Below are positions 1 through 64,000 of a DNA stretch of 64,000 nucleotides, piece after piece. The number at the start of each line of letters is the position of its first letter. Position 1 is the stretch's first letter. The stretch is taken from positions 2,623,659-2,687,658 of the forward strand of contig NZ_CP038033.1 in the NCBI RefSeq assembly GCF_004421105.1, given 5' to 3'. Position numbers and translations under genes: made by a program. This DNA comes from Nitrosococcus wardiae (GTDB lineage: Bacteria; Pseudomonadota; Gammaproteobacteria; Nitrosococcales; Nitrosococcaceae). The notes below the pieces were generated by a model. The model saw nothing but the letters and a program-made list of their open reading frames with translations, made no database searches and was not told the origin of the DNA.

Positions 1-79
1 TTGCTCGCATGCTCACCCACTGCTGATGACTCAGCTTTTGTGCACGTTACTGGCAACGGCGTAACGCCTACTTCCTCAT

Positions 80-627
80 ATGCGCTTTGTTCGTGATTGG
101 TTTCAGCATCATTTTGCCAATCCTCAGGTAGCGGGCCTGGCCCTGTTACTTGTCAATTGTGGTCTTTATGGGGCGCCTATTGGCACCGGTGTTGGCTAGC
201 CTGGTGATTGCCTATTTATTAGAGGGGATTGTGGGGTATCTGGAGCGACGCCGCTGCCCTCGCTGGCTAGCCGTGATTTTGGTGTTTACGGTGTTCTTGG
301 TGGCCCTTTTTGGGACATTTTTGGATTAATTCCCTTGCTCTCTCAACAGGTCACTCAATTTTTCCAGCTAATGTGTTGGTTCCCTTCCTGTTTGCCGAAG
401 TGGTGGATTTGCACCCGGTGGCGGTGATTGTGGCGATTGTGGTTTTTGGAGGAATTTGGGGTTTTTTGGGGGCTTTTTTTGCGATTCCGCTGGCCACGCT
501 CATCCAGGCAGTGCTCAAGACTTGGCCTAAACTCCCCCCTGTAGAAGAACAGCGTCCGCTGCTCAAACATTGGGGTAATCGCTTTTTGCCGGGACGACAA
601 CGGTCCCGGTTAGGCAGGGTATGGTAG
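80..627 (+). pseudogene. Decayed AI-2E/PerM transporter copy
   Basis: This is a broken copy of the intact AI-2E family membrane protein at 6061-7179, and most of it matches that gene closely at DNA level. Compared with the parent it lacks about 11 bases near position 155, has single-base losses around 312-325, and lacks roughly 575 bases (parent about 6363-6940), so the central membrane segments are gone. The C-terminal third is still open (310-627). About 60 bases upstream of the start are duplicated as well (around 20-79 against 6000-6060). It cannot encode a working permease. The duplication is seen directly; the family assignment comes from the parent. Confidence 0.85.
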
Positions 628-675
628 GCAGCAGCCGTGCTTTGCCGGCTGCTTATCGATAGAGCCCATGGGGGC

Positions 676-750
676 AAGATCAAAGACCCTAACGTCATCG
701 TCCCAGGCATGGGGCTGACTCTTCCCCCGGTGCCTGAAAATCAGGACTAA
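676..750 (+). pseudogene. Orphan LysM tail fragment
   Basis: Twenty-four codons plus a stop (KIKDPNVIVPGMGLTLPPVP and four more residues) read as the last part of a LysM domain. They closely match the extreme C-terminus of the ATPase-LysM fusion at 9018-12293. No start codon or upstream LysM half is present. The fragment begins exactly where similarity to the PerM 3' flank ends, at a shared GCAAGAT, so it is the far side of a recombination joint. Confidence 0.7.
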
Positions 751-870
751 TTTGCTTCCTGGATAGATGGCAACCCTTCACTCAATCTTGTGCGCCAGGA
801 ACATATTTGTAAGATAATGTCCGCCAAAAATAATCCTATTATCCGTACATCATAAATCCAATAAACCAAA

Positions 871-1002
871 ATGAAGCGCACAAACATTTATATTCCTGAA
901 GAACTCATCAAGAGACTTAAAGCCATTTCGCAAGGGCGGACGCTTGCGGCAATGGTTAGAGAAGCCATTATATTCTATCTTGAGCATCATGAGAAAACAT
1001 GA
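871..1002 (+). CDS. Short ribbon-helix-helix (CopG/Arc-like) DNA-binding protein, likely antitoxin
   Basis: A 43-codon ORF starts at ATG 871 and encodes a protein with MKRTNIYIPEELIKRLKAIS at its N-terminus, a textbook ribbon-helix-helix pattern: a basic/polar strand followed by two amphipathic helices, the second around residues 25-38. Proteins of this size and shape are usually antitoxins or plasmid-type repressors that bind DNA as dimers. No toxin ORF follows; the next gene is the convergent LysR regulator, so this is an orphan antitoxin or a free-standing regulator. It is adjacent to decayed DNA, suggesting an accessory origin. Function is inferred from the fold pattern only. Confidence 0.65.
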   Translation: MKRTNIYIPEELIKRLKAISQGRTLAAMVREAIIFYLEHHEKT

Positions 1003-1031
1003 GGTTATAGCCGACTTTCATAGATTACAGC

Positions 1032-1931
1032 TCACTGTGACCTACCCTCTCCTACGAGAAAATCAAGAAAGGCCGACGCTGTTAGACCTAAGCGTTTTCC
1101 TTCCAGGTGGACCGCGTGCCACATGCAGTGTATCGGGAAGCCTTGCACTGGAAGCACAATAATACGGCCGGTTTCTAGTTCTAGAGCAAGGCTGCTCGTG
1201 GACAATACCGAAACGCCTAGCCCGGCCATGACACCTTGTTTGATGGCTTCGCTCGACCCCAGCTCCATATAGGGCTTTACCAGCAGTCCATGCTCAGTGA
1301 ACAGGCGCTCAGTGATGGCCCGAGTACCGGAACCCGCTTCTCGCATCAGGAAGCGCTCACTGGAAAAGCGTTGTAGAGGGATCGTGCTTTCCTTGACCAG
1401 GGGATGATCCGGGTGCGCGATCGGCACTAGACGGTTCTCCATGAACGGCTGTGCATTTTGTACCAGATGTTCTGGAATTTGACCCATAACCACGAAATCA
1501 TCCTGATTAGCGGCGAGGCGTTCAAGCACCCGCGCTCGGTTAGTCACCGTGAGTTGGGGTTGTACCTCGGGGTGCTCGCGGAGGAAGCGGCCTAGAAAAT
1601 GGGGCATAAAGAATTTGGCCGAGGTTACAACCGCGATTTGCAAGGGACCTGCCACCATGCCTTTCATGTCTGTCACAGCACCCGCCAGATACTTAAGCCG
1701 AGCAACCACCTCGCTAGCTGCCGCGTATACCTCCTCCCCAGCGCGAGTCAGAAAAAGTTTTTTCCCCACCTGTTCGAACAGCGGTAGCCCAATGCTCCCT
1801 TCCAGCCGTTTGAGCTGGATGGAAACAGCCGGTTGGCTGAGGTGTAGCTCCTCAGCGGCGCGGGTATAACTGCGGTGCCGTGCGACTGCCTCAAAAAGGC
1901 GCAATTGCTGTAGTGTCCAACGATGTATCAT
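1032..1931 (-). CDS. cbbR: LysR-family transcriptional regulator, CbbR type
   Basis: The protein has 299 residues, normal for LysR regulators. The N-terminal winged HTH (about residues 5-63) contains the recognition region SQPAVSIQLKRLEG; a periplasmic-binding-like effector domain follows (about 90-295). Overall resemblance is to CbbR/RbcR, the activator of Calvin-cycle genes that senses metabolites such as NADPH or RuBP. It is divergent from an aldolase gene across 144 bp, the usual arrangement of a LysR regulator with its target, and a candidate operator lies between them. Assignment to CbbR rather than another LysR subgroup is inference supported by that neighbour. Confidence 0.8.
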   Translation of the reverse strand: MIHRWTLQQLRLFEAVARHRSYTRAAEELHLSQPAVSIQLKRLEGSIGLPLFEQVGKKLFLTRAGEEVYAAASEVVARLKYLAGAVTDMKGMVAGPLQIAVVTSAKFFMPHFLGRFLREHPEVQPQLTVTNRARVLERLAANQDDFVVMGQIPEHLVQNAQPFMENRLVPIAHPDHPLVKESTIPLQRFSSERFLMREAGSGTRAITERLFTEHGLLVKPYMELGSSEAIKQGVMAGLGVSVLSTSSLALELETGRIIVLPVQGFPIHCMWHAVHLEGKRLGLTASAFLDFLVGEGRSQ

Positions 1932-1938
1932 ATACCAT

Positions 1939-1968
1939 AGTAAATGGTTTTCATTTTTTAAATTTACT
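1939..1968. promoter_or_regulatory. Candidate LysR/CbbR operator in divergent promoter region
   Basis: An imperfect dyad with arms AGTAAAT (1939-1945) and ATTTACT (1962-1968) lies within an AT-rich stretch between cbbR and the aldolase gene. LysR regulators generally bind T-N11-A dyads in such intergenic regions. The site lies immediately upstream of the cbbR start, consistent with autoregulation plus activation of the divergent gene. Binding is inferred. Confidence 0.35.
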
Positions 1969-2075
1969 GTTATTTATCCCTATTTCTGTCGTAAAATCAA
2001 TATTACGTTAGTTGCGCGCCAGTTCGCTGCCTGCCGCAACCGCCAAAACCACTTTGATCGCGGAGAATTGAAATC

Positions 2076-3311
2076 ATGCCGCTCGTCAACATGAAAGACC
2101 TGCTCGTTCACGCCTACGACAACGGCTATGCCGTGGGCGCTTTTGACCTAGTGAGCCTGGATTTCTTGGAAGCCATTGTTACTGCGGCCGAACGCGCCCG
2201 CGCGCCAGTGATTCTCAGCCTGGCCGAGTCCCACTTCAGCCATTTCGACTTCGAGCTCGCGATGCCGGCGGTAGAAGCCGCAGCTCAACGCAGTGCCGTG
2301 CCGGTCGCCATTCACCTCGATCACGGGGCTAGTATGGAATCGGCAGTCAAGGCGATCCGGCTGGGCGCCAACGGCGTCATGGTCGATGCTTCCCACTTAC
2401 CGCTTGGAGAGAATATCGCCGCAACCCGCGAGGTAGTGGAAATGGCCCATGCCTGTGGCGTAGCTGTGGAAGGCGAGCTGGGTTATGTCCCCGGCGTTGA
2501 GGGAGAGGACGCCGAACGCCATCCGGGGTCACTTAGGTATACCAGCGCGGCCGAAGCCCGGCAATATGCAGAGAAGACTGGCGTGGACTGCTTGGCGGTC
2601 TCTATCGGGACAGTGCACGGACGTATGAAGGATAAACCCCGGCTCGATTGGGGCCGGCTCAAGGAGATCAACGCTGCCATCCGCTTACCCTTAGTTATTC
2701 ACGGCGGCACTGGCCTCTCCGATGATGAGTTCCGCAAGCTTATCTCCTTGGGTGTGGTTAAGATCAACTACTATACCGCGCTGGCCGATATTGCCGGTGA
2801 GGTCATCCGCACGGCCGCGAAGAGGGGAGCCAGGGGTTATACTGCACTGGTTGCTGGAATCCGCGAAGCTGTTGCGAGTGAGGTGGAACGTTGCATAGGA
2901 GTGTGGGGGTCTGCTGACCGTGCCGCAGAGGTTTTGGACCGTTGCCGACCCTGGCTCAATGTAGAACACGTGGTGGTCTACAACGCCCCCGAGCTTGACG
3001 AGAAGGAACTGCGTGCTATGATGGAGGAAGGCCAGCGGGTGCTTGCCGCCATCGCCGGTGTGCGCGAGGTGAGGGTGGGCAGCCTGGTGTCAAAAGGCGC
3101 TCGCTATCATTATTGTTGGTTCATTCGCTTCGCCTCGTCGGCAGTGATTGACAGTTACCAGCACCACCCCGCTCATGTTGTCTTCGCCGAGCGCTTATTC
3201 CGCCCAGCGGCGCCTGACCGCATCACTGCCGATTACTGCATGGCTAATGTCCATACTGGTGTCGCCGCTTTGCCGCTATCGGCCGCTCCGTCCCAGCGTC
3301 AATCCACGTGA
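2076..3311 (+). CDS. Class II ketose-bisphosphate aldolase fused to a C-terminal Dabb domain
   Basis: Residues 1 to about 285 form a class II (zinc) fructose/tagatose-bisphosphate aldolase: HLDHG carries the catalytic Asp and a zinc His, GTVHG and IHGGTG supply further metal and phosphate ligands, and GVVKINYYTALA is the conserved end of the barrel. Residues about 295-390 look like a stress-responsive A/B barrel (Dabb) domain (VVVYNAPELDEKEL, YHYCWFIRFAS, HPAHVVFAERLFRP). Ordinary class II aldolases stop near 300-360 residues, so the fusion is unusual. The reaction expected is reversible aldol cleavage of fructose- (or sedoheptulose-) bisphosphate in the Calvin cycle and gluconeogenesis. ATG 2076 has a GGAGAA ribosome site. 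It is divergent from cbbR. Confidence 0.8.
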   Translation: MPLVNMKDLLVHAYDNGYAVGAFDLVSLDFLEAIVTAAERARAPVILSLAESHFSHFDFELAMPAVEAAAQRSAVPVAIHLDHGASMESAVKAIRLGANGVMVDASHLPLGENIAATREVVEMAHACGVAVEGELGYVPGVEGEDAERHPGSLRYTSAAEARQYAEKTGVDCLAVSIGTVHGRMKDKPRLDWGRLKEINAAIRLPLVIHGGTGLSDDEFRKLISLGVVKINYYTALADIAGEVIRTAAKRGARGYTALVAGIREAVASEVERCIGVWGSADRAAEVLDRCRPWLNVEHVVVYNAPELDEKELRAMMEEGQRVLAAIAGVREVRVGSLVSKGARYHYCWFIRFASSAVIDSYQHHPAHVVFAERLFRPAAPDRITADYCMANVHTGVAALPLSAAPSQRQST

Positions 3312-3330
3312 AGGTCTGAGAGTGCGTGTG

Positions 3331-3408
3331 ATGGAGTTTAAGGTGCTGCTTTTTGACGGGGATAGGACGCTGTGGCCAAAGGTGACCAGATCGGGGAGGA
3401 ACTCATGA
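3331..3408 (+). pseudogene. Truncated HAD-family hydrolase N-terminus
   Basis: A 25-codon ORF reads MEFKVLLFDGDRTLW and then ten unrelated-looking residues. FDGDRTLW is HAD motif I (DxDxT followed by a hydrophobic residue), normally the start of a phosphatase of 200 or more residues, but no other HAD motif follows. The stop overlaps the purK start as ATGA (3405-3408), so if translated it would couple purK initiation. Either a deletion relic or a retained leader peptide. Confidence 0.5.
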
Positions 3409-4520
3409 AGGTTGGCATCATGGGCGGCGGTCAGCTCGCTCGCATGTTGGCGTTGGCGGGGCACCGGTTAGGTGTGCACTGCCTAGCCCTCGATCCCCAG
3501 CCTGATGCTTGCGCCGCGCCCGTTGCGCAACACATAATCGCCGCTTACGACGACCGTAATGCGCTCACGCGGCTTTCCCAAGCGTCGGATTGCGTGACCT
3601 TTGAGTTCGAAAACGTACCGCATGGATCCTTGCAGTTCGTGGCCGCGCAGGCTGCGGTTTATCCGCCACTCTCAGCGCTAGCAGCCGCTCAGGATAGATT
3701 GCACGAGAAAAATCTGTTTCGTGCACTTGGTATTCCAACGCCGCCCTTCATTGCGGTGGACAACTGCGCCAGCCTCGCCCAAGCGGTGGCCGAAATCGGA
3801 TTACCAGCAGTGCTCAAGAGGCGCACGCAGGGCTACGATGGCAAGGGCCAAATAGTACTGCGCGCGGCATCTGAAATCGAGGCGGCTTGGCTGCGGCTCG
3901 GCGCGGTTCCAATGATTGTGGAACGTTTCGTGCCTTTCGAGCGTGAGCTGTCCTTGGTGGTGGTGCGGGGTCGTGATCTGGAGACTGCGTTCTACCCGCT
4001 TACGGAAAACCTCCACCATGACGGCATCTTGCGCGTGTCCTGGAGCCGCCCAGGTGATGCATTACAGGAATTTGCCGAGGACTACGTGCGGCGTTTATTG
4101 GACGAACTGAAATACGTGGGCGTAATGGCCGTGGAGTTCTTTCAGGTCAGCGGAGGGCTGTTAGCAAACGAGTTCGCCCCGCGGGTTCACAACTCCGGGC
4201 ATTGGACTATCGAGGGCGCCGAGACCTGTCAGTTCGAAAACCATATGCGGGCGATCCTGGGCTTGCCGCTTGGATCCACGGCTTCCGTCGGATGCGCTGC
4301 CATGGTCAATTTTATCGGCACGCTGCCCGAGATCGGACAGGTGCTCGCTATACCGCAGACGCATCTGCATATTTACGGCAAGGAAGCATATCCAGGACGC
4401 AAGCTCGGTCATGTGACGCTTTGGACCCATGACAGGCGCGCCTTGCCGACCAGACTCAACCAGCTACGGGCGCTTAAGGGGGGTGATAGGGCAAGGGCTT
4501 TCCGAGCATTAATTTCCTAA
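3405..4520 (+). CDS. purK: N5-carboxyaminoimidazole ribonucleotide synthase
   Basis: The 371-residue ATP-grasp enzyme ligates bicarbonate to aminoimidazole ribonucleotide using ATP, the first half of the bacterial two-step AIR carboxylation in purine synthesis. The N-terminus [19 protein letters not shown] is the typical PurK preATP-grasp glycine loop; ATP-grasp hallmarks include [24 protein letters not shown], and [13 protein letters not shown] near residue 260. ATG 3405 is preferred over the in-frame GTG at 3372 because GGGGAGGA lies just upstream and the protein then begins at the family's usual residue. purE follows after 19 bases. Confidence 0.93.
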
Positions 4521-4539
4521 GTCGTGTTGGAGACATGCA

Positions 4540-5061
4540 GTGAGTGAAAAACAAGACACACAGCCACTAGTGGGAGTCATCATGGGATCGGCATCGGACT
4601 GGGAGACTATGAACCATACGTCAGCAACACTGGCTCAGCTCGGAGTTCCCCATGAGGTGGAGGTGGTTTCCGCACATCGCACACCGGACAAGCTATTCCA
4701 GTATGCTGAATCGGCGGAGGTACGAGGATTGGAAGTGATTATCGCAGGTGCCGGTGGGGCTGCTCACTTACCAGGAATGGTGGCCGCCAAAACTATTGTG
4801 CCGGTGCTCGGCGTTCCGGTCCAGTCTAAGGCGATGAATGGTTTGGATTCTCTGTTGTCCATTGTGCAGATGCCGGCCGGTGTGCCGGTGGGGACACTCG
4901 CGATTGGTCGGGCAGGGGCCATTAATGCAGCGCTACTTGCTGCTGCTATTCTCGCTAATAAGTTTCCCTGGATACACCAGGCATTAATAGAGTATCGGCA
5001 TCAACAAACTGAGAGGGTACTTGTTCATTCTGTCCCACGAGAACGGGAGCCTGGGGCATAA
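4540..5061 (+). CDS. purE: N5-carboxyaminoimidazole ribonucleotide mutase
   Basis: The 173-residue class I PurE converts N5-CAIR, the product of the preceding purK, into CAIR. Signature stretches are [10 protein letters not shown] near the start, [15 protein letters not shown] (catalytic His), [15 protein letters not shown], and [20 protein letters not shown]. It starts at GTG 4540 behind a GGAG site, 19 bases after purK, so both are almost certainly one operon. Length is slightly above the usual 160-165 because of a polar C-terminal extension. Confidence 0.94.
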
Positions 5062-5207
5062 GTGGATGCCGTTGTGTTAGTTTTTGGCAAGCGGGATTGG
5101 GCCGCTGCACCTTGCACCAGTGCGTCTTGCGCTTGGTTCGTAAAACTCTTTAGTCTATATGATTAAGAAGCAGTTTGAGTTTATCTTCTAAGAGCGGAGA
5201 GGGGCTG

Positions 5208-5837
5208 GTGAATACAAGACAAGAGGCAGATTCTGAAACGGGGGCAAGAAAAGTGAACATCCCGGAAGTGCAGGAGGGGGAAGAAGTTATCTTAGTAGAA
5301 GATGCTCATTCCCGGAAGGGCTTTACCTTCGCTGAGGTGATATTTTATGGCTTAATCATCCTGTCGGTGGTCGGCGCTGCAATCACCCAGGCTTCTGTTG
5401 TTGTGGGCCGTCTTTATTGGTTGGCCATGATACCGATTATTGCTGCCGCTACTCTCTATGTAGAGTGGGTAAGGGGCCGCGAAACAGGCACTAGATGGCG
5501 AGCGCTACTGCGAGCCCAACTTTTCCACTGGGGAGCACTTTTGGTTTCCGTAGAGGTGGTGTATTTGCTATTTAATTTTGGCCGGCTCAGCAATGAAGGT
5601 GTGAGCTTAGTGATTCTTCTTTTGCTGGCGCAGACGACATTTCTGGTAGGCGTCTATGTGGATTGGCGATTTTCCATAGTAGCCTTATTCCAGGCTTTTT
5701 CTCTCATCATGTTGGCTTATTTGCAAGCTTATATATGGTTAATATTATTAATTGCTATCGGAATAATCGCCTTGGGGATTTATTTCCATAGAAAATTTCC
5801 AGGAAAACTTCCACCCTCCAGCCACAGCCGCATTTAG
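5208..5837 (+). CDS. Predicted multi-span inner membrane protein, unknown function
   Basis: About 209 residues. A polar, acidic N-terminal stretch of about 45 residues is followed by roughly six hydrophobic segments (for example FAEVIFYGLIILSVVGAAI, WLAMIPIIAAATLYVEWV, GVSLVILLLLAQTTFLVGV, LAYLQAYIWLILLIAIGII) and a basic tail. I do not recognise a family. GTG 5208 is preferred to the in-frame TTG at 5175 because GGAGAGGGG sits 8 bases upstream. The acidic cytoplasmic head followed by packed membrane spans suggests a membrane regulator or transporter accessory protein, but this is not shown. Confidence 0.6.
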   Translation: MNTRQEADSETGARKVNIPEVQEGEEVILVEDAHSRKGFTFAEVIFYGLIILSVVGAAITQASVVVGRLYWLAMIPIIAAATLYVEWVRGRETGTRWRALLRAQLFHWGALLVSVEVVYLLFNFGRLSNEGVSLVILLLLAQTTFLVGVYVDWRFSIVALFQAFSLIMLAYLQAYIWLILLIAIGIIALGIYFHRKFPGKLPPSSHSRI

Positions 5838-6060
5838 TCGTTTGAAAAACGTCCCAGCGGGCAAAAGGTGGCATTTAACATTGCCAGATTGAATCTTATG
5901 TTCTACAGAGTACTTGTTTGGTCTGCTCCGCGGTAGTCTGGGGCATGAACGTTGGAGTTCTCAGTAGCGGGCATTCTGGCCGAATGCTTATTCTCTTTCT
6001 CTGCTGATGAGTCAGCTTTTGTACACGTTACTGGCAACGGCGTAACGCCTACTTTCTCAT

Positions 6061-7179
6061 ATGCGCTTTGTTCGTGATTGGTTTCAGCGTCATTTTGCCA
6101 ATCCTCAGGTAGCGGGCCTGGCCCTGTTACTTGTCGTTGGTTTTGCCATTGTAGTCTTTATGGGGCGCCTATTAGCACCGGTGTTGGCTAGTCTGGTGAT
6201 CGCCTATTTGCTAGAGGCAATCGTGGGATATCTGGAGCGACGCCGCTGCCCTCGCTGGCTAGCCGTGATTTTGGTGTTTATGGTGTTCTTGGTGGCCCTT
6301 TTTGGGGACATTTTTGGGTTAATTCCCTTGCTTTCTCAACAAGCCGCTCAATTTTTCCAGCTCTTGCCTACTATGATTGCTCGGGGGCATGAACTTTTAT
6401 TGAGTTTGCCCGAGCACTATCCCGATTTATTTTCCGAGGCGCAGGTCAATCATCTGGTGAGCGCTATCCACGTTGAGGTGGCCCAATCAGGGCAAGAGGT
6501 GTTTTCCTGGTCCGTGGCGTCAGTAAGGAATCTCTTTATGCTGGCGATGTACTTTGTGCTGGTACCATTGTTGGTATTTTTCTTTCTCAAGGACAAAGAG
6601 CAGCTGATTGAGTGGTGTAAGTCCTATCTTCCGCGGGAGCGAAAGTTGATAGTGCAAGTCTGGCGTGAAGTGGATTTTCAGATAGGGAACTATGTTCGGG
6701 GTAAATGCATCGAGATTCTGATTGTCTGGGTGGTGAGTTTTCTCACCTTTTCCATCCTAGGTTTGCAGTTTCCTATCCTGCTGGGGCTGCTCATGGGCTT
6801 GTCGGTTCTTATTCCCTATATTGGGGCGATGGCCATCACTTTACTGGTGGCGTTTGTGGCTTATTTTCAATGGGGTTTTAGCGCCGAGTTTGTGGAAGTG
6901 TTGGGTGCTGCGGTGATCATTCAGTTTTTGGACGGCAATGTGTTGGTTCCCTTCTTGTTTGCCGAAGTGGTGGATTTGCACCCGGTAGCGGTAATTGTGG
7001 CGATTGTGGTTTTTGGAGGAATTTGGGGTTTTTGGGGGCTTTTTTTTGCGATTCCGCTGGCCACGCTCATCCAGGCAGTGCTCAAGGCTTGGCCTAAACT
7101 CCCCCCTGTAGAAGAACAGCGTCCGCTGCTAAAACGTTGGGGTATTCGCTTCTTGCCGGGACGACAACGGTCCCGGTGA
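6061..7179 (+). CDS. AI-2E family transporter (PerM/TqsA-like)
   Basis: The 372-residue membrane protein has the AI-2E exporter family layout: two N-terminal spans, a span near 60-85, a soluble loop (about 90-150), then the conserved C-terminal bundle with VPLLVFFFLKDKEQLIEWC, GNYVRGKCIEILIVWVVSF, and PYIGAMAITLL. Members include PerM-like permeases, TqsA and sodium/proton antiporters, so substrate cannot be assigned. A decayed second copy lies at 80-627, and another family member is at 14981. A CPA2 antiporter gene follows on the same strand after about 140 bases. Confidence 0.88.
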   Translation: MRFVRDWFQRHFANPQVAGLALLLVVGFAIVVFMGRLLAPVLASLVIAYLLEAIVGYLERRRCPRWLAVILVFMVFLVALFGDIFGLIPLLSQQAAQFFQLLPTMIARGHELLLSLPEHYPDLFSEAQVNHLVSAIHVEVAQSGQEVFSWSVASVRNLFMLAMYFVLVPLLVFFFLKDKEQLIEWCKSYLPRERKLIVQVWREVDFQIGNYVRGKCIEILIVWVVSFLTFSILGLQFPILLGLLMGLSVLIPYIGAMAITLLVAFVAYFQWGFSAEFVEVLGAAVIIQFLDGNVLVPFLFAEVVDLHPVAVIVAIVVFGGIWGFWGLFFAIPLATLIQAVLKAWPKLPPVEEQRPLLKRWGIRFLPGRQRSR

Positions 7180-7322
7180 GGCAGAGTATTGTAGGCCACA
7201 GCCGTGCCCGCCGGTTGCTTATCGATAGAGCCCATGAAGGCAAGATAAGTCTCTCAGTGGTGGTATCTGCCACCATGACCTTTTGCTCGAGGCTATTTCC
7301 GCATAGTGAGGAGAAGCCGTAG

Positions 7323-9011
7323 ATGGTGCCGTTTGAAAATGTTTTTTATGAGATTGGTGCTCTGCTGGGGGTAGCTGCCGCGGGCGGCGTTTTGGCAATC
7401 CTTCTGCGCCAGCCGCTGATCGTCTCTTTTATTGCCGTTGGCATTATAGTAGGACCCACGGGTTTTGGATGGGTGGTTGCCAGTGATCAAGTGGATTTGC
7501 TTGCCAAGCTGGGGATCGCCCTGTTGCTGTTCGTAGTCGGACTAAAGCTTGATCCGCATATCATCCGGACAATGGGGCCGGTAGCGCTGGCAACGGGACT
7601 TGGCCAGGTTGTATTCACTTCGGTAGTGGGCTATCTCATCGCCCTCGCTTTGGGGATGGCGCCGGTGTCTGCGCTCTATGTGGCCGTGGCGCTCACTTTC
7701 TCCAGTACCATTATCATCGTCAAATTGTTATCGGATAAGCGGGAGGTGGACTCTCTGCATGGTCGGATCGCTATCGGCTTTCTTATCGTGCAGGATATCG
7801 TGGTGGTGCTGGTGATGATTGGCTTGACGGCTTTTGGTCAGGCGAGTGATGCGCTCAGCCTGGGCCGGGAGGCATTGCTAGTGTTCGCCAAGGGAGCGGC
7901 AATGCTGGCAGTCATCGGCTTGCTGATGCGCTATGTTTTGCCACTGTCCTTGCCCCGGTTGGCGCGTTCATCAGAGCTACTCGTGCTTTTCTCCATCGCC
8001 TGGGCAATACTGGGAGCGTCAGCGGGGGATACCCTAGGCTTTAGCAAAGAGGTTGGGGCCTTTCTGGCCGGGGTATCGATCGCCTCTACTCCATACCGCG
8101 AACTGGTTGCCGCGCGTCTTGTCAGCTTGCGAGATTTCCTGCTGCTGTTTTTTTTTATCGACCTTGGTGCGAGCCTGAATATGAGCACTTTGGGAGCCCA
8201 CTTGGAGGCGTCCGCGGTGTTCTCGTTTTTTGTACTGATCGGCAACCCCTTCATTGTTATGGCCATCATGGGAGCGATGGGCTATCGCAAACGCACCGGT
8301 TTTCTCGCGGGTCTCACCGTGGCCCAGATCAGTGAATTCTCGCTGATCCTGGGCGCTTTGGGGCTCAAACTGGGTCATATCGACCAGGAGACGATGGGGC
8401 TTATCACCCTGGTGGGTTTGATCACCATCAGTCTCTCTACTTATATGATTCTTTATTCTCACCCCCTGTACGAACGATTGGCTCCTTGGTTAGGAATATT
8501 TGAGCGTAAAGTGGCTCACCGCGAAGAGGATGCGGGAGGGACAGCAATCCATGGCAATACGTACGCGCTGCTCTTTGGCTTGGGACGTTTTGGCGCGGGG
8601 ATTGCCCAGATCCTGCAGCAGCGCGGCTGCCGAGTGCTTGCGGTGGATTTCGACCCCGATTTGGTGCGCCGGCATGCTGGCGAAGGGTATATGACTCGGT
8701 ATGGGGATGCCGAAGACCCCGAATTCGTCGCCTCCCTGCCCCTTGAGCGGGTGCCCTGGGTTGTCAGCACCGTGCGGGAGAAGAGCGTGAACCGGACCCT
8801 ATTGCACACGCTACGCCAGCAAGGTTTTCGGGGCCGAGTGGCAGTGGCTGCCAATGGCCAGCACGAAGCTGAGATGTTTCGGCGCGAGGGCGCGGATCTC
8901 GTCCTCGTGCCCTATTTCGAGGCGGCCAGAGAGGCTGCTGACCACCTGCTGGAGTCTGGCACCGTAGGAAGCCACCCAGACGACAGCACAAAGAACTCGA
9001 TGGGTGCGTGA
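7323..9011 (+). CDS. CPA2-family monovalent cation:proton antiporter with TrkA-N domain (KefB/YbaL-like)
   Basis: In this 562-residue protein residues about 8-380 form a Na+/H+-exchanger type membrane domain with 11-13 spans (VGLKLDPH, FSSTIIIVKLLSD, VQDIVVVLVMIGL are typical CPA2 segments). Residues about 405-530 are a Rossmann RCK/TrkA-N domain beginning NTYALLFGLGRFGAGIAQIL, with the GxGxxG nucleotide loop, which gates transport by NAD(H) or related ligands. The likely role is K+ or Na+ efflux and pH homeostasis in the inner membrane. The upstream gene is the AI-2E protein; the downstream ATPase gene converges, separated by only 6 bases. Confidence 0.9.
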   Translation: MVPFENVFYEIGALLGVAAAGGVLAILLRQPLIVSFIAVGIIVGPTGFGWVVASDQVDLLAKLGIALLLFVVGLKLDPHIIRTMGPVALATGLGQVVFTSVVGYLIALALGMAPVSALYVAVALTFSSTIIIVKLLSDKREVDSLHGRIAIGFLIVQDIVVVLVMIGLTAFGQASDALSLGREALLVFAKGAAMLAVIGLLMRYVLPLSLPRLARSSELLVLFSIAWAILGASAGDTLGFSKEVGAFLAGVSIASTPYRELVAARLVSLRDFLLLFFFIDLGASLNMSTLGAHLEASAVFSFFVLIGNPFIVMAIMGAMGYRKRTGFLAGLTVAQISEFSLILGALGLKLGHIDQETMGLITLVGLITISLSTYMILYSHPLYERLAPWLGIFERKVAHREEDAGGTAIHGNTYALLFGLGRFGAGIAQILQQRGCRVLAVDFDPDLVRRHAGEGYMTRYGDAEDPEFVASLPLERVPWVVSTVREKSVNRTLLHTLRQQGFRGRVAVAANGQHEAEMFRREGADLVLVPYFEAAREAADHLLESGTVGSHPDDSTKNSMGA

Positions 9012-9017
9012 CTCTCT

Positions 9018-12000
9018 TCATGAATTTGAGTTCTTGGGGAGGAGGGGAAGAGTCAGCTCCATGCCTGGGGTGATGACATTCGGGTTTTTGATCTTGTCCC
9101 GATTGGCTTCATAGATAAGCGGCCATTGGTTGGGATCGCCGTAGGCGCGTGCCGCGATCTGGGAGAGGGTATCGCCTGGCTGGACAACCACAGTCTTTGC
9201 CGCGGGGGACACTTCGGCCTGTTCCGGCGCTTCCCGGGTGGGGGGCTGAGGGGCCACATCAGGCCTTTCCGGTGCTTCCTGCTCTTCCTCCGGCCGCGGT
9301 ATTTGCGCCGTTTCAGGCGGCTGGGGAGCAGGCGTCGGCGTCCTCTCAGAAGGTGTTTTTACTTTCGGAGACGGCATGTCCGGCAGGGGTTCGGCAGGTA
9401 AGGGCGTCTGTCTTTCAGCTTCTGCCACCACCCTGGCTTGTTCTTTCTCTCCCTCGCGTTGAACCCATACCCAACTGCCTACCCCGACGCCGAGCAGCAG
9501 AACAATAAGCGCCGCTGGCCACACTCCCCAGGACTTAAACCGCTCAAAGGCTGGCACAGGCGCTTTAACTCTCCGGGGCGGGGCCTTTTCTTCCCTTCGC
9601 TTTAACTGCATGAAGAACTTGCGTGCTTCTTCCAAAAGCAAAACACTCGCCGCTATGGCGAAAGCTAAGCCCCAATCTTGGAGGGACAGGTCGGTGGTGT
9701 GAAATATGGCCTGGGCAGGCTCCCAGTGTACCACCACCCCTTGGAGAACTATTACCGCCAGCAACGCTAACCAGAGCTTACTGTTTCTGAAGAACTGCCG
9801 GGTGAAGGCGGAGCCCACTTCCACACGGGCATTAAAAACATTAAAAAATTGAAATAGCACGAAGGTGGTAAAGGCCAGCGTTAGCGCGTATTCTGATCCC
9901 TCTGGCAAGCTATAATAAAACATGCCCAGTGTTCCGATGGCCATGATGGCGCCATAAAAGAGTAACCGCCGCAATCGCCCCAGGGTCAATATGGGCATGC
10001 CCCGGCGGCGGGGTGCCTCGTCCATGAGATTAGGCCGGGGAGGCTCGACGCCCAGACTCATGGCTGGAGGACCGTCCATGATGATATTGATCCAAAGGAT
10101 CTGGATAGCCGTAAAGGGAGTCGGTAGGCCCAGTAGCGGGGCACTGGCTACCGTGAGGATGGCACCGATATTGGTTGAGAGCTGAAAGCGCACGAATTTA
10201 ACAATATTGTCGTAGATGGTGCGCCCTTCCTTGACCGCCCCCACGATGGTGGCGAAATTGTCATCCGTCAGTACCATGGTCGCTGCCTCTTTGGTCACCT
10301 CAGTGCCGGTGACACCCATGGCCACGCCGATGTCGGCGTTCTTCAGTGCGGGGGCATCGTTTACTCCATCGCCGGTCATGGCCACCACGTGGCCATGAGC
10401 CTTGAGTGCCTGGATGATTTTGACTTTGTGCTCGGGAGCCACGCGGGCAAAGACCGCCACCTGTTTAATGCGCTCAGCGAGTTGCCCCACATCAATCTGA
10501 TCCAGCTCAGTGCCCGTGATTACCTCACCGCTAAGATTTAACTCTTGGGCAATAGCGCCTGCAGTGGCTTTGTGATCGCCGGTAATCATCTTCACCGTAA
10601 TCCCCGCCCGGTGGCATAGCTGAATGGCATCACGGGCCTCGGGACGAGGCGGGTCGATGATACCGACCAGACCGATGAAGGTGAGGTCCTGGACATAGGT
10701 CATCAGATCTTGGCCTGGCGCAAAGTCCTGCATTGGCAGGCGGCGGGAAGCGATGGCTAGCACCCGCATGGCCTGGGCGGCTAAAGCCTCATTTTCTGCG
10801 TTTAGCTGATTGCGCGTGTTTTCGGTTAGTGGCGTCTCGCCTTCTACTTTTAACCAGCGGGCGGAGCGCTCGAGCAGCACATCTGGAGCCCCTTTGACCA
10901 ACAGATGCACCTGATTGCCTTCCTGATGGAAGGTGGCCATCAGCTTGGTGGCCGAATCGAAGGGGATTTCGGCGATGCGCGGCAGGCGTCTTGTCAGGGT
11001 TTCTGCCTCAATGCCGCCTTTGGCAGCTAGCACCAGCAGCGCCCCCTCGGTGGGATCACCAATGAGCTGATCTGCCTGTAGCCGACTATCGTTGCAGAGG
11101 GCGGCAGGTATCAGCAGGGGGGTTAAATCAAGCAGAGATTGGGAATCGCGCGCGGCGATTTGGCCGGCGGTGGAATAGCCTTCGCCACTGACGGTAAAAG
11201 ACTGTCCCTGGAAGAACACCGCACGTGCCGTCATCTGATTGAGGGTGAGGGTCCCCGTTTTATCCGAGCAGATCACCGTCGTGGAGCCCAAAGTCTCCAC
11301 TGCTGCCAGCCGCTTGATAATGGCGCGGTGCTTGGCCATGCGATGCATCCCCAGGGCCAGCGTCACGGTCACCACCGCCGGCAATCCCTCAGGGATTGCC
11401 GCCACCGCCAGGGCGATAGAAGTCATGATGGTGTCTACCAGGGGTTGATCGCGCAGCAGGCCAAGCACAAAGATCAGGCTTACTACGCCGCCGGCAATAA
11501 TGGCAAGCCGCCGACCGAGCTGATCAAGCTGTATCTGTAAGGGGGTGGGGTTTTCCTCGGCCTCCTCCAACATCCCGGTGAGCCGCCCCATCTCGGTGGC
11601 CATGCCGGTAGCGGTCACCAATAGTTCCAATCGCCCACGGGTCACCACGGTGTTCATATACGCCATGTTGATCCGTTCCGCCAAGGGGATATCGGCGGGC
11701 GCAAGGGCCTCTGCGGTCTTGGCCACGGTCTGAGACTCTCCAGTCAGGGTGGCTTCATTGATTTCTAAGCTATGGGCGGCCATGATCCGTCCATCGGCGG
11801 GAACACGGTCGCCGGCTTCGAGGAGTACCCTGTCGCCGGGCACCAACTCCTCGGCAGGGATCTCTTGGATCTGATTATTACGCCGTACCCGCGCGGTCTG
11901 GGCCAGCATTTTCTTCAAGGCGGCCAGGGTGGCTTCGGCGCGGTGTTCTTGATAAAAGCCAAGTAAAGCATTGAAGAGCACTACGACCAGAATAACCACC

Positions 12001-12293
12001 GCATCCTTAAGATCGCCAACCGCCCCTGCTAGCCCCGCAGCGCCCAGTAGCACCATCACCAGCAGACTCTTGAACTGCTCCTGAAACAACCTCCAGGCTG
12101 AACGCCCCGGCTTTTCCCGGAGGCGATTGGGGCCATATTGTTCCAGGCGCGCCGCTACAGCGGCACTGCTAAGCCCGGCTTTGGGGTCAACCTGCAGATG
12201 CTTTGCCGCCTCGCTGGCCGATAGGGTATGCCAAGGCAAATCGCCTGGGTCATCCTGCGAGCGGTCCATTCCCCCAAGAGGCTGGGTCATCAT
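9018..12293 (-). CDS. P2-type cation-transporting ATPase with C-terminal LysM domain
   Basis: About 1091 residues. Residues 1-900 are a complete P-type ATPase resembling bacterial SERCA/PMR1-like or Na+/Ca2+ pumps: N-terminal cation ATPase domain, TGES actuator motif, PEGLPA in M4, DKTGTLT with the phosphorylated Asp near residue 343, [11 protein letters not shown] hinge, and the C-terminal membrane bundle. A further hydrophobic span (about 922-943), a Pro/Glu-rich linker of about 90 residues and a LysM domain (about 1037-1083, from [19 protein letters not shown]) are fused on. LysM binds peptidoglycan glycans, so the tail should sit in the periplasm. ATG 12293 is chosen over 12338 because AAAGGA lies 7 bases upstream and the longer start would overlap the upstream NnrS gene. 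Confidence 0.88.
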
Positions 12294-12321
12294 TCTTAAT
12301 CCTTTCGTGCCAATAGGAGTT

Positions 12322-13524
12322 TTATCCTGGACGCCCATCTACCCTCGGTCGCCATAAAATAGCGGTATAGCGGAATAGAAAAAGCCCAAAAGCGGCAATC
12401 CAGAGACCGCCGGAAAGCAGCAAAACAGCCATTATATGGGCGGGCAGCAGTAGCGGACCCCCGATCCGGACAATAGCCCCTAGCGTAAGCAATAAATAAG
12501 CCCAGGTCATCCCTGGGGGCAATTCCAGCCGCCGTCCCGTATGACCGAGGGCAACACGGGACATCATCCCTAGAATAAGGGTGCCCATGGCGCCGACCGT
12601 CAACAGATGGATAACAATGCTACGGTAGTTCCCCGGCAGGTAGGCATCCAACCCTTTGGCTATTAGTCCGGCGCAGATCCATAAATACCCCAGGTGGAGT
12701 ACCCAGAGAAGAGGCCGTGATAAGGTTTTGTGCCCGCCCCAGCCGAGCAGGCGCGCCAGGTTGAGTCCCCCTGCTGCCAGGGCGATGACGCCGGTCAGTG
12801 CGCCTATGCCAGTGAGCGCTTCTATAATTAAAAGTACGGCGACAGAGCCGATAGCCAGGCGATCGAGCCAGGAAAATTGACGGATATGGGTTTGAGGAAG
12901 GGCATTGCGAGTGAAAAAAGGAATCACCCGACCGCCAATGATTACCATTAATAGGGTAATGACATTGACTGTGGCTTGCAGGGCCGGTGCTAGGGCTGAG
13001 GGAAAATAACCTGCACCGCCTAGGTGAACGAGTAAATTGCAACTTGCCAAAATTCCCAATATTCCAATGAGGGGAATACTGCGGGTATTCCCCGCAGCGA
13101 TGATAGGTCGGGCGATAAAAAACATCAGGCAGGGAATGAAGGCCATATCCATGGTGATGACGGCGAGGGGAGGCAACGTATTTCCCAAAAGCATGGCGGC
13201 CCGTCCTACTAACCATAATAGGACAAGAAGAAGTAAAGAAGGCCCAGTAGCCGTGGGGTGCCCGGTCCAGTTCTGGACTGCAGTCAAAAGAAATCCCGCA
13301 ATAATGGCGGAGACAAAGCCAAATAACATCTCATGGGCATGCCAATAGGGAAGGGGAAAGTACCCATTGAGGTGCCACTGGCCCTCTAATAGCAATAACC
13401 ATAAAAGCATCCAGATACTACTCATCAAAGCTCCAAGCCAGAAAAAGGGCCGGAATCCGGTACCTAGAAAACTCCACCGGGGGCGTCGAAAAACAATATT
13501 AGTCATAGGAGTGGATGAAGACAT
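12322..13524 (-). CDS. nnrS: NnrS family haem/copper membrane protein
   Basis: This 400-residue polytopic protein of about 12 spans has the NnrS signature near the N-terminus: WSFLGTGFRPFFWLGAL followed by YWHAHEMLFGFVSAIIAGFL with conserved histidines. NnrS contains haem and copper and protects against nitric-oxide stress; it commonly accompanies denitrification or ammonia oxidation genes. It lies upstream of the ATPase gene on the same strand, and bacterioferritin is divergent from it, an iron and nitrosative stress neighbourhood. Molecular activity of NnrS is not settled, so only the role is suggested. Confidence 0.9.
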   Translation of the reverse strand: MSSSTPMTNIVFRRPRWSFLGTGFRPFFWLGALMSSIWMLLWLLLLEGQWHLNGYFPLPYWHAHEMLFGFVSAIIAGFLLTAVQNWTGHPTATGPSLLLLVLLWLVGRAAMLLGNTLPPLAVITMDMAFIPCLMFFIARPIIAAGNTRSIPLIGILGILASCNLLVHLGGAGYFPSALAPALQATVNVITLLMVIIGGRVIPFFTRNALPQTHIRQFSWLDRLAIGSVAVLLIIEALTGIGALTGVIALAAGGLNLARLLGWGGHKTLSRPLLWVLHLGYLWICAGLIAKGLDAYLPGNYRSIVIHLLTVGAMGTLILGMMSRVALGHTGRRLELPPGMTWAYLLLTLGAIVRIGGPLLLPAHIMAVLLLSGGLWIAAFGLFLFRYTAILWRPRVDGRPG

Positions 13525-13604
13525 AAACTTTTAGCTCCTGCAAATAACAGGCGAAATAAGAACTATTCTTTATTCTATTTAACTGGTTGTAATAAAAAGA
13601 AAAA

Positions 13605-13633
13605 TTGACAATTCCTTAGTATTTCGCTAGGGT
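13605..13633 (+). promoter_or_regulatory. Probable sigma-70 promoter of bfr
   Basis: TTGACA (13605-13610) and TAGGGT (13628-13633) are separated by exactly 17 bases, about 40 bases upstream of the bacterioferritin start, in the AT-rich intergenic region shared with divergent nnrS. The -35 box is perfect and the -10 box is weak, which fits an activated or repressed gene. Confidence 0.5.
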
Positions 13634-13675
13634 ATTTTTCAGGCCATCATACAACACCAGCAAGGAGTATGCATC

Positions 13676-14140
13676 ATGAAGGGCGATAAAAAGGTCATAA
13701 GCTATCTCAACAAGGTGCTGACCAATGAGTTAACGGCTATCAACCAGTACTTTCTCCATGCCCGCATGTATAAAAATTGGGGTCTTGGAAAACTCAATGA
13801 ATATGAGTACGAGGCCTCCATTGATGAAATGAAACATGCCGATCAGCTGATTGAGCGAATCTTATTTCTTGAAGGGCTCCCTAATCTTCAGGAGCTAGGC
13901 AAACTTTTGATTGGGGAGGCCCCCAAAGAGATGCTGGAATGCGATCTCAAGCTGGAGAAGGAAATGTTGCCGTTGCTCAGGGAGGCCATTGCCTATTGTG
14001 AAAAGCAGAGCGACTATGTTTCCCGGGAACTGTTTGGAGAGATCCTAGACAGCGAAGAAGAGCATATTGATTGGTTGGAGACTCAGCTAGAGCTTATGGA
14101 GAAAGTGGGATTGCAAAATTACCTACAATCTCAGATGTAG
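13676..14140 (+). CDS. bfr: Bacterioferritin
   Basis: The 154-residue protein is the standard length for this 24-mer iron-storage protein. Visible residues include the ferroxidase and helix-A stretch [38 protein letters not shown] holding a ferroxidase Glu-x-x-His and the haem-ligating Met, and [13 protein letters not shown] holding the C-terminal Glu and His ligands. It is therefore a haem-type Bfr with an intact di-iron centre. AGGAGT precedes the ATG. It has its own promoter, and a hairpin terminator follows. Confidence 0.95.
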
Positions 14141-14164
14141 ATCTCCTCGAAATTTTTCCGAAAA

Positions 14165-14195
14165 TCACCCATCCCGGTAATGCTGGGATGGGTGA
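14165..14195. terminator. Hairpin terminator between bfr and the MFS relic
   Basis: A perfect 11-bp stem, TCACCCATCCC (14165-14175) and GGGATGGGTGA (14185-14195), encloses a 9-base loop. On the minus strand it is followed by TTTTCGG, and a U-rich run also lies upstream on the plus strand, so it probably acts on minus-strand transcripts or in both directions between these convergent genes. Confidence 0.5.
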
Positions 14196-14211
14196 CCCTC
14201 CACTTCAATGC

Positions 14212-14855
14212 CTAGAAGGTTGGGGGGGAGAATCGTGGGTTTTTTATGCCGAGTATTAGAATCACAACGGCGATAAATCCCGGTATCACCGCTACCCAAA
14301 ACTCCAGCCGAATGTCGCCTGCGAAGAGCACCATGGGCATTATTGCCAGCAGGGGGCCGGTAAATGCCCCCACCGTAGCAAGAGATTGTCGCAACCCGTA
14401 GCTCGCTCCCCGGAGGCGCAAAGGTGCAATTTCTCCTATTAAGGCGTCCCGAGGGGCTCCTCGAATACCTTTCCCTACTCGGTCAATAAAGCGGGTGGTG
14501 AATACCCAGCCTACGGATCCGGCGAGCGGGAACAAGATTTTAGAAAAGGCAGCTAGACTATAACCCATGACGGTCAGCGGCTTCCGCTTGCCCAGATAAT
14601 CACTTAGGGCTCCCGAGAATACTGGGGTGGTGGAAGCTGTGGCTTCGGCGATACCTTCGATGATACCCACTGACACTGCGCTTGCCCCCAGCACTGAAAC
14701 CAAAAAAATACGGGCAGCAGGCTATGAATAAGCTCTGAGGAGGTGTCCATAAACAGGCTGACCAGCCCCAGTGCCCAAATGCTTCTGGGAAGGGCGGCTA
14801 GACCAGAAGGAGGGGAAGGCTCTATTGGGGGGGATTGGTTGCCCCTGTTTGAAGA
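14212..14855 (-). pseudogene. Frameshifted and truncated MFS transporter
   Basis: The minus strand encodes the N-terminal half of a major facilitator: an upstream frame reads LPRSIWALGLVSLFMDTSSE, and the frame 14212-14703 continues with the motif A-like GALSDYLGKRKPLTVMGYSL and GVGKGIRGAPRDALIGE-like text. The two frames are separated by one missing base in a T run near 14702-14708. The protein also ends after about six spans instead of twelve. Intact relatives are around 400 residues. The GKG-RGAPRDAL region is typical of a conserved MFS subgroup of unknown substrate. Frameshift and truncation are seen; the family is inferred. Confidence 0.75.
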
Positions 14856-14980
14856 TGAAAAGTTCTAAACTCAGAGGGCTATTTAAATAACTAAAGAATA
14901 GTAAAAATATAGTCGCGGCATTAATCCTGGAGAACACTTCTTGGGAAGATTATGCAATTGGAAATCTCGCATTTTGGCAG

Positions 14981-16051
14981 GTGGGGCTGGTGATGAGGGA
15001 TAAAAATTATAAAGGGCAGTATTTTCGTATCACGGTGCCGCAAATTTTTATGGTAGTCGGGATTACTGCCGCTGTTGCCGGCACGCTACTTTTTTTGTGG
15101 TACGCGATACCTGTCCTACTACTTGTCTTTGCGGGTATTTTATTGGCAATTTTTTTACAGGGTTTGAGTGGTTGGATCGCCCGACATACTTTTCTTTCCT
15201 ATGGTTGGTCATTGACCTTCGTAGTGCTTGATCTGGCGACTATTTTTTTAGTGAGTCTATCGTTGATCGCTCCTGAGGTTGCCGATCAAGCGTATCATCT
15301 CTCACAACAACTGCCTGAAGCATTACAGCGTCTTAAGCAATATTTCGCACAGTATACCTGGGGCCAAGAACTCCTTGCGCTGATAGGCAAGGATTTAATG
15401 CCTAGCAGAGAATTTATGTTGACTCAGGCGAGTAATATTTTTTCCTCTACATTAGATGTCCTGTTCAGTTTTATTATCATTTTGTTTATCGGTCTTTATG
15501 GCGCTGCGCAGCCACGCTTGTATGTGGATGGCATTATCCGACTTATTCCTATTCGGAAGCGGCAACGGGCTCGTATGGTTTTGCATCAAGTGGGGCAGAC
15601 CCTCTTATGGTGGCTTTTTGGAAGAATGATTTCGATGACCGTTGTGGGGATGTTGACTGTGCCCGGGTTGTGGTTGCTTGGCATTCCCAATATTTTAACG
15701 CTTGGCCTACTTGCAGGTCTTTTGACTTTTATTCCTTATGTTGGTCCTGTGCTCTCGGTTGTGCCTGCTGCACTTCTTGCTTTGTTACAGAGTCCAATAC
15801 AGGTTATTAATGTTTTATTGCTTTATCTTTTTTTACAATCCTTCGAGGGTTACCTACTCACTCCACTGGTACAAAAGCGCACAGTGGCAATGCCGCCAAT
15901 ACTTACCATTTCGGTACAAGTGTTATTCGGTACCTTGCTTGGGTTCTTTGGTCTGATGCTGGCAACCCCCCTGGTCGCGGCTTTGATGGTTTTGATACGG
16001 ATGCTTTATGTCGAGGATATATTGGGTAATTCGGGCAAAAATAAATTGTAA
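14981..16051 (+). CDS. AI-2E family transporter
   Basis: The 356-residue polytopic protein has the AI-2E/PerM layout: tandem N-terminal spans (IFMVVGITAAVAGTLLFLW, VLLLVFAGILLAIFLQG), a soluble loop with an amphipathic YHLSQQLPEALQRLKQYF stretch, and the conserved C-terminal bundle ending in FIPYVGPVLSVVPAALLALL and LLGFFGLMLATPLVAALMVL. It is only distantly like the 6061 gene. Start may be GTG 14981 or ATG 14993, in frame, with AGGTGGGG just upstream of the latter. Substrate is unknown. The AT-rich composition differs from the mutS region downstream. Confidence 0.82.
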   Translation: MGLVMRDKNYKGQYFRITVPQIFMVVGITAAVAGTLLFLWYAIPVLLLVFAGILLAIFLQGLSGWIARHTFLSYGWSLTFVVLDLATIFLVSLSLIAPEVADQAYHLSQQLPEALQRLKQYFAQYTWGQELLALIGKDLMPSREFMLTQASNIFSSTLDVLFSFIIILFIGLYGAAQPRLYVDGIIRLIPIRKRQRARMVLHQVGQTLLWWLFGRMISMTVVGMLTVPGLWLLGIPNILTLGLLAGLLTFIPYVGPVLSVVPAALLALLQSPIQVINVLLLYLFLQSFEGYLLTPLVQKRTVAMPPILTISVQVLFGTLLGFFGLMLATPLVAALMVLIRMLYVEDILGNSGKNKL

Positions 16052-16536
16052 AAATTAGGTTTTTTCTTAATTAGGCACAACCAGTCAGGTTTTTTGTCCC
16101 TTCCTTGACAAAAGTTTAGCCCCCTGTCGGTATCAATTTTTTATGCGCTAGGGTGACATCCCTTACATGAAAAAAGGGCGATGATGATTTTTGTTTTTGC
16201 CCTATCGATTGCGTGAAATGCCTGATTTGAATTTATTCTGACAGGCGCATTTTATGTTAACAATTTGTTTTAATTGATAAAATTTATTTGGCATGAATTG
16301 TGATTACTTTATAAACTGTACTTATCCTCTCTCCCTTTAATTTGTTATGGAAAACAATTTTTAATTCTTGCTGCGGCACAAGGAAGTGCCGCTGTTTTTT
16401 CTGTCCATCTAGAATAAAAAACTGACCAATGGTGGATGCGCTGCGCTTATCCACCCTACCCCTGTTATTGCAAAGGAGTAGTCCGGATTAAGCCTCCCGT
16501 ATTCGGCGGCACAATCTTTCGTTATCTATCAACGAG
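16052..16536. other. Intergenic stretch without recognisable gene
   Basis: About 485 AT-rich bases separate the AI-2E gene from an RND relic. No convincing ORF, RNA gene or strong terminator was seen. Confidence 0.5.
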
Positions 16537-17273
16537 GTGTTTCCTCTCGCCAGTCCGCAGCGAATCAGCGTGATGGCTTACTATCCCGGTGCCGGCTCCG
16601 AGGAATTCGAGGAACGGCTGTGTAGCTATCTCAGTGAAAGTTTTGAAGTATTCCTGGAGCGAGTCGACAGCGTGGAGCCAGGGGACAGGGAAGTTCCCAT
16701 AAACCTTTTTTTCAGGGAGGAAAAACGGGTTTGCGGAACACCACCAGCTCGCTCCTAAAATACCTCATAGATAAAGAAATTATTAAAAAGGTGCACATAC
16801 TGACAGCCAAAAACGCAACCTCCATCAGTCGGATGATTGGCGACGAGTTCACCGCCAAAATCGTTCAGGAAGAACGGTATCAACAAGCGCACCGACAGGC
16901 GCTGGCCGATCTGAACGCAGGCTTTCATTTCGGCGGTAAGGGTATTCAATCGAGAAACGCGCTACTAGATCGTATCCATCGCAATGAAGCCACCGAGGAG
17001 CATCGATTACCCGCCTTGTTGCAGGCCGGGCAAGTGCGCTTTCGGCCCATTCTGCTGACCACCTTGACCACTTTCCTGGGACTGATGCCGATTTTGTGGG
17101 AACAAGGGGCGGAAGCCGAGCGGGTGATCCCCCTGGCGGTGACCTTGGCCTTTGGCGTTTTGTTTTCGACTCTGGTGACCTTAATGCTGGTGCCGGTGGG
17201 CTATTTAATCTTCGCGGATATCCAAAGGGGGATAAGGCGCTGGGGCAAAATGGGGTTGCCCTTGATTTTATGA
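16537..17273 (+). pseudogene. Relic of an RND (AcrB/MexB-type) efflux transporter
   Basis: Two separated pieces of an RND pump remain. Near the start, VMAYYPGAGSEEFEERL resembles the first periplasmic segment of RND pumps (YPGAS-EEVE). At the end, QAGQVRFRPILLTTLTTFLG and ILWEQGAEAERVIPLAVTLA plus the last span are the classic RND C-terminal motif. The intervening 900 or so residues are missing or decayed; between the pieces lies an interspersed repeat (16625-16745) and a degraded stretch (SRNALLDRIHRN recalls the SNAILLVDFI segment). No functional protein is expected. Confidence 0.7.
16625..16745 (+). repeat. Interspersed repeat, copy A
   Basis: About 120 bases closely resemble the inverted copy at 23108-23300: shared blocks include TATCTCAGTGAAAGTTTTGA, GGAGCGAG, AGGGGACAGG and TTGCGGAACACCACC, in the same order. 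It sits inside the RND relic. This copy lacks roughly 75 internal bases found in copy B. It contains no transposase, so it is a non-autonomous or gene-fragment repeat of unknown nature. Confidence 0.65.
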
Positions 17274-17424
17274 GTGGGATGGAAAATTGTCATTTTAATT
17301 GGTAATGGTCAGAGTATCCTGGATACCGTAATAGGCAATTCCCCCATCTCATCGGCTATCCTTACAGCTTTATCCGAGGGACCTAACCCTTGTTGCAATG
17401 CTCGGATGGGAGGTAGTCATCGCT

Positions 17425-18753
17425 GTGGGGAAATTTTTAAAACGTCTTCTTTGGTTGCTTCTCTTAGGTTTGCTTCTGCTACCTGTTGTCGCGCTTTTTT
17501 GGGTGATTGAAGATCAGCCTGTCAGCCGTCAAGTGTCGCCGCTCAGGGTAGCGGATGCGCATCAAGTGCACGCTTTAGCCCACCAGTTCAGTCATGCCTT
17601 ATCAGCGCAGAGGGCCACGACTATCACAGCGAATGAACACGAGTTGAATAGCCTCATGGCATGGTTAGCACGGGGTATTCCCCGTTTATCCGGGCAAGCA
17701 AACATCACCCCTGCCGGACTCAATGCTGTTTTGACCCTATCGCTGCCCTCTAACTTCTTGGGTAATTACGTGAATCTGCGTGGCGGTCTGAAACCCTCGG
17801 CAACAGGGCTACAATTTACCCGAATTGCTCTAGGTCAGTTGGAGCTTAGCGGCGATATCACCTTATTCCTCCTTCGCTCCATACTCAATGTCGTCCTGGG
17901 TGATGGGCAAGGCGCTACTTTGTTGGGGGCAGTGCGAGGGGTAGTCTTCAGAGAGAAAGAAATGACCCTGTATCTCCGCTCGACGCCGGAGGTAAAGGCC
18001 CAATTGGCCCAACTCGCCGGCAGGCTAAAACAGATCCGTGACAGGGTAGCGCTGTTTGGTGATCCGGACATTATCCGGATTTACTACGCTAAATTGGCTG
18101 AAATCCAACAAAGGAATCCGGTCCGCGAGCCGGTTTCATTGGCCCAGTATATAGGAGCACTGTTTCAGCTTGCCCGTGAGCGTTCTCGGATTGGAGAGGC
18201 CGCAGCAGAGAATCAAGCCGCCATCTTGGCACTTGCCATCTACTTTGGCGATGCCCGCTTAGAGCGGCTAACCGGTCCGGTGCGAACCGGAGTGCTTCGT
18301 ACCTATCTTCCCCAAAGGGGGCGGGTGCACTTGGCGAACCGTCGCGATTTAATGTTGCATTTTATTCTTTCGGCTGCCCTGAAGATCGCTGCCGATAAGG
18401 GGATGGCAATGGCCATTGGGGAACTCAAAGAGTTGCTAGATGCTGCTTCAGGAGGGAGCGGTTATAGTTTTGTGGATTTGGCTGCCGATCGGGCTGGGAT
18501 TCGCTTTGCCGAACAGGCCACTGATCCTTCGGGAGGGGCCGAGCAGTTGCAGAAACAGTTAGCTGGAAACACGGATGAAGGGGTTTTTTTTCCGAAAATA
18601 GCTGGATTGCCTGAGGGATTGACTAAACAGCAATTTACGGACCAGTTCCCTACTGTGGAAAGTCCAGCCTACCAAGCGATGGTTGAAGAGATTGATCGTC
18701 GCATTGGGAGTTTACCTGCCTATGCCAATAGAGAGAGACAGAAAAATACTTAA
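17425..18753 (+). CDS. Conserved-looking anchored or exported protein of unknown function
   Basis: About 442 residues. A basic start followed by LLWLLLLGLLLLPVVALFWV forms a signal anchor; the rest is soluble and probably periplasmic. It includes repeated amphipathic or beta-rich stretches (ITANEHELNSLMAWLARGI, NITPAGLNAVLTLSLPSN, GGLKPSATGLQFTRIALGQL) like a lipid- or envelope-associated protein, and a later helical part (about 200-330). I do not recognise a family. GTG 17425 is preferred over ATG 17398 because GGGAGGT lies 10 bases upstream and the product then begins with a normal signal anchor. The next gene is mutS, about 60 bases downstream. Confidence 0.6.
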   Translation: MGKFLKRLLWLLLLGLLLLPVVALFWVIEDQPVSRQVSPLRVADAHQVHALAHQFSHALSAQRATTITANEHELNSLMAWLARGIPRLSGQANITPAGLNAVLTLSLPSNFLGNYVNLRGGLKPSATGLQFTRIALGQLELSGDITLFLLRSILNVVLGDGQGATLLGAVRGVVFREKEMTLYLRSTPEVKAQLAQLAGRLKQIRDRVALFGDPDIIRIYYAKLAEIQQRNPVREPVSLAQYIGALFQLARERSRIGEAAAENQAAILALAIYFGDARLERLTGPVRTGVLRTYLPQRGRVHLANRRDLMLHFILSAALKIAADKGMAMAIGELKELLDAASGGSGYSFVDLAADRAGIRFAEQATDPSGGAEQLQKQLAGNTDEGVFFPKIAGLPEGLTKQQFTDQFPTVESPAYQAMVEEIDRRIGSLPAYANRERQKNT

Positions 18754-18815
18754 TTATTGAGAAAACTAAGTTATCCAACGATTGGACCCTTTCTAGGGTC
18801 TATGTCAGACTAAAA

Positions 18816-21500
18816 GTGTTCACTTTTTTTACGGTGAAAATGGTGGAGCAAGGCAAAGGTAGGAAAAACACTCAAACGGCACAGCAACCCCCTGAAACCG
18901 ATATGATGGCCCAGTATCGTGGGATCAAAGCGCACTACCAGGACGCATTGCTGTTCTTTCGTTTTGGTGATTTCTACGAGATGTTTTATGAGGATGCAGC
19001 GCTGGCTTCGCGGGAGTTGGATATCGTCCTGACCTCGCGGCCCCAGGCCAAAAATAGCGAACGGGTCCCCATGTGTGGGGTACCTTGCCACCGTTTGGAA
19101 ACCTATGTGGCCCGCTTGATCGGAAAGGGCCATAAAGTCGCCATCTGTGAGCAGCTAGAGGGAGTCAGCAAAGGCAAGGGATTGATTCAACGGGAAGTGA
19201 TCCGAGTGGTAACGCCAGGCACCTTCTTTGAGGCCGAGCGCCAGGAAGGGGCCTTGGCGGCGCTGCGCTTTGAAGGGGAGCAGATAGGGATGGCTTTGTT
19301 GCAGCTTGCCACGGGTGAGTTTCTCCTATTGGAGGTCAGCCGGGAAGAGTTGCCGGGGGTGTTGAGCCGGTTTCGACCCCAGGAAATTCTTCTCCAACAG
19401 GGAGAGAAGCTAGAATTCGTGACCCATTATCAGCCCTTTATTGCCGAGCGACCTGCCGAAGCCTTTATTCCAGAACAGGCACTGACCCTTTTAGTCGACC
19501 ATTTTGGCCGTGAAGCCATTGATTCTCTAGGGCCTACTGCACAACAGGGGCTGGTGGCAGCGGGGGTGTTGCTGGATTATGTAAAAGCAACTCAAATGGG
19601 TTTCTTGCCCCATTTGCAAGTCCCCAAATTGGAGAGCCGGGATCAGTTTGTCTTTTTGGATGCCCAAACCCAAAGAAATTTGGAATTGGTGGAGAACATC
19701 TACCAAGGCACGGAGGAAGGCACCCTGTTGGCTATTCTGGATCGTACCCGGACCAGCATGGGGCGGCGTCGCCTCAAACGGTGGCTTCTCCACCCCTTGC
19801 GGGCAGTGACTCCTATTCAGGAGCGCCAAGGGGCTGTGGCTGAGTTGGTGTTAAAGTCTCCCTTGCGGACCAGACTGCAGAAAGCCTTATCCCAAGTCCT
19901 GGATTTGGAACGGCTGACTTCACGCATTACCTCGGCAGTGGCCAATCCCCGGGATCTAGCCGCTCTGAGAACCTCATTGGCACCATTGCCTCTCATCTAT
20001 GATCTGCTAAGCGCTACTCCCATCCCGTTACTTTACCGGCTGGGTGGCAAGCTAGATATGTTGGAGGATATTCACGCCGAGATCCAACGGGTCCTGGTGG
20101 ACGAGCCCAAGGTGACGGTGAAAGAGGGCGGACTGATTCGCCCTGGGGTGTGTGCCGAGTTGGACGAGTTCCATGCCTTGGGGCATGAGGGAACGGGCTG
20201 GCTGGCTAATTATGAGCAACAGGAGCGGGAGCGCACCCAAATCGGGAACCTTAAAGTGGGGTTCAATAAAGTCTTTGGCTACTATATTGAAATCACCAAG
20301 TCCAATCTAGGAGCGGTTCCTCCGGATTATCAGCGCCGCCAGACCTTAGCCAATGCAGAGCGCTTTATTACCGACCCACTTAAGTCATTTGAACAGCAAA
20401 CCTTACTGGCCCTGGAGCGGGCCAAAGAATTAGAATACCAGCGCTTTGTGGAACTGCGGGATCAAGTGGCCAGCCAGGCCGCCCGCCTACGTCAAACCGC
20501 TGAAGTTTTAGGCACCTTGGATGGATTAGCTTCCTTAGGAGAGGTGGCCGCCAGCCAAGGCTGGGTGAAACCGGAAGTGAGCGAAGGCCATCACCTGATG
20601 ATTACGGAAGGCCGTCATCCGGTGGTGGAGTCCTTGAGAGGCGAATTTGTGCCCAATGATCTCCATTTGGGCCAAGACACCTCTTTTCTCATCTTAACTG
20701 GCCCCAATGCGGCCGGTAAGAGCACCTATGCCCGCCAGGCGGCTATTTTGGTGTTGTTAGCCCAAATAGGGAGCTTTGTCCCGGCGGAAACTGCCCGCAT
20801 TGGCGTGGTGGACCGTATCTTCACCCGGGTCGGGGCAGCGGACTTCCTTGCTCGGGGGTTGTCCACTTTTATGATGGAGATGATGGAAACCGCCAATATT
20901 CTCCGCTACGCCACCCCTAACAGTCTGGTGATCCTGGATGAAGTGGGGCGGGGTACGGGTACCTCCGATGGGCAAGCGATTGCCCAGGCGGTGGCGGAAA
21001 TATTGGCTCAGGAAATCAAAGCCAGAACCTTATTTACTACCCATTATCATCAATTGGCAGCGTTGGCGGATCGCATTCCCAGCATGGCCAATGCCCGTCT
21101 GGCAGTCCGGGAAGAGCAAGAGGAAGTTTCTTTTCTCTACAAAGTGGTTCCTGGAGCGGCCCCGAAGAGTTATGGCATTTATGTGGCCAAGTTGGCAGGC
21201 TTGCCCCCTGCTGTGGTCCAGCGGGCAAGCGAACTATTGACCCAACTGGAGCAGGAAAAAACCGTTTCTCTCGCCGGCAACGCCAGTGCGGAGGTCAGGG
21301 AAGTTCCCCGCCCTTCCGGCTGGCCTAGACAGGAGGCTTTAGTGATCCGCTTGTTGGAGCTTGACCCTCTGCGCACGACCCCTTTGGAGGCCCTGGAACT
21401 GCTGACGGAACTCAAGCATTTAGCCCAGTTCACTTCCCGCTCAGAAGGGGTGGAAGCTGCCCCGGTAATGCCCTTTTCTAAGCAGTCCGGTAAAGGATGA
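18816..21500 (+). CDS. mutS: DNA mismatch repair protein MutS
   Basis: The 894-residue mismatch sensor (886 if it starts at ATG 18840) has all MutS domains: the mismatch-binding domain with FRFGDFYEMFYEDA (the Phe-x-Glu wedge), connector, lever and clamp, and a C-terminal ABC ATPase with Walker A TGPNAAGKSTYARQ near residue 628, Walker B LVILDEVGRGT and the following TTHYHQL. It binds mispairs and recruits MutL. The N-terminus before DMMAQYRGIKAHY is poorly conserved, so the exact start (GTG 18816, GTG 18834 or ATG 18840) is uncertain. Its stop overlaps the mutL start (ATGA), giving translational coupling. Confidence 0.96.
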   Translation: MFTFFTVKMVEQGKGRKNTQTAQQPPETDMMAQYRGIKAHYQDALLFFRFGDFYEMFYEDAALASRELDIVLTSRPQAKNSERVPMCGVPCHRLETYVARLIGKGHKVAICEQLEGVSKGKGLIQREVIRVVTPGTFFEAERQEGALAALRFEGEQIGMALLQLATGEFLLLEVSREELPGVLSRFRPQEILLQQGEKLEFVTHYQPFIAERPAEAFIPEQALTLLVDHFGREAIDSLGPTAQQGLVAAGVLLDYVKATQMGFLPHLQVPKLESRDQFVFLDAQTQRNLELVENIYQGTEEGTLLAILDRTRTSMGRRRLKRWLLHPLRAVTPIQERQGAVAELVLKSPLRTRLQKALSQVLDLERLTSRITSAVANPRDLAALRTSLAPLPLIYDLLSATPIPLLYRLGGKLDMLEDIHAEIQRVLVDEPKVTVKEGGLIRPGVCAELDEFHALGHEGTGWLANYEQQERERTQIGNLKVGFNKVFGYYIEITKSNLGAVPPDYQRRQTLANAERFITDPLKSFEQQTLLALERAKELEYQRFVELRDQVASQAARLRQTAEVLGTLDGLASLGEVAASQGWVKPEVSEGHHLMITEGRHPVVESLRGEFVPNDLHLGQDTSFLILTGPNAAGKSTYARQAAILVLLAQIGSFVPAETARIGVVDRIFTRVGAADFLARGLSTFMMEMMETANILRYATPNSLVILDEVGRGTGTSDGQAIAQAVAEILAQEIKARTLFTTHYHQLAALADRIPSMANARLAVREEQEEVSFLYKVVPGAAPKSYGIYVAKLAGLPPAVVQRASELLTQLEQEKTVSLAGNASAEVREVPRPSGWPRQEALVIRLLELDPLRTTPLEALELLTELKHLAQFTSRSEGVEAAPVMPFSKQSGKG

Positions 21501-23077
21501 CTATCCGCCTTCTTTCGCCCCAAGTCCAACAGTGCATCGCCGCAGGCGAGGTGGTGGCGCGCCCCGCCAGTGTGTTGAAAGAGCTCATGGAAAATGCCCT
21601 AGATGCAGGGGCTGAAACGGTGCGGGTCAAGGTGCAGGAGGGGGGGCGGCGTCTCATTCAGGTAATCGACGATGGTTCAGGCCTGGCAGCCACTGACGTA
21701 CCCCTGGCTTTTGAACGTTTTGCCACCAGCAAAATCGTTCAAGTGGAAGATTTAGCAGCGGTGCGATCCTTTGGTTTTCGCGGTGAGGCCCTGGGGAGTA
21801 TTGCCTCAGTGTCCCGGCTACGTTTTCTGAGCCGGAAAAAGGGAACATTGTTGGGCACTGAGGCGCGCTTGGAAAGCGGGCGGATGCTCTCTTTGCAGGA
21901 AATGGGGGCGCCGGTGGGAACACGGGTAGAAGTATGGGATCTATTTTATAATACCCCTGCCCGGCAAAAATTCCTCCGTAGTCTGCGGACCGAATACGGC
22001 CATATCCTCAACGCCTTTACCCGCTTTGCTTTGGCTTTTCCCGAGAAGCACTTTACGCTTACGATGGATGGCCGAGAGCTGCACGTCCTGCCTCCGGCTA
22101 CTCGGGTAGACCGGATCACGACGCTATTGGGTCAACAGGCCGCTGCCCACCTAGAGGAATTCCATGCCACAGGTTCCTGGGGGCGGCTAGGGGGCTTTGT
22201 GATCGCTACTGAAACCCGGGTGCGAAGTCCCCTTTATCTCTTTGTTAACTGCCGCCCGGTGCGTAATGTCGCCCTTTATCGTGCTATTCGGGATGGACTT
22301 CAGGAAGCGGGCAGCACCGTACTCTTGTTTCTTGACATTCATCCTTCCCAAGTAGATGTCAACGTGCATCCGGCCAAAGCTGAGGTGCGCTTCCGTGATG
22401 AGCAAGCCCTTTATGAACAGCTTCGATTCGCCCTCAAGCAACGAACTTTACCGTGGCAAACACAAAATGAACGGGTGGCGGAAGAGGAATCAGCCTATGG
22501 AACATCCCAGGGCTTTCGTCTCTTGGGGCAGGTGGAGAATACTTTTCTGGTCACCCTGGCCGAAGGCCAGATCTACCTTTTGGATCAGCATGCAGCCGAA
22601 GAACGGGTTCTTTATGAACGGCTGCAACAGGGAAAAGTTCAACGCCGTGAGCTGGTTGCCCCCCAGGTGGTCACCCTTTCTCTGGAAGAACGAGCCTTTG
22701 TAGAGGACCACCGGGAAGCCCTTGAGTCCTGTGGATTTATCGTCGAGCCTCTAGGTCCCCAAGCCTTGGCCCTGCGGGCTATTCCTGATTTTCTTTCGCC
22801 CCCCCAATCGGGCCTTATTTTCTCTCGCCTTTTACCCCGGGTGCGCAGTCAGAGGGAAGATTTCCAGCAAGCCTTATCCTGTCTGGGGGCCATTAAGGCC
22901 GGAGAATCTCTTGCTCCTGAAGCTCAGGAGCGGTTGCTGAATGCCTGGATCCAGACCGAACATCCCCATGCCTGTGCCCATAATCGGCCCGTGTATTTTC
23001 GCCTTTCCTTAGATGAAGTTCGGCGCAAAGTAGGCAGGACGGGCTTGAGCTGCGAGTTCGACACCCCTTCCGGATAA
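21497..23077 (+). CDS. mutL: DNA mismatch repair protein MutL
   Basis: The 526-residue GHKL ATPase couples MutS recognition to strand incision. ATP-binding motifs are visible: KELMENALDAGA, DDGSGL, FATSKI and FGFRGEALGSI. The C-terminal dimerisation domain contains DQHAAEERVLYE (D363), which fits the endonuclease motif DQHA-x2-E-x4-E, and ends with the CAHNRPVYF segment. It is shorter than the usual 600 or so residues because the linker is short. ATG 21497 overlaps the mutS stop. Presence of the nuclease motif suggests a nicking MutL rather than a MutH-dependent one. Confidence 0.95.
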   Translation: MTIRLLSPQVQQCIAAGEVVARPASVLKELMENALDAGAETVRVKVQEGGRRLIQVIDDGSGLAATDVPLAFERFATSKIVQVEDLAAVRSFGFRGEALGSIASVSRLRFLSRKKGTLLGTEARLESGRMLSLQEMGAPVGTRVEVWDLFYNTPARQKFLRSLRTEYGHILNAFTRFALAFPEKHFTLTMDGRELHVLPPATRVDRITTLLGQQAAAHLEEFHATGSWGRLGGFVIATETRVRSPLYLFVNCRPVRNVALYRAIRDGLQEAGSTVLLFLDIHPSQVDVNVHPAKAEVRFRDEQALYEQLRFALKQRTLPWQTQNERVAEEESAYGTSQGFRLLGQVENTFLVTLAEGQIYLLDQHAAEERVLYERLQQGKVQRRELVAPQVVTLSLEERAFVEDHREALESCGFIVEPLGPQALALRAIPDFLSPPQSGLIFSRLLPRVRSQREDFQQALSCLGAIKAGESLAPEAQERLLNAWIQTEHPHACAHNRPVYFRLSLDEVRRKVGRTGLSCEFDTPSG

Positions 23078-23107
23078 AGAGTAATCTCCCTATTTTTCCC
23101 TGCCGGG

Positions 23108-23300
23108 AGGTGGTGTTCCGCAACCCCGTTTTTCTTCCCTGAAAAAGGGTTTGATGCGCGCCCTCCCTGGCGCGCCCCCTGAGGGGCCTCCTCCGGATGT
23201 CCCGATTCGCTCCCGGCAAATCGGTGTGGGGGCTTTCCTGTCCCCTAGCTCCACGTCACCGGCTCGCTCCAAGAATACTTCAAAACTTTCACTGAGATAC
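23108..23300 (-). repeat. Interspersed repeat, copy B
   Basis: Inverted copy of the element at 16625-16745, located just after mutL. It shares the conserved outer blocks but has about 75 extra internal bases rich in GC, including an inverted GCGCGCCCTCC / GGGCGCGCC region. It lies in a non-coding gap between mutL and the DUF4242 gene. Confidence 0.65.
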
Positions 23301-23509
23301 GTATGGCAGTATCCCTGCAACTTTAGGAGGGGTTGTCTAGGCAAGGAAACGACTATGATTAATAGTGGAGGATACCCCCATTCGTATTTGTAAAGAATAG
23401 CAAAAATGGCAATCTCTGCTCAAAGTTCTGATATTTAATAGCCGCTGCTTGGGTCCTATTTCTCAAGGGGCGGAAACATCAAATCTTCTGTGGAGAAAGG
23501 AGTAAACTC

Positions 23510-23794
23510 ATGAATACCTATATGATCCGTCGCCGAAGCGCCTGGAAGACGCCCCAGGAACTAGAAGAAGCAGCTAGCCGCTCAAAGCAAGTTGGGAATG
23601 AAGAAATGCCCGACCAGGTGCGCTGGATCCGATCCTATGTGGTAGAGGAAGAGGATGGTCAGCTCGGTACGGTATGTATCTATCAGGCCACCGACCCTGA
23701 AGCGATCCGGGAGCATGCCAAGCGTGCTAGCTTGCAGGCCGATGAAATTACCCCTATTGCTGAGACCGTAGTGGTCCGGGAAGATCCAGCATAA
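23510..23794 (+). CDS. DUF4242 (SCO4226-like) small protein
   Basis: The 94-residue cytoplasmic protein resembles the DUF4242 group, ferredoxin-like folds that include the nickel-binding SCO4226. Characteristic are MNTYMIRRRSAWKTPQELEE, the RWIRSYVVEEEDG strand, CIYQATDPEAIREHAKRASL and the final DEITPIAETVV. An AAAGGAG site precedes the ATG. It stands alone with hairpins downstream; metal binding in this member is inference. Confidence 0.75.
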   Translation: MNTYMIRRRSAWKTPQELEEAASRSKQVGNEEMPDQVRWIRSYVVEEEDGQLGTVCIYQATDPEAIREHAKRASLQADEITPIAETVVVREDPA

Positions 23795-23864
23795 GGGATC
23801 AAGACCTTATAGGGGGCCTGATCCCTCTTGCTTGAGCTACTCAGGGGCGCTTCGCGCCTCTGAG
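23795..23864. terminator. Hairpin pair downstream of the DUF4242 gene
   Basis: Two dyads follow the stop: AGGGATCA with TGATCCCT (8-bp arms, long loop), then a compact one with arms CTCAGGGGCGC and GCGCCTCTGAG around a short loop at 23840-23864. Neither has a clear U run, so termination is uncertain; the second could also be a REP-like element between convergent genes. Confidence 0.35.
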
Positions 23865-23877
23865 GTAGGCTCCACGT

Positions 23878-24222
23878 TTAGCTTTTTTTCTCCTTTTCTT
23901 TTCGCAGCATCCTTGGCAGAAAGCTTAGAAACAGGAGGTAGACAAATAGAAACCACACAATAGTATGAAGCGGAATCCAGGGGATCTGCCACGTTTCAAT
24001 CATTGCTCTTGCGGCTTCCAATTCATCTTTTTTTATAAATTCACTAAGCGCTATGAGCGCTCTCATCATAGCCGTATTCCAGATGCTCAGGCTGATGTAG
24101 GTTATGAAAATAAAAATGGAGAGTGGATTAAACAACCGCTCATATTTCTCAGGGCGCTTGTAGGCAAAATAGGTGAGACCTACAATTACGATCGCTATCA
24201 ATATATAAATGAATATGTCCAT
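23878..24222 (-). CDS. Small predicted membrane protein, unknown function
   Basis: 114 residues with three or so spans: IFIYILIAIVIVGLTYFAY, PLSIFIFITYISLSIW and LHTIVWFLFVYLLFLSFL, then a strongly basic tail. I do not recognise a family. AT-rich base use differs from the mutS-mutL region. It converges with the DUF4242 gene and probably ends near the hairpins there. Confidence 0.5.
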   Translation of the reverse strand: MDIFIYILIAIVIVGLTYFAYKRPEKYERLFNPLSIFIFITYISLSIWNTAMMRALIALSEFIKKDELEAARAMIETWQIPWIPLHTIVWFLFVYLLFLSFLPRMLRKEKEKKS

Positions 24223-24419
24223 ATTTTATAAAACCTATGATATGGTTATGGTTTTTTGTCAAAGAGGGCGAAGATTTAACGTTTAATCATCCCTTTTCTC
24301 AGTTTGTTTATCAGCTCTCAAGCGATTGGCACCGATTTTCTTTGAGTTCGGCGATTTTAAAGCAGCATTACCCTGAGCGTCGAGAGATCGCAGCAATATT
24401 TTTATCATAGGCTAAAAAA

Positions 24420-25241
24420 GTGATTACTATTCATCACCTTAATTGCGGGACAATGTGCCCCTTTGGGGGCCGTTTCATTGATGGCTTTAGCTGGGGGTTG
24501 ACGGCAAAATTAGTTTGCCACTGCTTAGTCATTGAGACTAATGTGGGTCTCGTGCTTGTTGATACCGGTTTTGGCCTTCAAGACATCAGGGTAACTCATC
24601 ATCGGTTAGATCGAATCTTTTTAAAACTCATTGGGATTCAACTCCAAGAGGAGCAGACAGCTTTACGCCAGATTGAAAAACTCGGCTTTAAGCGCCAGGA
24701 CGTACGGCATATTATTTTGACTCACTTGGATTTTGACCACGCTGGAGGCATCACAGATTTTCCTGAAGCCCAAATTCATGTGCTGGGTTCAGAGCTTGAA
24801 GCTGCCCGCCACCCTCATAATTTCCTGGCTAGGCAGCGGTATCGTTCTCAACAGTGGAGCTTAGAAAAAAACTGGGTTACTTATTCTTTCAGTGGAGAAA
24901 AATGGTTTGGCTTTGAGAGTGTGAGAAACCTTAAATCTCTTCCTCCTGAAATTCTGCTTGTTCCTCTTGCAGGACATACGAGGGGACATACGGGAGTGGC
25001 TATCAAAGCCAAAGATGGGTGGGTATTACATGCTGGAGATGCTTACTTTTTTAGAGGTGAGATGGACCCCGAAAAGTACCACTGTACGTTTGGGCTTCGC
25101 CTTTTTCAGAGAATAATGGAAGTCGATAGAAAATTACGTTTGGAAAATCAAGAACGTCTTCGTCAATTAATTCATGATCGCCAAGAAGTTCAGATTTTTT
25201 CTGCTCACGATGCTATTGAGTTGGAAAAGCTTAAGCTATAA
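24420..25241 (+). CDS. Metallo-beta-lactamase fold hydrolase, lactonase-like
   Basis: 273 residues. The zinc-binding motif HLDFDHAGG (HxDH type) and later GHTRGHTG and LHAGDAYFFRG provide the metal ligands of the MBL fold; NCGTMCPFGG at the N-terminus recalls N-acyl-homoserine-lactonase-like and related esterase members. Substrate is not determined. Translation begins at GTG 24420. Neighbours are small accessory genes, giving no pathway clue. Confidence 0.8.
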   Translation: MITIHHLNCGTMCPFGGRFIDGFSWGLTAKLVCHCLVIETNVGLVLVDTGFGLQDIRVTHHRLDRIFLKLIGIQLQEEQTALRQIEKLGFKRQDVRHIILTHLDFDHAGGITDFPEAQIHVLGSELEAARHPHNFLARQRYRSQQWSLEKNWVTYSFSGEKWFGFESVRNLKSLPPEILLVPLAGHTRGHTGVAIKAKDGWVLHAGDAYFFRGEMDPEKYHCTFGLRLFQRIMEVDRKLRLENQERLRQLIHDRQEVQIFSAHDAIELEKLKL

Positions 25242-25258
25242 TGATAAAGATTTTTTCC

Positions 25259-25660
25259 TTAGTATAATGAATTACCATTAGGATTCCTAAAATCTTCTTC
25301 GAGACTGACATAACAACTAGTTTGAAAGGGGGGAGAGCACACAGCATAAAAGATAAGGTCAATTTGACCTGTGTTGGTGATTCGCTGGGTTGTATCTGCT
25401 GGGATTCGGACGACATCACCCTCGATGGCATCAGTTGGAGCTAAGTCACTTATTTCTACACGTCCTTGTCCAGAAATGATGATGTAACGTTCAGTTATTC
25501 CTTTTAATTTGTGCCAAGCTGTAGTTACGCCAGGCTCGACTCTTGCCCGTGAAATAGAAACATATTCATCCCCGGAATCATTTGCTGTTTCTGCAATATA
25601 GCACCGCTCCTCCGTCTTGAATTCTGTAGATAAATTGCTTTTTTTTACTTCCGGTCGCAT
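25259..25660 (-). CDS. Cupin domain protein
   Basis: This 133-residue single-domain cupin has motif 1 around PGVTTAWHKLKGITERYIII, with His and Glu metal ligands, and motif 2 around GDVVRIPADTTQRITNTG. Cupins of this kind bind a divalent metal and act as enzymes or sensors, often in stress or sugar metabolism; specific function is unknown. It converges on the MBL gene. Start ATG 25660 has GGGAGGC upstream. Confidence 0.75.
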   Translation of the reverse strand: MRPEVKKSNLSTEFKTEERCYIAETANDSGDEYVSISRARVEPGVTTAWHKLKGITERYIIISGQGRVEISDLAPTDAIEGDVVRIPADTTQRITNTGQIDLIFYAVCSPPFQTSCYVSLEEDFRNPNGNSLY

Positions 25661-25891
25661 GGTTGCCTCCCTTTAATTGCAGCTCACCTGGAGTAGATCC
25701 CCTAGATGGGATTTTATATTAGAGGCGATTCTAATAAATATCCTTTGCGATTTCTCTGAATGAAAACCTTATCTCTAGAGGATAATCTGTGAGTTCTGTG
25801 GCCCCAATCACATTATTTTTTTCCATAGTGTGGCATAAAAAACCTGCCATATAACATGGTGTTACTTCAATTTTTCATTGATGACTCCACA
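25661..25891 (+). other. Intergenic region, possible small RNA upstream of terminator
   Basis: No ORF is convincing here. The region leads into the orphan terminator at 25892-25924, and weak promoter-like hexamers are present, but no start site can be fixed. Confidence 0.3.
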
Positions 25892-25924
25892 GCCACTAAG
25901 TAGAGATACTTGGTGGCTTTTTTT
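25892..25924 (+). terminator. Strong intrinsic terminator with no annotated upstream gene
   Basis: Stem GCCACTAAGTA (25892-25902) and TACTTGGTGGC (25907-25917), 11 pairs with one G-U, closes a GAGA loop and is followed by seven T residues. This is an excellent plus-strand rho-independent terminator, but the nearest plus-strand gene ends 650 bases away with a minus-strand gene between, so a short transcript, perhaps a small RNA, may end here. Confidence 0.75.
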
Positions 25925-25993
25925 ATTATAAATTTGGTAGTCGATTGATAAATATTGACTTCGAAAACTTGCCGATGAAAGCAGCTTTCTCCC

Positions 25994-26176
25994 CTATAAA
26001 GATAATCTTGGGCCTACAGATAACTCAACAGCCAATATCACCATAGCGCCTCCCAAGGTCCAGATAACGGCTAACCCCATCTCCCCGTAAGAAAAATTAA
26101 AAGTCCAGGCAAAACCTACCAAGGTTATTTCAAGCAGTATCAACCATAAACCCCGGGTAAAAAGATAAAAAGCCAC
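25994..26176 (-). pseudogene. Fragment of a DUF1624 (YeiB-like) membrane protein
   Basis: The 60-codon frame begins with AFYLFTRGLWLILLEITLVG and FAWTFNFSYGEMGLAVIW, the typical internal segment of DUF1624/heparan-alpha-glucosaminide acetyltransferase-like membrane proteins, which are normally 350 or more residues. Both the N-terminal and C-terminal parts are missing, and the frame opens directly after an in-frame stop, so it is a gene scrap. Confidence 0.55.
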
Positions 26177-26417
26177 CTCAAATTAATGTATTTGTACCCA
26201 TGTAATCTCTATAGTAAAATCAACCACTTATGCAGCGCTGGAGGAAGATGGGTCCGAAGTATTGAAATAATTAAGCTTGTAAGAAAAAAATTTTTAAGTA
26301 GGGAGACTTACAAGGCTAAGAGTTTCGACGGTCTGTTGAGTTTCTGAAGCACCTAATAAAAGGAATATTTCAGCCGACTATTTATAAATAAAATAAAAAA
26401 CTGCATTTTTTATAATT

Positions 26418-28660
26418 TTGAATAAATTGACTAGTAGGGGCAATAAGGTTTTTCTTGCTCATGTGCGTGAGACCCAGGCGGGGCACTGGGAAGAGCACGC
26501 CCTTGAAGAACACCTGCAAACTGCGGCACAGTTGGCCGATCGGTTTGCGACCCCGTTTGGAAGCGGTGATTGGGCTTATCTTGCAGGCTTGTGGCATGAT
26601 CTAGGGAAATACCGCCTGGCTTTCCAACATTATATCAGAAGTGCTTCTGGCTATGATCCGGATGCGCATATCGAAGCACCCGGCAGGGTGGATCATTCCA
26701 CTGTAGGAGCTCTCTATGCTTGCAAGCAGCTTGGTCCGGGTCCGGAAGGACGGATATTGGCTTACCTCATTGCCGGGCATCATGCCGGCTTGCCAGACTG
26801 GCAGAGTGTGGAAGCTGGGAGGAAAGCTTTGGCTCATCGACTTAGGCCTGAACAGCAGTCACTTCTAGATGAAACTCTTAGCCAACCGATTCCCGAGGCT
26901 ATCCTGCAAGCGGATTCTCCTACTAGCCAGCCTAGGGGAAGAGATCTTGCCTTGTGGATCCGAATGCTGTTTTCCTGTTTGGTAGATGCCGATTTCCTAG
27001 ACACCGAGTCGTTCATGGATGGGGATAAGACCGCTGCGCGCAGCGGTTATCCGAGCTTGAGCAAACTTTTGTTTTCCTTTGAATGCTATATAGAGGGGCT
27101 GCAAAAAGGTGCAAGCAGCACGCCCGTCAATCGATTACGGGCTGAGATTCTAAATCGTTGTCGAGGGCAGGCAATTCAGCCACCAGGGCTGTTTTCTCTA
27201 ACCGTGCCTACCGGTGGAGGCAAGACTCTATCTTCTCTGGCTTTTGCTCTTCATCATGCACGGGCCTATGGCAAGCGTCGGATCATCTATGTGATCCCCT
27301 ACACCAGCATTATCGAGCAGACAGCCAACGTATTTCGTCAGATCTTTGACGATGCCGTGCTGGAACATCACAGCAATTTGGACTCAGATCATGAGGATGC
27401 CCGCAGCCGACTGGCCTGCGAGAATTGGGATGCACCCATTGTCGTTACCACTTCTGTACAATTTTTGAATCCCTATTTGCCGCCCGGACCAGCCGCGTAC
27501 GCAAACTGCACAATATCGTTAACAGCGTGGTGGTGCTGGATGAAGTTCAGTTGTTACCACCAGACTTTTTAAGGCCCATCCTTCATGCTATTAGGGAATT
27601 GGCTAAAAATTACCAAGCCAGCTTTATGCTTTGTACCGCCACCCAACCAGCCTTTGAGTCGCGCCAGGGATTCGATAGTTCCTTTGAAGGTTTGGAAGGG
27701 GTGCGGGAGATCATGGATGGCCCCCAGGCGCTGCATGAAGCCCTGCGCCGGGTCGAGGTGACGGTTCCCGATGATCTGCATGACAGCACTGCCTGGGAGG
27801 AATTGGCTGAAGAGCTGCAAGGTTATGATTCCGTACTGTGCATTGTGGATCGCCGGGATGACTGCCGCACATTATACTATTTAATGCCCAAAGGCACCTT
27901 CCATTTGTCTGGTCTGATGTGCGGACAACATCGATCTGAAGTGATCGCTGAGATCAAGCAGCGACTGAAGGCGGGAGAACCCGTCAGGGTAGTTAGTACC
28001 CAGTTAGTGGAGGCGGGAGTCGATGTGGATTTCCCAGTAGTTTACCGTGCTCTGGCAGGACTGGATTCCATCGCTCAGGCGGCCGGACGCTGTAATCGAG
28101 AAGGTTTATTGGAGGGCAAGGGCAAGGTAGTGGTGTTTATTCCACCGAAGCAAGCTCCCATTGGGCATCTGCGCCAAGCTCAGGACTGTGGACGGCAGAT
28201 ATTACAACAGCGCCCTACTGATCCCCTAGCGCCTGAGCATTTTGTCACTTATTTCCAGCAGTTGTATTGGAAAAAAGGGACAGAGGGTTTGGATCGCGAG
28301 GGTATTCTTAAGGATCTTAAACACGACGGGCAATTGCGCTTTCTTTTCAGCAGCGCCGCCGTCAAGTTCCGGCTAATCGATGAGACTCAACAAGCTCCAG
28401 TGATCGTACGTTATGGGAAGGGAGTAGATTTGATTGAACAGCTACGTCACCTTGGGCCGAAGCGTGGGCTACTGCGCAAGCTCCAGCGCTATGTGGTCAA
28501 CCTGCCTCGCTACCGACACCAACAATTGCTGAATCAGTGCGATATTCAGGAAATCCATCCAGGATTGTTCTTTCAGGCTCATGATGGCTTGTACCACCAA
28601 GATCTAGGACTGCTCGGGGATGATCCTGCCTATTACGATCCTGATCAGTTAATTGTTTGA
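26418..28660 (+). pseudogene. cas3: CRISPR-associated helicase/nuclease Cas3 (type I-C), frameshifted
   Basis: Two overlapping frames (26418-27572 and 27425-28660) together read as a full Cas3 of about 745 residues: an N-terminal HD nuclease (LWHDLGKYRLAFQHY), Walker A TGGGKTLSSLAFAL near residue 264, DEAD-type box VVVLDEVQLLPPDFL in the second frame, then helicase domain 2 (STQLVEAGVDVDFP, AAGRCNREG). The switch is at a T run at 27462-27466: adding one T restores SVQFFESLFAARTSRVRK. Cas3 unwinds and degrades target DNA after Cascade binding. It is either a genuine one-base loss, which would disable interference, or a sequencing error. Confidence 0.9.
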
Positions 28661-28716
28661 GGGATTATTGCTGATTTTTGTGTCGCTTAGACTTTCAAGA
28701 TAAAGAGATCCATTTA

Positions 28717-29394
28717 ATGAACGATGCCAGAAAAAACGCCGTTTGCCTGCGGGTCTGGGGTGACAATGCTTGTTTTACCCGCCCGGAAATGAAGGTGGAG
28801 CGAGTCTCTTATGATGTGATGACCCCTTCCGCTGCTCGAGGAATCCTTGAAGCCATTCTCTGGAAGCCCGCCATTCGGTGGCAAGTAACCCGTATTGATG
28901 TGCTCAAACCCATTCGCTGGGAATCGGTGCGACGTAATGAAGTGGAGACAGTGGTTTCCACCCGCAATGTTACGACGGCGATGAGTAGTGGCAGAGGGGA
29001 GCTTGGCCTCTATATAGAAGAGGCCCGCCAGCAACGAGCGGGGTTATTCTTGCGGGACGTGGATTATTTGATTCACGCTTGTTTTGAGCTAACCGATAAA
29101 GCTGGCCATGAGGACAATCACATAAAATTTGCCCAAATGTTCCGTCGCCGTGCAGAAAAAGGTCAATGTTTCAATCAGCCTTACTTGGGCTGCCGGGAAT
29201 TTTCTGCCGCCTTCGAGCCTGTTGAGCAGGAGGAGGAATTGCCGGTGCCTATCTCTGAAAGCCGCGATTTGGGCTGGATGCTTTACGATTTGGATCATCT
29301 AAAAGCTGAGCCTAGGCCGTATTTTTTTCGGGCAATGATGGAACAGGGAACTATCCGGGTGCCCGCCTGGGATAGCTCTGAGGTGATGGGATGA
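28717..29394 (+). CDS. cas5c: Cas5c (Cas5d) CRISPR RNA endoribonuclease/Cascade subunit
   Basis: The 225-residue RAMP protein of type I-C systems, where Cas5 takes over the Cas6 role and cuts pre-crRNA. The stretch PEMKVERVSYDVMTPSAARG with ILEAILWKPAIRW is the family N-terminal hallmark, followed by the RRNEVETVVSTRNV loop. ATG 28717 (GAGAT upstream) is preferred over TTG 28678 because it puts the conserved start region at the usual place. The stop overlaps the cas8c start (ATGA). Confidence 0.92.
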   Translation: MNDARKNAVCLRVWGDNACFTRPEMKVERVSYDVMTPSAARGILEAILWKPAIRWQVTRIDVLKPIRWESVRRNEVETVVSTRNVTTAMSSGRGELGLYIEEARQQRAGLFLRDVDYLIHACFELTDKAGHEDNHIKFAQMFRRRAEKGQCFNQPYLGCREFSAAFEPVEQEEELPVPISESRDLGWMLYDLDHLKAEPRPYFFRAMMEQGTIRVPAWDSSEVMG

Positions 29395-31139
29395 TCTTGC
29401 AGGCGCTCAGCGAATATTACCAGCGCAAAACCCGTGAGGGTAGTAATGAACTGCCTCCGATAGGGTTCGAGAAGAAGGAGATTCCCTTCCTAATTGTATT
29501 GGATGAAGAGGGATATTTCGTAGATTTAGAAGATACCCGAACGGGGAAGGGAAAAAAGAAAACTGGGCGGATATTTATTGTTCCTCAGGGGGAGAAGAGA
29601 ACTTCAGGGATTCTGCCTAATTTATTATGGGATACTCTCGATTATGTGTTAGGCACGGTTAGTGCTGTAAAAGCTGAAAGACTTGAGGCTAACAAGCGGG
29701 AAAAGGAGCAACAACGGGCAAAGGAAAAACGGGCGGCATTTATCCAACGTATTAAAGATACCTTTCCCGAGGTGGGTGCCGATAAGGGGATAAAGGCTGT
29801 ATTGGCCTTTCTGGAAAAGGGCGATTTTCAATCTTTATATAATCACTCTCTTTGGGATGAAATTAATAGGAGCACGGGTAACCTCTCCTTTCGCCTGCAA
29901 AATAGTACAGAACTTATCTGCCAACGAAATGCTGTGCGGCGGGCTATCGCCGAGTGGGTGACAGAGCGCAAGAAACAACGCCAGCGTTGTCTGGTTAGCG
30001 GTGAGGTGGACACCATCGCTCGAGTTCACCCTCCCATCAGAGGCGTTCGGGGGGCACAACCTTCGGGTGCGGATATCGTTTCTTTCAATCGGGATGCTTT
30101 CACGTCCTACGGTAAGCACCAAGGAATTAATGCACCGGTGGGCGAACGGGTTACCTTTGCCTACACTACCGCTTTGAATCATCTACTGCGCAAAGGATCG
30201 CGCCAGCGAATTCAGGTAGGGGATGCTTCCACTGTCTTTTGGGCGGCAAAGGATCATCCTTCAGAGGAGCAATTTGTAGCTTGGCTGGATCCCGACCCAG
30301 ATGATCCAGATCGGGGCACAGAGGCTATTCGTGCTCTTTATGCCGCCCCTAAAAGCGGGGCCAAGCCGATTGATGAAGATGATACCCCTTTTTATGTGCT
30401 GGGCCTAGCCCCCAACGCCGCACGTATCGCCGTCCGCTTCTGGTATCCGGGCACCGTGGGCGAAGTAGCCCGGCATATACGCCAGCATTTCGATGATACC
30501 CATATCATCCATGCACCCCAGGAGCCGGAATTTCTGCCGTTATTCCGCTTGCTGAAGGCAAGCGCTTTACAGGGCAAAGTTGAAAATGTTCCTCCTAATT
30601 TGGCTGGCGATTTCATGAAGGCGATTCTGGTGGGTATGCCTTATCCGCGAACCTTGCTAGCGGCTGCTCTTCGCCGGGTTAGGGCGGAGCACCATATTAC
30701 TTATCCTCGAGTTGCTTTGATTAAGGCAGTGTTAACCCGTAATGCCCGGTTATTTAATCATCCCCAACAGGAGGTCAATGTGGCTTTGGATTTGAAAAAT
30801 TTGAACATCGGTTATCGGCTAGGACGATTGTTCGCCGTGCTAGAACGAGTCCAGAATCTCGCTCTCCCCAACGTTGAAGCCACTATCCGGGATCGTTTTT
30901 ACAGTGCCGCTTCCTCAACGCCTAGGACGGCTTTTCCTCATCTGTTAAAGCTTAAGAACTACCACCTCGATAAGTTGGAAGAGGGACAAATCATTTGGTT
31001 GGAAAAATTGATGGGTGAAATCATGGACGGCATTGAATATTTTCCTGCCCATTTGAGTTTGGACGATCAAGGCCGCTTTACTGTGGGCTATTATCACCAA
31101 CGCCAAGCATTTTTCAATAAAAAGAATTTAGATAACTAA
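29391..31139 (+). CDS. cas8c: Cas8c (Csd1) Cascade large subunit
   Basis: The 582-residue protein matches the type I-C large subunit, which recognises the PAM and stabilises the R-loop. Recognised pieces are the N-terminal [12 protein letters not shown], the [17 protein letters not shown] region, [27 protein letters not shown] and the C-terminal helical part. ATG 29391 overlaps the cas5c stop. cas7 follows after 14 bases. Confidence 0.92.
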
Positions 31140-31153
31140 CAGGGAGAGTAATC

Positions 31154-32251
31154 ATGAGTAATCCTATCCAGAATCGCTATGAATTTGTTTTGCTATTCGA
31201 TGTACAGGACGGCAATCCCAATGGCGACCCGGATGCAGGCAATTTGCCCCGTGTGGATCCGGAAACTGGTAATGGTTTGGTGACGGATGTGTGCCTGAAG
31301 CGGAAAATTAGAAATTATGTGGCCTTTGCAAAGGGTTATGAACGCCCCTTTGATATTTATGTGAAAGAAAAGGCAGTCCTTGGTCGATCCCACTTGGAGG
31401 CTTTCAAACACTTGGATATTCAACTGGGAGAAGAGAGCAAGCTTGCTGTAAAAAAAGAATTAGAGGAAAAAATTAGAGAAGTAGAGCTTCCTGGTGGCCT
31501 TTCTTTAGTGGAAAATCAGGATGAGCTATTGGATTTGGTAGTTGCCGCTGGTATCGATAAGAAAGAAATAAAAGATTGGCTGAAAAATGCAGAATTAGAT
31601 AGCGCAGTGAAAACTTTCATAAATTCTGCGGTTAAAAATTCGAAGTCACGCAAGCCCACTGGAGAGGAAGTTCAGCAGGGACGGGAGAAAATGTGCGAGT
31701 GGTTTTTTGATATTCGCACTTTCGGAGCCGTTATGAGTCTGAAGTCAGCTCCGAACTGCGGTCAGGTCCGTGGCCCGGTGCAAATGAGCTTTGCCCGTAG
31801 TGTTAGCCCTGTAGTGCCGTTGGAGCACAGCATCACCCGCATGGCGGTAGCTACTGAAGCCGAAGCGGAGAAGCAGGGTGGGGATAACCGCACTATGGGG
31901 CGCAAGTTCACCATTCCCTATGCCCTCTATCGAGGGCATGGTTATATCTCTGCCCATCTGGCCAGGCAAACGGGGTTTTCCGAAGAGGATCTGGCGCTTC
32001 TATGGGAGGCGCTGACCAATATGTTCGAGCATGATCATTCTGCCGCTCGTGGGCAAATGTCGGTGCGGGGATTGTATGTCTTTAAACATGATAACGCCCT
32101 TGGCCATGCGCCTGCGCATATGCTATTCGATGGCATCACAGTACAGCCTAGGGAAGGCGTGAATGTGCCGAGGGAATTCTCTGATTATCAAGTGACAGTG
32201 AACGATACTGGGCTTCCCCAGGGGGTAACTCTCATGCGTCAAGTGGGCTGA
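31154..32251 (+). CDS. cas7c: Cas7c (Csd2) Cascade backbone subunit, with internal insertion
   Basis: The 365-residue RAMP forms the crRNA-binding filament of type I-C Cascade. [60 protein letters not shown] and [20 protein letters not shown] are all family hallmarks. Usual length is about 285-290. The extra 65-70 residues lie between the [10 protein letters not shown] and [12 protein letters not shown] segments (about residues 92-160) and are charged and helical. GGGAGA precedes the ATG. Confidence 0.93.
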
Positions 32252-32254
32252 GCT

Positions 32255-32905
32255 ATGGACCAGTCTGGCGATGATCTGGATGATGCGGTTCCCATCTCTG
32301 CCTTACAACACTACAGTTATTGTCCGCGGCAATGCGCCCTGATTCATATGGAGCAGACCTTTGACGAGAACCTCTATACGCTCCGAGGTCGGGCTGTGCA
32401 TGAACAGGTGGATATGTCGGAAAGTCGGTTGGAAGAGGGCATGCGCATTGAACGTGCTCTGCCTCTTTATTCCCGGTGCGTGGGGTTGGTGGGGAAGGCG
32501 GATGTGGTGGAATTTGCTGTCGATGGTACACCTTATCCGGTGGAATATAAGCACGGCCCGCGTCGGTCGAGTGAACATGACGATATCCAATTGGCGGCCC
32601 AGGCTCTGTGCCTGGAGGAAATGACCGGCCGGGAAGTGTCTGTCGGGGCTATCTATCACCATAGCTCCCGTCGGCGGCGTGAAGTCGCAATTACCCCCGC
32701 CCTGCGCGATAGGGTGAAATCGATGGTGCCAAAAATCCGGGATATGCTGCGGACTGGTCAATTACCTCCTCCGGTTGCCGACGAGCGCTGTCGGCATTGC
32801 TCTCTCAAGGATTCCTGTCAGCCCCACACGGTAGCGGCAAAACAACGTTTGCATCGGTTGCATAGGGCTTTGTTCACACCGGAGGATGAATGCGCCAGCT
32901 CTTAA
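32255..32905 (+). CDS. cas4: Cas4 exonuclease
   Basis: The 216-residue RecB-family nuclease has Fe-S cysteines at YCPRQCAL near the N-terminus and ERCRHCSLKDSC near the C-terminus, and nuclease motifs RGRAVHEQVDM, VEYKHGPRR and DDIQLAAQALCLEEM. Cas4 trims and orients prespacers and enforces PAM selection with Cas1-Cas2. It overlaps cas1 by 16 bases and lies 3 bases after cas7. Confidence 0.94.
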   Translation: MDQSGDDLDDAVPISALQHYSYCPRQCALIHMEQTFDENLYTLRGRAVHEQVDMSESRLEEGMRIERALPLYSRCVGLVGKADVVEFAVDGTPYPVEYKHGPRRSSEHDDIQLAAQALCLEEMTGREVSVGAIYHHSSRRRREVAITPALRDRVKSMVPKIRDMLRTGQLPPPVADERCRHCSLKDSCQPHTVAAKQRLHRLHRALFTPEDECASS

Positions 32906-33924
32906 ATACCTTGTTTGTCACTACCCCCAACGCCTATTTGCGTTTGGAAGGGGAAACACTGTGCGTGGAAGTGGAGCGGGAAAAGCGCCTGCAAGTGCCT
33001 CTCCATCATATTGGCAGTGTGGTGGCGTTCGGCGATGTCATGCTAACTCCCGCCGTCCTACGCCGCTGCGCCCAGGATGGACGAGGCGTGGTGTTGTTGG
33101 ATCGGAATGGAGAGTTCAGTGCCCGGATAGAGGGACCTGTCAGCGGCAATATCCTGCTGCGTCAGGCCCAGCATGATGCCGCCGGTAATGCACTCACTGC
33201 ATTGGGTATTGCCCGCGCCTGTGTTGTCGGCAAGTTGCGGAACGCCCGCCAAGTCCTGCTGAGGGGGGCTCGAGAAGCCAAAAATACTGAGGATACCCAG
33301 AGCCTGCAGCAGGCATCCCGGCTGTTAGCCAATCAGATCCGCAAGTTGCCGGAAGTAGTGGATCTAGATCTTGTACGCGGTTTGGAAGGGGATGGCGCCC
33401 GAATTTATTTCGCGGCTATTCCTTTACTGATTCGCGCTAATCAGCGTAAGGTGTTCAATTTTGAGCGCCGCAGTCGGCGGCCACCGTTAGACCGCTTCAA
33501 TGCTTTGATTTCCTTTCTATATACACTTTTGGTAAATGATTGCCGTTCTGCCTTGGAAGGTGTAGGTCTAGATCCTCAACTGGGTTTTCTTCATGCAGTG
33601 CGCCCTGGCCGCCCTGCTTTGGCCTTGGATTTGATGGAAGAATTTCGCCCTATTATGGTGGACCGATTGGCGCTTACCCTTATTAATCGGGGCCAGTTGA
33701 CAGAACAGAATTTCGAATCACGGGTTGGGGGAGCCGTTTATCTCAGTGAACAAGGCCGTAAGGTTGTACTTACCGCTTATCAGCAACGTAAGCAGGAAGA
33801 ATTAACCCACCCCTTGTTAGAACAAACCGTAGCAATTGGTTTACTGCCCCATGTTCAGGCGCGCTTATTGGCACGCACATTAAGGGGGGAAATGGAGGGC
33901 TACCTACCTTTTCTAACCCGTTAA
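32890..33924 (+). CDS. cas1: Cas1 integrase (type I-C)
   Basis: The 344-residue spacer integrase has metal ligands expected in [14 protein letters not shown] (preceding Glu region), [24 protein letters not shown] (His and Asp within two conserved pieces) and the [18 protein letters not shown] helix. The N-terminal beta-sheet domain ([19 protein letters not shown]) mediates dimers. It forms the integration complex with Cas2 and probably Cas4. It overlaps cas4 and precedes cas2 by 14 bases. Confidence 0.95.
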
Positions 33925-33938
33925 GGAAAATACAAGCT

Positions 33939-34229
33939 GTGTTAATTCTCGTGACTTATGACGTTTCCACAGAAACCCCTGCCGGCCGTCGGCGATTACG
34001 GCAAGTGGCCAAAGCCTGCTTGAATTATGGGCAAAGGGTACAAAAATCGGTATTTGAATGTAAGGTTGATCAGGCTGGTTTAGAGGCGCTACAGCGTTAT
34101 TTGTTGAAAATTATTTGCGAAGAGGAAGATAGCCTTCGCATTTATCGTTTAACTGAACCACTGGAACGCAATGTCCAAGAGTTCGGTAAATTTCGTGCAG
34201 TAGATTTTGAGGCTCCGCTGATCGTATAA
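33939..34229 (+). CDS. cas2: Cas2
   Basis: The 96-residue ferredoxin-fold protein starts at GTG 33939. The first strand [20 protein letters not shown] holds the conserved Asp, followed by [16 protein letters not shown] and [10 protein letters not shown]. It bridges two Cas1 dimers in the integration complex. The last cas gene, it ends about 180 bases before the first repeat. Confidence 0.94.
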
Positions 34230-34406
34230 CGCGAACCCTAAGTGGGCAATGAAAGGCTAGGAGGTTCGCGTATTATGTATGTCATTGAAATGCAATGGAT
34301 GAATGTATCTATAGTTGCACATTTATGGGGTAAAGTGGATCAAAAAAGACCAGATCGCGCTATGCGTTTTGTGGAACCTGCAATATCATTATCTTGCGGC
34401 AATGCT
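34230..34406 (+). promoter_or_regulatory. CRISPR leader
   Basis: The 177 bases between cas2 and the first repeat are AT-rich and carry no credible gene. Position next to the adaptation genes, together with the degenerate repeat at the other end of the array, marks this as the leader from which the array is transcribed and where new spacers are added. Promoter elements were not resolved. Confidence 0.6.
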
Positions 34407-35158
34407 GCATCACCCGTCCTTCGGGACGGGTGTGGATTGAAACTTTCATGCTCATCGCGCTAACTCCTCTGTTGTTTGCATCACCCGTCCTTCGGGACGG
34501 GTGTGGATTGAAACCGCCATGTCAAGCGCGAGCAATCCCCGGTGGATTCGCATCACCCGTCCTTCGGGACGGGTGTGGATTGAAACCATTTGGAGCCGTT
34601 CTTTTGATACCAATTCTCGAGGCATCACCCGTCCTTCGGGACGGGTGTGGATTGAAACCTCCTCCAGGCGGGCCACGCGCCCCAAGGCCCCGGCATCACC
34701 CGTCCTTCGGGACGGGTGTGGATTGAAACTTGAACCTGCTCCTCATAGCCTGGCCAGCGGTTGGCATCACCCGTCCTTCGGGACGGGTGTGGATTGAAAC
34801 AAGTCTAACCGAGCGGGGATCGAGGGGGCGAAAGGCATCACCCGTCCTTCGGGACGGGTGTGGATTGAAACCAATCAGTTCATCAACCCAAGGCAAAGGA
34901 TTATCGCATCACCCGTCCTTCGGGACGGGTGTGGATTGAAACTATGATGGCATTCCCATTACCACTTCAGGTAGTGGCATCACCCGTCCTTCGGGACGGG
35001 TGTGGATTGAAACCTATTGTGTTGTTGGCTTACCCGCCAAACGCTCGCCGCATCACCCGTCCTTCGGGACGGGTGTGGATTGAAACGCTGATAACATCAG
35101 CAAGACGCTGCAAACCTAAACGCATCACCCGTCCTTCGGGACGGGTGTGGGTCGAAAA
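34407..35158 (+). CRISPR. Type I-C CRISPR array, 11 repeats and 10 spacers
   Basis: Repeats of 37 bases begin at 34407, 34478, 34550, 34622, 34693, 34764, 34835, 34906, 34977, 35050 and 35122. The repeat starts GCATCACCCGTCC and ends GTGGATTGAAAC, as in other I-C repeats; an 8-bp hairpin ACCCGTCC/GGACGGGT closes a TTCG tetraloop. Spacers are 34-36 bases and all different. The first ten repeats are identical; the last diverges in its final bases (GGTCGAAAA), marking the leader-distal end. Spacer targets are not identifiable by eye. Confidence 0.98.
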
Positions 35159-35189
35159 ATTAAAGGACACCCATTTAATTTGTTTGCGG

Positions 35190-35403
35190 ATGTTTACAGT
35201 TACGAATCCCTATAAAGCTTAAGGCTGAAAGAGGCATTTCTTTTGAGGAGATCGTCTTCTATATAGAGCGGGGTGATGAAGTGGATATCTTAGAGCACCC
35301 CAACCAGGAGAAATATCCAGGTCAAAAGATTTCTGTGGTGGTGGTTGAGGAATACGCATACCTTGTTCCTTATGTAGAAACGGAGGAGACGGTGAATGCT
35401 TGA
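35190..35403 (+). pseudogene. Relic of a BrnT-like/DUF4258-like toxin
   Basis: A frame ending at 35403 reads LKAERGISFEEIVFYIERGD, DILEHPNQEKYPGQKI and EEYAYLVPYVETEETV, closely resembling the core of a small toxin family of about 90 residues in bacterial toxin-antitoxin pairs. The probable start (ATG 35190, MFTVTNPYKA) is in another frame, and the conserved FLKT-type C-terminus is missing. No antitoxin is seen. Resemblance is from memory of the family; the frameshift and truncation are read from sequence. Confidence 0.5.
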
Positions 35404-35835
35404 ACCTGCCTCTGCCGGCCTGTTGAAGGGAATGAACCCGCGGGTGACGTTTCTTGGATAACCCTGTTGTTTGCTGGGGGCACCGGGGTCGGGATCCTTT
35501 TCTGGGCGGTCGCTCAAGTCCTCCTTCAACCGGGATACTGCCGGATTGTACCCGGCGCTCTTTTCCCCTGCGTAAGAGGGGGGCGGCAGCCAAAGTAAGT
35601 CAAAACGGCCTGCGCGAATCCAGTCGGCTTGTGCCCGGACGATCTCGTACCACCGCTTTTCGCCGAATTCCGGGAACCTTTCAGGATCCCCGTGACGGTG
35701 GGATTCCCAGTAGAATCCCTGAAGCATAACCCGACCATCTTCAAAACCTGCCTGCGCATAGGCCTCGGCAGAGCTTACCAGTGCTGCGGCTAAGAATAGC
35801 CACACTTTAAACCCCCCGAATCGTATCTTTTCCAT
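35290..35835 (-). pseudogene. 5' fragment of a secreted alpha-amylase (GH13)
   Basis: From ATG 35835 there is a signal peptide (about residues 1-27, VWLFLAAALVSSAEAYA) followed by VMLQGFYWESHRHGDPERFP, KRWYEIVRAQADWIRAGRFD and LWLPPPSYAGEKSAGYNP, the start of a GH13 alpha-amylase. Recognisable similarity stops near 35542; the frame stays open to 35290 with unrelated sequence. The catalytic Asp/Glu/Asp residues are absent, so this is a deletion remnant. Confidence 0.7.
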
Positions 35836-36034
35836 GGTTATTCCTCCTGTTGTGGAGTCTCCTAGGCGCGAGGCGAAATATTCTAGAAATAATAGCCGGT
35901 CTTTCCTCAGGGTAAAAAAGGTCTGACAAAACCTCGACACCACAAAACAATCCTTCTAAGCTCCTATAAAAAGGCTTCTTGGAAATGCTTTTGTTGGTTT
36001 AAGCTCTCCAGGGGACTTATGCACGGGTGATATT

Positions 36035-39000
36035 TTGCGTGATACCCAACCACCGCAAGGATCTAATACCCCTCTTGTCGTCCTATTGTTGCTTATAGCG
36101 ACGGCTGGTGGATTCTATTTTTATAAACCCTTTGAGACCTCGCGTCCTGGTGGCGAACCTACCTCCAGGGTTTCGACGCTCGGCCCCGAAGAGGTGCCAG
36201 CGCGGATGTGGCAGGATCCCTTCACTGCCGTTGATAAACACCCAACCACGGATAGTGCTATCTCTAAGGCGATACTTAGTGCGCTTTCTGGGAATAATAA
36301 GAATAGCAACAAGGATAATAATAAGTTTAGGGATTTAGCAAAGCAGATCATTAAATTCGGGATTGAAGAAGAAATCATTGTTATGCCCATCATGGTTTAT
36401 GGCGGGCCTTATGCAGAGAGTGTCGAAACGCGCCGTCGGAGACGATATGCCGCATTGTCGGCGTTAGCCGTGTCTGACTATATGCCCTTGGACTCTCAAC
36501 ACCTCGGTTATTTTCAAATTCCTTGGGCTTCCAAGCTAGAATTTAGACATTCTCAAGAGAGCCCCAAAGGTAATTCTGACAAATTGTCTTGTCCAATCCA
36601 GCTAACAGAGATGACTTCGGGCGGTGAAAAGACATTGAAGGTTCCTTATGAATGGCTTGAGTGGAATGAGATTAAATATGAACCTTCTTCATCCCAACCT
36701 CCAGTGCTTGTCCTATGGTTAAACGATTATCTCTTTGCGGACTGCCCACTTGCACGATTAGCACAACTTTTCCAAGAGATAGAAGATAAAGTAGGGGAAG
36801 TTCAACCGGAAGAGGCCAATGCTCCCAGTCTGAGGTTCAAGGTAATGGGTCCTGCAGGCTCAACTACTTTACGCCGCATGGTGGAAGAAGCGTATCAGTT
36901 AAAAAAAGATAAAGAAAAAATTTCTTTCTTCCAAAAATGGGAAGTAGAAATCTATTCAGCGACCGCCACGGCAAGCGCGAAGTTGCTGCGAGCGGGTTTA
37001 GAAGAGAATTCCTTGGAGATCTCCAATAAGAATTCGAGAGAGAATTTAGCAAAAGAAGCGGAAGATAACTCAGAGCCCTGTGGAGGTGGCGGATTTAAAT
37101 CCTTAAATAAGATCAGAGAAGCTCTCAAGGGTATCGGTATCTCCTTTTATCGCACCATCCCTTCAGATAGGCAATTAGCGCGGGTGGTGTGTAAGGAATT
37201 GGCTCTTCGTGGAGTTAATATTAATGATCCGCAGCATGTGATTGCCTTGGTTTCAGAATGGGATACCCATTATGGCCGGGCTTTGCCCGAGACTTTTGCT
37301 GATCTTTTTATAACAGAGACAAAAAGAAAAAATAGCATAAATGAAGCAAGCAGTCGCTGTCAAGGAGGCATCTGCCGCTACAGTTATCTCCGGGGGCTTG
37401 ACGGTGAATTACCCCCTAATGGAAAGCAGGAATTACGTTCTCAGGAACAAGAGAATGGAAAGCAATGGGGTGAAATGGGAGATGCGAAATCCATAGAGCG
37501 ATCCGTAGGTGTTAATCAATTCGATTACCTCCGTCGTTTCTCCCGACGTTTAGAACGTGAACTTGACTATCAGATTGAAGGCCAACGAGAGCTGAAGGCG
37601 ATTGGTGTTTTAGGCAGCGATGTATATGACAAGTTCTTGGTATTACAAGCATTGCGCGATCGTTTTCCAACCGTTTTGTTTTTTTCCCATGATCTGGATG
37701 CGCGTTATGCTCATCCTGCAGAATCAAAGTGGGCAAGGAATTTGATTGTAGCTTCTGGCTTTGGCTTACAGCTTCAACCGGAGTTGCAAAAGGAAATACC
37801 TCCTTTTCGCGATAATTATCAAACTTCACTCTTTTTTGCCGTGCAACTCGCCCTTTGTCGTTCTCAAGAGAATAAGGGTAAATGCATACTTCAAAAAATT
37901 TTCCCCCTAATTGACCAAGAAGAATGTTGCGATCTTCAGCCGCTACTAAATTACCTGTTTTTAAAACCTCAACTCTTTGAAATAGGCAGGTTCGAACCGG
38001 TGGCGCTTCCTGTTAAGGCCAATAAGGAGGAGCAATGCTATTTTAATCCGAATTGCTCACCTCTTCATCCAAAGACAGAGTATTGGCCTTATTGGCAGGT
38101 TAAAAAAAATGTTGACACTATTGCTGCGGCCGTAGCTGCGATGGTAATTTTAATTTTGCTTTATCTTCTTTTAGTCAGCTTACTTTACCGGGCCTTTACG
38201 AAGTTTTGGGTAGCGATAGTTATTGGGCTTATTGTGGTAATGTTCCCTATTGTGATAATAGGGGTACTCGTCGCCTATGAAGGAATGGAGGGAGAACCTT
38301 TTGCACTTACTTCGGGAGTCAGCGTCTGGCCAACGGAAACGCTTCGTCTACTAGCTATAATTTTAATAGGAATACTTACTTACCGAGCCCACCATTTACT
38401 GCGTAAAAGCGACCGTGATCTCACCCAGCGCTATCATCTGCACGGAGAGGGCGAAATGTCAGCAACCCAGGTACAGGAATTATGGACCCACTATCTTGCG
38501 CAGCATACGGGGTGGCGTTTATTCGGGTATGCTTTCCTATCGCTTATGCTATTGTTATTGGGTGTATTTGTATGGATATTCTTTAATCTTAATGATGTTT
38601 TTAAATTTCTTTATGCTCGGTATATTTATCGAGGTGAGATTGCTTATGAGGCAGGCCGAATTATCTTAATAAGCGCCTTCATAGCTTTTACTTTTTTGTT
38701 ATTTTACATTATGGGAATCACGAGCTTATGCCGGAAATTTATTACCGAATTGAGTGAGAAACCGGTTGATTGGCCGCAGCAAACCCTTAAAGAATTTTCT
38801 GAGAGACGAGGAATAAGCACTTGGAATGATTTGAATGATTGGTTAACTATTCAATTAATTGCCGAGCGGACACGTAGTGTAGAAGGCCTGAGTTCCTATC
38901 CTTTTTTTATTCTCTTTCTCTTAGCTATTTCACACAGCACTTTCTTTGATCGCTGGCTTTGGATGCCCGGACTTATTATATTTCTTTTGGTGATAATAGC

Positions 39001-39271
39001 TGCCCCAGTGATTGGCACAGTGCTGCTTAGGAATGCAGCGAAGAAAGCCCGCCAAAATATTCTTGACAGGATGAATCAAAGACTATCCCAAGCGATGAGA
39101 GATAAAGCTCAAGCACGGGTCGAGCAAATCCAGCTGATGATAGAAGAAATGAGGTCAAACCGCGAAGGTGCTTTTCGCTCCCTGGCGCAGCAATTAAAGA
39201 TAATTTTGCTTCCCTTTGGGGGGGTCGGAGGAGCCGCATTGCTGGAATATATATTAAAGATCTATTCGTAG
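36035..39271 (+). CDS. Large membrane protein with extracytoplasmic sensor-like region, unknown function
   Basis: 1078 residues. One span near 13-30 is followed by a soluble region of about 660 residues, then seven or eight spans (about 695-718, 722-748, 770-788, 826-850, 874-895, 954-968, 979-998, 1059-1075) and a short helical, charged stretch near 1000-1050. The soluble part has conserved-looking blocks (VIALVSEWDTHYGRALPETF, RYSYLRGLDG, DLDARYAHPAESKWARNLIV, FGLQLQPELQKEIPPFRDN) that read like a ligand-binding or enzyme fold. I cannot name the family. The start is TTG 36035 with a weak ribosome site. It sits between relics near CRISPR and an IS element, so it is accessory DNA. Confidence 0.75.
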   Translation: MRDTQPPQGSNTPLVVLLLLIATAGGFYFYKPFETSRPGGEPTSRVSTLGPEEVPARMWQDPFTAVDKHPTTDSAISKAILSALSGNNKNSNKDNNKFRDLAKQIIKFGIEEEIIVMPIMVYGGPYAESVETRRRRRYAALSALAVSDYMPLDSQHLGYFQIPWASKLEFRHSQESPKGNSDKLSCPIQLTEMTSGGEKTLKVPYEWLEWNEIKYEPSSSQPPVLVLWLNDYLFADCPLARLAQLFQEIEDKVGEVQPEEANAPSLRFKVMGPAGSTTLRRMVEEAYQLKKDKEKISFFQKWEVEIYSATATASAKLLRAGLEENSLEISNKNSRENLAKEAEDNSEPCGGGGFKSLNKIREALKGIGISFYRTIPSDRQLARVVCKELALRGVNINDPQHVIALVSEWDTHYGRALPETFADLFITETKRKNSINEASSRCQGGICRYSYLRGLDGELPPNGKQELRSQEQENGKQWGEMGDAKSIERSVGVNQFDYLRRFSRRLERELDYQIEGQRELKAIGVLGSDVYDKFLVLQALRDRFPTVLFFSHDLDARYAHPAESKWARNLIVASGFGLQLQPELQKEIPPFRDNYQTSLFFAVQLALCRSQENKGKCILQKIFPLIDQEECCDLQPLLNYLFLKPQLFEIGRFEPVALPVKANKEEQCYFNPNCSPLHPKTEYWPYWQVKKNVDTIAAAVAAMVILILLYLLLVSLLYRAFTKFWVAIVIGLIVVMFPIVIIGVLVAYEGMEGEPFALTSGVSVWPTETLRLLAIILIGILTYRAHHLLRKSDRDLTQRYHLHGEGEMSATQVQELWTHYLAQHTGWRLFGYAFLSLMLLLLGVFVWIFFNLNDVFKFLYARYIYRGEIAYEAGRIILISAFIAFTFLLFYIMGITSLCRKFITELSEKPVDWPQQTLKEFSERRGISTWNDLNDWLTIQLIAERTRSVEGLSSYPFFILFLLAISHSTFFDRWLWMPGLIIFLLVIIAAPVIGTVLLRNAAKKARQNILDRMNQRLSQAMRDKAQARVEQIQLMIEEMRSNREGAFRSLAQQLKIILLPFGGVGGAALLEYILKIYS

Positions 39272-39378
39272 ATTTTCGGTATTTTTCTCACCTAAGTGCT
39301 ACAAACATGCATAGTGTAGCACAGGGAAGCAATATTGATGCCATATCTGGTGAGCTATCCTCGATCTAGTCGTTAAGA

Positions 39379-40380
39379 CGTCAGTTCGACATAAGCGGGG
39401 GGCTGTTTTCATAGTCCTGGGTAGGAGATAGGATGTGCCTGTTCAGAGGGTTATTCAAAGAAGCAGGTGAGGGTCATGATAGATTTAGAGCGGGTTTTTT
39501 GTGAGGTCGATGATTTCTGCCAAGCGTTTGAACCCCAGTGGCATCAGCAGCTTCTACACTCAGGCGAGAGAAAGCGGCGAAAAACCTCAAGCCTGTCACT
39601 GAGTGAGGTGATGACGATTATCATTGCTTTCCATCGCTCGAACTATCGCACCTTTAAGCACTATTACACCGGCTATGTGGCGAAATACTGGCGGGGAGCC
39701 TTTCCTATGCTGGTCAGTTATCCCCGCTTTGTGGAACTGATGAGCTCGGCGTTGATTCCCTTGTGCAGTTATCTGCACACCCGTAAAGGCCAGGTCAGCG
39801 GTATTGGTTTTATTGATTCTACGCCCATTATCGTCTGCCATCGCCAACGGGCTCCTACCCATCAACTCTTTAGAAAAAAGTCCCACTGGGGCAAGAATTC
39901 CATGGGATGGTTTTATGGATTTAAGCTGCATTTGATCATCAACGATGAAGGGGAACTGCTCGCCTTCAAGCTGACCCCGGCCAATGTCGATGACCGCCAA
40001 CCCGTTCCCGAGATGACCCGAGGGATGTTTGGAAAGCTCTTCGGGGATAAGGGGTATATTTCTCAGCCCCTCTTCGACCTCTTGTTTGAGCGGGACTTAC
40101 AACTTATCACCAAGCTCAAGAAAAACATGAAAAACAAACTTCTTCCCTTGTTTGATAAGATCCTCACCCGAAAACGGGCCCTCATTGAAACGGTCAACGA
40201 TCAGCTCAAAAATATCTCCCAAATTGAGCACACCCGCCATCGCAGCATCGCTAATTTTATGGTCAATCTAGTGGCCGCCCTGATTGCCTACACCTATCAG
40301 GACAAAAAACCCTCTCTTCACCTTCGCTTTCACCCCGATCAATCCTTACCCATCGGGATCTAGCTTATGTCGAACTGACG
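39379..40380. mobile_element. IS982-family-like insertion sequence, complete
   Basis: A 1002-base element bounded by perfect 18-base inverted repeats (left begins CGTCAGTTCGACATAAGC, right end is its complement) and flanked by a 9-base direct repeat TCGTTAAGA at 39370-39378 and 40381-40389. It holds one intact transposase. Size, single ORF and duplication length fit IS982. Exact ends are ambiguous by one or two bases because flank and terminus share sequence. Perfect ends suggest recent insertion. Confidence 0.9.
39476..40363 (+). CDS. IS982-family transposase
   Basis: Intact DDE transposase of about 295 residues. Typical blocks: KTSSLSLSEVMTIIIAFH, YVAKYWRGAFPMLVSYPRF, GIGFIDSTPIIVCHRQR (first Asp), WFYGFKLHLIINDEGELLAF, KLFGDKGYISQPLF (second Asp) and RALIETVNDQLKN (Glu). 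It lies inside the perfect inverted repeats. ATG 39476 is preferred over an upstream in-frame GTG-type start since the family begins near MIDLERVFCEVDDFC. Confidence 0.9.
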   Translation: MIDLERVFCEVDDFCQAFEPQWHQQLLHSGERKRRKTSSLSLSEVMTIIIAFHRSNYRTFKHYYTGYVAKYWRGAFPMLVSYPRFVELMSSALIPLCSYLHTRKGQVSGIGFIDSTPIIVCHRQRAPTHQLFRKKSHWGKNSMGWFYGFKLHLIINDEGELLAFKLTPANVDDRQPVPEMTRGMFGKLFGDKGYISQPLFDLLFERDLQLITKLKKNMKNKLLPLFDKILTRKRALIETVNDQLKNISQIEHTRHRSIANFMVNLVAALIAYTYQDKKPSLHLRFHPDQSLPIGI

Positions 40381-40526
40381 TCGTTAAGATTTTTGCCTAT
40401 TAACCTGCACCCAGTATATCAGGTGAAGGTGATGTGCAATTGTCGGCCAGAATCAGGTGCGTTAACGGGGCTCCTGTGGGTTGGGCCTTATACTACCGTA
40501 ATCTTGGACTAGAATAGAGCATTTTG

Positions 40527-41210
40527 CTAACGTTGATGGAATAGCTTCACATCGGAGCGTTTGAATAAAGGCAGCAGAACCATACCGGCCACAAACCCGC
40601 CAGCATGGGCGGCAAAAGCTATCCCGGCTTGATCACTGGGAGTCACTACGGATTGCAGTAGCTGGAATAGGAACCAGATGCCTAGCATCAGCCAGGCGGG
40701 TACCCAAACGAAGAAGAGGATGAAATAGGGTACCAACATTTTAATCTGAGCAAAGGGATGCAAGAGCAAATAAGCACCGAGGATGCCTGAGATGGCGCCG
40801 CTGGCTCCTACCATGGGGATAGTGGAAGAAGGGGCTATTAAGATCTGGGCTAGCGCCGCGGCTACGCCGCAGAGCAAGTAAAAGACGATAAAGCGGCCGT
40901 GCCCCATGGAGTCTTCTACGTTGTTACCAAATACATGAAGGTAGAGCATATTACCTAGCAGGTGCATGAAGCTGCCGTGTAAAAACATGGAAGTAAACAG
41001 GCTGAGTACAGGAGGAATCAGCAATTGAGGGTGGCCTAGAGGGGCATCAACCAAAGCCCGAGGGATGACCCCAAATAGGAAAACTGAGGCCTGAAAGCCC
41101 TCTTGGGGTAGGCTTAACTGCCAGAAGAAAACCAGCACGCAGGTCGTAATAAGAATCCAGTTAATCAGGGGGGCACGCTGGACGGGATAGTTATCACTGA
41201 CTGGAATCAT
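40527..41210 (-). CDS. Rhomboid-family intramembrane serine protease
   Basis: About 227 residues and six spans. The catalytic serine is in VGASGAISGILGAYL and the histidine in FAAHAGGFVAGM; HGSFMHLLGNMLYLHVFGNN is the conserved N-terminal membrane loop. Rhomboids cleave membrane-embedded substrates; the substrate is unknown. ATG 41210 (AAGGA 7 bases upstream) is preferred to 41234. Divergent from the alpha/beta hydrolase gene. Confidence 0.92.
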   Translation of the reverse strand: MIPVSDNYPVQRAPLINWILITTCVLVFFWQLSLPQEGFQASVFLFGVIPRALVDAPLGHPQLLIPPVLSLFTSMFLHGSFMHLLGNMLYLHVFGNNVEDSMGHGRFIVFYLLCGVAAALAQILIAPSSTIPMVGASGAISGILGAYLLLHPFAQIKMLVPYFILFFVWVPAWLMLGIWFLFQLLQSVVTPSDQAGIAFAAHAGGFVAGMVLLPLFKRSDVKLFHQR

Positions 41211-41291
41211 GTTTGTTTCCTTTTCTCGAACCATTACTTAGACTCTATTCTACCGGCTTAACAGTAATCCCTACAGGTTCTTAATAGATAT

Positions 41292-42074
41292 ATGAAGGAG
41301 ATAGAAATGCCTGCTGTGGAAGTCGAACGCGTGAATTTTTCCGGTCACCAGGGTGATGAATTGGCGGCTCGGTTGGATCGGCCCCATGAGACGCCTTTAG
41401 GCTATGCATTGTTTGCCCATTGTTTTACCTGCTCTAAGGACTTCTTTGCAGTGACCCGGATTAGCAACACTTTGGCGGAGCGGGGGATAGCCGTTTTAAG
41501 ATTTGACTTCACGGGCTTGGGCAGTAGCGGGGGGGATTTTGCCAATACTAACTTTTCTTCCAATATTGCGGATCTGGTGCAAGCGGCTTCTTTCATGGGA
41601 GAGCACTACCAAGCCCCTCAGTTACTTATTGGACATAGCTTAGGTGGAGCGGCGGTATTGGCTGCTGCAGGCGAAATTCCTAAAACCCTGGCCGTGGCCA
41701 CGATCAGCGCTCCTAGCGATCCAGCCCATGTTAGCCAACTATTTGCCAAATCGATATCTGAACTCGAAGACCAGAGTGAAATTGAAGTTCAACTAGCGGG
41801 GCGTTCTTTCCAAATTCAAAAACAGTTTTTGGACGATATTGGCGAGCATAATCTACTTCAGAAAGTAAAGTCGCTTCGGAAAGCGTTGATGATCTTCCAT
41901 GGGCCCAAAGATACGATAGTTGGCATTGAGCATGCCCGGCATATTTTCGAGGCTGCGAAACATCCCAAGAGCTTTGTGTCGTTGGATGACGCCGATCATT
42001 TACTGTCTCGAAGAAAAGATGCCATTTTTGTCGCTAATGTATTGGCGGCTTGGGCAGAGCGGTATTTGACTTAA
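41292..42074 (+). CDS. Alpha/beta hydrolase of the OsmC-linked group
   Basis: 260 residues. The nucleophile elbow GHSLGGAAV carries the serine; YALFAHCFTCSKDFFAVTRI and RFDFTGLGSSGGDFANTNFS form the oxyanion-hole region and the core, and HGPKDTIVGIEHARHIFEAA with DDADHLL supplies the acid and the final His. Relatives are often fused to a C-terminal OsmC peroxidase domain, absent here. Substrate is unknown. Its 3' end overlaps the convergent DUF3047 gene by 41 bases. Confidence 0.82.
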   Translation: MKEIEMPAVEVERVNFSGHQGDELAARLDRPHETPLGYALFAHCFTCSKDFFAVTRISNTLAERGIAVLRFDFTGLGSSGGDFANTNFSSNIADLVQAASFMGEHYQAPQLLIGHSLGGAAVLAAAGEIPKTLAVATISAPSDPAHVSQLFAKSISELEDQSEIEVQLAGRSFQIQKQFLDDIGEHNLLQKVKSLRKALMIFHGPKDTIVGIEHARHIFEAAKHPKSFVSLDDADHLLSRRKDAIFVANVLAAWAERYLT

Positions 42075-42795
42075 CCACGAGATTACGGAAACAGGCCCTA
42101 ACCGTTTCACCGGTATCATCACTGTCGGTCATTATGGCCACTGAATGGACCGGTGGGGGATCGGCTTTGAAGGCTTGCTGGTACCCCTGCAGAATATTGA
42201 CTTCCTGCCGAACCCATTCTCCGGCCCGGTTATTTCCCCTTTGAAGTGCTACCATTTGGGCATGTTCTGTGTAAGGGCTGGAAACAATTTTTCCGATCTC
42301 AAGTTGATTCGCCCAAATGAAATTTAATGTTTGTCCTGGGATATCCTGGCCATAGAAGGTTTCAAACACCGCTGCTTTGGTTCGTTCCCACCAACTTAGC
42401 CGGACATCCCGTTCAAAATTAATGTATATCCGGGCCGCGTAATCGTCTCCTTCCTTCTTCCGAGTATCCCCTTTTTCAAGCACGCGGTCGATTTTCCATT
42501 CCCAGCTTAACAGTGGGTATTCTTCCAGCGTGCCGGGGAACTCAATAGCCATCCCCGAAGCTGAGTCCTCAGCCAAAGCACAAACAGCCTGGATTTCTTC
42601 CTTGAAGATATACTGGGTTTCTGCTGTTCGGGGGAAAGTTATTTTTTTCCATTGTTTCCATGCGGCAGCATCCTGAAATCCAAGCTGGACATCTTCAGCC
42701 TGTACAGGAGTGATTCCTGCTGTTAGTCCCCATAAAGCGGCAAAAGCCGTCCTTAACAAACGCTCTTTATTCCTAAACAATAATTCAGCGAACAT
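42034..42795 (-). CDS. DUF3047 exported protein
   Basis: 253 residues. An N-terminal signal segment (about residues 14-33, ending near TPVQAED) precedes the DUF3047 body: YPLLSWEWKIDRVLEKGDTR, DDYAARIYINFERD, LNFIWANQLEIGKIVSSPY and NRAGEWVRQEVNILQGYQQAF. The family is uncharacterised and probably periplasmic with a carbohydrate-binding-like beta sandwich. It converges with the hydrolase gene, sharing 41 bases. Confidence 0.85.
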   Translation of the reverse strand: MFAELLFRNKERLLRTAFAALWGLTAGITPVQAEDVQLGFQDAAAWKQWKKITFPRTAETQYIFKEEIQAVCALAEDSASGMAIEFPGTLEEYPLLSWEWKIDRVLEKGDTRKKEGDDYAARIYINFERDVRLSWWERTKAAVFETFYGQDIPGQTLNFIWANQLEIGKIVSSPYTEHAQMVALQRGNNRAGEWVRQEVNILQGYQQAFKADPPPVHSVAIMTDSDDTGETVRACFRNLVVKSNTALPKPPIH

Positions 42796-43017
42796 GGTGG
42801 GTGACCTTTCTTGCCTTTCGTTTTTTGTTGTTTGGAAGAGTGGATTGTTACAACAGGTTTGGTCTTAGAGGGCAATTTTTTCGAAAAATAGTTATCCAAT
42901 CGGCTTCGTACATGTGTAACAATAGCCGTACTGCGGCGTCAATATCACCATACCCCTTATATTGAGGCGCTATACGATGGTTTAGAATGTCTCACTCAAC
43001 ATAGCAGGAACAAGTGG

Positions 43018-45177
43018 ATGGGAATGTTTTCGATGAAGCGCCTAGGGCTTATCGTTCTAATTTTAATTCTAGTCAGCGCCTTCTTTTACTTTGAGGGACC
43101 TCAATATCTTGATCTTGATGTTTTAAAAGCGCAGCAAGAACGGCTTCAGCAAACTATTGCAGGAGCGCCGGTGGTTTCGGTGACGGTGTTCTTCATCGCT
43201 TATGTTTTGGTCACTGCCCTCTCTTTGCCGGGGGCAGCGGTGATGACCATTGCGGGAGGGGCCTTATTTGGCTTGCTAGCCGGTACTCTCATCGTTTCCT
43301 TTGCGTCCACATTGGGTGCGACATTGGCTTTTTGGTCTTCCCGCTTTCTGTTTCGAGAATCGCTCCGCCAACGGTATGACAAAACTGTCCAACGGGTAGA
43401 TGAGCGAATGGCCGTCGATGGTCCCTTTTATCTGGCTAGCCTGCGGCTAGTGCCGGTTTTTCCCTTTTTTGTGATCAACCTTGTCATGGGGCTGACCGGA
43501 ATTCGCACCTGGACTTTTTATTGGGTGAGTCAGTTGGCCATGCTCCCCGGCACGATCGTTTATGTGAATGCGGGTACTCAGTTGGCGGCGATCAAGCAGG
43601 TAGGCGATATTTTGTCGCCCCCGTTGCTGTTTTCCTTTTTACTGTTGGCGTTGTTTCCTCTTATTGCCAAGTTTCTACTGGCGCTTCTCAAACGCGCTCG
43701 CCTTTATAGGAAGTTCACTAAGCCTAAGCGCTTTGACTACAATTTGGTGGTGATCGGCGCCGGTTCGGCGGGTTTGGTATCGGCTTATATTGGCGCCGCA
43801 GTGAAAGCTAAAGTCGCTTTGATTGAGCGGGATAAGATGGGCGGCGATTGCCTCAATACCGGCTGCGTTCCTTCCAAAGCGCTGATTAAATCGTCGCGGA
43901 TGGCCGAGGCCATGCGCCAGGCGGACCATTACGGCTTGCCCGTGGTCAGTCCACAGATCCCTTTTGCGCCGGTGATGGAACGCATTCAAAAGGTGATCAA
44001 GCAAGTCGAGCCCCATGATTCGGTGGAGCGCTATACCCGCCTGGGGGTGGATTGCATCCAAGGGGAGGCGACTCTCATTTCCCCCTGGGAAGTGGAAGTA
44101 AAAGAGACCGAGGGTTCCACTCGCCGTGTCACCGCCAAGGCCACCATCATTGCCACAGGCGGTCGCCCCTTTGTGCCGCCCATCGAAGGTATCGACCAAG
44201 TTGAGCCGCTGACTTCCGATACCATTTGGCAACTGAGAAAACTTCCCCAACGGCTGCTGGTGCTGGGGGGCGGTCCTATCGGTTGTGAGTTAGCCCAGGC
44301 CTTTGCTCGGTTAGGCGCGCGGGTCACCCAAGTGGAAATGGGTGAGCGATTGCTATCCAAGGAGGATCCGGATACCAGTGCCGAGATTCTGAGACATTTT
44401 GGTGAGGAAGGCATTGAAGTGAAGTTGCAGTATAAGGCCGCTCGGTTTGCCATTGAGGAAGGTGAGAAAGTGGCCTACTGTGAGCACCCGCAGGGGGAGT
44501 TGCGGATTCCCTTCGATCAGGTCTTGGTGGCTGTAGGCCGCAGGGCCAATACCGAGAATCTAGGCTTAGAAAACCTGGGCCTCAAAACCAGCCAGGGGGG
44601 TACTTTGCCGGTGGAGGAAGACATGAGCGTTTGCTATCCAAATCTATTTGCCTGTGGTGACGTCGCCGGCCCTTATCAGTTTACCCATGTGGCGGCTCAC
44701 CAGGCCTGGTTTGCGGCGGTCAACGCCCTGTTCGGCAACTTCAAGCGCTTTAGGGTGGATTACTCAGTGATTCCCTGGGTCACCTTTACTTCCCCTGAAG
44801 TGGGTCGGGTCGGCCTCAATGAAACGGAGGCCAAAGAGCAAGGTGTGGAATACGAAGTGACCCACTATGATCTTGAGGATCTGGATAGGGCCATTGCTGA
44901 AAGCGAAGCCTACGGTTATATCAAAGTGCTGACGCCGCCGGGCAAAGATCGCATTCTGGGCGCGACGATTGTCGGTCCTCATGGGGCTGAGTTGTTGATG
45001 GAATTCATTCTTGCTATGAAGCACAAGATTGGCCTCAATAAGCTTCTGGGGACCATTCATCCCTATCCCACCTGGAATGAAGCGGTTAAGTTTACGGCGG
45101 GGGAGTGGAAGAAAGCCCATGCCCCTGAGAAATTATTGCGCTGGTTAGAGCGCTTTCATCACTGGCGCATTGGCTAG
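43018..45177 (+). CDS. TVP38/DedA membrane domain fused to a mercuric-reductase-like FAD disulfide oxidoreductase
   Basis: 719 residues. The first 225 form a TVP38/TMEM64 (SNARE-associated) domain with about six spans, including FASTLGATLAFWSSRFLFRE and LASLRLVPVFPFFVINLVM. Residues 238-719 are a class I pyridine nucleotide-disulfide oxidoreductase: GAGSAGLVSAYIGA (FAD), the redox-active pair in DCLNTGCVPSKALIKS near residue 278, GGGPIGCELAQAFARLG (NADPH), FACGDVAGPYQFTHVAAHQA, and the C-terminal dimer domain with HPYPTWNEAVK. The true substrate is unknown; placing the reductase on a membrane scaffold is notable. Confidence 0.9.
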   Translation: MGMFSMKRLGLIVLILILVSAFFYFEGPQYLDLDVLKAQQERLQQTIAGAPVVSVTVFFIAYVLVTALSLPGAAVMTIAGGALFGLLAGTLIVSFASTLGATLAFWSSRFLFRESLRQRYDKTVQRVDERMAVDGPFYLASLRLVPVFPFFVINLVMGLTGIRTWTFYWVSQLAMLPGTIVYVNAGTQLAAIKQVGDILSPPLLFSFLLLALFPLIAKFLLALLKRARLYRKFTKPKRFDYNLVVIGAGSAGLVSAYIGAAVKAKVALIERDKMGGDCLNTGCVPSKALIKSSRMAEAMRQADHYGLPVVSPQIPFAPVMERIQKVIKQVEPHDSVERYTRLGVDCIQGEATLISPWEVEVKETEGSTRRVTAKATIIATGGRPFVPPIEGIDQVEPLTSDTIWQLRKLPQRLLVLGGGPIGCELAQAFARLGARVTQVEMGERLLSKEDPDTSAEILRHFGEEGIEVKLQYKAARFAIEEGEKVAYCEHPQGELRIPFDQVLVAVGRRANTENLGLENLGLKTSQGGTLPVEEDMSVCYPNLFACGDVAGPYQFTHVAAHQAWFAAVNALFGNFKRFRVDYSVIPWVTFTSPEVGRVGLNETEAKEQGVEYEVTHYDLEDLDRAIAESEAYGYIKVLTPPGKDRILGATIVGPHGAELLMEFILAMKHKIGLNKLLGTIHPYPTWNEAVKFTAGEWKKAHAPEKLLRWLERFHHWRIG

Positions 45178-45251
45178 GGATGAATCGCCATGAGGTGTTC
45201 CAATTTTTATAGGGCCTCAAGGGTTTCGGTGGGGCTTATTTCACTCCTTTT

Positions 45252-45821
45252 TTAAAAGAGATCGGATAGATCCAAGTTGATCGTCGGCAGTAGTTTCAGC
45301 GAGAGGGCGCTTAAAGAGGGAGGAGATATGGCTTCTCGATAATCATGGCCACGGGGTGAGCGGAACAGGGTCAGTGCCTTGTTCACCAAATCCACCAGCC
45401 ACACCTCGGGAATGCCGTGCTCAGCGTATAGGGGAATCTTGATATGGCGGTCGTACTGGAGGGAAGTATCCGCTACCTCAATGATCAGCAAAACATCTTC
45501 AGGTCGTGGATGGGAAGATTTATAGAAATCATCTCGGGGTTGTAAAAGCATGATATCAGGTTCAGGTTCTGAATATTTATCGAGGATTATCGGGTCCTGA
45601 GTGGAGACGATAGCAGTTTGGCCGATTGCTAAATGAAGCAATCGACTTAACTGTTTTACCGTCCCAGCATGTTGGCTGCCGATCGGTGCCATATCGAGCA
45701 GTTCCCCTTCAATCAACTCTATCCTGGAATCCTCATGCAGGATACCGGCTTCACCCATGCGGTGGTAATCGCTGATGGTCAGCCGATGTCTTTGAAGCAG
45801 ATCTTGAGCGGTGCCTGACAT
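45252..45821 (-). CDS. Uma2-family (PF05685) restriction-endonuclease-fold protein
   Basis: 189 residues. Core motifs of the family are visible: RIELIEGELLDMAPIGSQHA (first acidic residue), EPEPDIMLLQPRDDFYK, and VLLIIEVADTSLQYDRHIKI followed by YAEHGIPEVWLVDLVN (the catalytic D-ExK set). Uma2 proteins have a PD-(D/E)xK nuclease fold and occur in many copies in cyanobacteria, with unclear function. It converges with the TVP38 fusion gene. Confidence 0.88.
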   Translation of the reverse strand: MSGTAQDLLQRHRLTISDYHRMGEAGILHEDSRIELIEGELLDMAPIGSQHAGTVKQLSRLLHLAIGQTAIVSTQDPIILDKYSEPEPDIMLLQPRDDFYKSSHPRPEDVLLIIEVADTSLQYDRHIKIPLYAEHGIPEVWLVDLVNKALTLFRSPRGHDYREAISPPSLSALSLKLLPTINLDLSDLF

Positions 45822-46114
45822 AATAAATCACCTACTATTTTGTCCCGGCCTATAGGGATGCTCTCATCTTCTGCGATTCTATAACGGAAGCCAAATATCA
45901 GCCAACAGATTAAATAAAAACTCGAAACCGAGCAGCTCCTGCCTCAGTCCCATGGGAAGTGTTGCCAGGATAAGGATCCTATATTTTTTAAGTAAATCGA
46001 TAATATTCTGTAGCCCTAAAAGCCTATATTTATTGAGTAAATTTTCGGGATTCCAGGCGAAGAGAATACCTGCATCTGCGTTATGGAGGCGCTCCTGTAA
46101 AAGTTGGATTAGGC

Positions 46115-47524
46115 CTAGGCGCCAGGGCATTCAATCCCAGTTTCCGAGCAAAGCTTACGGGCTAGAGAGCGGAGGAGTTCCGCATAGGTAGGATGATACC
46201 AGGTCATGTGCACAATATCTTGTAGGGTCCCTCGGTAATAGAGAATGGGGGCGAGAAGTTGGATCAGCTCCGGTGCGGAAGAAGGACCCAAAATTTGGGA
46301 TCCCAGGACACGGCCCTTTGCCCGATCAGCTACCAATTTCCAAAGGCCCCAAGGAAGATCCTCAAGAATACCCACGCCGAGGGAGGATAAATCCTGGGTC
46401 GCTGAAATGACATCGTACCCTTGTGTTTTGGCCTCTTTCTCCGTCAAGCCGATCAGGGCCGAAGGGTATTCGTCGAAGGTAACCGCTAAGGTATTCTTCT
46501 GATAATCCATGGCCATTGCGGGTTCGCTGCGGGCCGCATTGATACCGGCCACCCGGCCCATCTCTGCTGCATAATGCAGTATCTGGTGGTGATGGACCAC
46601 ATCACCTGCGACATAGATTTGGGGATTGCTGGTTTGGAGGTGCTCATCATGCCATATGGTTGAGTTTTCTACCCGCACATGGGCGTTTTCCAGGGCCAGG
46701 GTCTCAATATTCGGTTTTCGGCCAGTAGCAATTAATAGCCTATCAGCATAGCGTTCAAGCAGCGTGTCCTTATGGGCAATGCGGCATAACACCCCGTTCG
46801 CTGTATCTGTCACCGACTGGAGTTCTCCAGGTACCAGGCCATCCATGTGAGGTGTGGCCTGCAGAGCGCGAAGCCGCGCTTGGCCAAACTCCGGATCAAA
46901 GGGCTCTAAGAGGCCGTTGATATCAATCACAAGCACTTCCGTTCCCACCCGTGCAAAAAAAGTGGCCAGTTCTAAGCCAATAGGTCCGCCGCCAAGTACT
47001 AGTAGACGTTTGGGCGCCTCGCCCAGGAGAGTCTCTGTGCCTACAATATCGTCGCTGACGAGCACGCGCCCGGAAGGCAAGCGCTCAAGCCCCTCTATGG
47101 GAGGAACCCAGGCGTGCGCCCCGGTGGCGACCACATAGTTTCTAGCGCACAGATGCCGCACTTTTCCCTTGTGGGTGACCTCCACTCCTTCAGGACCTGG
47201 CAAAAACCGCGCGCTTCCTTTAATGAGGGTATAGGGCGCCTGTTGCATCTTTCCTTTGAGGGCGCGAGCAAGGCGAGTAAGATGTACGTCTTTGCGGTAT
47301 ATCGCTTCTGAGAATAGATGCCCCTGAGCAGATGAAGCCAGCACGCTCTTCGAAGGCATACACCCTTCTTGCACACAGGTATTGAACATATCAGGGGTAT
47401 AAATCATCCCCACCCGGGAGGCCCCTGCTTCGCAAGCCGCCTGGGCCGCGTTGGTTCCGGCTGTACCCCCACCGAGCACAAGCACATCAAAGCGATCTTT
47501 GGTTGAGACAGAGACGGGTGGCAT
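46115..47524 (-). CDS. Dihydrolipoamide-dehydrogenase/mercuric-reductase-like FAD oxidoreductase
   Basis: 469 residues. FAD loop GGGTAGTNAAQAACEAGA, redox cysteines in CVQEGCMPSKSVLASS near residue 55, NAD(P) loop LGGGPIGLELATFFARVG, and AGDVVHHHQILHYAAEMGRV are all typical. The CVQEGC spacing matches a disulfide reductase. The C-terminal HPTYAEL is the His-Glu region of the active site. It resembles but is not identical to the soluble half of the fusion at 43018. Substrate cannot be assigned. GGAGGAA precedes the start. Confidence 0.85.
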   Translation of the reverse strand: MPPVSVSTKDRFDVLVLGGGTAGTNAAQAACEAGASRVGMIYTPDMFNTCVQEGCMPSKSVLASSAQGHLFSEAIYRKDVHLTRLARALKGKMQQAPYTLIKGSARFLPGPEGVEVTHKGKVRHLCARNYVVATGAHAWVPPIEGLERLPSGRVLVSDDIVGTETLLGEAPKRLLVLGGGPIGLELATFFARVGTEVLVIDINGLLEPFDPEFGQARLRALQATPHMDGLVPGELQSVTDTANGVLCRIAHKDTLLERYADRLLIATGRKPNIETLALENAHVRVENSTIWHDEHLQTSNPQIYVAGDVVHHHQILHYAAEMGRVAGINAARSEPAMAMDYQKNTLAVTFDEYPSALIGLTEKEAKTQGYDVISATQDLSSLGVGILEDLPWGLWKLVADRAKGRVLGSQILGPSSAPELIQLLAPILYYRGTLQDIVHMTWYHPTYAELLRSLARKLCSETGIECPGA

Positions 47525-47748
47525 GGGGTATTTCCTCCTTTTTTTGCTGCTTGGCTTAGCAGCCTGTGCTGCACTTTATCTATTACAGGATCTGGATAGG
47601 AAATTTGGAGTCCATAAAAAATAATTTCTGCTGGGACTCAATTTTCAAATTAAACTGTAACAACCCCTTCCTGATATGAGTCTAGAATAATAGACAATTT
47701 GGAAGATATCTAATAAAAATGTGAACTAATCTAGAGTTACGTAGTTTG

Positions 47749-48033
47749 TCATTTCCGCCTATGGGGGAATGACGACTCCGGCCTTTCGCGTATGATCTTC
47801 TGGGCGTGAAAAATAGGTCTTAAGGTTGTCGATCTGCTTATTGATAGCTTCCTCATAAATTCCGGGTTTAGACATTTTTTAAAGGCTATGGTCACCGCAC
47901 GGAGCTGCCGTAGATAACGGCGGCAATGATGGCAGAGAAGAAGATGCAAGCGTATACCGAGGCGTTGCCGATAGGGCGGTGTGTTTTCCAGATAGTCGCT
48001 TGCTTTTTCGGTCACTTCCCGGCAGCTTAGCAT
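47749..48033 (-). CDS. Putative anti-sigma factor (zinc-finger), possibly frameshifted
   Basis: 94 residues from ATG 48033 (AAAAGGG upstream). MLSCREVTEKASDYLENTPP and LGIRLHLLLCHHCRRYLRQL form the HC2 zinc-finger anti-sigma signature (Cys and His-x3-Cys-x2-Cys). From about residue 62 the frame becomes arginine-rich. A second frame from ATG 47874 to 47761 reads MSKPGIYEEAINKQIDNLKT and looks more like a natural tail; one extra A in the run at 47875-47880 would join them, giving a gene ending at 47759. No sigma gene is adjacent in the window. Confidence 0.7.
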   Translation of the reverse strand: MLSCREVTEKASDYLENTPPYRQRLGIRLHLLLCHHCRRYLRQLRAVTIAFKKCLNPEFMRKLSISRSTTLRPIFHAQKIIRERPESSFPHRRK

Positions 48034-48207
48034 CTTTTTCCCTTTTCGGAATTTTCGACGACTTACAGTGAAAAGAACCACAACTCATCGAGCTCCAGCC
48101 CTTTTTAAACACTATCCATTTTAGCCTTCGCAGGTATTTTACCTGCCAAAGGAATAGTTAATACTAGTTTCACCTAGGAATTGAGAATGAGAAGGGGAGA
48201 AATACGC

Positions 48208-48558
48208 TTATTCCTGGGGTGATGTAAACTCTTGGATAGATTCTTCTATGAGGTGAGTCTCAAAGGCACTGAACTCAGAGCGGTCGATTTTCTGGTCACT
48301 ATTCTTATCCACTTGGTCAAATTTATCATTCAGTGTCTGCCAACTTTTGGCTTCGGCTTTGCCAAGATAGCTATCTTGGTCTTTATCTAGTTCTGAAAAG
48401 GTGGGTTGCCGCGAAATCCAGTGCTCTTGTTCCGTATTTTGTTGTGGTAGGTTCTGTTCTGCATGGGGAGGCATTCCTGGGAGAAGCCATAAGCTAATAG
48501 CAGATATAAAAAAAATTTTTTTATTTATTAATCTAATAGGAGAAGTGAATTTATTCAT
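48208..48558 (-). CDS. EF-hand domain exported protein
   Basis: About 116 residues from ATG 48558. A signal-type segment (about residues 10-33, with FFISAISLWLLPGMPPHAEQ) is followed by a polar linker and two EF-hand loops, ELDKDQDSYLGKAEA and DQVDKNSDQKIDRSEFSAFE. The Asp-x-Asp/Asn-x-Asp pattern is close to canonical, so calcium binding in the periplasm is likely. AAGGA is upstream. Nothing nearby names its partner. Confidence 0.75.
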   Translation of the reverse strand: MNKFTSPIRLINKKIFFISAISLWLLPGMPPHAEQNLPQQNTEQEHWISRQPTFSELDKDQDSYLGKAEAKSWQTLNDKFDQVDKNSDQKIDRSEFSAFETHLIEESIQEFTSPQE

Positions 48559-48934
48559 AGTGCTTATCTTCCTTACGATACACTCCGCTAGAAACAAAAA
48601 GATTGTAGTATAATTAACCGAATTTTATATATTTTATTGGTTGCGATCCCAAGGATTTTTACTTTAATTAACTTTATGAATTATATACCAGGAGGTGCTA
48701 TATTCCTATGTGGTCGCAGCTAGTAGGGGTTGTGGGTATTGCCTCTGGACAGAGACAACCTTTGCTTTACGCTTCTTTCAAAAAATATTTGTAACCTTTT
48801 CTAAACGCTGGCCCGTTTCCTCTATCGCTTGGTCAATTTTTTCATCGGCGCGTTCAGCCGATCCTTGTTGCTCACCGTTGACTAATCAGGTGTTGCATGC
48901 TACCGCAGGGGTGGTGAAAATAGGAGGAACTTCT
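48559..48934. other. Intergenic region with a short gene scrap on the minus strand
   Basis: The open minus frame 48778-48885 reads SAERADEKIDQAIEETGQRL and a few more residues, resembling the end of a small helical stress or envelope protein, but it has no start. The rest of this gap shows no gene. Confidence 0.3.
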
Positions 48935-49270
48935 ATGAAGACATTAACACGTAATGAATTAAACGCCATGTTGGAACAACATGAAGATTTTTTATTGATT
49001 AATGTGTTATCCGAAGATGCCTTCCGGCAGGCCCATATTCCAGGTTCTTATAATATTCCAGCTGCAGACAAAAATTTTATTCATAAAGTTGAGCAGAAAG
49101 CGGGTAGCAAGGATAAGAAAATCGTTGTTTACTGTGCAAGTTTTGATTGTTCTGCTTCGCCTTCGGCTGCTAAGCAACTAGAGCAAGCAAGTTTTACTCA
49201 AGTGTATGATTATGAAGGTGGTACCAAAGATTGGAAAGAGGGGGGATATCCCGTAAAGGGCGAGGGTTAA
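48935..49270 (+). CDS. Rhodanese-like domain protein
   Basis: 111 residues from ATG 48935, with AGGAGG 8 bases upstream. A single rhodanese fold: ELNAMLEQHEDFLLINVLSE (Cdc25/rhodanese start), FRQAHIPGSYNIPAADKNF, and active loop YCASFDCSASPSAA with catalytic Cys, then AKQLEQASFTQVYDYEGGTK. Family members transfer sulfane sulfur or act as sensors. The substrate is unknown. The AT-rich flanks are non-coding. Confidence 0.88.
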   Translation: MKTLTRNELNAMLEQHEDFLLINVLSEDAFRQAHIPGSYNIPAADKNFIHKVEQKAGSKDKKIVVYCASFDCSASPSAAKQLEQASFTQVYDYEGGTKDWKEGGYPVKGEG

Positions 49271-49773
49271 CCCTTCAATTTTCTTAACCGGGACTGCTAT
49301 AGCAGCTCCCATTGAGATGGAACTTCATTGGCTTTGGGGTCACGCTGACCCCAAGCGCCCTAGGACTCATTATTTACTCAGTTAGGGATGGCACACGGCA
49401 TTCAAGGTAAAGATTCATTAGGCGTTTAAATGTATCGTGGGTGGGCTCTTAGCCTACTTCCTTTTTTAAATAGGCTTATTTTGCAATACATTTTTCAAAT
49501 AAAAAAACTTCTGAAGCTCAAGGGCTAGAATCTATTCTGCCTTTCTTAAACCTACTCCCGGTTTTTTTGATTGCGTGTCTTTATCTATAAAGTGTCGTGT
49601 GGTAGCGACATAATTTCTGATATTTTTTACTCTAATTTTTCATAAGTTATTGTTTTAATTATAAATATAAATATGGCTTTTATTTTGCATATGAATAGAT
49701 AATTTTGTTTTAGGTAGGCATTCTTGGGGAATGCTATCCCAAAAAATCTATATAAATTTAGTAGGAGGTGGGT
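49271..49773. other. Intergenic region with a hairpin near 49334-49354
   Basis: AT-rich DNA of about 500 bases with a perfect 9-bp dyad, TTGGGGTCA and TGACCCCAA, around a CGC loop (49334-49354). No U run follows, so it is a weak terminator or REP-like hairpin. No gene is visible. Confidence 0.4.
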
Positions 49774-50478
49774 ATGGGTATGAAGGATCAATGCCTAGAA
49801 AATGCTATCACTGATTCCAACACGCTACTGCAATACGGGCTTAACGTAAGGCAGTACGATAACCAAGCGGGAAGCATCTTTATTATCCATAGCGATAAAA
49901 AGGAGCGGCATGCATTGCATCAGATGTGTGCTTCGGGGGGATGGGAGATTAAAAATTTTTCTTCAGCGGAAGCTTTTTTGGATGAATTTGACCCTGTGCG
50001 TCCAGGTTGTCTGCTACTCGACATCCATGTACCCAAGATGGGGGGGTTGTCGCTCCAGAGACAATTACGAGAGCGGAATAGTTTGTTGCCTATTTTGTTT
50101 ATCTCCTCCCATGGAACAGTCCCTGAGGCGGTGGAGGCGATCCACGGGGGCGCCGTCGACTTTTTTACGAATCCTTTGCAGAAAACGGTGCTATTAAAAC
50201 GTCTTTGGACCTGTATGGATATGGACCGAGCTGCTCGGGAAAAACAACGAAAGCGGGAAGAAATTACTGCGCGGATAGCTCAGCTTACTCAACGGGAACA
50301 GGAAGTTATGGAACTGGTGGTAAAGGGGCGATTGAACAAATTGATTGCCTCTGATTTGGGGATTAGCATCAAAACAGTTGAAACTCACCGAGCACAGGTG
50401 ATGAAAAAACTCCAAGTAAGGACCCAGGCTGATCTGATCCACTTGTTTTTGTTATATTCTGACAAGATGGAGCATTAA
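49774..50478 (+). CDS. FixJ/NarL-type response regulator with degenerate receiver
   Basis: About 234 residues. The receiver (about 30-145) keeps the phospho-acceptor Asp83 in CLLLDIHVPKMGG, but the acidic pair after the first strand is replaced (IIHSDKKE) and the invariant Lys of the KP motif is Asn133 (FFTNPLQK). The C-terminal LuxR HTH reads LTQREQEVMELVVKGRLNKL and SIKTVETHRAQVMKKLQV. It is likely an orphan or atypically controlled regulator; no kinase gene adjoins. The start follows AGGAGG directly (ATG 49774; GTG 49768 and ATG 49780 are in frame). Confidence 0.85.
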   Translation: MGMKDQCLENAITDSNTLLQYGLNVRQYDNQAGSIFIIHSDKKERHALHQMCASGGWEIKNFSSAEAFLDEFDPVRPGCLLLDIHVPKMGGLSLQRQLRERNSLLPILFISSHGTVPEAVEAIHGGAVDFFTNPLQKTVLLKRLWTCMDMDRAAREKQRKREEITARIAQLTQREQEVMELVVKGRLNKLIASDLGISIKTVETHRAQVMKKLQVRTQADLIHLFLLYSDKMEH

Positions 50479-50487
50479 AGTATCCGT

Positions 50488-50536
50488 TATTCTCCAGATT
50501 AAGTTCCGGTTAAACCGGAACTTAATCTGGAGAATA
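50488..50536. terminator. Long perfect hairpin between convergent genes
   Basis: Arms TATTCTCCAGATTAAGTTCC plus GGTT (50488-50511) and its exact reverse complement (50513-50536) are separated by a single base, a 24-bp perfect dyad. It sits between the LuxR-type regulator (plus) and archease (minus). It may terminate both genes, although no U run is present. Confidence 0.6.
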
Positions 50537-50568
50537 GAAAATTCGATATTCTGCATAGCAACGTCTTA

Positions 50569-51000
50569 CTAGATGTCAAGGATTATATTAGCTGTCCAAC
50601 CATTTTCATCTTGCTCCAAGCTAAAGCGGTGCAGGGTCACTGCCTTAACGTCAACTCCTTGTTCATGGCGGTGGGGATTGAGCTTTTCTCCTACTGCGTC
50701 GGTTTGCAGGTAATAGGTCCCCTGTTCTTCCCGAATGGCCACCTTGGGCGCACGTAGCAATAACTGTTCTGAATCTTTGTAATAAATTAGCTCTTGCAGA
50801 AAATCGAAAAGCAGCATATCGGCAGTCTCGTTCTCTAAAGTGATCGAGCAGTGTTGTTTAGGTTTAATGGAATTTAAGTCCTCGATCATCACGTTCATGG
50901 TGGCGTCGGCTGCAGAACTGAAAACTTCGCCAAGATCTGGTCCCCAAGCCCGAAACTCCACATCGGCTATCGCGACTTCATCGAGAAATTGGTAAGGCAT
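50569..51000 (-). CDS. Archease
   Basis: 143 residues from ATG 51000 (AAGGAG upstream). Archease motifs: MPYQFLDEVAIADVEFRAWG, the DLGEVFSSAADATMNVMIED helix, the ADMLLFDFLQELIYYKDSEQ helix, and the final VKAVTLHRFSLEQDENG. Archease activates RtcB RNA ligase by promoting guanylate transfer and GTP use. An upstream open extension to 51378 overlaps the GTPase gene and is not needed. It is the last gene of the Hsp70-RtcB run. Confidence 0.88.
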   Translation of the reverse strand: MPYQFLDEVAIADVEFRAWGPDLGEVFSSAADATMNVMIEDLNSIKPKQHCSITLENETADMLLFDFLQELIYYKDSEQLLLRAPKVAIREEQGTYYLQTDAVGEKLNPHRHEQGVDVKAVTLHRFSLEQDENGWTANIILDI

Positions 51001-51019
51001 TGGATTGAATGCTCCTTCT

Positions 51020-51946
51020 TTAGCTGGCAGCGTTAGTAAAGGGGCTCGGCGCCACTTGCGAGATCTCGCAGGCTCGTAATGATTCCCTAATTTGAGCTTC
51101 CTTCGGTTTGATGTTTGAGCCAATAAACACCAGAAGTCCGGTTTCTTCTTCGGATAAAGGTTCCAGTGTCCATCGTCTATTGACATAATTAAAAAGATAG
51201 CTTCTGTCTGGAAAAGGCACGAATCCTTTAGCTCGGTAAATTTCAGGCCCAAGTTCTTTGACAAGGCGCTCAAAGCAGCTTCGCTGCAGGGGGCCTGTTG
51301 GACGATAGCTGAAAGATTCGTATTCAGGCTGGTGGGAGTATTCCGCAGGTTGCACTTTCTGATGATGAACAAGCCCAAACAGCAGTTCAGGATCCACCTG
51401 ACAATAAGTAGTGGGAATAATCGGTGCGCTTGAATTGAGGGTGCGTAACCTAGTTTGGAGCGATTGCTGCTGGTGGGGGGACACCAGGTCGGACTTGTTC
51501 AGCAGCAGTAAATCAGCTGCTTTGATTTGGACTTGGATCGTGTGCCCCACATCTGGAAATGCCACCATCGCATCGGCATCCATGATAGTGATGACGCCGT
51601 CCATCCGGATTTGAGGAATCAGGTCCGAGACATCAAAAACCAGGGCATCAGGTTCAGCGACACCGGTGGCTTCCACTACAATGGCCTCCGGCGTCGCGGT
51701 TTCAATAATTTCTTCGAGGGCGGCCTCAAATTCTCCCATCAGCGAACAACATACGCACCCCCCCTCCAGCTCGATAATTTGTAAGTTCTTGCCTTTGACT
51801 AGCTTGCCATCAATACCGAATTCTCCAAATTCATTGATGAGGAGAGCAAGGCGCAGGGCAGAAGACTGGACCATGTGCTGCAGCAGTGTGGTTTTGCCGG
51901 AACCTAAAGGTCCAGTGAGGAGAATGAGAGGAGTTTGGATGGGCAT
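51020..51946 (-). CDS. CobW/COG0523-family GTPase
   Basis: 308 residues. Walker A GPLGSGKTTLLQHM, metal-binding CxCC motif in EGGCVCCSLMGEFEAAL, NKSDLVSP and a C-terminal CobW domain (PFPDRSYLFNYVNRRWTLEP). The family delivers or inserts metals (Zn, Co, Fe) with GTP hydrolysis. It starts 2 bases after rtcB and is 19 bases before archease. RtcB needs Mn2+, so a metal-chaperone role for the ligase is plausible but unproven. Confidence 0.9.
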   Translation of the reverse strand: MPIQTPLILLTGPLGSGKTTLLQHMVQSSALRLALLINEFGEFGIDGKLVKGKNLQIIELEGGCVCCSLMGEFEAALEEIIETATPEAIVVEATGVAEPDALVFDVSDLIPQIRMDGVITIMDADAMVAFPDVGHTIQVQIKAADLLLLNKSDLVSPHQQQSLQTRLRTLNSSAPIIPTTYCQVDPELLFGLVHHQKVQPAEYSHQPEYESFSYRPTGPLQRSCFERLVKELGPEIYRAKGFVPFPDRSYLFNYVNRRWTLEPLSEEETGLLVFIGSNIKPKEAQIRESLRACEISQVAPSPFTNAAS

Positions 51947-51948
51947 GA

Positions 51949-53409
51949 TTATCCTTTGATGTTGCCAATGGGGATAAAGCGCACTACCGGTTTACTGAGA
52001 CCGGCAAGATCCGTGGCTGTTACCACCTCATCAATATCCTTGTAAGCGCCACCTGCTTCTTCAGCCACCCCTCGTTTGGAGACGCTACGAATATAAATGC
52101 CCCGTTCTTCCAGTTGACTGAGTAAGGCCTCGCCCTGCCATTGTTTTCGTGCTTTGCGGCGGCTCATGGTGCGGCCACTGCCGTGGGCGGTACTAAAGAA
52201 GGTTTGGGCGCCGTCCGGAGTGCCAATCAGCAAATAAGAGCCGGTTTCCATGCTGCCCCCAATGATGACAGGCTGGCCCACTTGGCGATAGATTTCCGGA
52301 AGTTCGGATCTGCCAGGGCCAAAGGCCCGGGTGGCTCCTTTACGATGGACCAATAACGTTCGCTGTTTGCCGTTGACTTGATGGGGTTCTAATTTTGCTG
52401 TGTTATGGGCGACATCATAAATCATGTGCATGCCGAGATCTTCTGTCGAGCGTCCCAAAACTTCTGCAAAGACCTCCCGAACTCGATGCAGAATAACTTG
52501 TCGATTGGCGAATGACATATTGAGGGCGCATTTCATCGCTGCAAAATAGTCCTGGCCTTCCGGTGAATGAAAGGGGGCGCAGGCAAGTTCCCGGTCCCGG
52601 ATTTCTAAGCCGTATTTGCTGGTCATCACTTTGAGGAACCGTTGCAGATAATCGGTCGCGACCTGATGGCCAAAACCTCGGCTACCACAATGGAACATGA
52701 TCACCACCTGTTCCGGCAGATCCAGTCCAAAGAAACGGGCAAGTGTTGGATCATAGATATTTTCTGGATGGACGACCTGGATCTCAAGGTAATGATTGCC
52801 TGAGCCTAGCGTCCCTAGTTGGTTGAGTCCCCGATCAATGGCCCGTTCGCTGATCTTGGCCGGCTCCGCACCGCCAATAACTCCCCCTTCTTCGGTGCGT
52901 TCTAGATCCTCTTCCCATCCCAAGCCTTGTTGTACGCACCAGCGGGCACCCTGTTGGCATACCTGGCGGAATTCAGACCGGGAAACCTTGAGTAGACCGC
53001 TGCTTCCCACTCCCGCGGGTATTTGTTTGAAAAGCCGATCTACCAGGGTTTTCAAATGGGGTTTAACTTCTTTATAGCTGAGATGGGTTTTTATGAGGCG
53101 CATGCCGCAGTTAATGTCAAAACCAATCCCCCCGGGTGAGATAACACCATCGTTATCCACATCCATGGCAGCCACCCCGCCAATGGGGAACCCATAGCCG
53201 AAATGCCCATCAGGCATACAGAAGGCGTATTGGGTGATGCCCGGAAGACAGGCCACATTGCTGATTTGGTCATAAACGGTCTCATCCATGGCGCGGATAA
53301 TCTTTTCTGTGCCATAGATTCGCGCCGGGACCCGCATTCCCGCTTTGAAGGAACGGGGGAGTTCCCAAATGGTCTCTGTGACTCGCTCTAGCTGATTGAG
53401 AGTTGCCAT
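51949..53409 (-). CDS. rtcB: RNA-splicing ligase RtcB
   Basis: The 486-residue ligase joins RNA 2',3'-cyclic phosphate or 3'-phosphate ends to 5'-OH ends using GTP and Mn2+. The motifs SPGGIGFDINCGMRLIKT, GTLGSGNHYLEIQ, MFHCGSRGFGHQVATDYLQR and STAHGSGRTMSRRKARKQWQ include the guanylylated histidine (AHGSG) and metal ligands. Neither rtcA nor rtcR is near. It is cotranscribed with the GTPase and archease, and 47 bases follow DUF72. Confidence 0.95.
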   Translation of the reverse strand: MATLNQLERVTETIWELPRSFKAGMRVPARIYGTEKIIRAMDETVYDQISNVACLPGITQYAFCMPDGHFGYGFPIGGVAAMDVDNDGVISPGGIGFDINCGMRLIKTHLSYKEVKPHLKTLVDRLFKQIPAGVGSSGLLKVSRSEFRQVCQQGARWCVQQGLGWEEDLERTEEGGVIGGAEPAKISERAIDRGLNQLGTLGSGNHYLEIQVVHPENIYDPTLARFFGLDLPEQVVIMFHCGSRGFGHQVATDYLQRFLKVMTSKYGLEIRDRELACAPFHSPEGQDYFAAMKCALNMSFANRQVILHRVREVFAEVLGRSTEDLGMHMIYDVAHNTAKLEPHQVNGKQRTLLVHRKGATRAFGPGRSELPEIYRQVGQPVIIGGSMETGSYLLIGTPDGAQTFFSTAHGSGRTMSRRKARKQWQGEALLSQLEERGIYIRSVSKRGVAEEAGGAYKDIDEVVTATDLAGLSKPVVRFIPIGNIKG

Positions 53410-53445
53410 AAGATCAAATCACCGAATTTGTTTGCCATATGATGA

Positions 53446-53457
53446 ATCTATATAGAT
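53446..53457. promoter_or_regulatory. 12-base palindrome upstream of rtcB
   Basis: ATCTATATAGAT is a perfect palindrome 36 bases upstream of the rtcB start, at the end of the DUF72 gene. It could be an internal operator of the run or an incidental AT palindrome; no clear -35/-10 pair was fixed. Confidence 0.25.
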
Positions 53458-54185
53458 CAATTTTGCAGATAACGCTTGAGATCGACAGCGTTCTGGATAG
53501 CATAGCCTTGTTGGTCATTGTTGAAGTAGGCGTAGACATCCAGGCCTTCTTGGAGATAGGTGTGAATACGGCGGGCTTCGGTGGTGAGAAACTGGGGAGA
53601 GTAGCTGCCTTGGGAATGATTGCCATGAAAGCGGAGATAAATCCAGTGGCTAGTGATACGGCGTGGGTGTTCCGGAAGCATGTCGTGGATGCAAAGGGCT
53701 ACCCTGTGGTGCTCCAGTAGTTGAAAAACTTCCTCGCACAACCAACTCGGATGGCGGAACTCCATGGCCCAGCGGTAAGGGGTCGGCAGGGCTTTTAAAA
53801 AGGCGGTCAAACGGGGGAGGTTCCGGTTCCAGCGGGGGGGCAATTGAACCAGGATGGGGCCAAGAAAGGAGTGGAGATGATCAGCCCGCTCCAGGAAGTG
53901 GAGAACGGTGTCTTGAGGATCTTTAAGCCGCTTAAGATGGCTGCCATAGCGGCTAAATTTTAGAGCATAGCAGAAATTGGAGGGGGCTTGTTCTCGCCAG
54001 GAATCAAAGACTTCTGCTTCGGGGAGGCGGTAAAAAGTATTATTAATTTCAACAGTATCGAAATGTTTGGCATATTCTCCAAACCAATGTCGTTTGGGCA
54101 ACGTTTCAGGATAAAAAATCCCTTGCCAATGATCATACTGATACCCTGAAGTGCCAATATAGGGTTTTCCCCGAGCCTTGCCCAT
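53457..54185 (-). CDS. DUF72 (YecE-like) protein
   Basis: 242 residues from ATG 54185, where AAGGAGGT lies 7 bases upstream; the first in-frame ATG at 54203 overlaps the Hsp70 stop. The family core: IGTSGYQYDHWQGIFYPET, YAKHFDTVEINNTFYRLP, RYGSHLKRLKDPQDTVLHFL and WIYLRFHGNHSQGSYSPQFL near the C-terminus. DUF72 proteins have a TIM-barrel-like fold but no agreed function. It follows the Hsp70 gene (TAATG overlap) and precedes rtcB. Confidence 0.88.
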   Translation of the reverse strand: MGKARGKPYIGTSGYQYDHWQGIFYPETLPKRHWFGEYAKHFDTVEINNTFYRLPEAEVFDSWREQAPSNFCYALKFSRYGSHLKRLKDPQDTVLHFLERADHLHSFLGPILVQLPPRWNRNLPRLTAFLKALPTPYRWAMEFRHPSWLCEEVFQLLEHHRVALCIHDMLPEHPRRITSHWIYLRFHGNHSQGSYSPQFLTTEARRIHTYLQEGLDVYAYFNNDQQGYAIQNAVDLKRYLQN

Positions 54186-54202
54186 GAAGGTGACCTCCTT
54201 CA

Positions 54203-56992
54203 TTAGTCGATAAGTTTCAGCGCTGGCGGCAGGGAATCCCCAAAAACTCGGCGTTCATCAGCCTCATCCAGTTCTACCACTTCTCGAACCATCCCTGCCC
54301 AAGCGGGGGGAGCCTTTACCCCTATGAGCTGCTCAATGATCCGGGTCCGAAGTTTTAGCTCCAGGTCCCTTTCCCGGTCCCCGCTCCTGCGAGCCATTAA
54401 GGCCGCGGCAAAAGGTGCCGGGGTAACCGCTTTCCAATCGACCTCCAAGAGCTGCTGCAACCACTGTGCAACCACTTCCTTGGGAACCACGTTATGGGCG
54501 CTGCCATAAAAGGGTACCCGTGCCCCAATACGGCCTACGGCCCACCAGGAGTGGGGATTTTCGCTAGGCTTGCGCAACCGCTCTAGCAGCCATTCACCGA
54601 CTTCTATCTTGTGGGATACGGAAAGGCGTTCTAAAGAACCGGCGAGACGGACCATATCGTCATAGCCTTGCTTCTTGGGCCCGGCAGGTCGCTTTCCTTG
54701 TTGCTTGCCGGGTGGCTGCAGATAGAAAGCGATGTCCTCAAAAATATGCGTTTGAGCGGCTTCCTCTAAACCGCCGGCGATGCGCCGCCAGAGGGTCCAC
54801 CATTCGGCCCAGACTTGGGTGACAGGCACAAATTGAATGCCTTGCTCAAAGAGAGTCCATACTTGTTGGACTCGCCAATCATCAAGAGGATAGCCGAAAC
54901 CCGGCCGCAAACAATAGCCGGTGAGGTTGAACCATACCCGTTCATGGTCTGCTGAGCGCCGTCGCCGCCGCGCCCGCTCCCAAAGGAGACCGAATAATTC
55001 CCGCAACAAGGCGGTATCCCAGTGGTCACGAGGTCCTAGGCGCTTCTCCAAGTCGCTGCGCAGCCGTTTAGTTTCCTTGGGGGATACGGCTTGGGAACGG
55101 CTCCCGTAAATGCGGTCAAGCTGTTGAGCGGCTTCGCCAAATCGAGGATGGAGTGAGGTGAGAGGCTCAGGGGTTGGCTGGGGTTCCGCCGTTTCGGCGC
55201 GCAGTTGGAACTCTAATTTCCAGCGTCCCCCCCCTTTCTCAACGCTGACACAGTGCATTTCCAGGGTTCCCACCTCAGTGAGGATGGTGGCCAGTTGTAC
55301 TGGAATTTCCGGTACTGAGGTTTGGGAGGTGGGCTTAATCACCGTGGCGATAGGGGGAAGAGAGGTAAAGTGGGGAATTTGGATGGCTGCCAACTCTCCA
55401 GGTTGGTAAGTCGTATCGGCAGTGGAAGAAACCAGATGAAAGCGGACCGGTTGACCGAGGCGCAGGGAGAAGGTGCGTTCTTTGAGTTGGATCTCCCGCC
55501 CTTCTTCGGTTCCTCGGGGGAGCACGCAAACGCCGCGGTGGGTCTCTTTTTCCTCTTCTAGCATCAAAAAATAGCTGCGTGCCGAGCCACCGCCAATCCG
55601 GGGCGCAGTCCCTGAACGGGCTAAGCCATAGGCGACAGCACCTCGCGCGACTGCCACCTCAGGATTTTCGTTGTGGAGCACTTTCAGGGGCGCCTGGCGC
55701 CATTGAGCTAACACCTCAAGCAGCCGTTCGGCCAGCAGTTGGCTACGGAATACCCCGCCATTAAGAAGCACGGCATCGGGGATGGGCAGGGTCTCATTGG
55801 AAGGGGCACGGTCGCCCAGGGCTTCCCGAGAGACTTGGGCATGCTGGGCTAAAAACGCTGCCACATGGCGGGTAATGGCCGGATCGGCCACATAAGGTAG
55901 TCCAAATTCGACAATACCGCCGCGTACCCGCTGGGGCCGCTCCTCGGGCCCTACCCGGGGAAAAAAGCCGTCGAGGACCATGCGGTTGACTTCATCCCGG
56001 GTGAGCTCGGTGGAGCGGGCACCGCCAATCAATTGGGTGCCTGCCCCAAGGAGGGTCACGGTTACCGCCTCGGGGGCCTGGGGGGTTAGCAAGCGTTCCT
56101 TGGCGACGCGGCATTGCTGAGTTAGTTGGGACAGGCGGGCAGTCCCGAGCGGAGTCCCGGAGGCCGCGAGGCGTCCTTCCGCCACGTGGGCTAACCCCAA
56201 ATCCATATTATCCCCCCCCAGCATGAGATGGTCGCCGACGCCTACCCGCGTCAGTTCTGGTTCTGCTTGGTCCGGCGCTATCCGGATCAAGGTCAGGTCC
56301 GTGGTTCCCCCACCCACGTCGCAGACCAATGCTAAACGGATATCCTGGAGTGCGGGGTCAAGCTCATCTTGGTGCCGAAAAAGCCAGTCATAGAAAGCCG
56401 CTTGAGGTTCTTCCAGCAAGCGGATGTGGTTGAGGCCGGCGGCGTTAGCCGCCTGGACAGTAAGGGCTCGGGCCGCCTCATCAAAGGAAGCCGGTACAGT
56501 GAGCACCACTTCCTGCTGTTCCAGGGGCGCTTTGGGGAAACGCCAATTCCAGGCCGCTCGTATATGGGCCAGGTAGCTGGCGCTGGCATTGAGGGGGGAG
56601 ATCTTGGGCACCTCGGGCACCGCTCCCCAAGGCAGAATGGGCGCAGTGCGGTCCACGCCGTGATGGGAAAGCCAGCTTTTAGCGCTGGCCACGAACCGGC
56701 CCGGGACTTGGGTACCCAGATCCTGGGCCAAACTTCCCACTACTGCTTGGGGGATGTCGACCACATCAGCTCGAGGCCAGGGGAGCTGGATATCTGCCTC
56801 ATTCAATTCCCCTGGGGCCGGGTGATAACGTACCGACGGCAGCGCCGGCCGAGCGGCGACCTCCCCCAAAGCCACCAATTGCTCGATTTCAAATAGCTGA
56901 ATGAGGGGCACCTGCCCCTGATCGTTCTTTTCCCCATAGGCGACGACGGTATGGGTAGTACCTAAATCAATACCAACCAAATAATGGGACAC
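54203..56992 (-). CDS. Atypical Hsp70-family ATPase with long C-terminal extension
   Basis: 929 residues. The ATPase part keeps the phosphate loops GIDLGTTHTVVAYGE, VLTVPASFDEAARALTVQAA, CDVGGGTTDLTLI and LLNGGVFRSQLLAERL, a DnaK-like actin fold. A beta domain follows (about 440-560), but beyond 600 lies a large helical region (ERARRRRRSADHERVWFNLT, GYDDMVRLAGSLERL) absent from DnaK. No J-domain or nucleotide exchange gene adjoins. It resembles the next Hsp70 (57004-58848), and both are coupled to DUF2760. Confidence 0.9.
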   Translation of the reverse strand: MSHYLVGIDLGTTHTVVAYGEKNDQGQVPLIQLFEIEQLVALGEVAARPALPSVRYHPAPGELNEADIQLPWPRADVVDIPQAVVGSLAQDLGTQVPGRFVASAKSWLSHHGVDRTAPILPWGAVPEVPKISPLNASASYLAHIRAAWNWRFPKAPLEQQEVVLTVPASFDEAARALTVQAANAAGLNHIRLLEEPQAAFYDWLFRHQDELDPALQDIRLALVCDVGGGTTDLTLIRIAPDQAEPELTRVGVGDHLMLGGDNMDLGLAHVAEGRLAASGTPLGTARLSQLTQQCRVAKERLLTPQAPEAVTVTLLGAGTQLIGGARSTELTRDEVNRMVLDGFFPRVGPEERPQRVRGGIVEFGLPYVADPAITRHVAAFLAQHAQVSREALGDRAPSNETLPIPDAVLLNGGVFRSQLLAERLLEVLAQWRQAPLKVLHNENPEVAVARGAVAYGLARSGTAPRIGGGSARSYFLMLEEEKETHRGVCVLPRGTEEGREIQLKERTFSLRLGQPVRFHLVSSTADTTYQPGELAAIQIPHFTSLPPIATVIKPTSQTSVPEIPVQLATILTEVGTLEMHCVSVEKGGGRWKLEFQLRAETAEPQPTPEPLTSLHPRFGEAAQQLDRIYGSRSQAVSPKETKRLRSDLEKRLGPRDHWDTALLRELFGLLWERARRRRRSADHERVWFNLTGYCLRPGFGYPLDDWRVQQVWTLFEQGIQFVPVTQVWAEWWTLWRRIAGGLEEAAQTHIFEDIAFYLQPPGKQQGKRPAGPKKQGYDDMVRLAGSLERLSVSHKIEVGEWLLERLRKPSENPHSWWAVGRIGARVPFYGSAHNVVPKEVVAQWLQQLLEVDWKAVTPAPFAAALMARRSGDRERDLELKLRTRIIEQLIGVKAPPAWAGMVREVVELDEADERRVFGDSLPPALKLID

Positions 56993-57003
56993 CTCAAGCC
57001 TTC

Positions 57004-58848
57004 CTAGTCCTTTTCACCACGGGCATCAAATTCTACTTTCCAACGTTCGTCACCTTCACGAGTCAACGCTTCCAATCTTAAAATGCCGGTTTCTGTATAG
57101 GCAGAGCGGAGGCGGACGGGCACAATTTCACCCGGTGGGCGTCCGTCTGCCGGTAGTGTCGCTTCGATATCCCCCAGTTCTTGGAGTTCCTCCGGTGACC
57201 ATTGTTCCAGTACCACCCCTACCGTATCATGGCGCCGTACTGAAGAGCTGAAGAAGCGAAATCGAACCGGTTCACCGACCACTAAACCAAACTCATGGGG
57301 CGGCAAATCCCCTTCCGTGCCCTCTTCCATGCCAAAGGGGGCCACGCACAAGGCCTGAATAGGAGGTTCTAAACCGGGCACCGCAGGCATGGCGGACTCT
57401 ACCCCCACATAGTAGGCGCAAGCGGTTCCTCCCCGGATACGGACGCCACCGCCATGGCGGACATAACCGTAATAAGCGGCTCCACGGGCCACAGAGAGAT
57501 CCAGATCAGAGCCCTCTAGCAAGCGGGCCGGGGGAGCGCCTTCAGCGGCCAGCCAGGCGTTCAGGGTCCCCATGGTGCGTTCTACCAATAAGGAAGACTT
57601 GAAGACGCCGCCATTGAACAACACGGCGGTGGGATGAAGAAAGGTGGCGCCTTCCGGAAGAGCTTTGGCAAAACCCTCCAGGTCACTGATGGCTTGGGTC
57701 TGGCGGCCGAGAAAGGCAGCTAGATGACGGGTAATGGCCGCATCCTGGGCATAGGGTAATCCCAATTGAGTCAAGGCGGCGCGCGCTCGGCTGGCGGGAC
57801 GGTGAGAGGCTTCCACTTGGGGAAAAAAGCCTTCTAAGAGGGTTTCTGTCACCTCGGAGCGGGTCAATTCAGTGCGGATTGAGCCCCCGATCAGATTGGA
57901 ACCTCGGCTTGGAACTACGATGGGGACGGTCTCTTGATCCGCCTGGTGGAGGAGAATTTCTTTGCCGACCCGGCAGCCATGGGTGAGTGCCCGTAATTGC
58001 CAGGGGTCTAGCTGAGTGCCCTGAGCAGCAAGCTTTCTGGCAATGAGATGGGCGAGGGCCAAATCCATATTGTCTCCCCCCAGCAGAATGTGATCGCCCA
58101 CGGCGATGCGGTGGGGTTCCAACCATCCTTCCCGCTCGATGACGGCCACTAGGGAGAGGTCGGCAGTGCCTCCTCCCACATCCACTACTAAAATGATGTC
58201 TCCCATCTGGACTTGACTACGCCAACCGCCGGCACTGCTTTGAATCCAGCTATAGAGGGCGGCTTGGGGCTCTTCAAGTAAGGTGGGTTGCTGGTAACCG
58301 GCCGCTTCCGCTGCCTCTAAGGTGAGTTCCCGGGCTGCCGGGTCGAAGGAAGCAGGAATGGTGACAGTGACCTCCTGCTGCTGAAGGGGGAATTCAGGAT
58401 AAGCAAAATTCCAGGCATCCCGGACATGTTCCAGGTAACGGGTTGAGGCTTCAAGAGGAGAGACCCGGGGGACTTCAGCCGGGGCATCTAGTGGCAAAAG
58501 AGCGGCACGGCGATCGACCCCTGGATGGCAGAGCCAACTTTTGGCACTGGAGACTAAGCGAATCGGGGTTTGTGCCCCTAATTCTCGAGCTAGCTCTCCT
58601 ATCACAAAGGGTTGTTGATCAGTCCAGGGTAAGGTCAAATCCCCGGGTGCCATTTCATCGGGATGAGGTAAATAAAGAAAAGAGGGGAGTAGCACGTGCT
58701 CCTCGATTTCTCCCGGTCCCCTGAGTTGTGGTAATAACATTACTTGTTGGTTGATCTGTTCCCCCTCACTGGTGTGGAGATCCACATAGGATAAGGCGCA
58801 ATGGGTGGTTCCCAGGTCAATACCAATGGCGTAGCGGGGCGTGGTCAT
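57004..58848 (-). CDS. Atypical Hsp70-family ATPase, shorter paralogue
   Basis: 614 residues. GIDLGTTHCALSYVDL, VTIPASFDPAARELTLEAAE, LVVDVGGGTADLSLVAVIER and VLFNGGVFKSSLLVERTMG are Hsp70 ATPase motifs; a C-terminal beta domain ends in DERWKVEFDARGEK. It lacks the helical extension of its paralogue and shares closer motif spacing with it than with DnaK. ATG 58848 overlaps the DUF2760 stop; the paralogue starts 11 bases after this stop. Confidence 0.9.
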   Translation of the reverse strand: MTTPRYAIGIDLGTTHCALSYVDLHTSEGEQINQQVMLLPQLRGPGEIEEHVLLPSFLYLPHPDEMAPGDLTLPWTDQQPFVIGELARELGAQTPIRLVSSAKSWLCHPGVDRRAALLPLDAPAEVPRVSPLEASTRYLEHVRDAWNFAYPEFPLQQQEVTVTIPASFDPAARELTLEAAEAAGYQQPTLLEEPQAALYSWIQSSAGGWRSQVQMGDIILVVDVGGGTADLSLVAVIEREGWLEPHRIAVGDHILLGGDNMDLALAHLIARKLAAQGTQLDPWQLRALTHGCRVGKEILLHQADQETVPIVVPSRGSNLIGGSIRTELTRSEVTETLLEGFFPQVEASHRPASRARAALTQLGLPYAQDAAITRHLAAFLGRQTQAISDLEGFAKALPEGATFLHPTAVLFNGGVFKSSLLVERTMGTLNAWLAAEGAPPARLLEGSDLDLSVARGAAYYGYVRHGGGVRIRGGTACAYYVGVESAMPAVPGLEPPIQALCVAPFGMEEGTEGDLPPHEFGLVVGEPVRFRFFSSSVRRHDTVGVVLEQWSPEELQELGDIEATLPADGRPPGEIVPVRLRSAYTETGILRLEALTREGDERWKVEFDARGEKD

Positions 58849-59399
58849 AGTTCTACCTCTGCGGGTGCCAACACTTCAACCTTATGGTCAGCAGCGATCT
58901 TGGGTAGTCTGATATCCTGTGCTTGCCACCCGGGATGAGTCAATCGCCCATTGAAGGGAGGTTCTCCCACCACATTGCCAGTGAGCCGGATGGTGGAGGC
59001 ATCAAATCCTCGATTTAGGGTAATCCGCGTTCCCTCAGTTTCAGTGCGTACTGGAACAATGCTAAAGTGCTCATGGAGTACTTTGCGACAGCCTCTATGA
59101 ACGATACGTGCAGCTGCACCTATTTCGGCATCGGAATAGCGGTCCATCTCTTCTTCAAGAAAATCAATGAATCGACCTTCCCTTTGCAGTAACCCTAGAA
59201 GCTGGAGGGCGGCATCTGGGCTGGCTTCTTTCAACGCTGGCGGCTCAGGGGGAATCTCGATGGGCTCGGCCGAGGGGGAAATTTCGCCATGGCGAAAGCG
59301 GAGCATGGCGGCGGCGAATTCCTTGTTTAGCAGGATGCTCCAGAAAGTACTAAAAGCAAGGAATAGCCGGCTAAAAAATGAGGGCTTTGACTCTGTCAT
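58845..59399 (-). CDS. DUF2760 protein
   Basis: 184 residues. A short hydrophobic-amphipathic N-terminus (FFSRLFLAFSTFWSILL) is followed by the DUF2760 body: ALQLLGLLQREGRFIDFLEE, DAEIGAAARIVHRGCRKVLH, TEGTRITLNRGFDASTIRLT and LTHPGWQAQDIRLPKI. The family is uncharacterised and regularly adjoins these Hsp70 genes (from memory). First gene of the run; TGA overlaps the next ATG. Confidence 0.88.
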   Translation of the reverse strand: MTESKPSFFSRLFLAFSTFWSILLNKEFAAAMLRFRHGEISPSAEPIEIPPEPPALKEASPDAALQLLGLLQREGRFIDFLEEEMDRYSDAEIGAAARIVHRGCRKVLHEHFSIVPVRTETEGTRITLNRGFDASTIRLTGNVVGEPPFNGRLTHPGWQAQDIRLPKIAADHKVEVLAPAEVEL

Positions 59400-59514
59400 T
59401 GGATGTTACTCCTTTCGTCCCGTTGACTGAACAGGCAATATTCTAACCTGAGGGTTGTGCTGACAATTGCTGGCTGGAATAGATAGCGTATATTGTTCTA
59501 TAGGTATCCTGACT

Positions 59515-60669
59515 GTGAAGACATTTGATGTAATCGTAATAGGCGCCGGGCCTGGAGGTTCTGCCGCCGCCCATGCGCTTACCGCCTTGGGTCTCAAAGT
59601 GGCCTTAGTCGAGAAAAAGACTTTTCCCCGTGAAAAGCTCTGTGGCGGCCTGTTAAGTGCCCGTGCTCGAAGGGAGTTTGCCCAGATATTCGGAGAGAAC
59701 AAATGGCAGACCATCGTGGAAAGGACCGCCCGGGGAGCCAGTTTTTATTACCAGGACCATTATCTCAATGGGGTCCATGACTATCAGCCTTTTTTTTTCA
59801 CTTCCCGCACCCATTTTGATGCCTACCTGGCGACATTAGCCAAGGAGGCAGGGACTCATCTTATGGAAGGGACTTCCATGATCGCGTTGGCAGACGATGG
59901 CAAGACGGTTCGTCTTCACAATGGAAAGCTGCTTAAGGCGGATTTTATCGTGGGTGCGGACGGAGTTCGCAGCCGTGTCGCTGAAGCTATCTTACTGCAC
60001 ACCGCTGCTAAAAAGAACCTTGCCTTGGGGTTAGAAATTGAAGTACCCCTCGAGCAAGCCACCAGGGTGGTTACGGATCCCGAAATTTACCTCGGTGTAG
60101 TGAAGTGGGGTTACGGCTGGATATTTCCTAAAAAAGAAACTCAGACGGTGGGTGTTGGGGGATTGTTGAGTAAGAACCCCGATCTAAAAAGCGCCTTCGG
60201 TGCGTTTCTTCGCCAGCACTATGATCCTCTCCCCCATATCCGCTGTAAGGGATATCATCTTCCCTTTGGGAGCTATAAACGAAAGCCAGGACGGGGCAAT
60301 ATCCTTTTGGTAGGAGATGCCGCCGGCCTGGTCGAGCCGGTGACGGGGGAAGGAATTGCTTTTGCGATGCAAAGTGGTCGATTAGCTGCTAGGGCCATTG
60401 CCGCAGCGGCTAATTCCGGTCAGCCTGAAACTGCCTTGCAACATTATCTTTTAGAGTATCGGCAAATAGTTAGCTTGTTTTCCCAAGCGAGAATGATGCG
60501 GTACTTAGTTTTTCCCGAGCCGATGCAGCGATTATTTGTGAGCTTGATTCCCCATAGCAAGAGTATGGTAAGAAAATATCTCGATCTCTTAGCGGGTGAA
60601 ATCGACTATAAAGATTATATACGCCTAATGATAAAAAAACTTGGAAAACGGGTCATATCCTCTCGTTAA
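59515..60669 (+). CDS. Geranylgeranyl-reductase-family FAD oxidoreductase
   Basis: About 384 residues from GTG 59515. FAD-binding GxGxxG in DVIVIGAGPGGSAAAHALTA, the KTFPREKLCGGLLSARAR flavin-binding region with the conserved Lys-x-Cys-Gly-Gly, VGADGVRSRVAEAIL, and GDAAGLVEPVTGEGIAFAMQ. Members reduce geranylgeranyl chains or act as halogenase-like monooxygenases; here a lipid or isoprenoid role is likely. It stands alone on the plus strand, divergent from DUF2760. GTG 59515 gives the normal N-terminus. Confidence 0.85.
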   Translation: MKTFDVIVIGAGPGGSAAAHALTALGLKVALVEKKTFPREKLCGGLLSARARREFAQIFGENKWQTIVERTARGASFYYQDHYLNGVHDYQPFFFTSRTHFDAYLATLAKEAGTHLMEGTSMIALADDGKTVRLHNGKLLKADFIVGADGVRSRVAEAILLHTAAKKNLALGLEIEVPLEQATRVVTDPEIYLGVVKWGYGWIFPKKETQTVGVGGLLSKNPDLKSAFGAFLRQHYDPLPHIRCKGYHLPFGSYKRKPGRGNILLVGDAAGLVEPVTGEGIAFAMQSGRLAARAIAAAANSGQPETALQHYLLEYRQIVSLFSQARMMRYLVFPEPMQRLFVSLIPHSKSMVRKYLDLLAGEIDYKDYIRLMIKKLGKRVISSR

Positions 60670-61179
60670 TCCGGATAGTATCGGCTTTATTGGAATATTG
60701 AATGACCATGAACTATGGTTGCCTAAAATAGGTTTTCTTTTTTTTGAATTAACTCTCTTGGAGTGGAAGCCTTATTTACTGCCACCCATCGGGAATTAAA
60801 GTTTCGTGTGATGCAGTTTCGCTTGTGATTGGAAAAAATACCGGAATGAACCGACGGTCCTCTTATTTGCAAATGCGCTGTAGAACTGCCAGTTGTCACA
60901 AAGGGGCGCACCGTGACTTAGAGGGGAGAGAAAATTCTGGGAAGTAATTAAGCAAGCGGGTTGAGAAGCTGTTGGAAAACCCCTTGGCTATAAGCGCTAT
61001 ATCTCCCAATGCTAGAGAGTGGTTAAAACAACCCTTTGAAAACCAGTAAGATATCAAATTCTTAAGGAGCAGGGACTTCCCTAAATAATTTATTGAAAAG
61101 GTTTTCCAACAGCTTCTGAGGGGATGGGATGTGGCAGTGCTTACCTTGTTGAACGGTCAATGAAGAGGAAGCGAGAGAG
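60670..61179. other. Intergenic region
   Basis: Roughly 510 bases with no convincing gene; contains the inverted-repeat element at 60964-61117. The last bases provide the transaldolase ribosome site (GGAAGCGAGAGAG). Confidence 0.5.
60964..61117. repeat. MITE-like element with 18-bp terminal inverted repeats
   Basis: AGAAGCTGTTGGAAAACC (60964-60981) and its exact complement (61100-61117) bound 154 bases of non-coding DNA. No transposase is inside and no target duplication was clear. The size and termini fit a miniature inverted-repeat transposable element or a large processed hairpin. Confidence 0.6.
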
Positions 61180-62289
61180 ATGTCTAATACCTTGGTGCTT
61201 TTTGAGCATGGTCAGTCGCTATGGTTAGACTATGCAGGCCGGGACTTGCTAGTCAATGATAGCTTAAAGCAGCTAGTTACCGCAGGGGTGAGGGGAGCTA
61301 CCCACAATTCGGCCCAGTGGGGTGACACTATCAATAATACCCATCATTACGATGACACCCTCCGTGATTTAGTGCAAGCGGACCATGAGATTGATGAGGC
61401 CAAGCTTTACCAGTGGCTGCTCATTCAGGATACCCAAATAGCGGCAGATATTCTGCATCCTGTTTATGACAGCAGCCAGGGGGAAGACGGCTTTGTGAGT
61501 ATCGACGTCTCACCACAGTTTGCTTACGATACTCAAGGAACCCTTGAAGCAGCTCGCCATCTGTGGAAAGAGATTAATCGTCCTAACCTTATGATTGGCG
61601 TGCCGGGTACCCAGGAAGGGTTTCCTGCCATTGAGCGTTTACTGGCAGAAGGCATTAACGTCAATGTGACCTTGCTGTGTTCAGTGTCTGGTTATGAAGC
61701 GGCGGCGGCAGCTTATGCCCAGGGCGTTGCCATGAACTCAAACCCTGAAAGAGTAGCTTCCGTAGTCTCTTTCCTGATCAGTGCAGTGGATAGTAAGATA
61801 GAGTGGCAGTTGGAAAGAAGGGGAACTCCTGAAGCTCTTAGTCTCCAGGGTAAAATCGCCCTCGCCAATGCCCGGTTGACCTATCAGGGCTTTCAGCGAT
61901 TCATTAAATCCGACTTTTTTCTTGAGCAACAACAGCGCGGCGCCCGGGTGCAGCGATTGCTTTGGCCGAATCCCCGCATGGAGCTGCCTGGCTATTCTGA
62001 TTTGGGCTATGTAGAGGACTTAATTGGGCGGGATACCGTAGTGAGTATGAGTCCGGAAATGTTGGACGCCTTTGAGCACCATGGCGCGATCCGAATGACC
62101 TTGGATGACCCCTTTGGAGAGGCTGAGCGAGATTTTAAAGATTTGGAAGCGATGGGAGTGGGATTTGAGAGGTTGATGGAGGAATTACAAAAAGAAAGAA
62201 TAGAAGCCAATCTTTATGCTTATGAGCAGTTGCTGCTGGTTTTAAAGGACAAGTGCCAGGCCGTTATGAAAGGGTATGCAGCCCCGTAG
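61180..62289 (+). CDS. Transaldolase homologue lacking catalytic residues
   Basis: 369 residues with clear transaldolase-family sequence (QSLWLDYAGRDLL, FAYDTQGTLEAARHLWKEIN, AEGINVNVTLLCSVSGYEAA, LQGKIALANARLTYQGFQ). The Schiff-base Lys of the usual IKVPAT motif is Gly140 (LMIGVPGTQEG). The usual Glu in SLEVSP is Asp109, the Arg in FSVSRY is Gly, and the Arg in FVSRVD is Ala202. The TSNPTIF loop reads THNSAQW. The chemistry is probably lost, so a structural or regulatory role is suspected. It precedes a divergent PRPP synthetase after 64 bases. Confidence 0.9.
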   Translation: MSNTLVLFEHGQSLWLDYAGRDLLVNDSLKQLVTAGVRGATHNSAQWGDTINNTHHYDDTLRDLVQADHEIDEAKLYQWLLIQDTQIAADILHPVYDSSQGEDGFVSIDVSPQFAYDTQGTLEAARHLWKEINRPNLMIGVPGTQEGFPAIERLLAEGINVNVTLLCSVSGYEAAAAAYAQGVAMNSNPERVASVVSFLISAVDSKIEWQLERRGTPEALSLQGKIALANARLTYQGFQRFIKSDFFLEQQQRGARVQRLLWPNPRMELPGYSDLGYVEDLIGRDTVVSMSPEMLDAFEHHGAIRMTLDDPFGEAERDFKDLEAMGVGFERLMEELQKERIEANLYAYEQLLLVLKDKCQAVMKGYAAP

Positions 62290-62353
62290 TTTTGCCTATT
62301 AAATGATATTAGTGGCTCGTCGGGCCTAGTGAAAGAGAATGGAAATGCTTTAA

Positions 62354-63349
62354 ATGAGCCATAGTGATTTGTGTCTATTTGCCCTGAGCGGGAGTAATTC
62401 TTTTGGCCAAAAGGTGAGTGAAAGGCTGGGTGTAGCCTTATCTGAGCATGAAGAAAGGAATTTTGAAGACGGCGAGCATAAAACTCGTCCTTTGGTCAGC
62501 GTAAGGGAGAAAGATGTCTTTGTCATTCAGTCCTTTTATAGTGATCCTCAGCAGAGCGTTAATGATAAACTATGCCGTTTGCTGTTTTTCATAGGGGCCT
62601 TGAAAGATGCTTCGGCCAAACGGGTGACGGCTGTAATTCCCTATCTATGTTATGCTCGCAAGGATCGAAAAACCAAATCCCGCGATCCGGTGACAACCCG
62701 TTATGTGGCTAATTTATTAGAAGCGGTCCAGACGGACCGGGTGGTGACTATCGATGTCCACAACCTGGCTGCTTTCCAGAATGCCTTTAATTGTCGGACT
62801 GACCATTTGGAAGCAAAAAAACTGTTCACAGGCTATTTTTCGTCTTTGTCGGCTCTATCAGAAGAGAATAAGGTGGTCGTGATTTCACCGGATGTGGGGG
62901 GAGTAAAGCGGGCGGAGCAGTTCCGAGAGACTTTGAGTAAGGCGCTGGGAAAAGAAGTCACCACGGCTTTTATGGAGAAGCAACGTAGCGGCGGTGTGGT
63001 TAGTGGCGGAGCTATGGTTGGTGAGGTTAAGGATCGAGTTGCTATCATTATCGATGATTTGGTAAGTACCGGTACCACCTTGGCTCGGGCTGCCAAGGCT
63101 TGCCAGGAGCAGGGAGCAAACAAAATTTATGCTGCAGCCACTCACGGTTTGTTTGTGGGGCAGGCTAATCAAGTCCTCGCAGAGCCTGCTTTGGAAAAGA
63201 TGATCATTACGAACACCATTCCCCCTTTTAGGTTGAATGAAGAGATCATTAGGGAGAAATTGCAGGTTGTGGATTCGGCAGGGCTATTCGCAGATGCCAT
63301 TCAATGTCTTCACTCAGGGGGATCTATCGTTGAATTGTTAGACACTTAA
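62354..63349 (+). CDS. Ribose-phosphate pyrophosphokinase, divergent
   Basis: 331 residues. PRPP synthetase motifs are present but divergent from the usual 315-residue Prs: [40 protein letters not shown] (ATP-binding loop), [13 protein letters not shown], and [20 protein letters not shown] (PRPP loop). It would make PRPP from ribose-5-phosphate and ATP. A main Prs probably lies elsewhere. Follows the transaldolase homologue. Confidence 0.88.
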
Positions 63350-63396
63350 ATCTATGAAGGTCATTGAGGTTGCCAGCAGGAGGCTTGGTGGCGAAA

Positions 63397-63415
63397 ACCC
63401 CGTCTGCGACGGGGT
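63397..63415 (+). terminator. Short hairpin after the PRPP synthetase gene
   Basis: Arms ACCCCGTC (63397-63404) and GACGGGGT (63408-63415) around a TGC loop, in the gap after the gene. No U run; weak terminator candidate. Confidence 0.35.
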
Positions 63416-63559
63416 AGCATGGCGAGCTCGGAGTATGGGATCCCTTTACGTGGCTGTAAAAGCCGCCTCAAGTGCTGAAAATTTTATCAATTTGGCCTTT
63501 CTGACAGTAAAGCGACCCGCCATAGGCGTGGCACCAGTAGCGTTTCTCTCTATTCACGG

Positions 63560-63745
63560 CTAATCCTGAGGCTCCTTTTTTTGCAGAAATTTTCTGATGA
63601 GAAAATCCTCTTCCAGAGGAGAGAGATTATATTGCCGGCTAGCTTGTTCGATAGTTTTCCCTGTGATTTCACCCTGTTCCCATAGCCAGCGTAGGGCTTT
63701 ACGTAGTTCCTCCCCCCGTGGCAAGAGTGGGTTTTCCGCGCTCAT
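63560..63745 (-). CDS. Small conserved-looking protein downstream of msrB
   Basis: 61 residues, acidic and helical, beginning [20 protein letters not shown] and including [20 protein letters not shown]. Its ATG overlaps the msrB stop (ATGA at 63742-63745), a common sign of a coupled partner. I do not recognise a family. Confidence 0.55.
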
Positions 63746-64000
63746 TGAGTGCTTTTTTCAAAGAGGGGTAAATATTCCCCATAACCTTCTTCCTGCAATT
63801 TTTCCACTGGAATAAACCGAAGCGCTGCAGAGTTGATACAGTAGCGCAGCCCTGTCGGAGGGGGGCCATCATTAAAAACATGGCCTAAATGAGAATCGGC
63901 ATATTTTGATCTCACCTCAGTCCTTTTTATGAAAAAAGACCAATCTTCTTCGGTGATAATATATTTTTTATTAAGAGGTTTGGTAAAACTTGGCCAACCT
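63742..64000 (-). CDS. msrB: Peptide-methionine (R)-S-oxide reductase, 3' part
   Basis: The last 85 or so residues, cut by the window edge. [29 protein letters not shown], and [20 protein letters not shown] with the catalytic Cys in RxCxN, ending in LPLFEKSTQ. MsrB reduces methionine-R-sulfoxide in damaged proteins. Reading frame is intact through the CCCCCC run. The following gene overlaps by ATGA. Confidence 0.92.

Follow-up and report, generated by a model that had tools for sequence, protein, structure and literature searches.

A probable pseudotransaldolase gene next to an accessory PRPP synthetase gene in Nitrosococcus wardiae

Results and discussion

The TAL-C locus

The window, a 64,000-nucleotide stretch of the single contig (4,022,640 bases) that makes up the genome of the marine ammonia oxidiser Nitrosococcus wardiae, contains an open reading frame that runs from an ATG at 61180 to a TAG stop at 62289. 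It encodes a degenerate homologue of transaldolase, here named TAL-C (Table 1). The protein scores 173.8 bits for PF00923 (TAL_FSA; E 6.5e-51), where the gathering cut-off is 27 bits, and is thus a member of this family. Residues 7 to 353 align with the solved PDB transaldolase 3r5e_A (E 6.4e-56), indicating full-length homology. TAL-C falls below the cut-offs of both NCBIfam transaldolase models, scoring 348.2 against 367 for PRK03343 (transaldolase) and 221.4 against 233.75 for TIGR00876 (tal_mycobact). It resembles transaldolases of this type over its full length and shares the Pfam family with them, but differs in having lost the Schiff-base Lys, the Glu, the Arg and the TSNP and AST..K loops. 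AlphaFold2, supplied with a three-row alignment, gave a model of TAL-C with a mean pLDDT of 43, too low to serve for fold searches.

Table 1 Coordinates of the features discussed
Feature	Coordinates	Strand	Basis or remark
Element of about 160 bases upstream of TAL-C	60961-61124		terminal inverted repeats (ends 60965, 61100)
TAL-C, degenerate transaldolase homologue, 369 aa	61180..62289	+	ORF, PF00923 match, alignment
Codons 41-44, THNS, normally conserved TSNP loop	61300..61311	+	alignment
Codon 109, GAC (Asp), normally Glu	61504..61506	+	alignment, codon reading
Codon 140, GGC (Gly), normally Schiff-base Lys	61597..61599	+	alignment, codon reading
Codon 202, GCA (Ala), normally Arg	61783..61785	+	alignment, codon reading
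Codons 263-268, PNPRME, normally ASTSTK/ASTGTK loop	61966..61983	+	alignment
Accessory PRPP synthetase (ribose-phosphate diphosphokinase)	62354..63349	+	64 bases downstream of TAL-C
TAL-B of N. wardiae (L003)	G000:C1:2369613-2370716	-	lysine-less transaldolase paralogue
Transaldolase-transketolase, N. wardiae	L213:601-3546		one frame
Transaldolase-transketolase, N. watsonii	L215:1287-4238		one frame
Transaldolase and transketolase, N. oceani	L214:1358-4518		two adjacent frames
Protease-like gene beside the degenerate transaldolase, Methylophaga sp. OBS4	L062:10227-12662		protease-like gene assigned by eye

Three TAL_FSA genes are present in the genome: TAL-C, a second paralogue that we call TAL-B, and a gene in which transaldolase is fused to transketolase. 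The fusion protein (981 aa) retains the lysine, in the sequence IKIPATTA, and is the kind of intact paralogue for which the preliminary description had proposed a search. Four Nitrosococcus genomes were compared (N. wardiae, N. halophilus, N. oceani and N. watsonii), all of which contain a match to the ammonia monooxygenase family (PF02461). In N. watsonii, as in N. wardiae, the two enzymes form one frame (981 to 983 aa); they occupy two adjacent frames in N. oceani.

Active-site residues

TAL-C was aligned with 113 homologues. The resulting 114 rows comprise TAL-C, 100 matches with E <= 1e-50 from outside the N. wardiae genome (drawn from a class-wide sample of 369 genomes), ten sequences from close relatives or the same genome, the locus L076 and two further Nitrosococcus copies. 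The column of Gly140 holds Lys in 108 rows, Ala in four and Gly in two, and all six rows without Lys are from Nitrosococcus. The I-K-[IV]-P motif bearing the Schiff-base lysine of an active transaldolase (EC 2.2.1.2) is thereby broken in TAL-C. The conserved Glu of the active enzyme, found in 111 of the 114 rows and which we take to be E96 of TalB, is replaced by Asp109. Ala202 stands where 111 of the 114 rows have Arg, presumably the phosphate-binding R181 of TalB. The AST..K loop has also lost its conserved Ser (Asn264) and its conserved Lys (Glu268), so that neither the phosphate-binding Arg nor this loop survives in the form seen in active transaldolases. Asn43 is retained within the otherwise altered TSNP loop. 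The replacements of Lys, Glu and Arg and the changed SNP loop had all been put forward in the preliminary description, and the alignment bears them out. The same description listed an Arg to Gly change at the VSRY position; Gly171, which precedes Tyr172, is indeed there, but the column is variable (Arg in 83 of 114 rows, otherwise His, Gln, Val, Gly, Ser, Ala or Met) and the change is weak evidence.

A sequencing error is unlikely: no single base change turns Lys into Gly (two or more are required), and a second Nitrosococcus genome has identical residues at these sites. The Arg to Ala replacement also takes more than one base change, and the second genome, that of N. halophilus, carries the same substitutions. 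We consider the chance of an assembly or sequencing error to be negligible.

At least one of Lys, Glu and Arg is missing from seven rows: the TAL-C proteins of N. wardiae and N. halophilus (L004), a relative from Methylophaga (L005) and four TAL-B proteins. In the other 107 rows, which have all three residues, 60 columns are at least 95% conserved, three of them being the columns of these residues themselves. TAL-C keeps 40 of the 60 in both N. wardiae and N. halophilus, the Methylophaga protein keeps 39 and the TAL-B proteins keep 50 to 52; the poorest of the 107 intact rows retains 96.6% of the conserved columns that it covers. Much of the framework is therefore preserved, as the preliminary description had it. 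A phylum-wide sample of 398 genomes yielded eleven additional matches that were examined, beside 17 more that were listed; all eleven carry the standard residues at the ten positions inspected.

Transaldolase is a textbook Schiff-base enzyme, and Lys144 of the yeast protein is reportedly essential, judging by the title of the 1993 work of Miosga. A review that includes this work in its reference list likewise describes transaldolase as acting via a Schiff base formed on a lysine of the active site (PMC4470864). Since this lysine is essential, we infer that TAL-C in all likelihood has no transaldolase activity. A replacement lysine was sought and this candidate explanation was rejected: none of the 11 lysines of TAL-C lies in the barrel strands, which were assigned by eye from the alignment, and there is thus no obvious substitute. 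The Schiff-base Lys, the Glu and two phosphate-site residues (Arg and Lys) are replaced and the assigned barrel strands are devoid of lysine, which makes transaldolase activity very unlikely. That TAL-C is still a transaldolase, working through another lysine or with help from the active paralogue, would fit with the part of the framework that is kept; set against the lysine-free strands and the change of Arg to Ala202 and of Lys to Glu268 at the phosphate site, we regard it as highly improbable.

Selection on the gene

TAL-C of N. halophilus is 91% identical to that of N. wardiae, with 34 amino-acid differences and a full-length frame in both species. For this one species pair, dN/dS (Nei-Gojobori method, own script) is 0.172 with a dS of 0.27. 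Twelve neighbouring gene pairs range from 0.048 to 0.28; TAL-C lies inside this range as the second highest of the 13 pairs. The preliminary description had named relaxed evolution with stop codons in relatives as evidence that would tell against its proposal; the frame remains full-length in N. halophilus. Given the identity and this dN/dS, TAL-C does not look like a decaying gene. Slow, functionless decay in the two species would be in keeping with the rank of TAL-C among the regional gene pairs and with its absence from the same place in N. oceani and N. watsonii. We nevertheless judge decay to be improbable in view of the two full-length frames, a dN/dS of this size at the observed dS, and a region upstream of TAL-C that is conserved except for one insertion. 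The inserted element (Table 1) is missing at that site in N. halophilus and has one more match (89%) in the N. wardiae genome.

Between the two species, the pocket segments differ at 6 of 80 columns and the remainder of the protein at 28 of 289 (Fisher p 0.67). The rates are similar, which means that the altered pocket is under neither more nor less constraint than the rest. Asp17 to Ala in N. halophilus is among the six pocket differences. Polar residues still present in both TAL-C proteins include Asn162, Thr164 and Ser197, with Asp17 present in N. wardiae only. The main rival explanation is that TAL-C is a new enzyme, its barrel using Thr164, Asn162 and Ser197 to act on a different ligand in a reaction without a Schiff base. 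The retention of these three residues in both species and a pocket that is no more divergent than the rest speak for such an enzyme. The Fisher test, however, reveals no extra constraint on the pocket, and with Asp17 replaced in N. halophilus and both Asn162 and Thr164 absent from the Methylophaga copy, no constant catalytic set runs through the clade. A new enzyme seems unlikely to us, and TAL-C more probably does a non-catalytic job.

TAL-B and the origin of TAL-C

TAL-B is a second lysine-less paralogue and occurs in all four Nitrosococcus genomes (L003, L031, L177 and L178). Its dN/dS of 0.075 between N. wardiae and N. halophilus indicates purifying selection, and in two loci (L070 and L072) it lies about 6 kb or less from gnd, with zwf also present in L072. 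TAL-B resembles TAL-C in lacking the Schiff-base lysine while being under purifying selection. It differs in that Lys is replaced by Ala with Glu and Arg kept, in its separate origin and in passing the NCBIfam cut-offs. The two copies that were scanned both score above the TIGR00876 and PRK03343 thresholds, and TAL-B would for that reason be annotated as active.

A tree of 45 rows was built with the active-site segments removed. TAL-C of N. wardiae, its N. halophilus counterpart and the protein from Methylophaga sp. OBS4 form a clade (support 100/95) inside the lysine-bearing transaldolases, and TAL-B forms another (100/99). Constraining TAL-B and TAL-C to a single clade cost 79.7 log-likelihood units (p-AU 0.00026), and a shared origin was rejected. 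The lysine was therefore lost twice. In our favoured reading, TAL-C descends from a gammaproteobacterial transaldolase that was active and belonged to the TIGR00876/PRK03343 type.

The Methylophaga protein (L005, the same gene as L077) retains the Lys and has lost the Glu, the Arg, Asn162, Thr164 and both loops. This combination suggests a possible order of events in the TAL-C clade, in which the phosphate site and the Glu would have gone first and the lysine later, in Nitrosococcus. Members of the clade were found in 3 of the 63 genomes of the order. A scan of genome contigs with two peptide patterns, which are narrow and do not amount to a census, returned two loci: L076, which is truncated at a contig end and has Lys, Glu and Arg, and the degenerate L077. 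In two scans of viral contigs, no relative turned up. A plasmid search gave 70 records, all below 60% identity, the best among the matches listed being 39.5%.

Beside the degenerate transaldolase of Methylophaga sp. OBS4 lies a second, divergent gene that appears protease-like. It is 41 to 49% identical to the long matches in the genus Methylophaga, including one from that genome itself. These low identities make it possible that the contig was transferred or is a contaminant.

The neighbouring PRPP synthetase

The accessory PRPP synthetase gene follows TAL-C on the same strand after 64 bases in N. wardiae (65 in N. halophilus), and the two are perhaps co-transcribed. We describe this synthetase as accessory because N. 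wardiae carries another, 34% identical to it, which adjoins a gene that by eye resembles IspE. At the synthetase locus of N. oceani and N. watsonii, a geranylgeranyl-reductase-like gene directly adjoins the synthetase, and a tblastn search of these regions gave no sign of TAL-C.

Outside the genus, matches to the synthetase with E <= 1e-70 were found in 24 of 368 sampled genomes. None of these 24 loci has a transaldolase of the TAL-C type within 1.5 kb, and a general gene module of transaldolase and PRPP synthetase was consequently rejected. Within the same distance, 18 loci have a kinase-like gene (our own label, the gene having no Pfam match), eight a dienelactone-hydrolase-like gene and seven a phosphoribosyltransferase gene. 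The accessory synthetase subfamily (L082-L105 and the window copy) thus recurs in other Gammaproteobacteria in the company of phosphoribosyltransferase, hydrolase and kinase-like genes.

With TAL-C absent beside the synthetase in two sister species and at all the outside loci, adjacency by itself does not show a partnership between the two proteins. As far as seen, the arrangement appears specific to the Nitrosococcus lineage. The link to the adjacent synthetase, for which the preliminary description had proposed a binding test, is therefore unsupported beyond same-strand adjacency in two species. We note that the degenerate Methylophaga transaldolase lies directly downstream of a phosphoribosyltransferase gene, relatives of which are those near seven of the 24 outside loci. 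This neighbour was noticed post hoc and counts as no more than a hint.

Proposed role and significance

TAL-C combines the two properties of a pseudoenzyme, loss of catalytic residues and a gene kept by selection, the latter as seen in one species pair. We conclude that TAL-C is probably a pseudotransaldolase and that what selection maintains in it is a function other than the transaldolase reaction. The preliminary description had spoken of a pseudoenzyme with a new role. Its first part agrees with the lost catalytic residues, the largely kept framework, the dN/dS value and the lysine-bearing paralogue; selection speaks for the new role only indirectly.

A tentative mechanism can be outlined. 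TAL-C no longer has the residues that form the Schiff base and hold the sugar phosphate. It would be co-produced with the accessory PRPP synthetase and would bind either this synthetase or the active transaldolase-transketolase, serving at the pentose-phosphate/PRPP node as a sensor or as a binding partner without catalytic activity. We offer this partner or sensor mechanism as a possibility only.

Pseudoenzymes are a familiar class of protein. The eukaryotic PRPP-synthetase-associated pseudoenzymes (PRPSAP; PMC13252144) resemble the model for TAL-C in the idea that a dead enzyme is retained at the PRPP node to regulate an active partner. They differ in being dead copies of the synthetase itself, whereas TAL-C is a relative of transaldolase whose interaction with any partner is hypothetical. 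In plants, a TalAB-type transaldolase homologue has likewise been retained alongside an active enzyme, but it belongs to another subfamily than TAL-C; only the plant enzyme of the TAL type (cd00955), to which the TIGR00876/PRK03343 models correspond, is reported to have been active in E. coli lysate (PMC4407918). No report of a lysine-less transaldolase was found among the matches listed in the open-licence literature.

It is conceivable, if rather doubtful, that Nitrosococcus, a genus of autotrophic ammonia oxidisers, turned transaldolases into regulators twice, with TAL-B near oxidative pentose-phosphate genes and TAL-C by a PRPP synthetase. The dead barrels would then sense or scaffold flux, the one lysine-bearing N. 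wardiae copy being fused to transketolase. Two separate, apparently selected losses of the lysine in one genus would offer a natural test of how the transaldolase barrel can be used without its chemistry. For models of nitrifiers, counting "transaldolase" genes can overstate transaldolase capacity, because TAL-B passes the annotation cut-offs without the lysine.
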